Source: a virus. From it: a DNA stretch of 37,354 nt. The notes under the pieces are model-generated. The model had not been told where the DNA came from, made no database searches, and saw nothing but the letters and a program-made list of their open reading frames with translations. Position 1 is the stretch's first letter; each line of letters starts with the position of its first letter. A program made the position numbers and the translations under genes. Where the stretch lies: IMG/VR virus record IMGVR_UViG_3300049855_000159, positions 1-37,354 of that record. One strand, 5' to 3'. This document shows, one piece after another, positions 1 to 37,354 of this stretch.

Positions 1-273
1 TTTTTCTGCGAGCGCCTGCTGATAGCCCAAAATGGCTGGCGGATTGATGATACTCTCATCGCCGTCCTCAACGTCTTGCCCAGCCTCAATGAACACCACG
101 GGCTCTTTGCGCTTGAAGCAGCAACCCTGCGACTCCATCACGAATGCTATCTCACCAGAATCTTCAGCGACCCTGGCAGCCGCATTCTTGGCGTCCTCAT
201 AGGTGCTGTGCTTGCTGCAATCCTGGAATCTGGTCGGGCACCAGACGAGGTAGAATGTCTCAAGTGTTTTCAT
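1..273 (-). CDS. Hypothetical phage protein, C-terminus cut by window edge
   Basis: The reading frame starts with ATG at 273 (minus strand) and runs off the left edge, giving 91 visible residues without a stop. It begins MKTLETFYLVWCPTRF and continues with a segment rich in Ala and Asp (YEDAKNAAARVAEDSGEIAF). The pattern of an aromatic VWCP start followed by an 'EDAKNAA' helix and a strand resembles small phage proteins of unknown function, but I cannot name a family. It has several Cys (CC pair near residue 51). It lies downstream of the SSB-tailed gene at 381-689, separated by a 107-bp leader with a long hairpin (284-371), so its expression may be regulated at RNA level. No clear Shine-Dalgarno is seen: GGGA at the 3' end of the hairpin lies about 10 bases before the ATG. 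Confidence 0.75.
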   Translation of the reverse strand, partial: MKTLETFYLVWCPTRFQDCSKHSTYEDAKNAAARVAEDSGEIAFVMESQGCCFKRKEPVVFIEAGQDVEDGDESIINPPAILGYQQALAEK

Positions 274-283
274 AGAGAAATAT

Positions 284-371
284 CCCAGCCCGACGAGATG
301 GCCGAATGGCCGCGCCCATCACGCGCATGGGGTGCGTATAGATGCTGCGCTCTGTTGCTCATCGGGCTGGG
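284..371 (-). promoter_or_regulatory. Long structured RNA leader (14-bp closing stem)
   Basis: On the minus-strand RNA, CCCAGCCCGATGAG (371-358) can pair with CTCGTCGGGCTGGG (297-284) over 14 positions, 13 Watson-Crick and one G-U. The same pair would be a C-A mismatch on the plus strand, so the structure fits minus-strand RNA. Inside the roughly 60-nt loop are smaller stems, GGCC-ATTC-GGCC and CCCAT...ATGGG, so a multibranched fold is possible. It ends 10 bases before the ATG at 273. It could be a cis-regulatory leader, an intergenic processing site, or an attenuator of the upstream operon. No known riboswitch class was recognised. Confidence 0.45.
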
Positions 372-380
372 AAAGTGTGG

Positions 381-689
381 TCAGAACGGCACATCTGAAT
401 CCGAACCTTCGGGCGCAGGCGTCCCGACTGGCTCAGACTGCGACGCTGGCGGCTGGCGCTGCGCGCTTCCGCCGACGAACTGGGCGTTGCCAAGAATCGG
501 CCCCTTCTCGCCGCGCAGGCGGGCATCCTTGCCTAAGTCCTGCACGACCATAAAGTCGTTGCCGTATTTGTCAGTGCCGTTGCGGTTCGGTAGCAGCGTG
601 ATGTCGAGCAGCTTGCCGCTCTTACCGTCGAACAGGGCTTCCTTGACAATCTTGCTTACGTTGATTTTTACTCGGATGATTTGGCTCAT
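381..689 (-). CDS. Small protein with SSB-type acidic C-terminal tail
   Basis: This 102-aa protein has a compact N-terminal region (about residues 1-72, with strands and the segment NGTDKYGNDFMVVQDLGK). A Pro/Ala/Gln-rich linker follows, ending in GSDSDVPF. The acidic tail closing in Pro-Phe matches the C-terminal tip used by single-stranded DNA-binding proteins to recruit partner enzymes. The N-terminal part is not a standard SSB OB-fold that I can recognise, although many phages carry similar short proteins beside recombination genes. Its ATG at 689 overlaps the stop of the 48-aa gene (ATGA), so the two are translationally coupled. A ssDNA-binding or replication/recombination accessory role is inferred from the tail and from the Bet and exonuclease genes upstream. 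Confidence 0.72.
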   Translation of the reverse strand: MSQIIRVKINVSKIVKEALFDGKSGKLLDITLLPNRNGTDKYGNDFMVVQDLGKDARLRGEKGPILGNAQFVGGSAQRQPPASQSEPVGTPAPEGSDSDVPF

Positions 690-832
690 AAATTTTCTTC
701 GTTCTTGTTGGTCTTGGCCGGACGGCTGAATCCGCCGACCTTCGGACGGGTTGACATACGCGGAATGCTTGCAGCTTCGCGACGTTGTTTTTTGGTGAGC
801 GCCTTGAAGCGCGCCTTGCTGTTGTTGTTCAT
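686..832 (-). CDS. Small basic protein, unknown function
   Basis: This 48-aa protein begins MNNNSKARFKALTKKQRREA and is strongly basic (many Lys/Arg). A longer upstream extension to 949 would overlap the MazG-like gene, and the ATG at 832 lies one base past that gene's stop (834), so I chose 832. The stop overlaps the ATG of the SSB-tailed gene in an ATGA arrangement. High positive charge suggests nucleic-acid contact, but no motif is recognised. It belongs to the leftward recombination operon. Confidence 0.6.
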   Translation of the reverse strand: MNNNSKARFKALTKKQRREAASIPRMSTRPKVGGFSRPAKTNKNEENL

Positions 833-833
833 A

Positions 834-1232
834 TCAAAACTTCTTTCCACCCTTCTTGAGACGGTTGGTAGGCTTGTGGTCAGCGCGGGAGGCGTTGTAT
901 TGCAGCTTCTCGAACAGCGCGCCAGCCAGGTCGTAGCCGTGGCCTCCACAGTAATCCATGATACGAATCACCGCATCTGCCAGCTCAACCTCGGCCATCT
1001 TGCGATGGGGCAGCTTGTCGTCCATCAGGTCTTTGCGCTCGCCTTCCATCGCCTCGGCGATTTCGCTGACGATGAGCATCAGCAGCTCGCCCTTGTTGCG
1101 CTTGAGCGGCTTGCCGGTCTTCACGTCGTTCCACCAGCCACCCTCTTTTGCGGCGACGTGGCACAGGCGCGCGGCGAACGTAACGCCCTGCTTTGCTGTG
1201 GATATAATCTCGTTCACTTTTTCTTTGGTCAT
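834..1232 (-). CDS. MazG-like nucleoside triphosphate pyrophosphohydrolase
   Basis: This 132-aa protein belongs to the all-alpha NTP pyrophosphohydrolase (MazG-like) group, which hydrolyses (d)NTPs to NMP and pyrophosphate, typically for nucleotide-pool control during phage growth. The metal-binding signature is visible: SEIAEAMEGER (E57 and E60 of the ExxE helix) followed by EVELADAVIRIMDY (E83 and D86, the ExxD helix). The tail is Lys-rich (LKKGGKKF). The ATG at 1232 overlaps the exonuclease stop (ATGA), which favours this start over one 19 codons upstream. Phage MazG proteins have also been proposed to alter (p)ppGpp levels; nothing here distinguishes the substrate. Confidence 0.82.
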   Translation of the reverse strand: MTKEKVNEIISTAKQGVTFAARLCHVAAKEGGWWNDVKTGKPLKRNKGELLMLIVSEIAEAMEGERKDLMDDKLPHRKMAEVELADAVIRIMDYCGGHGYDLAGALFEKLQYNASRADHKPTNRLKKGGKKF

Positions 1233-2041
1233 TTGCTGAGTCTGTTGATTTCGACCGGATACCCCGGCCAGGTGTTTGTCTTGACGCACTCGGCGTAAGT
1301 TGTGATGAGCCGCTCGTATTTGATGCGGCCTTCTTCCAAGATTGACCAGTCAAGCTGGTGAACCATCAGGTCGAACGGCGGAGCCTTCTCAATCGCGATG
1401 AGCAGGAAGTTGTCCTTGATGTCTCCAGGGTTCTGCGCGTTCCAGATGTCGCGATAGCTGTGGGCTTGGATGTCGTAGCCGAACTTCCAGATGGAGCGTA
1501 GGAACACATCCGGCCTTGCGTCCACAGTGGTCTTTATGTCGGCCAGGCAGTTGCCAGATGTCACAAGGTCAAGCCTCCCCTTGCGGCGAATGATGCCGCG
1601 TTCAGTGTGGTAGTCGTCGAACACCGACACTTCGCGGCGGCTGTTGCGAACAATGTCGCCAGCGATGGGGTGGTCGAGCAAGGCGGTTGCAATGTGGGTC
1701 GCCTTGCTCCATAGCGATGCGCTGATTGGCTCAACACCAGCAGGAACAGACGCCAGCCACGCCTTGCCGTCCTTGGTGCGCGCATCCAGACCTTCAGGCC
1801 GGACAATCCACCACGCGGGCTTCTCGGGCTCCATCGCAATCTGGCCAACAATCTTGCCGAGCGTGAGCGCATCCGACTCTTCGCGCTCTTCGTCGTCCTC
1901 GACTCCGGCGCGATAGAACTTCGGGGAGCGCCCAAGCCGCTTTAGGTCAGACTGGGCAATGCCGTAGTCGGCCCGGTATTCCCCGTCCGGCAGGTCGTAA
2001 TACACGCCCGCCGGACGGATAGATGTTGCAGGGTTGGTCAC
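1229..2041 (-). CDS. PD-(D/E)XK exonuclease, RecE/exonuclease VIII C-terminal-like
   Basis: This 270-aa protein has the layout of the PDDEXK-type domain found in putative exodeoxyribonuclease VIII proteins. Visible motifs are LGKIVGQIAM (about 61-70, the leading helix), REVSV (E137), RRKGRLDLV (D158), LADIKTT (D168-I-K170), and the Q motif DIQAHSYRDIW (Q192). D158, D168 and K170 are the expected metal and catalytic residues. Such enzymes digest one strand of duplex ends to make ssDNA for annealing. The annealing protein Bet lies directly upstream with a one-base gap, and together they form a SynExo-type recombination pair. The length is normal for the standalone domain. Confidence 0.88.
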   Translation of the reverse strand: MTNPATSIRPAGVYYDLPDGEYRADYGIAQSDLKRLGRSPKFYRAGVEDDEEREESDALTLGKIVGQIAMEPEKPAWWIVRPEGLDARTKDGKAWLASVPAGVEPISASLWSKATHIATALLDHPIAGDIVRNSRREVSVFDDYHTERGIIRRKGRLDLVTSGNCLADIKTTVDARPDVFLRSIWKFGYDIQAHSYRDIWNAQNPGDIKDNFLLIAIEKAPPFDLMVHQLDWSILEEGRIKYERLITTYAECVKTNTWPGYPVEINRLSK

Positions 2042-2042
2042 G

Positions 2043-2996
2043 TTATTTGCCCATGTCGCGCTTCACTTCGGCGACGAGCCCACGGCGAGCAGACCAGACC
2101 TTCATCAGCTCCTTCTCAGGCATGTCTGCGAAGGACGCGAACGAGTCTGCGTTCTTGGGGCAGCCGAGCCGAACCAGCGTTCCAACAACCTGAGAGTAGT
2201 TGGCAGAGCATTCGGTGACGAAGAACTCGGAGAGCAGGTCGGCGCGGGCCTTCTCGGGAGCCTCAGTCGGCTTGGCCGTGGCGGGCGCAGGGGCAGGTTC
2301 TGGCTCGGGAGCCTGGACAACCTTTGCGGCCTGCGGGCCAAGGCCGCCATCGTCAGACGCCGGAGTGGGCTCAGGGTCAGGGGCAGCAACCTGGTTCGGG
2401 TTTTCGTCCGGAACCGGCGCAGTCACCGTCACCGACGCGGGGTGCTCCTGATGCTTGAACGTCGGCATGGGCGCAACCGTGGCCGTGATGTCGATAACAT
2501 CGTCCTCGTCCTTCAGCGAGCTGAACCCGAACGCAAGGCGCGCAGCTTGGATGAACGCCCGGTGCCGCAGCATCCGGCGCGGCATGTTGCGCCAGGCATC
2601 CGAGTTGCGCTTGCACTCGTCCAGATACTCCGTGACCCGAACCGGATGCTCACGCCCTTTGACGTGCATGGTGCAGGTGCAGGAGCCGTCATCGAACTCG
2701 AACTCGCAGCCGTTGAAATTCTTGTGCTCGTTGACAATCCGCATCCAGCCGTCAACACCCACAACCGCGACGATGCCGCCAGCCTTGTCAGGGAAGGCAT
2801 ACACTTCGCGCAGGAACGGGTTGAGGTTGTATTGATTGGCAACGATTACGAGCGCGCCGAGCTGCTCGTTGGAGGCTCCCTTGAAGACGGTGTTCTTCAG
2901 GGTGTTCATCAGGTTGACGGGCTCCATGTCGTATCGGGAGGCCATCACTGCCAGCGCGGAGGCGCGCTGTGGGACTAACGCTTTATCTGTGCTCAT
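2043..2996 (-). CDS. bet: Bet/RecT family single-strand annealing protein
   Basis: This 317-aa protein carries the Bet/RecT annealing core in about residues 20-185. The diagnostic block is YNLNPFLREVYAFPDK followed by GGIVAVVGVDGWMRIVNEH, then the WRNMPRRMLRHRAFIQAARL helix. These proteins anneal complementary ssDNA, working with the downstream PD-(D/E)XK exonuclease. After the core comes a Pro/Ala/Glu-rich linker (about 195-255) and a separate C-terminal helical segment ending MKVWSARRGLVAEVKRDMGK. The added C-terminal part makes it longer than lambda Bet and may dock partners. The leader before the ATG is A-rich (ACAAAAATACC) with no clear Shine-Dalgarno. Confidence 0.92.
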   Translation of the reverse strand: MSTDKALVPQRASALAVMASRYDMEPVNLMNTLKNTVFKGASNEQLGALVIVANQYNLNPFLREVYAFPDKAGGIVAVVGVDGWMRIVNEHKNFNGCEFEFDDGSCTCTMHVKGREHPVRVTEYLDECKRNSDAWRNMPRRMLRHRAFIQAARLAFGFSSLKDEDDVIDITATVAPMPTFKHQEHPASVTVTAPVPDENPNQVAAPDPEPTPASDDGGLGPQAAKVVQAPEPEPAPAPATAKPTEAPEKARADLLSEFFVTECSANYSQVVGTLVRLGCPKNADSFASFADMPEKELMKVWSARRGLVAEVKRDMGK

Positions 2997-3028
2997 GGTA
3001 TTTTTGTATTACGGAATACTGACGGAGG

Positions 3029-3205
3029 TTATTTGACGAAGCCGGGATAGGTATTGATGACCGCCGCTTCAAGCGCAATGGTCTTGTTCCAACGCTTCAG
3101 CCTGTTCGCCTTCACCGCCCGCTTGATGGCGCGGGAGATGGCCGGGTTGAACCGATAGAACTCGCCCTTGGGCCGCTTGCTGTCACTCTTTGATTTGTCG
3201 CTCAT
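3029..3205 (-). CDS. Small basic protein, possible DNA-binding
   Basis: This 58-aa protein starts at ATG 3205 (MSDKSKSDSKRPKGEFYRFN) and contains ISRAIKRAVKANRLKRWNKT, a strongly basic helix, then IALEAAVINTYPGF. An upstream ATG at 3259 would add 18 hydrophobic and unlikely residues. It is the first gene of the leftward recombination operon and lies just below a candidate promoter (3272-3299). Early position, small size and a basic helical centre fit a regulator or nucleoid-type protein, possibly ribbon-helix-helix, but this is inference. No function is assigned. Confidence 0.6.
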   Translation of the reverse strand: MSDKSKSDSKRPKGEFYRFNPAISRAIKRAVKANRLKRWNKTIALEAAVINTYPGFVK

Positions 3206-3271
3206 CGTTGGAACAGATTGCCACCGGCTATCCACAATGTAAACAACTAAAATGCACAATTCTTTGTGGGG

Positions 3272-3299
3272 ATAATCTTGGCGCTGAAAAATCTTTCAA
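3272..3299 (-). promoter_or_regulatory. Candidate leftward promoter for recombination operon
   Basis: On the minus strand TTGAAA (3299-3294) is separated by 16 bases from GATTAT (3277-3272), a sigma70-like pair with 4 of 6 matches in the -10 box. It lies about 65 bp upstream of the ATG at 3205, in the right orientation to drive the 58-aa gene, bet, the exonuclease and the genes beyond. Host sigma preferences are unknown, so this is tentative. Confidence 0.35.
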
Positions 3300-3305
3300 A
3301 CCCGC

Positions 3306-3332
3306 TTGACTTCTTTTCGGGGGCGGTTTAGT
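3306..3332 (+). promoter_or_regulatory. Candidate rightward promoter in the intergenic gap
   Basis: TTGACT (3306-3311) is followed after 15 bases by TTTAGT (3327-3332), resembling a sigma70 promoter with slightly short spacing. It is divergent from the candidate leftward promoter beside it. A transcript starting near 3340 would reach the hairpin at 3396-3444 within about 110 nt, giving a short RNA rather than a long mRNA. Confidence 0.3.
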
Positions 3333-3339
3333 TGTTTGG

Positions 3340-3450
3340 CGTTCGATGTGGCTGCTATCCCACTTGAAAGCGAAATGAATTTCGGTTAACTCCGAAAAAC
3401 CCGTCAGTGCCCTTGCTTTCAGGGGGTAGCCACTGGCGGGTTTTGCTTTA
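3340..3450 (+). ncRNA. Candidate small RNA ending in an intrinsic terminator
   Basis: There is no good ORF here, but two adjacent stems follow a promoter-like sequence on the plus strand. The first is TTTCGG-TTAACT-CCGAAA (3380-3397), sharing its last two bases with the second. The second is the long hairpin 3396-3444, followed by TTTTGCTTT. The one non-canonical pair of the long stem is a U-G on the plus-strand RNA but a C-A mismatch on the minus strand, which favours plus-strand transcription. It may be a small regulatory RNA or antisense to the end of a leftward transcript. No known RNA family was recognised. Confidence 0.3.
3396..3450 (+). terminator. Strong hairpin terminator, possibly bidirectional
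   Basis: AAAACCCGTCAGTG (3396-3409) pairs with CACTGGCGGGTTTT (3431-3444). An inner CCCT...AGGG stem lies in the loop, and TTTTGCTTT follows. On the minus strand the reverse copy ends in a run of five T, so the site could also stop leftward transcription coming from the terminase operon before the recombination operon begins. Confidence 0.65.
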
Positions 3451-3768
3451 CCGGCATCCTCCAGAGTTCCTCGTCGAATTGGTTTGTTCTACTGCGGGCA
3501 ACGTCATGCGGAAGCGACGACCCGGAAAACCCGGCAACGGGAGAGAGTAGCAGACCGCGCCCCGGAAACAGGCTGCAAGCTACCAGTCAGCCACAATCCA
3601 GCGAGAGCTGGGCAAGGGTGATGCGCGGAGGGAGTAAAAAGGCTATACGTCTTGGCTCCGAAGGAACAATGAACACACCACAGGGAAAGCTTCCGCTTTC
3701 ACCAAAGGAACAATCGGTAAAGGTAAGTCTCCAACTTGCAATCCGGTTCCAACCTGTCAGTATTCGTC
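3451..3768 (+). other. Non-coding stretch with possible structured RNA
   Basis: No convincing gene is visible. A 65-codon plus-strand frame at 3618-3815 has an atypical, non-protein-like composition. Several stems with GNRA-type tetraloops are present: CCCG-GCAA-CGGG near 3530-3541 and TCCAGC-GAGA-GCTGGG at 3597-3612, plus CTACT/AGTAG and GTAGC/GCTAC pairings that could close larger arms between about 3485 and 3585. AAGGAACAAT occurs twice (3661-3670 and 3705-3714). This could be a structured RNA, an origin or a control region. No group I intron, group II intron or RNase P signature was found. Confidence 0.3.
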
Positions 3769-3900
3769 ATGGCTACCAAGGGTGGAGCAGTCACATGGAA
3801 CGAAGATGTGAGTGAAATCACAAGTGTTCCCCTGCGCCGCACCAAGCCACGTTCCCGCCGCAGGTTCCGTCACAAAAACTACCCACGTTTTGTTACTTGA
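3769..3900 (+). CDS. Possible small basic protein
   Basis: A 43-codon frame begins ATGGCTACC and encodes MATKGGAVTWNEDVSEIT, then an Arg/Lys-rich end (LRRTKPRSRRRFRHKNYPRF). The composition looks protein-like, more so than other frames in this gap, and a basic tail suggests nucleic-acid binding. However, it is the only plus-strand gene among leftward genes, has no clear Shine-Dalgarno, and overlaps the end of the minus-strand frame 3879-4091 by 22 bases. It may be expressed from the candidate promoter at 3306-3332 only if the hairpin at 3396 is read through. Confidence 0.33.
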   Translation: MATKGGAVTWNEDVSEITSVPLRRTKPRSRRRFRHKNYPRFVT

Positions 3901-4091
3901 GCCTGGGTGAGCGGCCAGCCTCCCGGGATTCCCATCTCAGTTTTCCAGCAGACCTTCCACGGCTGAGCGGCGGCAGCGCCGAGCAGGCACCAGCAGCCGA
4001 GCTGGAGGTAGCCGGGGTCAACCCATTCGCCCGGCTTACCGCACGTCAGGCTTCCGACGTTTGGCGATGAAGCCGACACACAGTTTGCCAT
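3879..4091 (-). CDS. Possible small Cys/Trp-rich protein overlapping the 367-aa gene
   Basis: This 70-codon frame starts at ATG 4091 (MANCVSASSPNVGSLTCGKP) and overlaps the last 56 bases of the 367-aa gene in another frame. Beyond the overlap it has an unusual, protein-like composition with clustered Cys and Trp (WVDPGYLQLGCWCLL, then PWKVCWKTEMGIPGGWP). It could be an independent small gene or the frameshifted C-terminus of the 367-aa protein. No Shine-Dalgarno precedes the ATG. No function is recognised. Confidence 0.4.
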   Translation of the reverse strand: MANCVSASSPNVGSLTCGKPGEWVDPGYLQLGCWCLLGAAAAQPWKVCWKTEMGIPGGWPLTQAQVTKRG

Positions 4092-5139
4092 CGGGCAGGT
4101 CTTGCAAATCTTCAAACGGCTGTGCATCAGCGTCTGCCGTTGAGAGCGGCTCGTGTTCCGGCGCGTGTGCATCAGTTTGATACTTAGTGACAGGAGGAGG
4201 CGCGGAACTAGCACGCACGCGGCCACGGGAGATGCGCGGAACCAGGCGAGCGTTATTTGCGCCAGCACTATCATCGACACGCGCCAGCGGCGCAGAAGCT
4301 TTGCGGACGAACGAATGGAACGAGAGAAGGGCTTGTTCATATTTTTTGGCGATGATGCTGGAGAGTCTCCAGATGTAGGACTGCTTCGGTTTTGCTTCAG
4401 CGAGCGACTCCTGCTCCCCGGCCTCGGCGGTCTTGAAGAACTCGTCGCTGGGGGTGATGTCGAGTGTCCACTGGAACGTGCCGCCTTTGTTCAGCGCAAT
4501 CAAGTCCTCGGACTTAAACGACGTGTCCATGTTGTGCGACGCCATAATCTGACGGCGCACAGACTCATTCTCGGTGTCGAGGATGCGCAGCGAGTTGGGG
4601 TGGCGGGCGTGCAGGATGGCTTTCCAGTTGGCGCGGTAGGGGAAGGCGTTGATGGTGGCGAACCCGAGATTGAGCGGCTTGTTCTCCTCCAGCAGCCAGC
4701 GCACGGCGTTGTGGCAGATGGTGGCGTAGAGCAGCTTCATCTGGTTGACATCGGCGATGCTGGAGCGGTTGCAGACGTAGTGGATGAACGCGGCATCTTC
4801 ACTCTCCTCCTCAATCGCCGGAGCTTCTTCGTCCGGCCACTTCAGCCAGTCTTCAGGACGGCCATCACCGCACTTCAGCGCGACCTTCATGAACTTGCTG
4901 CGAAGTATCAGGAACTCGGGCCGGTTCTGGCGGAAGGAGATGCGCGCTAGACGTTGATACACGAAGTCGGCCTGGGACTGGGTGTGCAGCGGGCTCGCGG
5001 GCTTCACCATGAACACCTCGTCCTGGCAGTAGATGCCCGGTGTAGCGTAAACGGGCCAGCAGTATTCCTTGCCGTCCTTCACGTCGGCAATTCGCCACAG
5101 CTCAGTCTCACCAGGCGAGTGCATGGACATCTTGTTCAT
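4036..5139 (-). CDS. Phage protein of unknown function, downstream of terminase
   Basis: This 367-aa protein is coupled to terminase by an ATGA overlap at 5136-5139, so the pair is one operon. The first 230 or so residues look globular (for example FVYQRLARISFRQNRPEFLI, then helices around HYVCNRSSIADVNQMKLLYA, then PYRANWKAILHARHPNSLRI). The last 100 residues are low-complexity Ser/Ala/Pro/Arg sequence ending GKLCVGFIAKRRKPDVR. No nuclease, ATPase or HTH motif is evident. By position it may assist packaging, for example as a small-subunit substitute or procapsid factor, but this is only inferred. Confidence 0.82.
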   Translation of the reverse strand: MNKMSMHSPGETELWRIADVKDGKEYCWPVYATPGIYCQDEVFMVKPASPLHTQSQADFVYQRLARISFRQNRPEFLILRSKFMKVALKCGDGRPEDWLKWPDEEAPAIEEESEDAAFIHYVCNRSSIADVNQMKLLYATICHNAVRWLLEENKPLNLGFATINAFPYRANWKAILHARHPNSLRILDTENESVRRQIMASHNMDTSFKSEDLIALNKGGTFQWTLDITPSDEFFKTAEAGEQESLAEAKPKQSYIWRLSSIIAKKYEQALLSFHSFVRKASAPLARVDDSAGANNARLVPRISRGRVRASSAPPPVTKYQTDAHAPEHEPLSTADADAQPFEDLQDLPDGKLCVGFIAKRRKPDVR

Positions 5140-6713
5140 ATCGAGATTGCTCCGGTTGAGGTTGCCACTGACTGCTGCCCGAACATCTCGTGCGGGATTT
5201 CAGAGCCGATGGCGTAAGAGGTTGCGTCGAACGTGTGCCGGTGCTCGGAACCGGCGCGCACAGGCTCGGCCTTGGTCTTGCCCGGCTTCAGGTTCTGCGC
5301 CCACCCGACGTTCCACTTGCAGTGCGCTGAAATCAGCAGGCGGTTGGAGAAGAACAGGCGGCGGCATAGGGCAATGCGCTGCTTAATTGACCCGGCACCC
5401 TTCTTCACTGGGCGCATCCGGATTTGGCCGTTGCTTTCGGAGAAGAAAATCTGGGCGTCGTTCGTGTTCGATGAGGCGTCGTAGTTGAACAGGGACGAAT
5501 CGCACCAGTGATGCCATGCGGGCGCGTGTTTCAGCTTGTATTTCGCCATCATCCACTTGTTCCAGAACTGCGTGCGCTCCCACACCTTCGCGGCGAACTC
5601 GGCGACGCTAACCTGCTTGTCGATGCTGCACACCTCGTCGAACACGTCGTAGCACACGTCATCGTTCTCGTCGATGCGCGGGCAGATGAAGCTGGTCGAG
5701 TGGTTCAGCTCGCCGATGTCGGTGCCGGTGATTAGGAACGGCACGTTCGCGGGGGCAATCGTCTCCCACTCCGACTTGTCGGGCGAGCTGGCGTCTCCGA
5801 TGACGTGGATGTTGTGGACGAACTGCTCCTGAAATAATCCGGCCATCGTGTCCTTCACCCACTTGCCTTCGATGAAGCGCGCCCGCAGCGTCTTGTCGTG
5901 GCCATAGCTGTTCTCAAGCTCCTCGCGCTCCTGCGGGTTCAGGAACGGATTGTCATCCAGGCCGAACTGGAACCTCTCGTAAAACTGGCTATGGTTCTTG
6001 ATGCAGAACGGGGATTCGGGGTCGCCACCTTTGTAGAACAGGTCATGCAGCCAGTGCTCGTCGCCCTCTTCGGGCGGATTGCAGTCGAACAGGAACTGGT
6101 GATTGTTGAATGGGATTCCGATGACGCGAAGCTGCTCCTTCAACACGTCGAACACATGGCGGCTCTTGAACTGGTCGGCTTCGGAGAGCCAGATGCAGGA
6201 GAAGCGCATGGACTTGAACTTCTCTTCGACCTCGTGCTCGTGTTGCAGTGAGTGGATTTGGATTTCGCTCTTACCGCCGTGAACATTGTTGATGATGATG
6301 TATTCCATCTTGGTGACGGAATCCGCTTTCGGGCCTTCCAGGATTTTGATGCCCATGCCTGACTTTCTCCAGCCCTCAAGCACGAACTTAATCATGTCGC
6401 TCCACGCGCCACCCTTGGCGTTCTTCGCCGTCTTCGCTATCAGCGCGCCGACGCTGCCGTCGTTCTCCCACATGTTGCGGAGGAACTTGTTCGCGGTGAC
6501 AACTGACTTGGCCGACTTTCGGCAGCCGCTCAGCAGGACGTAGCGTTTGAAGCAGTCGAAAACCTCATACCCCTTCTCGGAAAGCAGCGGCACCCAGATG
6601 CCCTCCGGAGTGATGACGCCGCGCTGGAACCGGCACGCCTCGTCGTTCCACGGCGGTATGATATTCCAGGAGCTATACGGTGAGGGGAGGTCGTGGATTA
6701 GGTCTGTGGACAT
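5136..6713 (-). CDS. terL: Terminase large subunit
   Basis: This 525-aa protein is the ATP-driven DNA packaging motor and headful or site nuclease. The ATPase domain shows a variant Walker A SGCRKSAKS (62-70), Walker B CIWLSEAD (173-180, catalytic E178) and motif III FDCNPP (209-214). The C-terminal RNase H-like nuclease domain shows the three acidic positions: TGTDIGE (D332), WCDSSLF (D405) and HTFDATSYAI (D496). The length is normal. The gene is transcribed away from the portal and capsid genes, with an 89-bp divergent region between, which is less common than a shared operon. Its leader is A/C-rich (ACAAACAAAACA before the ATG) and lacks a Shine-Dalgarno. No small terminase subunit was recognised. 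Confidence 0.95.
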   Translation of the reverse strand: MSTDLIHDLPSPYSSWNIIPPWNDEACRFQRGVITPEGIWVPLLSEKGYEVFDCFKRYVLLSGCRKSAKSVVTANKFLRNMWENDGSVGALIAKTAKNAKGGAWSDMIKFVLEGWRKSGMGIKILEGPKADSVTKMEYIIINNVHGGKSEIQIHSLQHEHEVEEKFKSMRFSCIWLSEADQFKSRHVFDVLKEQLRVIGIPFNNHQFLFDCNPPEEGDEHWLHDLFYKGGDPESPFCIKNHSQFYERFQFGLDDNPFLNPQEREELENSYGHDKTLRARFIEGKWVKDTMAGLFQEQFVHNIHVIGDASSPDKSEWETIAPANVPFLITGTDIGELNHSTSFICPRIDENDDVCYDVFDEVCSIDKQVSVAEFAAKVWERTQFWNKWMMAKYKLKHAPAWHHWCDSSLFNYDASSNTNDAQIFFSESNGQIRMRPVKKGAGSIKQRIALCRRLFFSNRLLISAHCKWNVGWAQNLKPGKTKAEPVRAGSEHRHTFDATSYAIGSEIPHEMFGQQSVATSTGAISI

Positions 6714-6802
6714 TGTTTTGTTTGTGCTTGCACCACGCTGATGCCGGTGCCACTGTAACGCTAACGTCTAGCAAGACAAGCCGCCTTTAACGTAACCGAG
6801 CC
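6714..6802. promoter_or_regulatory. Divergent control region between packaging and head operons
   Basis: This 89-bp region separates the terminase ATG (minus) from the first plus-strand morphogenesis gene, so at least one promoter in each direction is expected. TAACG occurs three times (6756-6760, 6762-6766, 6788-6792) and is followed by TAAC at 6793, giving short direct repeats that could be an operator or phage-specific promoter element. I see no convincing sigma70 pair; TTGCAC at 6728 has no well-spaced -10. Confidence 0.45.
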
Positions 6803-7054
6803 ATGAACACAATCACCATCGAACTTTCCGAAGATGTCTCTGAGTCGCTGCGCAAGGCCGAGGAAGGCTCCGAGGTTGAAGTTGAATGTTGCATCTACGG
6901 CAAGGTCGTGAAGAACGATGGCAAGTCGATGGAGCTTGAAGTGAATGAAGTCGAAGTCGAGGGCGAAGCTGGCAGCGAAAGCGAAAAGCCAGGCAAGGAA
7001 TCGGGCAGCATCCCGGCTGGCGCGGCGGTGTGCATCATCATCGGCAAGAAATAA
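6803..7054 (+). CDS. Small acidic protein at start of head operon
   Basis: This 83-aa protein, MNTITIELSEDVSESLRKAE, is dominated by Glu, with repeats of Glu-Val (VEVECC, ELEVNEVEVEGEA), then a Gly/Ser stretch and a short hydrophobic end (GAAVCIIIGKK). It is the first gene of the rightward operon and overlaps the next gene at TAATG. Acidic small proteins near portals can be packaging or head-assembly accessories, but I recognise no family. Confidence 0.7.
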   Translation: MNTITIELSEDVSESLRKAEEGSEVEVECCIYGKVVKNDGKSMELEVNEVEVEGEAGSESEKPGKESGSIPAGAAVCIIIGKK

Positions 7055-7353
7055 TGCGGGTCATCCGGCCAAGGCTGAAAGAGGGCGATTCAGTTGACTG
7101 GGTCATCGCCTCACATGACGACGGAAGATTTTCGCTGGCGTTCAAGGCCGACAAGATGCGTCTGCGGCGGCGCGGCAAGAAGATAGTCGGCCCGATGGAC
7201 GCGGTCTATTACAAGCAGGGCATCAACCTTCCGGTGGAGGTTGACGGTGTCGAGATGAAGCCGACGCTGATAGTAAGATTGGTTTTCAAGGCGAGCCCGT
7301 CTGCGGTTCGCCGGGCAGGCGGGAAAATGTTGTTGTCAAAAAACAGGAAATAA
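7054..7353 (+). CDS. Small basic protein upstream of portal
   Basis: This 99-aa protein starts at ATG 7054, overlapping the previous stop by one base (TAATG). An upstream ATG at 7030 would lie within the preceding gene. The sequence begins MRVIRPRLKEGDSVDWVIAS and is predicted to be beta-rich, with Arg/Lys clusters (KMRLRRRGKK) and a basic tail (GGKMLLSKNRK). The opposite charge to the acidic neighbour is notable and may reflect an interacting pair. Function unknown. Confidence 0.68.
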   Translation: MRVIRPRLKEGDSVDWVIASHDDGRFSLAFKADKMRLRRRGKKIVGPMDAVYYKQGINLPVEVDGVEMKPTLIVRLVFKASPSAVRRAGGKMLLSKNRK

Positions 7354-7354
7354 A

Positions 7355-9799
7355 GTGCAGGACATAAAACTTCTCGAAAAACTCGGTGGCTCTTCAGATA
7401 AACTGAAGGCCAAGTTTGAGGCCAAGAAGCCTGACGCAAAGATTAAGCGACTCACCGAGCTGCACGCCAACCGTCTGCGAAACGCCATCGAGACGAACAT
7501 CTCCGAGGCTCCCATCTGGGGTGCGATTGACCGCGCCCTTGAGGCTGCGCAGAACAGCCTTCCCTACATCCAGGCCCGCGAGCTGGCCCAGTCCGGAAAG
7601 ACCCACGAAGAAATCATGGGCATCTTCCAGCGATTCAAGCTCGACCGAATGCTTGAGCCCGTGCTCGACCCCGTGACCGGCGATGCGGTGGCTAATCCGA
7701 AGGCCAAGAACGAGCCGCTGCTCACTTTCAACAAACCGCTGTTCGACACCGTCTTCGTCCCGCTGGTATCAGCTTACGCCGACATGCGCGCCGGGAAGCT
7801 GTTCAACGACCGCAACGCTTATCCGCGCTACAAGTATTCCCCCGCCCGCCTGACCGCCAACGACATGATTGTCAGCGACATTGTCACGTCGCGCATCCAG
7901 CGCATGACGCAGGACATGGGCTACGCCGCCGACGACAAGCAGAGCTTCAAGCAGATGGCCTACTACGGCACATGCTTCAACTTCGTCCGCGAGTCCTATC
8001 ACCGGCAGCAATACGACACCACCGAAGGTGAAAAGGTTGTCACCAAGACATTGCGAGAAGGTGTCCGCTTCGTCATTCCACATCCCCGCCGCCAGTTCTG
8101 CGACCGCTCTTTCCCGACTTACACCCTGAACTCGGACACCGGGGTCAACTACTGTGGATACTGGGACATCATCCGTTACGGAGATGTGCGTGACAACACG
8201 GCCTACTGGAATCGAGATAAGGTTACGGTCGGCGGCTACGATTTGTTCCGTGGCGATTCATGGTCGGTCTATCAGCAGTTCTATCCCTGCACTGTCACGC
8301 TTCCGAAGGCGTTCAGCAGCGTCACTCCGACCGCTCCAGACCGCATTGAAAGCCAGCAAGACCTGCTGAAAGACGAGCTGGATGCCAGCGTCAACATCGC
8401 CGTCCTGTTCGACAAGCTCATTCCGAAGGACTGGGGGCTGTTCGACTACGACAAGCCGGTGTGGATGCGCTTTGTGTATGTGAACCTTGACACCGTCATT
8501 CACGCCGAAATCCTTCCCTACACGCCCGGCTACGTCTATCTCGACCGCTACGACGCAAACAAGGCCGTCAACTCTTCTCTCGCGCTCCAGATTGTTCCGT
8601 TCCAGCAGATGCTCGGGAACTTCCTCACGCAGCATTTCATGAGCGTGAAGCAGAACCTCACGCGCATTGCGTTCGTCAACACAGACATCGTTCCCAAGTC
8701 GCAGATTGAATTCCTGCGCCGAATGAAAGACAGCCTTTACAGCAAGCTGAACCTGCTGATGTTCTCGAAGGCGCACAACTCCATCTCCGACCAAGACCAG
8801 CGCGAAGCCATCATCCCGGCTCCGAACGCCCAGGTTGATGTCTCTCAGGCCGCATCCAACATCCAGCTCACGTTGATGGCCCTTGAGCGAATGCTCGGGT
8901 TCTCGGCCCAAGAGGTCGGCGCTGCCGCGTCGCATGAGCAGTCGGCCACCGAAGTCTCTGTCACAAACGCCAACACCTCCGTCAACCTGGAGTTCATGGG
9001 TTCTGGAATCGACGAGGCGTATGCCGCCAAGAAGCGCCTGCTCTACACCGCGTTCTATACCTACGGCGACGACGAAGTATTCGCCACGGTGTCTGACCTG
9101 ACCCCAGAGCGCCGCAAGGCAATCGAGAAGCTTGGGTTCCAGATTGATGAGAGCAGCAACGACGGCGATGTGAAGTTTGGCGTCAAGGGCACGAAGGCCA
9201 ACCTGACGCTCGACAGCTTTGTCGCCGAGCGCGAAGGCGTGAATCGCCTCAACGACTCCAAGCTTGGTATCGCCATGATGCAGAACCTATCCGTGGTCGC
9301 TGGAAATCCGGCCTTGTTCCAGGCGGTCGGGCCGGAGCAGATTCTCCAGTTGTTCACCTACGTCTGGAAGATGGTCGGGCTTCCAGAGGACTTCAAGCTG
9401 CACCCGCAGAAGGTTCCCGGTGCCGACCCGCAACAGCAGCAGGAACAGATGATGCAGATTTTGCAGCAGGCAAAAGAAGCCATCGTGAAGAACGCCGTCG
9501 AAATCGTCGGCCAACAGATTCAACAGCAGGTCGTCGCTCCGCTGACGCAGGAGCTGGCCAAGCTGAACCAGGGATTGCAGCAGTTGGCGCAATCCGATGC
9601 CGGTCAGAACGAAGCCATCCAGCAAATCACAGTGGTCGTGTCGCAGATGCGCCAGACCCTTGAGCAGCTTGCGGTGGCTGAGGCGCAGCGTCAGCAGCAG
9701 GCCCAGATGGAAGCACAACTCCAAGCACAACTTGAACAAGCCGCTATTCAATCCAACGCTGGATTCCCTCACGGAAATCCATCGCCGCAAGTTATTTAA
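7355..9799 (+). CDS. Portal protein, large podovirus type
   Basis: This 814-aa protein starts at GTG 7355, preceded by AGGA seven bases upstream. The portal is a dodecameric ring at one head vertex through which DNA is packaged and ejected. Support comes from size, position between small head genes and scaffold, and portal-like segments: a helix/strand core with ADMRAGKLFNDRNAYPRYK and VSDIVTSRIQRMTQDMGYAA, and a later block EVGAAASHEQSATEVSVT resembling the late helical part of P22/N4-like portals. The C-terminus is a Gln-rich coiled coil (about 690-800), as in portals with a long barrel. I could not confirm by alignment. The last 68 bases of the gene overlap another frame (9732-10049). Confidence 0.75.
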   Translation: MQDIKLLEKLGGSSDKLKAKFEAKKPDAKIKRLTELHANRLRNAIETNISEAPIWGAIDRALEAAQNSLPYIQARELAQSGKTHEEIMGIFQRFKLDRMLEPVLDPVTGDAVANPKAKNEPLLTFNKPLFDTVFVPLVSAYADMRAGKLFNDRNAYPRYKYSPARLTANDMIVSDIVTSRIQRMTQDMGYAADDKQSFKQMAYYGTCFNFVRESYHRQQYDTTEGEKVVTKTLREGVRFVIPHPRRQFCDRSFPTYTLNSDTGVNYCGYWDIIRYGDVRDNTAYWNRDKVTVGGYDLFRGDSWSVYQQFYPCTVTLPKAFSSVTPTAPDRIESQQDLLKDELDASVNIAVLFDKLIPKDWGLFDYDKPVWMRFVYVNLDTVIHAEILPYTPGYVYLDRYDANKAVNSSLALQIVPFQQMLGNFLTQHFMSVKQNLTRIAFVNTDIVPKSQIEFLRRMKDSLYSKLNLLMFSKAHNSISDQDQREAIIPAPNAQVDVSQAASNIQLTLMALERMLGFSAQEVGAAASHEQSATEVSVTNANTSVNLEFMGSGIDEAYAAKKRLLYTAFYTYGDDEVFATVSDLTPERRKAIEKLGFQIDESSNDGDVKFGVKGTKANLTLDSFVAEREGVNRLNDSKLGIAMMQNLSVVAGNPALFQAVGPEQILQLFTYVWKMVGLPEDFKLHPQKVPGADPQQQQEQMMQILQQAKEAIVKNAVEIVGQQIQQQVVAPLTQELAKLNQGLQQLAQSDAGQNEAIQQITVVVSQMRQTLEQLAVAEAQRQQQAQMEAQLQAQLEQAAIQSNAGFPHGNPSPQVI

Positions 9800-10049
9800 C
9801 TGGTTCGACAGTGATGAGCGTTCCGCCCTTGAGCGTGTTGTTCGTGGGCGCATGGCTTTGCTGTCAGCGGAATTTTCAGAGGCTGCAATCATGACCTCGA
9901 TGCAGTATCTGCAAACGGCAGAGCTGACCAAAGAGCAGAAGCAGAAGCTGACTGAAATCAGCCGACTGTCAGTGTTCATTGAAGTTCTTCAGGAGATGGA
10001 AGCAACCAGAGAGAAGATGGTAATCGTCCCACAAATCGCAGTGAATTAG
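9732..10049 (+). CDS. Small protein overlapping the portal 3' end
   Basis: A plus-one frame relative to the portal encodes a plausible protein after the portal stop: KLFNWFDSDERSALERVV, then an Ala-rich helix (MALLSAEFSEAAIMTSMQYL) and KQKLTEISRLSVFIEVLQEM, ending REKMVIVPQIAVN. Protein-like sequence extends upstream of the only internal ATG (9852), so the start is probably earlier: TTG at 9732 (105 aa) or CTG at 9759. Alternatively it could be made by +1 frameshifting from the portal. The mostly helical content and position between portal and scaffold suggest a head-assembly factor. No family is named. Confidence 0.6.
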   Translation: MNKPLFNPTLDSLTEIHRRKLFNWFDSDERSALERVVRGRMALLSAEFSEAAIMTSMQYLQTAELTKEQKQKLTEISRLSVFIEVLQEMEATREKMVIVPQIAVN

Positions 10050-10062
10050 CACAACAAAACCT
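10050..10062 (+). promoter_or_regulatory. A/C-rich translation leader without Shine-Dalgarno
   Basis: The bases CACAACAAAACCT precede the scaffold ATG. The same layout, an A/C-rich run followed by CCTATGGCA, occurs before the capsid gene (11551-11575) and the 136-aa gene (13403-13422). No GGAGG-type sequence is present, so initiation is probably independent of the anti-Shine-Dalgarno. Confidence 0.5.
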
Positions 10063-11499
10063 ATGGCAAAAAACATCGCAACCCCAGCACCTATCGAGCC
10101 CGCCGCCACGGCGGATACCGCTTCACCGTCACCCGCGCCAGCACCGGCACCGGCACCTGCCGCAGCGCCAGTGTCGCCAACGCCGGAGGACATCACTGAT
10201 GCGTTGCGCGAAGAGAATCGCGGTGCCGCAATGGATGCCGTTCTCGGCCTGCCCAAGAAAGCGAAGGCCGCTCCGGCTGCGCCCGCCGCCGCACCTGCCG
10301 CCCCGGCTCAGCCCTCAGTGGTTCCTGTGGCTGCGCCCGCAGCGCCAAACGCCCCGCAGGCCGTAAAGATTCGCACCACACCGCCGAAGCCTGCCGCGTC
10401 TCTTTCGGCGGAAGATGTGGCCAGGATTTCCGCCAACACGGTTGCCGAGTTCACGCGCCAGCAGAAGGCGTCCGAGCCGCCGCCTGCGTCGCCTGACGAC
10501 GGGCTGCCCGAAGACCTGAAGCGTCTCGCTCCGGTTTATCAGGAGATGGAGCGGATGTTCCCCGACAAATACAAGGGTGGCATCGCGCAGAAGGTGGCCA
10601 AGTTCCGCGAGGCCGAGCTGCGTCGCGCCGACGATTGGGAGTCCAAGCACCCGGGGCAGATTTACAACGCGGAAGACGACGAGCACGCCGACTTCTACGA
10701 GAAGAACCAGCCGCGCATCGACGCCGAGGATGTCGAAGAGGCCCGCTTCGAGGTTCGCTACAAGCAGCGGTATCAGCGCGACGTTGAGCCGCAAATCAAG
10801 GAGGCGCAGCGCACTACCCAGATGATGCGCTCCGAGCCCGAGGCCCGCAACGTGGCCGAGGCAGCCGCAGGTCAAATCGCCACGCTCATGCTGCCTGAAG
10901 GCGTGAAGGCTGACGAGGCTTCACTGAAGAAGTGGGCCGAGGAAGACCCGATTGCCGCCGAGATTTCAACCGAGGTGGCGCAGCAGGTGAAGCCGGTAGT
11001 TCATTCGATGAGCCTGCTGTGGGATGGAGTCCAGAAGTTCGACGAGCGCAACGAAGCGCATGTCCGCGCCCGCGAACTGCTCTCGACGTTCGAGGCTGAG
11101 CTTTCCCAGGCTGACCCTGAGCAGCTCGTTGATTCCAGCGGTCGCCAGTGGGTTCCGCTGGCTCAATACAACCAGTTGAGTGAGCGTGACCGCGCCCGCG
11201 CTTACACGACCACGAAGACGAATCTGGCAAACTACGCCAGCATTCGGGCGGCTGAATTCGCAAAGAACGCCACCAAACAGCGCCGGGAAATCGCGGAGAA
11301 GTATGCGCAAAGGATGGGATACTCCAAGACCCCCGCGTCACCAGCGGCGCAAGCCCAGCCGCAGCAACCCGCGCAGCAGCCCATCAGAATCAACTCGCCC
11401 AGCGTTGGTGGCGGCGCACCCACCCCGCCGTCGTCCGGGGCTGCTCCCGTTGGCGGTGCTCCCGCCAAAGACCCTATTGATAGGATGTTGGGATTATAG
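10063..11499 (+). CDS. Scaffolding-like head assembly protein
   Basis: This 478-aa protein lies between portal and major capsid, the normal place for a scaffold. It has a low-complexity Ala/Pro N-terminus (about 1-130, with PAPAPAPAPAAAP), a highly charged helical middle (about 150-400, for example AQKVAKFREAELRRADDWES and EEARFEVRYKQRYQRDVEPQ), and a Gly/Pro-rich end followed by KDPIDRMLGL. Scaffolds are typically elongated, helical and charged, and are released during head maturation. No protease motif is seen. It may instead be an abundant internal head protein. Confidence 0.65.
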   Translation: MAKNIATPAPIEPAATADTASPSPAPAPAPAPAAAPVSPTPEDITDALREENRGAAMDAVLGLPKKAKAAPAAPAAAPAAPAQPSVVPVAAPAAPNAPQAVKIRTTPPKPAASLSAEDVARISANTVAEFTRQQKASEPPPASPDDGLPEDLKRLAPVYQEMERMFPDKYKGGIAQKVAKFREAELRRADDWESKHPGQIYNAEDDEHADFYEKNQPRIDAEDVEEARFEVRYKQRYQRDVEPQIKEAQRTTQMMRSEPEARNVAEAAAGQIATLMLPEGVKADEASLKKWAEEDPIAAEISTEVAQQVKPVVHSMSLLWDGVQKFDERNEAHVRARELLSTFEAELSQADPEQLVDSSGRQWVPLAQYNQLSERDRARAYTTTKTNLANYASIRAAEFAKNATKQRREIAEKYAQRMGYSKTPASPAAQAQPQQPAQQPIRINSPSVGGGAPTPPSSGAAPVGGAPAKDPIDRMLGL

Positions 11500-11550
11500 G
11501 ACGATGGCATTGCAAAACAGGGCGAGTCCGAATTTGGGTCGCTCGGAATA

Positions 11551-11575
11551 AGCAACAACCAAACAAACAAATCCT
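11551..11575 (+). promoter_or_regulatory. A/C-rich leader of the capsid gene
   Basis: AGCAACAACCAAACAAACAA and then ATCCT precede ATGGCA of the capsid gene, with no Shine-Dalgarno. A 15-codon frame (ATG 11504, after AGGAC) lies just upstream and ends at 11551. It may be a leader peptide or chance. The abundance expected of the capsid makes an SD-free leader informative about the host translation system. Confidence 0.45.
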
Positions 11576-13348
11576 ATGGCACTTAACACCACTATTTCGA
11601 GTGACCTATTCGCGAAGTGCGTTACGGCTGCGTCTGTCGATGCCTCCCGCATCGACGGCATTACGATGAGCAACATCGAGCCTACCGCCGCCACGAAGAC
11701 CGCTCTCGAAAGCATCTACGCTGACCCCAACAACAACTACTGGCGCATCATCGGCAACCTTCTGGAAGCTGATTTTCGCGGCGTCGCGTGTCAGAAGCGC
11801 ATCAACGGTTTCGCGGACTGGATTAAGGGAACGTCCCGCGTCATCGACGGCAAGAAAATGTCCATCTCCAACCTGAAGACCGGCCTCTACGATGTGCGCC
11901 CGTTCATTCAGATGGAGGTGAAGAACCCTGTGAACAACCACTACTGGTCGTTCCACACCGGCACGGCCCAGGGTAGCGGCGCGAACACGCCCAACACCAA
12001 CGAGACGTATGACTGGAAGGGCATCGTGGTCAGCCAGCGCGGCATCCCGTCCGACGTTCGCTGGTTCGGTCGCCGTTCCGTTGTGACCATGTCTGGCCGC
12101 TCCGGCTCAGACAACCACGTCATCGCCTCCTACAAGGTGCTCGACTCCGCGATGTCCGGCTCTGACCTGATTGTGTATCTCAAGAACATCGGCTCCAACA
12201 CCGATGACCCGATTTACAATCTCGTCAACGGCGGCGACAAGCGTTCCAACGTCGTCAGCGGCGTGATGGTGCGCGGCCTTCCGAACGTCACCACGGCGGA
12301 AAGCTACTGCGACAACATCCCCGGCCTGAACATGAAGCAGTTCAAGCCGTTCTGGATTCAGCACACCCGCCGCTCCATCCGGGAAGACGACGAGTATCTG
12401 AAATACGTCGCGCTCATCCGCGAGAACAACCCGTTGTTCAAGCAGTTCGGCGATGTCGAATCCGTCGAATACGCCCGTCAGGTCATGGAAGACTACGACA
12501 ACCGCCTGGTCACGTCGTTCCTCCACAACCCGGCGCTGGCCAATCAGACGATGGCCGGTTACGCCTCGTTGGAGAAGGTTGAGTTCTACGTCGGTGACAG
12601 CAACTCGCCCACGTTCTCGTGGCAGGGTCGCTACCATCTGCGTCGGGCCAACGCGCTCGGCTATCTGGAACAGCTCGCCGACTGCGATGGTGCCACTGGC
12701 AACCCCCGGTTGCAGGACTTGGCCGGTGCCAAGATTTCTCTGGAAGACTTCCACGAGGAGCTCTACGAGATTCAGCGCGTCCGCAAGGCGAACGGCGTCC
12801 CCGGCAACGTCATCGAAGTCTGGACTGACACCCGCTTCCGCGAGGAGTTGGTCGATGCCTACCTGGCCTACTTCAAGACGAAGGGCCAGTCCATGCTCAA
12901 CCTGAACCTGGAGCTGTCCTCCAAGGTCGAGCAGAACGCGCTCGGGTTCACCTGGCGCACCATCAACCTCGACTGGCCGGGCGTTCAGCTCCGCCTCGTC
13001 TCGCACGACGCGCTCGACGACTATGTGGACGCGCACGGCAAGGCGTCCATCGACGCTGGCGGCGACGCGACCGCGCAGGCCAACATGAAGGAGACTGGCT
13101 CCTTGCTGATTGTTCCTGACTGGAGCACCACCTATCGCGCCGTGCTGGATTCCGGCACTGCCACGATGGAGACTGGCGACCCGAAGGAAATGGCCAAGGT
13201 CGATGCCTCCCTCCTGTGCGGCCCGCTCACTGCTCCCAAGCAGCGCGTGAAGCACTACTGGGAAGTGTTCACCCAGATTGTCGAATGCCCTGCGTCGAAC
13301 CTCGTTTACGAGAACTTCGACCGCACCGGCCTCACGCAGCCGAGCTAA
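11576..13348 (+). CDS. Major capsid protein candidate
   Basis: This 590-aa protein begins MALNTTISSDLFAKCVTAAS and follows the scaffold-like gene. It is followed by a strong hairpin terminator, fitting a highly expressed structural gene. Segments include ANNYWRII-type helices (DPNNNYWRIIGNLLEADF), a Ser/Gly beta-rich region (SFHTGTAQGSGANTPN), and a C-terminal part with acidic loops (DDYVDAHGKASIDAGGDATA). No signal peptide or enzyme motif is present. It is larger than most HK97-fold capsids (300-450 aa), suggesting an insertion domain. Identification rests on position, size and composition rather than recognised fold motifs. Confidence 0.75.
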   Translation: MALNTTISSDLFAKCVTAASVDASRIDGITMSNIEPTAATKTALESIYADPNNNYWRIIGNLLEADFRGVACQKRINGFADWIKGTSRVIDGKKMSISNLKTGLYDVRPFIQMEVKNPVNNHYWSFHTGTAQGSGANTPNTNETYDWKGIVVSQRGIPSDVRWFGRRSVVTMSGRSGSDNHVIASYKVLDSAMSGSDLIVYLKNIGSNTDDPIYNLVNGGDKRSNVVSGVMVRGLPNVTTAESYCDNIPGLNMKQFKPFWIQHTRRSIREDDEYLKYVALIRENNPLFKQFGDVESVEYARQVMEDYDNRLVTSFLHNPALANQTMAGYASLEKVEFYVGDSNSPTFSWQGRYHLRRANALGYLEQLADCDGATGNPRLQDLAGAKISLEDFHEELYEIQRVRKANGVPGNVIEVWTDTRFREELVDAYLAYFKTKGQSMLNLNLELSSKVEQNALGFTWRTINLDWPGVQLRLVSHDALDDYVDAHGKASIDAGGDATAQANMKETGSLLIVPDWSTTYRAVLDSGTATMETGDPKEMAKVDASLLCGPLTAPKQRVKHYWEVFTQIVECPASNLVYENFDRTGLTQPS

Positions 13349-13366
13349 TCGGTTGACCTGACTCAC

Positions 13367-13403
13367 GGCGGGGCACCCTTAACCGGGTGTCCCGCCATTC
13401 TCC
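13367..13403 (+). terminator. Hairpin terminator after the capsid gene
   Basis: GGCGGGGCACCC (13367-13378) pairs with GGGTGTCCCGCC (13385-13396) through a 6-nt loop. It is a 12-bp stem with one G-U on plus-strand RNA, followed by ATTCTCC rather than a T run. It could partially terminate or stabilise the capsid mRNA, reducing expression of the genes downstream. Confidence 0.65.
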
Positions 13404-13422
13404 AACAACAGCACAGCAACCT

Positions 13423-13833
13423 ATGGCAAAGACCGCTTATTTTATCCGTCGCAGCTCAATCTTCATCAAGCTGCGCCTCTCCACTGGCAAGGCAACCGAA
13501 TGGACTCCGTGCCTTGATGGTGGCGTCATGAAAACCACGGACGCAACGACCATTGAAGAGCTGAGGAAGATGTCTGACGAGAAACGTGGCGGAATCCGTG
13601 AAATCACGGAGGCCGAATACGAGGAGTTCAAAAAAAAACCAGAGCGGAAACGGGGCGGGCAGCCAGCCTGGCAGCCTATGACTACCCCTCCGCTTCCTCA
13701 AGCAGTGCCGAAGAAGGTTTCGTCCGCAAGCGGCGCTGCTGTGGAAACTAAACCCGCCGAGGCCGACGCGCTTCCACTGGTCGAGAAGTCGCAGTCCAAG
13801 CCTGAAACGGCAAAAGGAATTCTTGACCCGTGA
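13423..13833 (+). CDS. Hypothetical protein downstream of capsid
   Basis: This 136-aa protein starts at ATG 13423 inside the conserved CCTATGGCA context, which decides this start over the in-frame ATG at 13387 that lies within the terminator hairpin. The N-terminal half (MAKTAYFIRRSSIFIKLRLS, then DGGVMKTTDATTIEELRKMS) looks beta-rich and globular. The C-terminal half is a basic, Pro/Lys/Ser low-complexity tail. It may be a capsid accessory or head-completion protein. Its 3' end overlaps the GTG start of the adaptor gene by four bases (GTGA). Confidence 0.7.
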   Translation: MAKTAYFIRRSSIFIKLRLSTGKATEWTPCLDGGVMKTTDATTIEELRKMSDEKRGGIREITEAEYEEFKKKPERKRGGQPAWQPMTTPPLPQAVPKKVSSASGAAVETKPAEADALPLVEKSQSKPETAKGILDP

Positions 13834-14759
13834 CCTACGAAGCGTTGCAGGATGAAGCCATTGAACGAACATTTCCAGAAGGCGTCGCAGAGAATCTCGA
13901 CACCATTTATCGGAAACGTGTTCTCGATGGCTTGATTGAGTTGCAACGGTGGTGCCCTTACTTCAAGGCCCGCCAGTTCAAGATTTCACCGTTTAGCACA
14001 ACCCTGTTTCGCCAGGGGACAAGTTACATCTGCTCCCCGTCCGGACTCGTGAAGCGTGTTGCGACATACACTGACGAGTCGCTTTCGGACATCGTCTATT
14101 ACGACCAGGCCACGCGGGAAGACCTCGACCGCATCCAGCAGGCCCGCTCAAGGACGCTCACCTATCCCGAAGGAGACGCTGTCTCGGTCGGGTATTTCGC
14201 GCCCACGCCAGACACCGACAAGCAGTATCGCGCTGAGCGCGGAATCTTCGTGGTGGACAACCGGCAGATTGCCATCCACCCGCACATCGAGTCTGGCGAG
14301 AACATTCTGGTCGAGTGGGATGGAATCGTCCGCACGTTTGAAGACGCCGACGCAGTTGACCTTGGCGACTTCGAGCCCCAGTGCATCGACATCCTTTCGC
14401 TCTACCTGCGGAAAGAGGCTGCGTTGCGTGAAGACCGAAACACTTCTGACTACGCCGCAATCACGCTGCGCTGGCGTCAGGCCGTGGCCGCGCTCAAGCT
14501 GGACACCAAGGAGGCCAACGAGCCCGAATCGTTACTGTCAGACATCGGAATCCTGCCGCGCCCGTATCCCAGCGAGAGCGAGGATTACGCATCGAACGTC
14601 GGCGAAGGCAATGCCTATACATCGAGCGGCGAGGTTGACCCGGAGGGCGCTGTCGCTGGCTGCCCCGGCAACACTTACTTGAACACCGTCACCGAAACTG
14701 TTTGGATGAAGAAGACTGGTGATGGAACCAACACGGGATGGATTCAGGTGATTGGATGA
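13830..14759 (+). CDS. Head-tail adaptor-like protein with a C-terminal PEG/GWIQV module
   Basis: This 309-aa protein starts at GTG 13830, coupled to the previous stop. The first 230 residues fit a head-tail adaptor: an N-terminal helix (TYEALQDEAIERTFPEGVAE) followed by beta segments and a helical DFEPQCIDILSLYLRKEAAL, typical of proteins that ring the portal. The last 41 residues (DPEGAVAGCPGNTYLNT through TGWIQVIG) form a small module with an aromatic turn (VWMKKTGDG). The same module is encoded as a separate protein immediately downstream (14756-14926). This short 'PEG...GWI' domain is common at the ends of phage tail and fibre proteins. The adaptor role is inferred. Confidence 0.65.
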   Translation: MTYEALQDEAIERTFPEGVAENLDTIYRKRVLDGLIELQRWCPYFKARQFKISPFSTTLFRQGTSYICSPSGLVKRVATYTDESLSDIVYYDQATREDLDRIQQARSRTLTYPEGDAVSVGYFAPTPDTDKQYRAERGIFVVDNRQIAIHPHIESGENILVEWDGIVRTFEDADAVDLGDFEPQCIDILSLYLRKEAALREDRNTSDYAAITLRWRQAVAALKLDTKEANEPESLLSDIGILPRPYPSESEDYASNVGEGNAYTSSGEVDPEGAVAGCPGNTYLNTVTETVWMKKTGDGTNTGWIQVIG

Positions 14760-14926
14760 GCTGCTCAACAAAGCCATTGAAGAAAAAGCATTCTGGCACG
14801 ACCGACCCGGAAGGGGTAGTTAAAGGCTGGCCTGGGAATTCGTATCTGAACACCACAACCGAAACTGTGTGGTTCAAAAAAACCGGAAACGGAACAAAGA
14901 CCGGATGGATTCAGGTCATAGGTTAA
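14637..14926 (+). repeat. Tandem copies of a 41-residue tail module
   Basis: Copy A (14637-14759) ends the adaptor gene and copy B (14804-14926) ends the next small gene, with a 167-bp period. Residue by residue, DPEGxVxGxPGNxYLNT and then TETVW, KKTG and GTxTGWIQVIG are shared. The DNA is diverged but clearly related, so duplication followed by divergence is likely. Confidence 0.85.
14756..14926 (+). CDS. Stand-alone copy of the adaptor C-terminal module
   Basis: This 56-aa protein starts at ATG 14756 in an ATGA overlap with the adaptor stop. It has a short polar leader (MSCSTKPLKKKHSGTT) and one copy of the DPEGVVKGWPGNSYLNT/GWIQVIG module. It may be a decoration or multimerising unit that binds the same partner as the adaptor tail, or a remnant of a duplicated tail gene. 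Confidence 0.75.
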   Translation: MSCSTKPLKKKHSGTTDPEGVVKGWPGNSYLNTTTETVWFKKTGNGTKTGWIQVIG

Positions 14927-14928
14927 CA

Positions 14929-16899
14929 ATGAAATATCTAATCACATTCTTGATGCTGGTTTGCGCGGTTGCATTTGGGCAGTCCACGAACAACGCGCAT
15001 CCGAATCTCCAGCGCACCGGATGGACGACGACTACGAACGCTCGCACGGCTTCTGTTGCCCTTGGTGGGACGAACCTTTACTTCGCGATTACCAACGCGG
15101 GCATTGTCATCGGCTCGGGCTCTGGCACAACCTACACCTTCATCCCCACGAACCAGCCGACCGGCTTCCTGCTGACGAACGGCAGCACGGTGATTTACGG
15201 GACGAACCGGAGCGTGACGCTGGCGGAGATTCCAGCGGCGGTGGTGACGAAAGAAACCAACAACATTCCAGACGACTCCGCTTTCACGCTAATTGGAGAA
15301 GCAAACGAAATTAAGCTTCGTGTGCCGTGGATTACCGGCTCGGGCGGGGACTCGATTTTGGGCGGTCCGGTATCAATCCAGAGCGGCGGAGTAGAGCTGG
15401 CAAGAATTACGCAGTCCGGATTTGTTGGAGGCGGTTCATCCCTGACCAACATCGGCACGAACGCGATGAGTGCAGCGGCCTACGCGGCGTTCATTGGCGG
15501 CGGAGGCTCCGCTCTCACATTCATCCCCACGAACCAGCCTCCTTGGTTTTGGCAGACCAACGGCAGCACTGTTCTCTACGGGACGAACTGGAGCGGGATT
15601 GTGACCAACGGACAGCCGACGGTGAGCTTTGGCCAATCCCTCACCATCGGAACTGGAGCGGACGCAGTGACATGGACAGCCTCCGGAGGCGGTGCGGTGT
15701 CGGACTCCACCAACCGTGCCGCTGCCTTTATTGCCTCCAACCTAACAGCTTTGACCAGCATAACGCTGGGACCATCCAACATCACAAGCTGGGCGCAGAT
15801 TGCAGGAAGTTCGTTGGACAAGGTCGCTAATTTGAATGGGGCCGCAACGAACATCACCCTCCGCGACTCAGACGGAGAAATAATTCTCAACAGCACTCCG
15901 TCAACAGTCACTATGCGCAGGGGCGGAAATTACGTTCTTCATTCGTCTAACGCCGGGACGGTTGTTTACGACGAGACAGAAGATATTGCAATGTCTGCCA
16001 CCGCGACCGGACTTTTCATCAAAGGTGAAATATCGTCAACCAACTTCACCGACCGCTTGAATGCGAAAGCAGGCAGCCTGAACGGCAGTGCAACCAACCT
16101 GACGCTCTACGACTCTGCTGGCGACGTGATGTTGTCCGGCACGCCGTCCGAAGTGACGCTGCGGCGGTCGGGAAGCGCGGCCTTGTCGTCCACGGCGAGC
16201 GGAACGCTCTTAAACGATGAAACTGAAACAGGTTTCCTTTTTGGCAGCACGGGAGACACGCGAGTAATTGCCAGCGCTGCTCACCCGCTTCTATTGACGT
16301 GGGGCGGCGGGGTGGTCAGCGGAGATACAATGCCCATATATGCCGATGACGGCGAGGTTCATTTCCCGGGAGCGATTGTTAACGCGCAAAAATTCATCGC
16401 GGCGGGAAGTATAGGGTTCCAAGGCAACGGTGATGAGTTGACGTTTTCGCTCAAGCCGATGACGAACGCCATTACCGTGAATGGGGCATATCCGAACACA
16501 GACAACACCGTGGTGGCGCAAGTGTTTGGGTCGGCTCTTTACTCCCGGCCATTTTTGGCTGGCGGGCGGTGGCTTTGGATTCTGCCCTCCGCCGCTGGCT
16601 ACAAGACGAATATCATCCGGCTACGGTTTGCCACGACGAGCAGCGCATCCCCGTCCAACATCACCCTTGGGTTGGGTATTATTCCAGAGTCAGGTTTGTG
16701 GACGGCAAGAGCCGCCGACCTATCCTCCACCGTAGCGGTTCCGGGCGGCGGTAATACGTTCACAAACATCGTCACGGTCAACTGGACAAACACGACCGGA
16801 AGTGCGTGGGGGGTCGAGCAGTGGGCCTTCAATTTTTCAACCGCCTCGGCAGCGTCAGGCACATTCTTCATCGGAGGAAAACAGGAGCTTTACCCGTGA
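14929..16899 (+). CDS. Exported tail-fibre-like protein with signal peptide and internal repeats
   Basis: This 656-aa protein starts at ATG 14929, giving a clear Sec signal peptide (MKYLITFLMLVCAVAFGQ). The mature part is Thr/Asn/Gly-rich and beta-prone. A 26-residue unit (FIPTNQP... TNGSTVxYGTN) occurs at about residues 71 and 198. A longer unit (LNGxATNxTLxDS... TPSxVTxRR) occurs at about 302 and 384, an 82-residue period. The C-terminus (about 500-656) looks like a globular beta domain. It is coupled by GTGA overlap to the next exported protein. It looks like a fibre shaft, but phage tail fibres are normally cytoplasmic, so the signal peptide is odd. It could instead be a secreted or surface protein made during infection. 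Confidence 0.72.
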   Translation: MKYLITFLMLVCAVAFGQSTNNAHPNLQRTGWTTTTNARTASVALGGTNLYFAITNAGIVIGSGSGTTYTFIPTNQPTGFLLTNGSTVIYGTNRSVTLAEIPAAVVTKETNNIPDDSAFTLIGEANEIKLRVPWITGSGGDSILGGPVSIQSGGVELARITQSGFVGGGSSLTNIGTNAMSAAAYAAFIGGGGSALTFIPTNQPPWFWQTNGSTVLYGTNWSGIVTNGQPTVSFGQSLTIGTGADAVTWTASGGGAVSDSTNRAAAFIASNLTALTSITLGPSNITSWAQIAGSSLDKVANLNGAATNITLRDSDGEIILNSTPSTVTMRRGGNYVLHSSNAGTVVYDETEDIAMSATATGLFIKGEISSTNFTDRLNAKAGSLNGSATNLTLYDSAGDVMLSGTPSEVTLRRSGSAALSSTASGTLLNDETETGFLFGSTGDTRVIASAAHPLLLTWGGGVVSGDTMPIYADDGEVHFPGAIVNAQKFIAAGSIGFQGNGDELTFSLKPMTNAITVNGAYPNTDNTVVAQVFGSALYSRPFLAGGRWLWILPSAAGYKTNIIRLRFATTSSASPSNITLGLGIIPESGLWTARAADLSSTVAVPGGGNTFTNIVTVNWTNTTGSAWGVEQWAFNFSTASAASGTFFIGGKQELYP

Positions 16900-19577
16900 G
16901 CGATTTGAAAAAATGGCTGGTGCTTAGTCTGGTTACGCTTGGACTTGTTCTGCCCGCAAGGCCCGCCACCCTCACCGCCTACCGCACCCACTGGACGAAC
17001 GGATACTACTCGCCTAGCGCGTCCGGCCAGTCTGCGTCAGACCACATTCTGTCCCACTGGCGTCCCGGCCCGGACGCAGTGATGCCGCTCGCAAGCATTA
17101 CCTACCTCGGCGGTTCTGGTTTGATGGCTGACTCCGGCGTGTGGAATACGAACTGGATGTTCTACGGCATGACCGGATTCACGGCTATCGCCCATGCGCA
17201 GACGAACGAATCGCCATTTTGGAATAAACGCTGCACGCTCGTCAGCCGGGTTGCCGCCTTGCAATGCGGCCATGCGTTCAGTGCGCCCGTAGGTGGAAGC
17301 ACGAACAACGCCACGAACTATTGGTTCCTGTTCGTGGATTCAACGAACGGCCAACACTGGCGGCGGGCGGTGTCAACGCGAAGCCAGTATGATTTTTCAA
17401 ACCCTTACAATGATTTGATGGTGTTTGTTTTTAACGAGCCACTCCCGGCGACGATACAACCAATGGCAATTCTTGACCACAGCCATGCTTCAGTGATGGG
17501 TCGTCCGGGGTATTCAACCAACACCGCCACATTCAGGCCGAAATTCTTAGTCGTCCAACAAACCAATGCAAACGCGAACGCCCTAAGTTATTCCCGTGGG
17601 GCCACCACCGAAGGGGTTGGCCGAGGCGACAACATCCTGTCCGGCTCGGGCGCGTATGGGTTTGCTGGAGGCGACAGCGGCTCTCCGTCATTCATCGTCG
17701 TAAGCAACCGACTTATCTACACACCGATGTATGGCTTTGGCACGGTCAGCAACATGCTCTGGACGGTCAACTTCGCGACAACGAATGCAGGTCTTGGCTA
17801 CACCACGAACGACTACCCCGTAACATTGCTGAATCTGGAGCAGTTCCCCAATCCCGGCAACGATAGGCCGGTTGCGACCAATCAGGCCGTGGCAATGATG
17901 ACCAACTCTACGATTGGCTTGACGCTGACATCTTACGACTTAGACGGCCCGCAGACAAATTACACCATTATCACAAGCCCAACGAACGGCAGCTTGAGCG
18001 CACTGACTGGCTCATCGGTCACATACACATCGGGCGTGGCGGGTGGGGACTGGTTCACGTTCCGAGTTGGCGACGGTTCACTCTACTCCACCGGCACCGT
18101 GGCTGTGACCATCACAAACTCCCCGGCCCCGGGCGGTGGCGCGTTGGATTCCAACGGCTCCAGCGGCGATGTGGCTGCGAAGATTGCGGCAGCCTCAGAC
18201 GGCGACACGGTGACAATCCCGGCGGGTTCATTCACTTGGTCAAACAACGTCACCATCACCGGCAAGGGCATCAAGCTGCAAGGCGCGGGCGCAGGTCGAA
18301 TCGTTGGCCGTAGCCTTACGAGCATTGCTATCGGCACCGGCTCCAAAGTGTTCACCACCCAAAGCGGGCTGACGCTGCCGAACGGCACCACGCTGCGCAT
18401 TGAGCGTCCCGGCAATGACGTGGACGGCACGCAAGGCGGCAGTGGGCGCACTTGGACACGGCTCTGGATGGAAGGGACTGTGACCAGTTATTCCGGCTCA
18501 ACGCTGACAATGGACATCACCAGCACGGGCGGCAGTGGCACTCATGCGATTTGGGTCATCGGCACCCGGCCACAGACAACCATCACCTACACGAACGCGG
18601 TCAACGGCTCCATGATTACGGCGGTCGAGGACGCATCGCACACGGTTGAGATTACCGGCATCCGGTTCTTGTGGTCGAACGATGGGGCTGGAGTCCATCA
18701 CATCACCGTCAATGGCTCGGGCAAGCCGGTGAAGATTCACGACAACTACTTTGAAATGGATGGTGAGGAAGACACGTTCAACATCCTCGTTGAGCGGAAC
18801 CAAGGCATCATCTGGAGCAACTCGTTTCTGTCCTTCCCGTTCTCCGTGGCAGGCACGGGCATTAAGGTTGCGCACCAAACGGATGCTTGGACGAGTCTCA
18901 GCAAGATGGGCACGAACGATGTTGGTCAAACCAACTGCCTCTACATCGAGGACAATGATTTCCATGCGTTCATCAACTGCATGGACTTCGACAACAACTC
19001 GCGGACGGTGGTGCGGAACAACCTGTTCAACAATGCAGGCATGACCAGCCACGGCGCGGATTCATCCTACTGGGGCATCCGTCATCTGGAGCTTTACACG
19101 AACACGTTCGTCTTTAACAACCTTGGCGCGGACAGCTTCAACAATCAGTGGTGGCTTTACCTGCGGGGCGGCACCGGAGCCATCACCGGCAATTCGTTTG
19201 ACAACATCAATTCAAGCGAGTGGACAGACATCACCGAGTTTCGGCTGGCTGCGTTGAACTTGAACGAGAACTGGGGGCCGAACCCCTGCTTCGGCGCGAA
19301 CAATCCCGGCGTGCAATATCCCTGCCCGCGACAGGTTGGATTCGGTCGCGTGACCGGAGCGGCGGGCAATGACTCTCAGACCTACGCGGGCGACAGTGAA
19401 CCGCTGTATTTCTGGGGTAACACGGGCACGGCATTGTTTGGTTACAAGAACGGCGAAGGCTCTTGCACCAGCCCGGATTCATCCAGCGACTACATCCAGC
19501 ACGCCCGCGATTTCTACACCAACGGCACCGCGAAACCCAACTGGCAGGCGTCGCTTTACCCACATCCATTACGATGA
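16896..19577 (+). CDS. Exported trypsin-like protease fused to Ig-like and beta-helix domains
   Basis: This 893-aa protein starts at GTG 16896, overlapping the previous stop (GTGA). A signal peptide is visible (DLKKWLVLSLVTLGLVLPA). About residues 40-310 resemble a trypsin-fold serine protease: H126 in ALQCGHAFS, D173 in NDLMVFVF and S261 in GGDSGSPSF, at spacings (47 and 88) close to chymotrypsin (45 and 93). Residues about 325-408 resemble a bacterial Ig-like/cadherin-type domain (ITSPTNGSLSALTG, WFTFRVGDG). From about 425 to 850 is a right-handed parallel beta-helix (repeated DNxF/NNxF turns such as IEDNDFHAF and VRNNLFNN). It ends DYIQHARDFYTNGT, a common end motif of such helices. By structure it could be a tailspike that degrades surface glycans and proteins, but the signal peptide implies export. 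Confidence 0.85.
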   Translation: MSDLKKWLVLSLVTLGLVLPARPATLTAYRTHWTNGYYSPSASGQSASDHILSHWRPGPDAVMPLASITYLGGSGLMADSGVWNTNWMFYGMTGFTAIAHAQTNESPFWNKRCTLVSRVAALQCGHAFSAPVGGSTNNATNYWFLFVDSTNGQHWRRAVSTRSQYDFSNPYNDLMVFVFNEPLPATIQPMAILDHSHASVMGRPGYSTNTATFRPKFLVVQQTNANANALSYSRGATTEGVGRGDNILSGSGAYGFAGGDSGSPSFIVVSNRLIYTPMYGFGTVSNMLWTVNFATTNAGLGYTTNDYPVTLLNLEQFPNPGNDRPVATNQAVAMMTNSTIGLTLTSYDLDGPQTNYTIITSPTNGSLSALTGSSVTYTSGVAGGDWFTFRVGDGSLYSTGTVAVTITNSPAPGGGALDSNGSSGDVAAKIAAASDGDTVTIPAGSFTWSNNVTITGKGIKLQGAGAGRIVGRSLTSIAIGTGSKVFTTQSGLTLPNGTTLRIERPGNDVDGTQGGSGRTWTRLWMEGTVTSYSGSTLTMDITSTGGSGTHAIWVIGTRPQTTITYTNAVNGSMITAVEDASHTVEITGIRFLWSNDGAGVHHITVNGSGKPVKIHDNYFEMDGEEDTFNILVERNQGIIWSNSFLSFPFSVAGTGIKVAHQTDAWTSLSKMGTNDVGQTNCLYIEDNDFHAFINCMDFDNNSRTVVRNNLFNNAGMTSHGADSSYWGIRHLELYTNTFVFNNLGADSFNNQWWLYLRGGTGAITGNSFDNINSSEWTDITEFRLAALNLNENWGPNPCFGANNPGVQYPCPRQVGFGRVTGAAGNDSQTYAGDSEPLYFWGNTGTALFGYKNGEGSCTSPDSSSDYIQHARDFYTNGTAKPNWQASLYPHPLR

Positions 19578-20080
19578 AAACGAACACCATACTCGACATC
19601 CTAATCGTCGTGCTGCTGATTGCGCCGGTGTGCGTTGCCCGCTCGCAGCCCATCATTCCTGTGATGTCGCTGGCGGTGGACACGAACGCGCCGGAGGTCG
19701 AAACCAAGTCAGCCACGCTCAGTTGGAACCGGAACACGAATGCGCTGCTTTACCGCTGGACGAATTGGAACGTGGCGACAAACCAAGGTGGCTGGACGAC
19801 AGCCACGAACACGCCAATCCGCATGGCGCTGGGAACGAATCGAAGCGCCGTGCGGGCAGAAGCAGGCACGAACATCAGCGCGTGGTCGAGCATCACGAAC
19901 CTGGCTGCGGCGACGAATGCGGTTGGAATCACCGGCCTGCAAACCCGGACAATGCGGACGAATGGAGCGGCGTGGAGTGGCTACACCAACACAGGCTTCG
20001 GCTGGGTGGCGGCAGACAATTTCCGGCAAGAATGGGTTCCGGTCATTGCTAAAAGCAACTGGTGGAGGCTAGACCAATGA
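19574..20080 (+). CDS. Exported Thr/Asn-rich protein, unknown function
   Basis: This 168-aa protein starts at ATG 19574 (ATGA overlap). A hydrophobic signal peptide (ILDILIVVLLIAPVCVARS) precedes a beta-rich mature part with repeated Asn-Thr-Asn and Trp-Thr-Asn motifs (YRWTNWNVATN, GNTNRSAVR-like). The style resembles short fibronectin-like or surface-adhesive segments in Verrucomicrobiota proteins. It follows two other signal-peptide proteins, forming a three-gene exported block. Function unknown. Confidence 0.7.
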   Translation: MKTNTILDILIVVLLIAPVCVARSQPIIPVMSLAVDTNAPEVETKSATLSWNRNTNALLYRWTNWNVATNQGGWTTATNTPIRMALGTNRSAVRAEAGTNISAWSSITNLAAATNAVGITGLQTRTMRTNGAAWSGYTNTGFGWVAADNFRQEWVPVIAKSNWWRLDQ

Positions 20081-20502
20081 CTGCCAACCAGGTCAATCAA
20101 GACTATCGCCGCAAGGTGATGACCGACCCGGTATTTCGCCGGGTTGTGGCTCTGGCTGAGCGCGAGAATGCGAAGCGAGCCAAGGAGGCGAAGATTCACC
20201 GGGAATACGTTCAGGCCATCAAGCCGTTTATTAAGTCAGAAACGGCAGCGGCAGTTGAGGCGAATGAGTTCCCGCCAGTCACGTTCACGCGCAACCGCAA
20301 ATATCCGTGGGGAAAGCTGCGCGAATGCACGGTGGACAAGCTCAATGGGCATCCGGTGCGGGCCAGCGAGATTCACGCGGCATTGGGCGGCAACTACTGG
20401 GCGGTGCGCCGGGTCTTAAATGATTTGAAAACGTCCGGCGTGGCGTGTCGCGCTGGCAAGGGGTGGATTTTAACCAAGAACGCGAAGGGAACAGGCGCAT
20501 GA
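20077..20502 (+). CDS. Winged-helix-like protein
   Basis: This 141-aa protein starts at ATG 20077 in an ATGA overlap with the previous gene, which decides it over an ATG five codons upstream. An N-terminal charged helix (AERENAKRAKEAKIHREYVQ) is followed by a C-terminal HTH-like part: VRASEIHAALGGNYWAVRRV and LNDLKTSGVACRAGKGWIL, with helix-turn-helix spacing and a wing-like end. DNA binding is inferred, perhaps a late-gene regulator, although the location between tail and lysis genes is unusual. Confidence 0.6.
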   Translation: MTANQVNQDYRRKVMTDPVFRRVVALAERENAKRAKEAKIHREYVQAIKPFIKSETAAAVEANEFPPVTFTRNRKYPWGKLRECTVDKLNGHPVRASEIHAALGGNYWAVRRVLNDLKTSGVACRAGKGWILTKNAKGTGA

Positions 20503-20888
20503 GCGACATGAACGAACGGTTACAAGAAATTGAACAGTGGAAAGCCGGGGCGGAGGAACGTCTCAAGACGCTGTTTAACAAGATGGGCGAGCAGAGCGAG
20601 GCGCTGAAAGACGCCACCCGTGCCGTCCGCGAGTTAAACATCACTGTGACCACGCTGACCACGCAGCTTGCAGTTTTGGTGTCCCAGCACGCCAACCGCA
20701 AGGACTGCCCAAACCCAGGCTTGTGCAAGGAGCTTGAGCCGCGTGTCGCGGAGTTGGAGAAGAAGGAGGTTGCGTTCGTTGGAAGCTGGAAGGGCGTCGC
20801 CTTCGTCGCCGGGTGCGGCGTGACGGCGGTGACGGTGGCGGCAGCGGTTGCTGGAATCATCAAAATGTTTTTCTTTCACAAGCCGTAG
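20499..20888 (+). CDS. Coiled-coil protein with C-terminal membrane anchor, XhlA-like
   Basis: This 129-aa protein starts at ATG 20499 (ATGA overlap). It has a coiled coil (NERLQEIEQWKAGAEERLKT, then LTTQLAVLV), a Cys-containing loop (KDCPNPGLC), and one C-terminal membrane segment (FVAGCGVTAVTVAAAVAGII). This topology matches hemolysin XhlA-type and other lysis accessory proteins that accompany a holin. The next gene is a holin candidate, supporting a lysis role. Confidence 0.65.
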   Translation: MSDMNERLQEIEQWKAGAEERLKTLFNKMGEQSEALKDATRAVRELNITVTTLTTQLAVLVSQHANRKDCPNPGLCKELEPRVAELEKKEVAFVGSWKGVAFVAGCGVTAVTVAAAVAGIIKMFFFHKP

Positions 20889-20900
20889 AACTATAAATAT

Positions 20901-21275
20901 ATGACTATTGAAGAACTCTCGATTTGGCTTTGGAATCCTTACGTCGGCACATTTGCGGTTGTCATTGCCCTTGGCTATGTCGTCCGCGCTGTTCCTAAAA
21001 TCTCCAACGCCTACATCCCAATCATCGGCATGGTGGTTGGGGCGTCCTTCTTCGCCACGGTTGCGTCACTGACTCTAGCCCGCAACCCTGAGCATCCGGC
21101 GGCATGGACTGTGATGTGCTTCGGCGTGGGCTGGGTCATCTCAGCATTTGCATGGCTCGTTCACCATGTTTTAATTTCCCGGCTTGAGGACAAGCTTGGT
21201 GAGTGGTTCCCTCCTCTGGGAAACTGGCTCAAGAAAACCAGCGACAGCAAAACAACAACGCCTCCAGCACCATGA
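20901..21275 (+). CDS. Holin candidate
   Basis: This 124-aa protein has three hydrophobic segments: YVGTFAVVIALGYVVRAV, YIPIIGMVVGASFFATVASL and VMCFGVGWVISAFAWLVHHV. A charged, Pro-rich C-terminal tail (KTSDSKTTTPPAP) follows. Phage holins are short, carry 2-3 membrane segments and a polar tail, and accumulate to open the inner membrane at a set time. It follows the coiled-coil anchor gene by 12 bp. No endolysin with a classical fold was recognised next to it. Confidence 0.72.
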   Translation: MTIEELSIWLWNPYVGTFAVVIALGYVVRAVPKISNAYIPIIGMVVGASFFATVASLTLARNPEHPAAWTVMCFGVGWVISAFAWLVHHVLISRLEDKLGEWFPPLGNWLKKTSDSKTTTPPAP

Positions 21276-21327
21276 GCCGGTCCCCGCTTGAAAAACAGTC
21301 CGAGAACGGTTAATTGAAAGGAATGTT

Positions 21328-22110
21328 ATGGCATCCCCAATCACATCTGAAGATTTCGACAACCAGAATATCAACGGCCCTCTGTGCGACCAGTTTCGAG
21401 AGAAGCTTTTGAACAACGACAAGATTGCTCAACTGCTCGACTACCTGTTTGACGCTGACGGAAACATCGCTGCCGACTTCATGGTTGACCTGAAGCGAAG
21501 CCTGATGCCGATTGGAACGCTGCGCATGTCTGCCGCCGCCGACTCTGGTGCGGTTGTTGAAGACGGTGCAATCTGGCTTCCTTGCGGTGGAGCCGCCTAT
21601 GCTAGAGCTGACTATCCCGAGCTTGAGGTTTTGCTTGGTGAAACCTACAACGTCGCCGGAGACAATCAGGCGTTCAAGGACGACTACTTTCGCACTCCAA
21701 ACACAGCCGGACGATTCCTGCTTGGCTCGGGAACATCAACCGCGTCTGGAGCAACAGCTCACGCCATCGCATCTTACGGTGGCGAGGAGACGCACGTTCT
21801 TACGCTGGCCGAGCTTGCAGCTCATGACCACGGTGGCGGAGTCGCATACGCTCGTGGAGATTTTTCTCCTGCGGACAAGATTACAGAGGAGCAGGCGGTT
21901 GAGCTTGGGCTTGACACGCTGAATGCGGGCATTGTCCATGAGGACGGAGGCCACACATACAACTCAAATAACACCATCTGGGGAAGGTGCGCCACGCCAA
22001 TAATGAACGAGGATGGTGAAGACACGGCTCACAACACTATGCCGCCGCATGTCACTTGTGCGTGCTATATCCTGGCTGGCTACAAGGCGAACAATGCCTG
22101 GGCATCGTAA
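21328..22110 (+). CDS. Phage tail collar-type fibre protein
   Basis: This 260-aa protein starts at ATG 21328, preceded by GAAAGGA about 6 bases upstream, one of the few clear Shine-Dalgarno sites here. Residues about 61-136 match the phage tail collar pattern: PIGTLRMSAAADSG, GAIWLPCGGAAYARADYPEL, then FRTPNTAGRFLLGSG. A later part has ETHVLTLAELAAHDHGGG and ends MPPHVTCACYILAGYK. Histidines in AAHDHGG resemble metal-binding residues of T4 gp12-type receptor-binding tips. It is probably a host-recognition fibre. Its stop overlaps the nozzle gene start (TAATG). Confidence 0.85.
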   Translation: MASPITSEDFDNQNINGPLCDQFREKLLNNDKIAQLLDYLFDADGNIAADFMVDLKRSLMPIGTLRMSAAADSGAVVEDGAIWLPCGGAAYARADYPELEVLLGETYNVAGDNQAFKDDYFRTPNTAGRFLLGSGTSTASGATAHAIASYGGEETHVLTLAELAAHDHGGGVAYARGDFSPADKITEEQAVELGLDTLNAGIVHEDGGHTYNSNNTIWGRCATPIMNEDGEDTAHNTMPPHVTCACYILAGYKANNAWAS

Positions 22111-24200
22111 TGAAGAACTTCGCGAAAGCCATTGACAAGGAACTCGCTCTGCGGAGCGGGATACTGGACAGCCGCACCCATCCCGGTGAGGCTGGCCGCA
22201 ACGACTATCGCATCCTGCTGAATACATCCACCGGAGACGAGCGCGGTCGCGCCCGCATGGGCGGCTGGTCGGCCTGGCGCTCGGATGAGTATTCAAACGA
22301 AGACCTTCATGACCAGTTGCTGCCCGAAACTGGCGCGCAGCAGGAGGCCGTGAACGTGATTGTTGAGGCCACTGCGTCAACCAAGGTGAACTACCTGCTG
22401 GCCGCTACCAGCAGCCGCATCTATGCGTCCACCGGCTCCTCAAGAAACTGGCGCATCATTGCCGACGAGCTTGGTCCGACATTTTCAAGCGGGCAATCTC
22501 CGTGGCTGAACGTCAAGACGCAGTTCGCGCAGCTTGGCGACTACATGCTTTTCTCGAACGGCGTCAACAACGTGATGGCTTGGCAGCTCGGAGCGAAGAC
22601 AATCACCGAGGGCGAGAACGCTGCTCGCGAGTGGGCTGCGTTTGAGGTGTATGACCTGCTCGGCCTGAAGATTATCCGTGCTGGCTGCATCTCGGCCTGG
22701 GGCGGGTTCGCGTTCATCGGCGATGTCACGGTGGATAACGAGCAAATCAGCTCGCGTGTTTACTGGAGCGACTACAACCGCCCGCTTGAGTGGGCTCCTG
22801 GCGGCGAGTCGTCTGCCGGGTATGTTGATTTTGGTCGCGGCGAGCGGGTTGTCTGCATCTCGCCAATCGGAGGCGGTCTGCGTTGCTACACCGACAAGGC
22901 AATCTATGCCGTCGAGCTGGTCGGCGGCGACGCCGTGTTCCTTTTCCGCGAGATTTACCGAGGCGACCTGGCCATCGCATTCCGCGAGTCGTTCGTCAAT
23001 CTTGGCGACACACACTGCTGGCTGACCAACGACTCAATCGTCGTGCTCGGGGAGTATGACAAGGCTCCGCGAGAGGTTGAGTGGATGCGCAAGGCGACCG
23101 GGTTTATTTTCAACGGGCTTGACGAGCGCCTGCTCAAAGACTGCCCTGTCGAGTTCTCGGGGTTCCTGCCACTGGACAGAGCCAAGTGTCATCAGATTGC
23201 GACCGGGTATGACGGCAAGCTTGGAAACCTGTGGATTTCATGGCCGACCCAAAGAACCAGCGAAGAGACTCCCGACGACGAGCTTGATTTTGACGGTGTG
23301 AAGCGGATGACTCTTGTGATGTCAACGCGCTACCAGAAGGCGACGCTGGTTGACCACGGGTTCAGCGCATTTGGGCAGGCCAGAATCAACAGTTGGAAAT
23401 CTGTTTACGATTGGCTGCTTGATAACGGCGTCGATGACTGCTCTGAGAGCCCGATGGATGTCCGTGAAGGTGCTCCGCTCAACAACAACGAGGCCGTTGG
23501 CGACCCGCCTCCCTACATCTGGAACGAAACCGAAGACCCTGAGCTTCCGATGGAGGATGACAGCCTGGCTGCCGCCGCGTGCGAGCTGAACCTTTCGACC
23601 TATTGCAGCGATTGTCTTTCCGAAGTCCAGTTCTGCATGGCGTCGGCGCGTGATTTCTCGCTCAAGAAGTTCACGCCAGACACATGCAACCGGGAGATGG
23701 TGATTGGAAGCGGGCTGGTAGATAACGCGGGATACATCCCCGAAGATGTCCCCGGATTCCCCAACGTGGTGCCAGGAGAATACGAGCTTCAAGGGTATCC
23801 GACGCTGATTCAGAGCGAGTGCAGCCAGCATGGCGTAAACGAGGAGAAGGTGGCGCGCAGGATTGGTGTCGAGTTCGATGCCGATGTGCAGACAATCCCG
23901 GGCAATCTCAACGTCCAGCTTGGTATCAGCAACTCTCCGCACTGCATCGACTGGTTCGATGCGTCCACGGTGGCGCTCGACTGCAATCGCGGCTCCGTGA
24001 GCGATGAGACGAAGGCTGGCGTCGCAAGGCCCACGCGCCCGGCGAGCTTCGCTTTTTACCGCACCGGCTCTTGGGTTGCTTATCGAATCTTTTTGAGCGA
24101 TGCTGACGGGGAGACGTATTCGCCGACCGGGTGTGGCGTTTCATTCAGCTCTGTGGTGCTGAACATGAATCAGAAGAACGAGACATGGACGAATCAGTAG
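22110..24200 (+). CDS. Tail nozzle-like beta-propeller protein
   Basis: This 696-aa protein starts at ATG 22110 (overlapping the collar stop). Its body contains short beta-strand repeats of the kind seen in nozzle or tail-tube proteins of podoviruses: VNYLLAATSSRIYASTGSS, then GDYMLFSNGVNNVMAWQLG, then WGGFAFIGDVT and VYWSDYNRP. Cys-rich stretches follow near residues 480-500 (CELNLSTYCSDCLSEVQFC). A nozzle (as T7 gp12 or P22 gp10) closes the tail and holds fibres. The call rests on the repeat style and location after adaptor and fibre genes. Confidence 0.6.
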   Translation: MKNFAKAIDKELALRSGILDSRTHPGEAGRNDYRILLNTSTGDERGRARMGGWSAWRSDEYSNEDLHDQLLPETGAQQEAVNVIVEATASTKVNYLLAATSSRIYASTGSSRNWRIIADELGPTFSSGQSPWLNVKTQFAQLGDYMLFSNGVNNVMAWQLGAKTITEGENAAREWAAFEVYDLLGLKIIRAGCISAWGGFAFIGDVTVDNEQISSRVYWSDYNRPLEWAPGGESSAGYVDFGRGERVVCISPIGGGLRCYTDKAIYAVELVGGDAVFLFREIYRGDLAIAFRESFVNLGDTHCWLTNDSIVVLGEYDKAPREVEWMRKATGFIFNGLDERLLKDCPVEFSGFLPLDRAKCHQIATGYDGKLGNLWISWPTQRTSEETPDDELDFDGVKRMTLVMSTRYQKATLVDHGFSAFGQARINSWKSVYDWLLDNGVDDCSESPMDVREGAPLNNNEAVGDPPPYIWNETEDPELPMEDDSLAAAACELNLSTYCSDCLSEVQFCMASARDFSLKKFTPDTCNREMVIGSGLVDNAGYIPEDVPGFPNVVPGEYELQGYPTLIQSECSQHGVNEEKVARRIGVEFDADVQTIPGNLNVQLGISNSPHCIDWFDASTVALDCNRGSVSDETKAGVARPTRPASFAFYRTGSWVAYRIFLSDADGETYSPTGCGVSFSSVVLNMNQKNETWTNQ

Positions 24201-24691
24201 GACAAATCATCGACGTTCCACCGGGCGCGGTTCCGGCTGTGAACCCGTCATTTGTTCCTGACGTGCTCGACCTTGACTATGCCGGGGTGCGGGAAGCGGC
24301 CAAGAAGCTTGGCATGGTTTCGTTTGACGAGAAGAGCCTGTTGGCGTCACATACTCTTGGCAAGGCGATGAAGCAGGTCGGGGCCATCAAGATTGGCCGG
24401 ACGATTCTGCTGCGGGCAGCAGACCATGCCCAGGAAGGGATTGAGCAAGCCAACTCAATCATTGATAATTCGACGGACGACGAACTGAAGGCGTCCGTCC
24501 TCACGGCAAAGTCTGCGATGATTAAGGCGCAGGTCGATGCTGGTGATAAATTTATCCGTAGCGCGGAGATTGATGCGTCGGATGACGCAGAGAACAAAGG
24601 GCTCGGATTTAAGCCGTTTGGAACGAGGCAGCCAGTGGTTGTCGCGCAACAGGCGGTTGTCAACGCAACACAAAACAACTACGCAAAATGA
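24185..24691 (+). CDS. Helical protein, unknown function
   Basis: This 168-aa protein starts at ATG 24185, overlapping the nozzle-like gene by 16 bases. It is alpha-helical: YAGVREAAKKLGMVSF, then AMKQVGAIKIGRTILLRAAD, then SIIDNSTDDELKASVLTAKS, with an acidic Asp cluster and a Gln/Asn-rich tail. No HTH or Walker motif is clear. It could be a small terminase-like or ejection accessory protein, but evidence is weak. The ATGA overlap links it to the next gene. Confidence 0.65.
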   Translation: MDESVGQIIDVPPGAVPAVNPSFVPDVLDLDYAGVREAAKKLGMVSFDEKSLLASHTLGKAMKQVGAIKIGRTILLRAADHAQEGIEQANSIIDNSTDDELKASVLTAKSAMIKAQVDAGDKFIRSAEIDASDDAENKGLGFKPFGTRQPVVVAQQAVVNATQNNYAK

Positions 24692-25011
24692 AGAAACTCG
24701 CATCACTCATCGTTGTGGTGGCAACCATCGCCGCCGCACTCACCATCACCAACATCGCCAATGCCGCAGTCGGCGTTGGGGTATCCGTTAACGCCACGAA
24801 CGGTGCCGTTGTCGCTCCGACAAACGTGCCCGTGAAGTTCCCGCAGGTCGGCATCAAAGTCGAGGGCGGCATGTCCATCCTTGGCATTGCGAGCAACTCG
24901 GTAACGGTTCTGGCCGGGCCGATTTACTCGAATGCCGTCAACGGCTCGCTGTGCGTCACCACGAACGGCCAGCTCTGGGTTATGACGAACCGGGTTTGGG
25001 TCGCGAAATAA
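24688..25011 (+). CDS. Small exported protein
   Basis: This 107-aa protein starts at ATG 24688 (ATGA overlap). A Sec signal peptide is visible (MKKLASLIVVVATIAAALTI). The mature part is Asn/Thr/Gly/Val-rich (VSVNATNGAVVAPTNVPV) and ends NGQLWVMTNRVWVAK, like a short beta module. No lipobox Cys. Function unknown. Confidence 0.68.
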   Translation: MKKLASLIVVVATIAAALTITNIANAAVGVGVSVNATNGAVVAPTNVPVKFPQVGIKVEGGMSILGIASNSVTVLAGPIYSNAVNGSLCVTTNGQLWVMTNRVWVAK

Positions 25012-25025
25012 GTCCGCAGTCACCT

Positions 25026-25062
25026 GGCTCGCGCCGGAACTTACCCGGCGCGAGCCTTCACG
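25026..25062 (+). terminator. Perfect 12-bp hairpin
   Basis: GGCTCGCGCCGG (25026-25037) pairs perfectly with CCGGCGCGAGCC (25045-25056) through a 7-nt loop, followed by TTCACG. The short following T run is weak for an intrinsic terminator, but the stem is very stable and would at least pause polymerase or stabilise RNA ends. It separates the tail block from the hydrolase/lipoprotein block. Confidence 0.65.
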
Positions 25063-25065
25063 AAT

Positions 25066-25533
25066 ATGAAGTTCGCCCTCTATCAAGGCAGCTCTTTTGT
25101 AGGTGGATTGATTCGCAAATTCACCCGCTCACGCTACTCGCACGTCGCGCTCAAGTTTAGCGACGGCATTGTGTTCGAGGCGGTCGGCGACGGATTCAAG
25201 CGCAGCAGCTCGCTTGGGGCTCGGCATGAAAAAGGAACCGTCATCGACATCTTTGAATACGCAACCCCGATGGACAGGACGGAAGAGGCTAAGGCCCGCT
25301 TGTTCTGCGAAACCATCGAGAACGCGCCCTACGATTACGGCAGCGTTCTGGTTCACTTTCCGCTGCGGGAAGCTGGCGACAGCGACCGCAGCAAATGGTT
25401 CTGCTCCGAGGCTGCGCTTGCTGCCTCAATCGCCATCGGGAGGCCGCTGCAAATCATGGCCCCGTGGCGCTGTCAGCCTGACCACATCGCAATCTCCCCG
25501 CTTCTCAAATGGAAGGAGTCTGTCGTTATATGA
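25066..25533 (+). CDS. Permuted papain-like peptidase/amidase, YiiX-type
   Basis: This 155-aa protein matches the permuted papain-like (NlpC/P60-related, YiiX) layout: FTRSRYSHVALKFSDG with H26 first, then KWFCSEAALAA with C113 and E115. The order His before Cys is the permuted arrangement. Such enzymes can cleave peptides or amides, often in cell-wall or lipid contexts. It is coupled to the lipoprotein gene by ATGA. Because no other clear cell-wall hydrolase is nearby, it is a candidate endolysin, but the fold is not proof of peptidoglycan activity. Confidence 0.72.
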   Translation: MKFALYQGSSFVGGLIRKFTRSRYSHVALKFSDGIVFEAVGDGFKRSSSLGARHEKGTVIDIFEYATPMDRTEEAKARLFCETIENAPYDYGSVLVHFPLREAGDSDRSKWFCSEAALAASIAIGRPLQIMAPWRCQPDHIAISPLLKWKESVVI

Positions 25534-25736
25534 AAATCGCACTGCTTATTGTCTCTGCCGCCCTGCTCACCGGCTGCACCTATACCGGATACAAAACGCC
25601 GCTGCAACCAGGTGAGAAGGTTGTGTTCCACACCCAGGAGCGCGCCAACCAATTCCGCGAAGTCAGCGGCAACGATGCGTCCAACGGCGGGCGCTTTGTT
25701 GAAATCACAAAGCCGACCACACTCGTAACCGAATGA
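25530..25736 (+). CDS. Small lipoprotein
   Basis: This 68-aa protein starts at ATG 25530 (ATGA overlap). MKIALLIVSAALLTGCTYTG carries a signal peptide with lipobox LLTGC, so the Cys would be lipidated and the protein anchored to a membrane. The mature part is polar. It could be an outer-membrane spanin, but it lacks a matching inner-membrane partner here. Confidence 0.72.
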   Translation: MKIALLIVSAALLTGCTYTGYKTPLQPGEKVVFHTQERANQFREVSGNDASNGGRFVEITKPTTLVTE

Positions 25737-25999
25737 AAAAAACACTCTTGCTCACGTTGCTCCCGCTGCTGCTGGCGGGTTGCGTTAATATCGAAGGCTC
25801 GCGCACCGCCCCGGATGGCAGCTCGCTGTCCATCAAAGCCAACCGATTCCTATGGGTGTCGCAGAACATGGAGTTCACTACCGAGGCTGAAGGGGTGAAG
25901 GTTTCGCTAAAGGCTGCAAAGTCGAGCAGCGACACGCAGGCGGTCGAGGCGCTCGCAAACATCGCTGTGCAGGCTGTAAACAAGGCACCCGCGCCGTGA
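25733..25999 (+). CDS. Second small lipoprotein
   Basis: This 88-aa protein starts at ATG 25733 (ATGA overlap). The signal peptide MKKTLLLTLLPLLLAGCVNI has lipobox LLAGC. The mature part has beta-like segments (SLSIKANRFLWVSQNMEF) and an Ala-rich helix (QAVEALANIAVQAVNKAPAP). Together with the preceding lipoprotein it forms a tandem pair inserted among hydrolase genes. A spanin or superinfection-related role is possible. Confidence 0.74.
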   Translation: MKKTLLLTLLPLLLAGCVNIEGSRTAPDGSSLSIKANRFLWVSQNMEFTTEAEGVKVSLKAAKSSSDTQAVEALANIAVQAVNKAPAP

Positions 26000-26487
26000 A
26001 CGTAATCACCGCAGACCAGATTCACAAGGTCTGTCTGAGCACGGCGAAAACGCTTGGCCAGGACGGGATGGAGTCGTCCCTGTTTGTCGGTGACTACGAC
26101 TACGCCTGCATGGCCGAGGACGGCCTGAGAAGGTTTGGTGAGCGGTTCAGCAACTTCCTGTTCTCATCCGGCCTGAACACCTATGCCGAGGAGCGTAACG
26201 ACTGCGACGACTACGCTCTGCACGCGGCTTCGTTCGCCAAGATTGACCACACCAAGTTCTATCTCGGAGAAGAGGCTGTGGCATTTGGGATAGCGTGGGT
26301 CGTGACCGACACCATGCTTCACGCGGTAAACGCCGTCATCCACCTGGATGAATCCGGCCAACCATACCTGCATCTATGCGAACCTCAGAACACCTGGAAC
26401 GACAAGAAGGTAATCGGAAAGCCTTACATGACCATGCGCGAATTCCCACTATCATCTGTGCGGCGCTGGCAGTTGCTGTGCTTCTGA
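25996..26487 (+). CDS. Transglutaminase/cysteine-protease-like protein
   Basis: This 163-aa protein starts at GTG 25996, overlapping the lipoprotein stop (GTGA). RNDCDDYALHAASF (C70) with later H109 (TMLHAVNAVIH) and a polar LCEPQN (129-132) match a transglutaminase-like Cys-His-Asp/Asn arrangement, similar to bacterial cysteine proteinase-like BTLCP proteins. Substrate unknown: it could cleave or crosslink cell-wall peptides or act on a virion protein. It is not a classical endolysin. Confidence 0.65.
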   Translation: MNVITADQIHKVCLSTAKTLGQDGMESSLFVGDYDYACMAEDGLRRFGERFSNFLFSSGLNTYAEERNDCDDYALHAASFAKIDHTKFYLGEEAVAFGIAWVVTDTMLHAVNAVIHLDESGQPYLHLCEPQNTWNDKKVIGKPYMTMREFPLSSVRRWQLLCF

Positions 26488-26564
26488 TTGTGCTGGCTGG
26501 CTCTGGATGCGCAACAGGCGAAGGAGTCAAGTGGGATTCCAAGCCGCTGATTTATGAAAAATGA
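26376..26564 (+). CDS. Possible lipoprotein nested in the previous gene's 3' end
   Basis: This 62-codon frame starts at ATG 26376 and overlaps the end of the cysteine-protease-like gene by 112 bases in another frame. After the shared part it has a hydrophobic stretch (IICAALAVAVLLIVLAGSGC) with a lipobox-like LAGSGC, then a short polar tail. Nesting of a lipoprotein in the end of another gene recalls Rz1 in Rz, but the host gene here is an enzyme. The start is uncertain because no other in-frame ATG is close to the hydrophobic part. Confidence 0.5.
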   Translation: MRTSEHLERQEGNRKALHDHARIPTIICAALAVAVLLIVLAGSGCATGEGVKWDSKPLIYEK

Positions 26565-26742
26565 GCTGGTCATCGGCAGCGTTGTGTTTAGCGCGCCGCC
26601 TCACGGTGCGGTGTGGCAGCTAAAGACGCTGGCGGCTGCGTGCGGGCGGAGCGTGAAGACGGTTCGCAAAAAGCCTGGCTGGGCTGAGAAGAAGAAGGTG
26701 AAGAAGAGCTGGACGAAGAAGAAGCCAATCAAAAAATTATGA
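26554..26742 (+). CDS. Small basic HTH-like protein
   Basis: This 62-aa protein starts at ATG 26554, overlapping the previous frame. LKTLAAACGRSVKTVRKKPG resembles a helix-turn-helix, followed by a very Lys-rich tail (AEKKKVKKSWTKKKPIKKL). DNA or RNA binding is inferred. It overlaps the next gene start by four bases. Confidence 0.55.
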   Translation: MKNELVIGSVVFSAPPHGAVWQLKTLAAACGRSVKTVRKKPGWAEKKKVKKSWTKKKPIKKL

Positions 26743-27602
26743 GGACAACAGGGATTTTTCAAACCAGACACTTCACGCTCAAGAACTGGAAATACGGCAG
26801 AACTCTCAACCTCGTCCCATTCGGGGACATTCACCGCGATAGCCCATCGTTTGCCGAGGAGGCGTGGGCCAAGTCGAAGGCGCGCTGGAAAAAGCTGGCC
26901 GCAGAAGGCGACGCGCTGTTCCTTGGGATGGGCGACTACTTGGATTCATACTCTACATCTGAGCGCATGGTTATCTGTGACAGCAGGCTGCACGAGTCAA
27001 CCATAAGTAATCTGGAGAAGAACGCCAGGGACAAGGTCGGATGCCTGTCGAAAGAGCTGACGTTCATGCGCGGGCACCTGCTCGGAGTCCTCGGTGGAAA
27101 CCACTACCCGCAATTCTCGGATGGAACAAACGGCGACCAGTTGCTCGCGAACAATCTCAGCACGAAATACCTTGGCGCGTGCTGCGCCATTAGGGTGTGC
27201 TTTGAATACCACGGAAGGAGAGCGAGCTTCGACATCTTCGCGCACCACGGCAAGGGGGGTGGTATGACTGCTGGCGGGCGTCTGAATGCGGTTGAGAAGC
27301 TGGAGAAGGTCTGCGATGCGGACATCTTTCTGATGGGCGACAACCATGCCAGGGGCTGCATCCCAACAGGCGAGAGGCTGCGGTTGGTTGACACTATTGG
27401 CGGTCTAATCGTCAAGGCGAAGCCGACCTGGATTGGTCGAACTGGAAGCTTTCTGCGTGGATATGTCGAAGGGCAGGCAAGCTATGTTGTTGACGCCGCG
27501 CTTCCGCCAGCGAATCTTGGGCATATTGAGTTTCAAATCACTCCGATTAGAATCGGGTCAAACGAGCGCGGCGTTGAGTTGCAGATTGGCGCGCTTCAAT
27601 AA
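26739..27602 (+). CDS. Calcineurin-like metallophosphoesterase
   Basis: This 287-aa protein has the full set of metal-binding motifs: GDIH (D30, H32), GMGDY (D66), GGNHYP (N121, H122), FAHHGKG (H169, H170) and GDNHA (D201, H203). Such enzymes use two metal ions to cleave phosphomono- or diesters, and some act on nucleic acid or cyclic nucleotides. Phage copies may repair or process DNA/RNA ends or counter host nucleotide signals; the substrate is not readable here. It is coupled to the HTH-like gene. Confidence 0.92.
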   Translation: MRTTGIFQTRHFTLKNWKYGRTLNLVPFGDIHRDSPSFAEEAWAKSKARWKKLAAEGDALFLGMGDYLDSYSTSERMVICDSRLHESTISNLEKNARDKVGCLSKELTFMRGHLLGVLGGNHYPQFSDGTNGDQLLANNLSTKYLGACCAIRVCFEYHGRRASFDIFAHHGKGGGMTAGGRLNAVEKLEKVCDADIFLMGDNHARGCIPTGERLRLVDTIGGLIVKAKPTWIGRTGSFLRGYVEGQASYVVDAALPPANLGHIEFQITPIRIGSNERGVELQIGALQ

Positions 27603-27607
27603 ACAAC

Positions 27608-28165
27608 ATGGCCAACGATAAGAAAACATTGCTGAACCGACGCTCCGCTCGAATCGGAGCCGTCAGCGACTTTTCGTTACCGTCTCCGCCTGAGATGCCG
27701 GAGAGCTTGAAGAGGAATTATCCCGAGCTGCGCAACTATGAGCGCCTGATGGATGAGTGGGTTCGCTCAATGAACACCTCGCTGATTCGTGCGCTGACCC
27801 GTGGACAAGTCGAGACTGCTGAAGATACGACGACGGTGGTGCAGAGCAATTTGATTTTCAAGTCTTCAGACTCGGTCACGTTCAAGCGCGAGGACGATGT
27901 CGTCACCGCGTTCGTTGAGCATCCTGAAGTTGTGATTCCTCCGCCAGTTCCAGGAGAACCTGGAAGGCCGGGCAGCGCCGGGCCACAGGGACCACAAGGG
28001 GACACCGGACCAGCAGGCGCGACGGGTGCGACTGGGGCGACCGGCCCGGCAGGACCCACGGGGGCGACAGGACCCGCAGGCGCAAATGGCCTCAAACCAA
28101 CCGCCGCGACTTCTGTATGTAACGGCGACGGCACGATGACTCTGACCTTTACCGCTTGGGCTTGA
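27608..28165 (+). CDS. Collagen-like repeat protein
   Basis: This 185-aa protein starts at ATG 27608. After a helical head (about 30-70, LRNYERLMDEWVRSMNTSLI) comes a run of 15 Gly-X-Y triplets (residues 116-160), with GPQGPQGDTGPAG and many Gly-Ala-Thr, then a short C-terminal tip (AATSVCNGDGTMTLTF). Collagen-like stretches form trimeric rods in phage fibres, and the short C-terminal part may bind or trimerise. Probably a fibre or head-surface appendage. Confidence 0.82.
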   Translation: MANDKKTLLNRRSARIGAVSDFSLPSPPEMPESLKRNYPELRNYERLMDEWVRSMNTSLIRALTRGQVETAEDTTTVVQSNLIFKSSDSVTFKREDDVVTAFVEHPEVVIPPPVPGEPGRPGSAGPQGPQGDTGPAGATGATGATGPAGPTGATGPAGANGLKPTAATSVCNGDGTMTLTFTAWA

Positions 28166-28166
28166 T

Positions 28167-28607
28167 ATGCCGGACATCCTCACCATCACCGGGGACCAGT
28201 GCGAAGACTGTTGCGCGTGTCGGGTGGCCCGCGTGGACATTCAGTTGACGTGGCTCAACGGAGTTTCGGGGAACGTGTTCACTTTTCAAGCGTTCACTGA
28301 CAGCGGGTATGGGACCACGTTCTATGACACCGGGACCATCGACACCTCAACAGCAAGCCCGATAAACGCGGCGATTACGTCGGGGGACCCTATCGGAAAA
28401 GTTGCAGGACCGTCCTCCTATCTCGGGGGTTATCTCGAAGTTGGTGGAACCACGACGGACAACACGAGCGTCACAGTTCGAGTGACCGTCACCTATACGA
28501 GCGGGGAAACCACCGTGGACACAAAAACCGTTGACATTGACTCCAATCCGAACCCCACGTCAACTGGGCAGTATCCAATCCTCATCGACGGGTGTTCGTG
28601 GGTTTAG
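28167..28607 (+). CDS. Hypothetical beta-rich protein
   Basis: This 146-aa protein begins MPDILTITGDQCEDCCACRV, with four clustered Cys near the start, then a Thr/Gly-rich beta region (TTFYDTGTIDTSTASP). Tandem TVRVTVTYTSGETTVDTKTV strands resemble an Ig-like fold. It begins one base after the collagen-like gene and may be its tip or partner. No family is named. Confidence 0.68.
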   Translation: MPDILTITGDQCEDCCACRVARVDIQLTWLNGVSGNVFTFQAFTDSGYGTTFYDTGTIDTSTASPINAAITSGDPIGKVAGPSSYLGGYLEVGGTTTDNTSVTVRVTVTYTSGETTVDTKTVDIDSNPNPTSTGQYPILIDGCSWV

Positions 28608-28611
28608 CTTT

Positions 28612-28881
28612 ATGAGTTGCTGCGGAAAGAAAACTCTTGCTGGACGAATCAAAGCTGCCGTGCTGGGCTGGTCGTCCGTGGTCTTTCGTGTTGGTCTGGC
28701 GAGCAGGTCGGAGATTGCCGAGCGGCGCGGCAAGTGTCGCGTGTGCCCGCATAGCACAAAGCACCCGAGTCTGAAAACCAAGGACGGCCTGCCGATGGTG
28801 GGCATCTGCAAACTTTGCAAGTGTCCGATTGGGGTGAAGACGCAACGGAAGAAGGCAGCCTGCCCGGAGGAGAAATGGTGA
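28612..28881 (+). CDS. Cys-rich zinc-finger-like protein
   Basis: This 89-aa protein starts at ATG 28612. It has a metal-binding pattern C42-x2-C45 (CRVCPHS), then C66-x2-C69-x-C71 (CKLCKCPI) and C84, with an N-terminal CC. A basic middle and a Pro/Lys end (KTQRKKAACPEEKW) suggest nucleic-acid or protein binding. Phages commonly carry small zinc-ribbon proteins of unknown function. Confidence 0.7.
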   Translation: MSCCGKKTLAGRIKAAVLGWSSVVFRVGLASRSEIAERRGKCRVCPHSTKHPSLKTKDGLPMVGICKLCKCPIGVKTQRKKAACPEEKW

Positions 28882-28982
28882 AAACGGAAAAAAGCTGCGA
28901 TGCCCCGAAAAGAAGTGGCTCCAAAAAGCCTGATGATTCCTTGATTTTCTTGTTGAGGCCCGGTCTGATTGCGCTACTTTAG
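28878..28982 (+). CDS. Possible 34-aa peptide
   Basis: GTG 28878 overlaps the previous stop as GTGA, the coupling style used throughout this operon. It encodes a polar stretch (KTEKSCDAPKRSGSKKPDDS) and a short hydrophobic end (LIFLLRPGLIALL). It fills the gap before the next gene. It may be real or chance. Confidence 0.28.
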   Translation: MKTEKSCDAPKRSGSKKPDDSLIFLLRPGLIALL

Positions 28983-29031
28983 CGATAACGAACAGCAGCT
29001 TTGGGCAGGCTGCACAACCCGCAGGAATTTT

Positions 29032-30012
29032 ATGTCACTATTTGGTGGAATCACTGGAGCAATCGGCGCTGGATTTGGCAGCGACAAAGTCAACCAGCAA
29101 TACTACTCCCCTGGCGTCAACAGCAATCTCAACTGGCTGACCGGACTCTTCAAGGGTGACAACAAATCAATCGACGACGCGCTGGCCGCATTCACGCTGG
29201 AGAACAACACGCGCACTGCGAACAACAACCGGCTGCGCGGGCTTGCTGAAGCCGATTACAGCAACCTGTTCGGACAGACTCAGGGCTACAACCCGATGGG
29301 TGAATACGAGCGGCTTCGCTCTGGCAACCTCGGCGCGCTAAAGGACTGGTCTGGAATCCTTGGCGAGCAAGGTCGTCGCACCGAGTCTTTGGCGCAGGCT
29401 GCGCTCGGTCTTGGCGGTCGTCCCTCCGGCAGCTACGAGAAGGCTCTTGTCGCCGACCGTGTGAGCCGCAACGTGGCTCCGGTAATCAACACCGTCATGG
29501 GCAACCTTGGCCGTGACACTTCCGCGCTTGGTGCTCTTCGTTTCAACAACATCGGTCAGGCTGCAAACCTCATCGACTCCCGCACGAACACCGCGAACAT
29601 CGGATACGGCGACGCGCTGGCTCCGGCGTATGCGATGATGGATTTCCGAAACGCTCAGACCGGGCTGCTAGGTGGTCAGGCTGGGGTGGCCAAGGCGAAC
29701 AGCGCAGGCTGGCAGCAAGACCGCAACTGGGCCGACCGGCTCGGTGACGCTGGGCAGGCTTTCGACAATACGATGAACCGCGATATTGGAGTTGCGGCTG
29801 GTGCGCTTGGTTCGCTGACTGGAATGGGTGCAATGGGAGGAGTGGGAGGCATGGGCGGAGGCGGTATGAGCAACATGTTCAGCTACCCCGGGACATACAC
29901 TGGAAGCAACATGTATGGCTCCTACATGATGCAGCCCGGCGGCGCTCTCCGTGCGCTGCGCAATCCGACCCAGCAGGCTTTGGTCAATTCATACGAACAA
30001 CTCTACTCGTAA
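29032..30012 (+). CDS. Internal virion/ejection-type protein, Gly/Met-rich
   Basis: This 326-aa protein starts at ATG 29032 with AGGA about 5 bases upstream, a rare clear Shine-Dalgarno. It begins MSLFGGITGAIGAGFGSDKV. The helical centre (AEADYSNLFGQTQGYNPMGE, LGALKDWSGILGEQGRRTES) resembles ejected internal proteins. The end is Gly/Met-rich (GMGAMGGVGGMGGGGMSNMF), a flexible or membrane-interacting segment. It precedes two more large internal-type genes, forming an ejection block. Function inferred from context. Confidence 0.68.
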   Translation: MSLFGGITGAIGAGFGSDKVNQQYYSPGVNSNLNWLTGLFKGDNKSIDDALAAFTLENNTRTANNNRLRGLAEADYSNLFGQTQGYNPMGEYERLRSGNLGALKDWSGILGEQGRRTESLAQAALGLGGRPSGSYEKALVADRVSRNVAPVINTVMGNLGRDTSALGALRFNNIGQAANLIDSRTNTANIGYGDALAPAYAMMDFRNAQTGLLGGQAGVAKANSAGWQQDRNWADRLGDAGQAFDNTMNRDIGVAAGALGSLTGMGAMGGVGGMGGGGMSNMFSYPGTYTGSNMYGSYMMQPGGALRALRNPTQQALVNSYEQLYS

Positions 30013-30017
30013 TCGTT

Positions 30018-30965
30018 ATGCCACCCATCATCGCAGGCTCGAATCTTTCCGACCTCTCCCGCAACTCACTGCTGCAATCTGAGCTTGCGGCAAACGAGCG
30101 CGCCACCATCGCTGACGAACTGCTTCGTCGTCGTTCTCAGGACAACGAGATGGCCCGCTTCGGCGGCGACCTTGGTTATCGCTACGCAGGACTTGGCCAG
30201 CAGGGCCAGCAGTTCGACTCCGACCTTGGGTTTCGGCGAGAGGCCATGAATCAACGTGGTCGGATGTTTGATGGCGACCTTGCGCTGCGGCGTGACGACC
30301 TCAACAACCGCTGGTCTAAGGTGACTCCAGATGCCGCTGCGCAGCTCCAGTTTCAGAAGGAGCAAATCGACAGCGCGCTCATCAACCAACTGCTGTATGG
30401 CAACAGCGGGTATCCCGCTGGCAAGGGCGGCGACGAGATGCGGCTGGTTGACCAGGATGCAAACCTGAAGGCCGCGACCGCCGCGACCGCGATGAACAAC
30501 TCTTTGAACGCGGAGCTATCAACGCTTCAGGGCGACCTCGACACATCTCGTGGTGGCTGGGGTTGGCTCAACTGGGGAATGAATGGCGAGGATGCTGCCA
30601 GCACTGCGAATTATCTTCGCGGTGTGAAAGACGCAACGCTTCCTCCTGGTGCTGAGAAAACGTATTCATACAGGACTGTGACGGATTGGGCAAAGAACCT
30701 TCCGAACAATCTGCTCTCCAAGGCTCCGCCTGAGATTTCCGGCATGGTTGACGTTGACTACACTGGCAGGCTCCCGAAGTTTGTTCCAAAGAAGTTCGGG
30801 CCTGCTGCATCCAACGGGCTGATTGGCGACGAGCAGAAAAAGCTCCTGTTGCAGAACATGCCTGGCCGAACCGGCGAGCTTTTCCGTAGCGTTTATGGAA
30901 CCAACTCTGCCCCGGTTGTCCGCTACGGCAGGGACGTAAACGGGAACCCTGTCCGCATTCAATAA
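30018..30965 (+). CDS. Second internal virion/ejection-type protein
   Basis: This 315-aa protein begins MPPIIAGSNLSDLSRNSLLQ and is largely helical and charged (AANERATIADELLRRRSQDN). It has repeated Arg/Asp motifs DLGFRREAMNQRGRMFDGDL and then ALRRDDLNNRW, which look like two related units. A C-terminal globular part follows. The ATG has no clear Shine-Dalgarno. It sits between the first internal-type protein and the giant gene, as in podovirus ejection cassettes. Confidence 0.65.
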   Translation: MPPIIAGSNLSDLSRNSLLQSELAANERATIADELLRRRSQDNEMARFGGDLGYRYAGLGQQGQQFDSDLGFRREAMNQRGRMFDGDLALRRDDLNNRWSKVTPDAAAQLQFQKEQIDSALINQLLYGNSGYPAGKGGDEMRLVDQDANLKAATAATAMNNSLNAELSTLQGDLDTSRGGWGWLNWGMNGEDAASTANYLRGVKDATLPPGAEKTYSYRTVTDWAKNLPNNLLSKAPPEISGMVDVDYTGRLPKFVPKKFGPAASNGLIGDEQKKLLLQNMPGRTGELFRSVYGTNSAPVVRYGRDVNGNPVRIQ

Positions 30966-30974
30966 TCCATCACC

Positions 30975-33900
30975 ATGAGAATCGACTTCGACGGTCAAAT
31001 CATCGAGGTGCCTGACGACTTCTCTGATGCGGACATCCAGCAGGTGTTGCGTCAGCACTCGGGGCAGCCTGCGGGGGAGTCTTCCGGTGGTGAGCTTGCC
31101 TCGTTCCTTCGACCGGCCAAGATTTCAGACATTGCCAACGCGCCGATGCCGCGCATGGAAGCTCGCGTCAACGAACTGGCCGCTATTCCAGCCACCGAAA
31201 GAACCGCCGAGCAGGTGGATGAGCTTGGGCAGCTTGAGGGCGCGCTGGAGCAGGGCTCAGGAACCCTCTACGACACTGCTGCCGCTGCTGGCGAGGCTTT
31301 CAAGGCTGGTATGCACCGGCTTGGTGAAACTGGATGGACTGGGATGCAGCTTCGCAACGAGCCGATGGTTGACCTTCCGGGAGGGATGACACTGACCTTC
31401 GGTGGCGCGCTGCTTCCGAAGCAATTCGCCTCCAACGCCGCGAAAGAATCCCGCGAAATCGCACTTGAGGCTCGCGACATGGCTGCTGCGGCAGAGCAGC
31501 GCCGGGATGGGATTGCGCAGGATGATGTTCAGCGGTTTGCGGGTGATGTTGCCGGTGCAGTTCCAAGCCTCATACCTGCTTTCGCAACCGGCCCGCTTGG
31601 GTTCGGCGCTACGGTTGTCACGTCTGGATTGCAGCAGGGCCTGTCCACGCTATCCGAGGCGCAGGAAGCCTACAAGAATCGCGGCATGTCCGAAGACGCT
31701 GCGTTCAAAGAATCGCTCGCGCCCGCCGCCGCTGATGCGGTCATCACGGCTGGAATCACCGCTCTCTCTGGGAAGATTTTCGGGGCTGGCGCTGAAGGCA
31801 TGACACTGCCGCAACGCGCTGCTGGTGTGAAGAGCTGGGTCGTCAACGCAATCAAGCAGGCGTTCGGTGAATCAGCCGAGGAAGGCTCTCAGCAATTCAT
31901 CAGCGACTACATGATTGCGAAGTCGTCCTATAACCCGGACATGACGCTGGAGCAGGCGTTCAGGGGCGCTCTGAACGCGGCTGCGGTTGGCGGTATTCTT
32001 GGTGGAAGCATGGCGGCTGGTCATCAGGGCGTTCAAAAGGTTTACGACAAGCGGTTTGAGAACGCGCTGTTCAATGACCCTGGTTCAGTGCCTGACGCTG
32101 CTGTTGACGCTGCTGCTGGCCTGCCTCCGAAGCTTGGGTTTTCGGATTCAGACATGGACAGGCTGAACAATGTTAGAGAACGGGATGACTTAACGCGCCG
32201 AGTTCTTATTGGCGATGGCCCTGTTGAGAAGCGGAATCTTCGCAGTCAGTTTGCTGGCATGACATTTGAGGATGCGGCCACCCTTCGAGCTGGGCTGTCT
32301 CAGGCCGAGCAGTCTCGCCGCGTTGAGCGCATGGCTGATGCGCGTCGTGAGGCTGCCAGAATCAAACGTGAAGAAGCTGAGGCTGAGGCGCGGGCCGAGG
32401 CTGCCACTGCCGCCCGCGAGCGGCTGGCCCTGCTTAACTCTTTCCGCCAGCAACCAGACGCAACTCCTGCATCCGCTTCAGTTGACGCCGCTTTAATCGC
32501 GCAGCAAACCGCAGCGCGTCGCGCACAGGCTGCTGCCGCAGAGGCCGCGAGAACCGCACCCCCGTCTCCGACCAGTGCGGTCATTGGTGAAAAGGTTTCC
32601 GCATTCGAGCAGGTGCAGCGTGAGCGTGCTGCGAGAATCAATGCCGCAGAGCAAGAGCGCGCAAGGGTTAATCAGGAGCGGATGGTTCAGCTTGAAATTG
32701 ACAGGAAGGTCGGCGAAGCGAGGGCTCAGGCCGCAGCACTCGCTCCTGAGTTTGAGCGGGCTCGCGAAGATTCGATTCGCCAGCGAGAGCTTGAGACTGC
32801 CCGGCGAACGGAAGTGTTGCAGGCCGACAATCCCTACCTCGGTCGTCCGATGGTGGAGCTGAACAGTCTTGAGCAGCGGCTCGCAGAAGACCCCGCCGCA
32901 AGCAGGGAGCTTGCGCTTGTTCGCGCCGCGAAGCGCGGGCAGTCCATCGCATCTATTCCGAACGAGCAGCAGGTTGCTGAGGTGAACGCCCGCAAGCAGA
33001 TTGAATCCTCGCTTGCCGACGCCCGCCAGCAGCAGGAAGATTTCATGCGTCAACGCGGTGCGGCAGCGCCAGCGCGCCAGCAGCCTGCGAAGGAAGGATG
33101 GAACCCTGATGGAACATTCACCCTGGTCATCGACGGAGCGCCCGTTACCGTGGTTCGCAAAGAGGACACTGGCCAGGCGATGTCTGGATTCGGCAAGGCT
33201 CGCGCTGCTGTTGTTGAGAAGCTCAGCCAGGCAATCCTGTTCGATGTTGAAAACGAGCGCACCCCAAGCAAGCGCACCTATCGTTCGTTGAAGGCTGACA
33301 CCAAGAAGCCGGGTGTCAAGTTCTCGGGCGGTAAGCATGTCCTGAGAATCTCCCGCAAGAACGACGTTCCACGCGAAGGTGTCACAACCACGAAGAATTT
33401 CACACGTCGCTCTGCTGGCCCTGATGTCGATGCTGCGGTTGAGGCTGTCACCAAATGGGTGAAGGCATCTCCGGCATTCCGAGGCTTCCTTCCATCCAAG
33501 CTGGAGCTTGTCAGTGCCGGTGCGATTGCCGACCCTGAAGATGATGGCGCATCCGAAATAACGCCACAGGAAGCTGCTCAGAACATCGCCAACCGTATCG
33601 CTGAGCTTGAGGCTCAAATCGCGAACATCAAACGTGAGGCTGCCGCAGCCGAGCAGTCTGGCGCTTTCGGCTCAACGGCGAAGGCGAAGAACATGCGTCG
33701 CAAGCTGGGCGGGCTGAAGGTTGTTCCGAAGTCTGAAGACGAGCGCGCCCGTGAGAAGGTGGAGATGGTTTACTACGGCGTGAATGCTCCTGCGAACACG
33801 AAGGCCGTCGGCCTTGAGGTTGAGTTGCAGAAGATGAAGAACATGCTGAACCTGGAGTCTTCGCTTCGCGAGGCGGCTCAGCAGATGAAGGGCTTCTATT

Positions 33901-36900
33901 CCACCGATGGCAAATATCTTGGCGACAACACCGAGCAGGCGAAGGAGACGATTCAGATTCTTTCCGCTCCACAAACTGAGACGGTGGAAGTCCAGCCGAT
34001 TACACAGGAGCAGGCCGAGGCGTTCGCAAAATTCAAGGCGCAGAGCAAGCCGCCAAACGCTGCAACTGACAGCGCGTATGGCATGAGCGCGGAGCAGGGT
34101 GGAAGGTTTGAGCTTGGTCGTGTTGAAAAGGGGCGCAAGGGGAGAAAGCTTTCTGCGGAAGAGGAGGCTGAAGTCAGGTCTTCTCAAAACTGGACAGACC
34201 AATACAAGTTGCGCAGGCAGCGTGAAATGAGGGGGACTCGCGGTGTTGAGTCTCTTCCAGCGCAGCCTGTTGAGGCTCCGACTCAAACCAAGCTTGAGAA
34301 GCCGAAGACCGTTCGCAAACTTCGCGGCGCTCCGCTTGGAACGCAGGCCAACCCGACCGCAGAGCAGATGGCCGCATCGTTGCAGGGCAAGACGCCTCCG
34401 CCATCCAGCACGAGATACAACCGCGTGGTTGCCGGTGCCGCCGAGGTGAAGACGCCAAGCAAGGAAGCTGGCTCGTTCGCTCCGGCGGTTGAGTCCGCGA
34501 ACCAGACCGCCAACCCGAGCCCTGAATACATCCAGATGAAGAATCTGGGCTGGCCGGATTACGCATTGCGCCAGATGAGTGAGGCGCAGGTCACTGTGGT
34601 CATGGCCACCGGCAAGACCTACTCGCAGGCTTTCATCGACGGAGAGGTCAAGCTGAACAAGGCGGCTGGGAGCATCAACGAGTTTCAGTCTGCAAGCTTT
34701 GGGCGGCTGGGATACTCCGGCGCTCCGGTCGAGAACCTGTCTGAGTTCGCTGCCGAGTATCTGCTGACCGCGATTGAGAACCCAAACAAGCTGAAGGCTG
34801 CGAAGGGCAAGGCTTCCGCCATTCCACTGCGCCGCGCCACCGATGAGGAGCGCACGTTCTATGGCACGTCGGCGGTTCCTGGTTTGGGCAAGGGGTTCAG
34901 GAAGCACAACCTTGGCCCTGGCCGCGACCGCCTTCTTCGTAGCGTTGGCGAGGCGACCGGAATCACCCGCGCCAAGACCGAGGGTGAGCGCATCGAGAAC
35001 GAGCAGAAGCGCGCCACACAGCAGCGTGAGCGCGAGGCTGGCGCATCCGGAGTCAGGACATACAGCAACCTCGCCGAGTTCGCGGCGATGGCTGAGACGC
35101 TTTCCAATCTTGATTCGTGGGTTGGCTCTGGCGCTGTCGCTGCCGACCTCAGCAAAGACCCGACCGCCGATGCTGCATTCGCTGATTTTAAGAAGCTGAC
35201 TGGACTTGAAGACCTTGAGGCGATTTCGTTCCTGAAGCGCCTGTTCTCGGAGCCAGGTGTTCGCTACACCCTAACTGAGTTTGGAGGCAACAGGTATTCC
35301 AGCGATGTGATTCGCGTGAAGCAGGAGATGTTTGAGAAGGAGGAGCGCAAGAAGCTATTCGGCCTTTATCTGAACGAGGCGAACGAGCTTGGTAAGCGCG
35401 CATACAAGGCTGGCCAGATTACCAAAAAAACAGCGAAGAAGTTCAAGTCTTTCGAGGCTGCCAGAAAAAGCATTGAAGGCTCAATCGGTCGCATCTCGCA
35501 GATTCTTTCTGCTGGCAAGATTAATGGCGAATCTCTTACCGGAAAGCAGCGCGCAGAGCTGGAGGGTGAGCGCGCCCGGCTTGTGAAGTGGCTCGAAGAT
35601 GGAGACGAGGCGGTTTACGCACTGGAAGAGCGCGTGTGGAAACTTGGTGAGGAGCTGAAGGCGCAGCGCAAATTCGGCGTTGACGTGGGTGAAAAGATTA
35701 CCACTCGCGAGAGGAAGACGGATTCTCTGGAGAAGGAGATTGCCAACCGCAAGATGACTGGTGTGATGGCGGTGTGGAACGAGGTCGCGAACCGTCGCAT
35801 CGACGCGCTCATCGAATTCACTGGCAAGAGGGGTGCGGGGACGCTCGACGCAAATCTAAGGGGCGACCTTTCATTTGTCGGCGTGATGATTTCCAAGCTT
35901 GGATATGACGGCGCGAACCTTGCGCTGCGCTCCATCAAGGTCATCATGAACAAGGCTCCGTCAATCGCGGCTGGCATCGAGCAGTCCATTGAGTATCTCG
36001 TGAAGAAGTTCCCGGCGCAGATGAAGCAGTATGGCAAGGAGATTGGGGATGCGATGCGGAACGAAATCAAGTCGATGACGGACGTGCCGAACACCATCGA
36101 CGAGGACAAGAAGCGGTATGCTGAAATCACTGCCGAGATGGGCGTGCTTGTGAAGAACGCCAAAGCTGCTGGCAAGCCGCTGGTGATGGAGACGCCTGAA
36201 TGGATTGCGCTTCAGAACGAGCTGGACTCAATCAAGAACAAGTATCCCGAAGGTGGCATTGGACTTGTTCCTGGCACCGAAGAGAAAGCTGACGATTTTT
36301 TTTTAGGTAAGGGTGGACGCCCGTTCACAGGAACGCTTTATCGCGGTGTAAAAGATGGCGGGGCTCAATATACCCAGGACGGCAGGACTTTCTGGGCCGT
36401 CAACAAGAAGCAGGCTGCGCAGTATGGGCCGAATGTTTCAAGCGAAACAGTCGTGTTCCAAAACATGCTTGATGCAAATGACTGGATGGACGCAAAGCGC
36501 AAGCTTGGACTTCCAAAGTCAGCTACTATGCCTGAACTATTTTCGGAGGCTGAGAGGCTTGGTTTTGATGGTATCCGCTGGAAGGCAAACGGCGAGGTTG
36601 AATACATCAAGCTGGCTGCAAAAGAGGAGAAAGGAGCTGATTCAAATGGCAAAGTGCAAGGGCAAAAAGAAGGGCAAGTAGCTGAGGCAAAACCGGCGCA
36701 GCTTCCCCGCGTCAACTCTCCATTCGCGAATGCCGAACAGGTGGCTGCTGCAACTGGTGTTCCTGGAATCACAGGTGAGCAGGCTCAAGCCATCGCCCGC
36801 AAGGCTGGCGCTCAGGCTGCTGCAATCCCGTCCGCTTTGGCGCAGCAGGTTGCTGGCGTGATGTCCGTGAAGAACCCGGATGTGCAGCAGCAGGCCGAGC

Positions 36901-37354
36901 AGTCCGCGCTGCGGCGCGTTGCTGGGTTCGCGTCCGTTTCAACGAGCCCTGTTCCATTTGAGTCGCTGAGCCCTGACGAGCGAAAGCAGGTTGGAATCGC
37001 AATCTCGAAGCAGCATATCGAGATGAGTCGCGACGCATCCGCGCTCCGCTCACGCATCAAGGCGGCGGAAGAATCACTTACGAAACTCGACCCGGCCAAG
37101 GCCGAGCATAAGGAGAAGTCCGCGAAGCTCGCCGGGCTGAAGGCGGCACAGAAAAAGATTGAAGCAATCATGTCCGACCCGTCCTATCGCGAGCAGGTTC
37201 GCAAGGCGGCTCGCGAGGTTGGGATTCATCGCGGCTACATCACCGAGTCGGATGGCGTTGTCCACATTGAAGACCCGCTCAATAGGTCTGGCAAGAAGGT
37301 TGATATTTCCCTCATGCCGACAGCGGCGCACGAGGATGCGAACCTTCAAGCCCT
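30975..37354 (+). CDS. Giant polyvalent/ejection-type protein, 3' end beyond window
   Basis: From ATG 30975 the frame stays open to the right edge (at least 2126 residues, no stop found along its length). The N-terminus MRIDFDGQIIEVPDDFSDAD resembles the start motif of phage polyvalent/ejection proteins. A Gly/Ala-rich membrane-like region follows (about 192-226 and 330-352), with QAFGESAEEGSQQFISDY (about 295-312) between, as in proteins that help DNA cross the envelope. Long charged coiled coils run from about 440 to 700. An ART-like segment lies at about 1787-1880: TLYRG (R1790), FWAVNKKQAAQYG, GFDGIRW and VEYIKL (E1876). A run of nine T (36296-36304) lies just before it. More helical regions follow to the edge. 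Interpreted as a cargo protein delivered with the DNA. ART activity is inferred. Confidence 0.85.
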   Translation, partial: MRIDFDGQIIEVPDDFSDADIQQVLRQHSGQPAGESSGGELASFLRPAKISDIANAPMPRMEARVNELAAIPATERTAEQVDELGQLEGALEQGSGTLYDTAAAAGEAFKAGMHRLGETGWTGMQLRNEPMVDLPGGMTLTFGGALLPKQFASNAAKESREIALEARDMAAAAEQRRDGIAQDDVQRFAGDVAGAVPSLIPAFATGPLGFGATVVTSGLQQGLSTLSEAQEAYKNRGMSEDAAFKESLAPAAADAVITAGITALSGKIFGAGAEGMTLPQRAAGVKSWVVNAIKQAFGESAEEGSQQFISDYMIAKSSYNPDMTLEQAFRGALNAAAVGGILGGSMAAGHQGVQKVYDKRFENALFNDPGSVPDAAVDAAAGLPPKLGFSDSDMDRLNNVRERDDLTRRVLIGDGPVEKRNLRSQFAGMTFEDAATLRAGLSQAEQSRRVERMADARREAARIKREEAEAEARAEAATAARERLALLNSFRQQPDATPASASVDAALIAQQTAARRAQAAAAEAARTAPPSPTSAVIGEKVSAFEQVQRERAARINAAEQERARVNQERMVQLEIDRKVGEARAQAAALAPEFERAREDSIRQRELETARRTEVLQADNPYLGRPMVELNSLEQRLAEDPAASRELALVRAAKRGQSIASIPNEQQVAEVNARKQIESSLADARQQQEDFMRQRGAAAPARQQPAKEGWNPDGTFTLVIDGAPVTVVRKEDTGQAMSGFGKARAAVVEKLSQAILFDVENERTPSKRTYRSLKADTKKPGVKFSGGKHVLRISRKNDVPREGVTTTKNFTRRSAGPDVDAAVEAVTKWVKASPAFRGFLPSKLELVSAGAIADPEDDGASEITPQEAAQNIANRIAELEAQIANIKREAAAAEQSGAFGSTAKAKNMRRKLGGLKVVPKSEDERAREKVEMVYYGVNAPANTKAVGLEVELQKMKNMLNLESSLREAAQQMKGFYSTDGKYLGDNTEQAKETIQILSAPQTETVEVQPITQEQAEAFAKFKAQSKPPNAATDSAYGMSAEQGGRFELGRVEKGRKGRKLSAEEEAEVRSSQNWTDQYKLRRQREMRGTRGVESLPAQPVEAPTQTKLEKPKTVRKLRGAPLGTQANPTAEQMAASLQGKTPPPSSTRYNRVVAGAAEVKTPSKEAGSFAPAVESANQTANPSPEYIQMKNLGWPDYALRQMSEAQVTVVMATGKTYSQAFIDGEVKLNKAAGSINEFQSASFGRLGYSGAPVENLSEFAAEYLLTAIENPNKLKAAKGKASAIPLRRATDEERTFYGTSAVPGLGKGFRKHNLGPGRDRLLRSVGEATGITRAKTEGERIENEQKRATQQREREAGASGVRTYSNLAEFAAMAETLSNLDSWVGSGAVAADLSKDPTADAAFADFKKLTGLEDLEAISFLKRLFSEPGVRYTLTEFGGNRYSSDVIRVKQEMFEKEERKKLFGLYLNEANELGKRAYKAGQITKKTAKKFKSFEAARKSIEGSIGRISQILSAGKINGESLTGKQRAELEGERARLVKWLEDGDEAVYALEERVWKLGEELKAQRKFGVDVGEKITTRERKTDSLEKEIANRKMTGVMAVWNEVANRRIDALIEFTGKRGAGTLDANLRGDLSFVGVMISKLGYDGANLALRSIKVIMNKAPSIAAGIEQSIEYLVKKFPAQMKQYGKEIGDAMRNEIKSMTDVPNTIDEDKKRYAEITAEMGVLVKNAKAAGKPLVMETPEWIALQNELDSIKNKYPEGGIGLVPGTEEKADDFFLGKGGRPFTGTLYRGVKDGGAQYTQDGRTFWAVNKKQAAQYGPNVSSETVVFQNMLDANDWMDAKRKLGLPKSATMPELFSEAERLGFDGIRWKANGEVEYIKLAAKEEKGADSNGKVQGQKEGQVAEAKPAQLPRVNSPFANAEQVAAATGVPGITGEQAQAIARKAGAQAAAIPSALAQQVAGVMSVKNPDVQQQAEQSALRRVAGFASVSTSPVPFESLSPDERKQVGIAISKQHIEMSRDASALRSRIKAAEESLTKLDPAKAEHKEKSAKLAGLKAAQKKIEAIMSDPSYREQVRKAAREVGIHRGYITESDGVVHIEDPLNRSGKKVDISLMPTAAHEDANLQA

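What the first reader, a model, noticed from the sequence alone, without database searches (positions are those of the whole stretch)
36330..36620. ADP-ribosyltransferase-like module embedded in the giant protein
TLYRG with R1790, then FWAVNKKQAAQYG, GFDGIRW and a final VEYIKL with E1876 follow the order of motifs seen in phage-borne ART-type domains of polyvalent proteins. Such domains modify host proteins early in infection. The short segment looks inserted between coiled-coil regions, and nearby codon use appears more AT-rich, suggesting a recently acquired module.
Basis: partly seen in the sequence, partly recalled or inferred. Interest (0 to 1): 0.6.

Follow-up and report, generated by a model that had tools for sequence, protein, structure and literature searches.

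The report
Divergent ADP-ribosyltransferase domain in phage protein
Near the end of a giant protein of an uncharacterised phage sits a small domain that is almost certainly an ADP-ribosyltransferase fold of the kind phages often carry in large proteins thought to be injected with their DNA; its oddity is an arginine where nearly all relatives carry the NAD-binding histidine.

Summary
The motifs are at the stated coordinates. No library or single-sequence search recognises the segment, but a profile of 42 viral ART-PolyVal domains (all matching Pfam PF18760; query not included) does: hhalign score 45.0, P 2e-8, against a best of 22.6 in 1,000 controls. An 81-sequence HMM gives 16.3 bits against 11.4 for the best of 19,924 shuffles. 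AlphaFold2 with family members as alignment rises from pLDDT 47 to 91, and its structural neighbours are overwhelmingly ADP-ribosyltransferase folds. The fold is therefore well supported. The second motif is aromatic-x10-Tyr (F1806, Y1817), the diphtheria/PARP type, not a Ser motif, so it is not an R-S-E cleft. The Arg replaces a His present in 42 of 42 aligned relatives, giving R-F-Y-E instead of H-Y-Y-E. The base-composition argument for recent acquisition is weak. An Arg variant recurs: 11 of 12 IMG/VR contigs with a YRGT pattern are true ART-PolyVal domains, so this is an unusual but not unique variant. Catalysis, target and injection remain inferred.

The parts
30975..37352 (+). giant ORF, at least 2126 aa, truncated by the contig end; contains the module
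   Evidence: no Pfam, PHROGs or NCBIfam family at significance
36330..36617 (+). ART-PolyVal-like ADP-ribosyltransferase domain, residues about 1786-1881
   Evidence: hhalign P 2e-8 against 42 PF18760 domains with controls; HMM 16.3 bits; AF2 pLDDT 90.8, pTM 0.79; ART neighbours
36342..36344 (+). codon of R1790, at the NAD-binding His position on strand 1
   Evidence: column is His in 42 of 42 aligned relatives; Arg at the same position in 11 other viral ART-PolyVal contigs
36390..36425 (+). F1806-x10-Y1817, strand 2 plus following helix, aromatic-x10-Tyr motif
   Evidence: F1806 column: Y 27, F 11, W 4; Y1817 column: Y 28, F 8 of 42
36561..36572 (+). G-F-D-G motif; D1865 invariant in the family
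   Evidence: D 42/42 and G 42/42
36600..36602 (+). codon of E1876, candidate catalytic Glu on the last strand
   Evidence: column E 17, T 8, Q 5, D 2 of 42; MAFFT aligns VEYIKL with the family's EYVAF strand

Best explanation
A divergent ADP-ribosyltransferase domain related to ART-PolyVal (Pfam PF18760), embedded in a giant phage protein probably packaged in the virion and ejected into the host with the DNA. Shown: sequence homology to ART-PolyVal domains and a confident ART-fold prediction. Inferred: NAD+ binds the central cleft, held by R1790 (in place of His) and stacked by F1806 and Y1817; E1876 (and/or the invariant D1865) activates the N-glycosidic bond; ADP-ribose is transferred to a host macromolecule, most likely a protein, to favour the phage at the start of infection. 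Target unknown.
For: hhalign against 42 PF18760 domains without the query: score 45.0, P 2e-8; whole 2126-aa protein P 4.8e-6, best hit exactly at residues 1807-1879; controls at most 20.7 (400 shuffles) and 22.6 (600 real protein tiles). HMM of 81 domains: 16.3 bits, shuffles at most 11.4, real tiles at most 7.0. MAFFT places all four motifs on family motifs. AF2 pLDDT 90.8 and pTM 0.79 with family alignment. Neighbours: AcrIF11 6kyf E 2.2e-4; MbcT Z 8.0, NatT 6.9, diphtheria family 5.6-7.1, ParT 6.4, PARPs about 5, cyanophage A4 pre-ejectosome 9k3a Z 5.8; many BFVD hits are named large polyvalent or ART-PolyVal-like proteins. Literature: ARTs are the commonest protein-modifying enzyme domains of polyvalent proteins, predicted to be injected (PMC5512222, PMC9503650).
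Against: Pfam's own PF18760 model does not reach the segment and no relative is found by direct search. The AF2 alignment was supplied by me and contains the family, so the fold is partly imposed; the single-sequence model is poor. The conserved His is absent; the C-terminal F-x-P-x-Q-I-K-S element is absent. VIA Z values of 5-8 are middling. No virion proteomics; relatedness of the giant protein outside the module is undetected.
Confidence: 0.68

Rival explanations
1. Same fold but an NAD+-consuming enzyme (NAD glycohydrolase or phosphorylase) rather than a transferase: the strand-1 Arg with an aromatic strand 2 resembles RES-domain enzymes, which break NAD+ without modifying a protein.
For: MbcT (Z 8.0), NatT (Z 6.9), ParT and RES-Xre are among the closest structures; NatT active site includes R23 (PMC11535050), and the alignment of model 1.. 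on NatT 13.. would put R1790 (model residue 11) on R23 if ungapped; NatT degrades NAD+ (PMC11535050).
Against: RES profile PF08808 does not match; sequence homology is to ART-PolyVal, which keeps aromatic-x10-Tyr and the GYDG motif, as here; E1876 is present whereas RES has lost the Glu (PMC9503650). ParT, also among the neighbours, is titled a Prs ADP-ribosylating toxin, so resemblance to RES-like folds does not exclude transfer.
Confidence: 0.15
2. A degenerate, non-catalytic ART fold kept as a binding or structural module of an ejection protein.
For: His lost, C-terminal element lost, very divergent; an ART-like fold match lies inside a phage pre-ejectosome structure (9k3a).
Against: Aromatic pair, D1865 and E1876 are all retained and Arg is a recurrent replacement in otherwise canonical family members.
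Confidence: 0.14
3. A T4 Alt/Mod-type R-S-E ART.
For: Arg on strand 1 and an E-x-E (E1874, E1876) at the last strand.
Against: No Ser motif on strand 2; F1806 and Y1817 occupy the H-Y-E clade's aromatic positions; best profile is PF18760 type; R-S-E ARTs of the Alt type are stated not to occur in genuine polyvalent proteins (PMC5512222).
Confidence: 0.03

Closest known systems
ART-PolyVal (Pfam PF18760; Tox-ART-HYD2 / N4-ART group of phage polyvalent proteins)
   Same: homologous by profile-profile comparison; same order of Y-x-G, aromatic-x10-Tyr, G-[FYH]-D-G and E-[YI]-[VI] elements; sits in a giant phage protein
   Different: Arg for the strand-1 His; F-x-P-x-Q-I-K-S tail missing; below Pfam's cut-off; the nearest direct match found has about 28% identity over 79 aa
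AcrIF11 (PDB 6kyf), phage/plasmid anti-CRISPR ART
   Same: top Foldseek PDB hit (E 2.2e-4), small diphtheria-like ART
   Different: stand-alone protein; key residues H-F-H-D (PMC12421852) against R-F-Y-E here; no evidence on target
RES-domain toxins MbcT / NatT
   Same: similar fold, Arg at the start of the fold (NatT R23)
   Different: NAD-degrading, Glu lost, no match to the RES profile
T4 Alt (R-S-E ART injected with DNA)
   Same: proposed delivery and use
   Different: different ART clade; no Ser motif here

Membership tests
ART-PolyVal (PF18760) | score above the curated Pfam cut-off (31.2 bits) | tested here: not met
   no match even at E 10
ART-PolyVal (PF18760) | homology to the family by a broader profile | tested here: met
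   all 42 profile members match PF18760
ART-PolyVal (PF18760) | His on strand 1 | tested here: not met
   R1790; but other PF18760 domains with Arg here score above cut-off (L241 65.4, L245 50.6 bits)
ART-PolyVal (PF18760) | aromatic on strand 2 and aromatic eleven positions on (x10 spacing) | tested here: met
   F1806, Y1817
ART-PolyVal (PF18760) | Asp/Glu near strand 5 (GYDG Asp; Glu on last strand) | tested here: met
   D1865 (42/42 in family), E1876
ART superfamily | ART fold | tested here: met
   AF2 pLDDT 90.8 with ART neighbours; prediction only, and the alignment contained the family
ART superfamily | NAD+-dependent activity | not testable with these tools
   needs assay
R-S-E ARTs (T4 Alt/Mod) | Ser motif on strand 2 | tested here: not met
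   strand 2 is TFWAV
RES domain (PF08808) | match to the RES profile | tested here: not met
phage polyvalent proteins | giant multidomain protein with several effector domains | tested here: inconclusive
   at least 2126 aa, one recognised domain, C-terminus off the contig
phage polyvalent proteins | packaged in the virion and injected | not testable with these tools
   only context: downstream of tail/virion genes

The most novel reading that the evidence does not exclude
The His-to-Arg exchange marks a recurrent branch of polyvalent phage ARTs (R-[F/Y]-Y-E) with altered chemistry, for example NAD+ cleavage or a different acceptor, that has not been separated from the H-Y-D/E enzymes.
Probability: 0.2. 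Interest if true: 0.5.

Novelty: new variant of a known kind. Interest (0 to 1): 0.36.

Why it matters
Standard libraries miss this domain completely, so ART effectors in giant phage proteins are probably under-counted. The Arg form, seen in about seven different-looking viral domains plus this one, gives a concrete test of whether the conserved His of these ARTs can be exchanged and what that does to the reaction.

Tried and rejected
Pfam, PHROGs, NCBIfam scans of the segment and whole protein and phmmer against PDB: nothing. tblastn in phages and plasmids, and 8-mer scans of viral and genome contigs: no relative. FW-x6-A-x2-Y...G[FY]DG DNA patterns in viral and genome contigs: only wrong-frame or unrelated matches. 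Hhalign against a seven-sequence profile: no signal; it appeared only with the larger, more varied profile. PF18760 over 398 genomes of one phylum: no hit and controls silent, so uninformative. Close-kin comparison: only a 6.9-kb contig shares the terminase. I first took E1874 as the catalytic Glu from the N4-type domains; the larger family favours E1876. R-S-E membership rejected (see above).

Full report
Observation. The window is a whole linear IMG/VR virus record. The ORF 30975-37352 is open at the contig end and at least 2126 aa long.

Direct searches fail. Neither the segment nor the whole protein matches Pfam, PHROGs or NCBIfam at significance, and tblastn or word scans find no relative in phages, plasmids, viral contigs or genome contigs. 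The phage itself is an orphan: its terminase has one 58% relative on a 6.9-kb contig.

Building a family for comparison. The literature names Roseovarius Plymouth podovirus 1 as the prototype of polyvalent-protein ARTs (PMC5512222). Its domain led to other phage ARTs, and an alignment of those recovered 80 viral loci. All 42 domains of the resulting profile A4 match PF18760.

Homology test. Against A4, which excludes the query, hhalign gives score 45.0 and P 2e-8 for the segment, and P 4.8e-6 for the whole protein with the best match at residues 1807-1879. Shuffled segments reach 20.7 (400) and real protein tiles 22.6 (600). An HMM of 81 domains scores the segment 16.3 bits (P 7e-7), with shuffles at most 11.4 (19,924) and real tiles at most 7.0 (5,166 tested). 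With the Arg-type domains added the score is 17.4 bits; one shuffle then reaches 14.5. The nearest direct match is 28% identity over 79 aa (L170). The segment was chosen because it looked like an ART, so P values carry some selection, but the margin over controls is wide. These local alignments start at strand 2; the strand-1 match (TLYRG on VVYHGT) rests on the MAFFT alignment, where one of the four MAFFT settings tried (global) placed it differently.

Fold. The single-sequence model is poor (pLDDT 47). With the family alignment A3 it is 90.8 with pTM 0.79, strands and helices in ART order. Because the alignment already assumes homology, this is supporting rather than independent evidence. 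Foldseek's only PDB hit below E 0.001 is the anti-CRISPR 6kyf, that is AcrIF11 (PMC12421852), followed by MbcT, NatT and tankyrase. The VIA-align rows shown are ART or RES structures, apart from 9k3a chain B, a cyanophage A4 pre-ejectosome protein over residues 1421-1594; I could not read that paper, so whether that region is called an ART by its authors is unknown to me. Many BFVD neighbours are named large polyvalent or ART-PolyVal-like phage proteins. The A3 profile's weak PDB matches are PARPs and an exotoxin over the first two motifs.

Active site. At the R1790 column 42 of 42 relatives have His. F1806 falls on Tyr/Phe/Trp, Y1817 on Tyr/Phe, D1865 on an invariant Asp, E1876 on a column with Glu 17, Thr 8, Gln 5. 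The spacing aromatic-x10-Tyr belongs to the H-Y-E clade (diphtheria, PARP; family knowledge), whose canonical set is H-Y-Y-E (PMC12421852). The query thus reads R-F-Y-E. [quoted passage not shown] Whether the acid that matters is D1865 or E1876 is unresolved.

Is the Arg unique? A DNA pattern for G-[DENK]-P-L-x-[hydrophobic]-Y-R-G-T found 12 IMG/VR contigs; 11 encode genuine ART-PolyVal domains with Arg (29 to 78 bits against the family HMM), in about seven different-looking sequences, several in ORFs of about 2500-3000 aa. Two tested with Pfam pass the PF18760 cut-off.

Context and mechanism. Upstream genes include a tail-collar protein, a virion structural protein and a collagen-like fibre. 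This fits a late, virion-associated giant protein, by analogy with injected polyvalent proteins, but packaging is inferred. The most likely action is ADP-ribosylation of a host macromolecule after ejection; NAD+ degradation in the manner of RES enzymes is the main rival because of the Arg.

Composition. Third-position GC is mildly low in a zone wider than the domain, and similar dips occur elsewhere in the ORF. It does not show recent acquisition.

Verdict. A well-supported, divergent ART domain that standard libraries miss; ordinary in kind for giant phage proteins, unusual in its Arg.

Noticed in passing
L243 (ORF of 2971 aa) and L186: Tandem ART domains in one giant ORF; in L243 an Arg-type (YRGT) is followed by a His-type (YHGT).
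   Followed up: no
L198, L233, L236: ART-PolyVal-like domains with Thr at the strand-1 His position (YTGT), a further exchange at the NAD-binding site.
   Followed up: no
window 1229-2041 (-): PDDEXK-like DUF3799 protein (PF12684, E 5e-23), probably a phage recombination exonuclease.
   Followed up: no
window 5136-6713 (-): Large terminase on the opposite strand to the structural genes; one relative at 58% on a 6.9-kb contig and otherwise orphan.
   Followed up: partly
window 16806-19577 (+): 923-aa ORF with a bacterial Ig domain (Big_9, E 1e-7).
   Followed up: no
window 20901-21275, 21328-22110, 27608-28165 (+): Weak Hol44-type holin match, tail collar domain protein, and a collagen-repeat tail fibre.
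   Followed up: no
window 13387-13833 (+): 148-aa ORF with a very weak match (E 0.04) to large polyvalent protein-associated domain 16.
   Followed up: no
PDB 9k3a chain B, residues 1421-1594: An ART-like fold match inside a solved cyanophage pre-ejectosome protein; direct structural precedent for such folds in ejection proteins if confirmed.
   Followed up: partly
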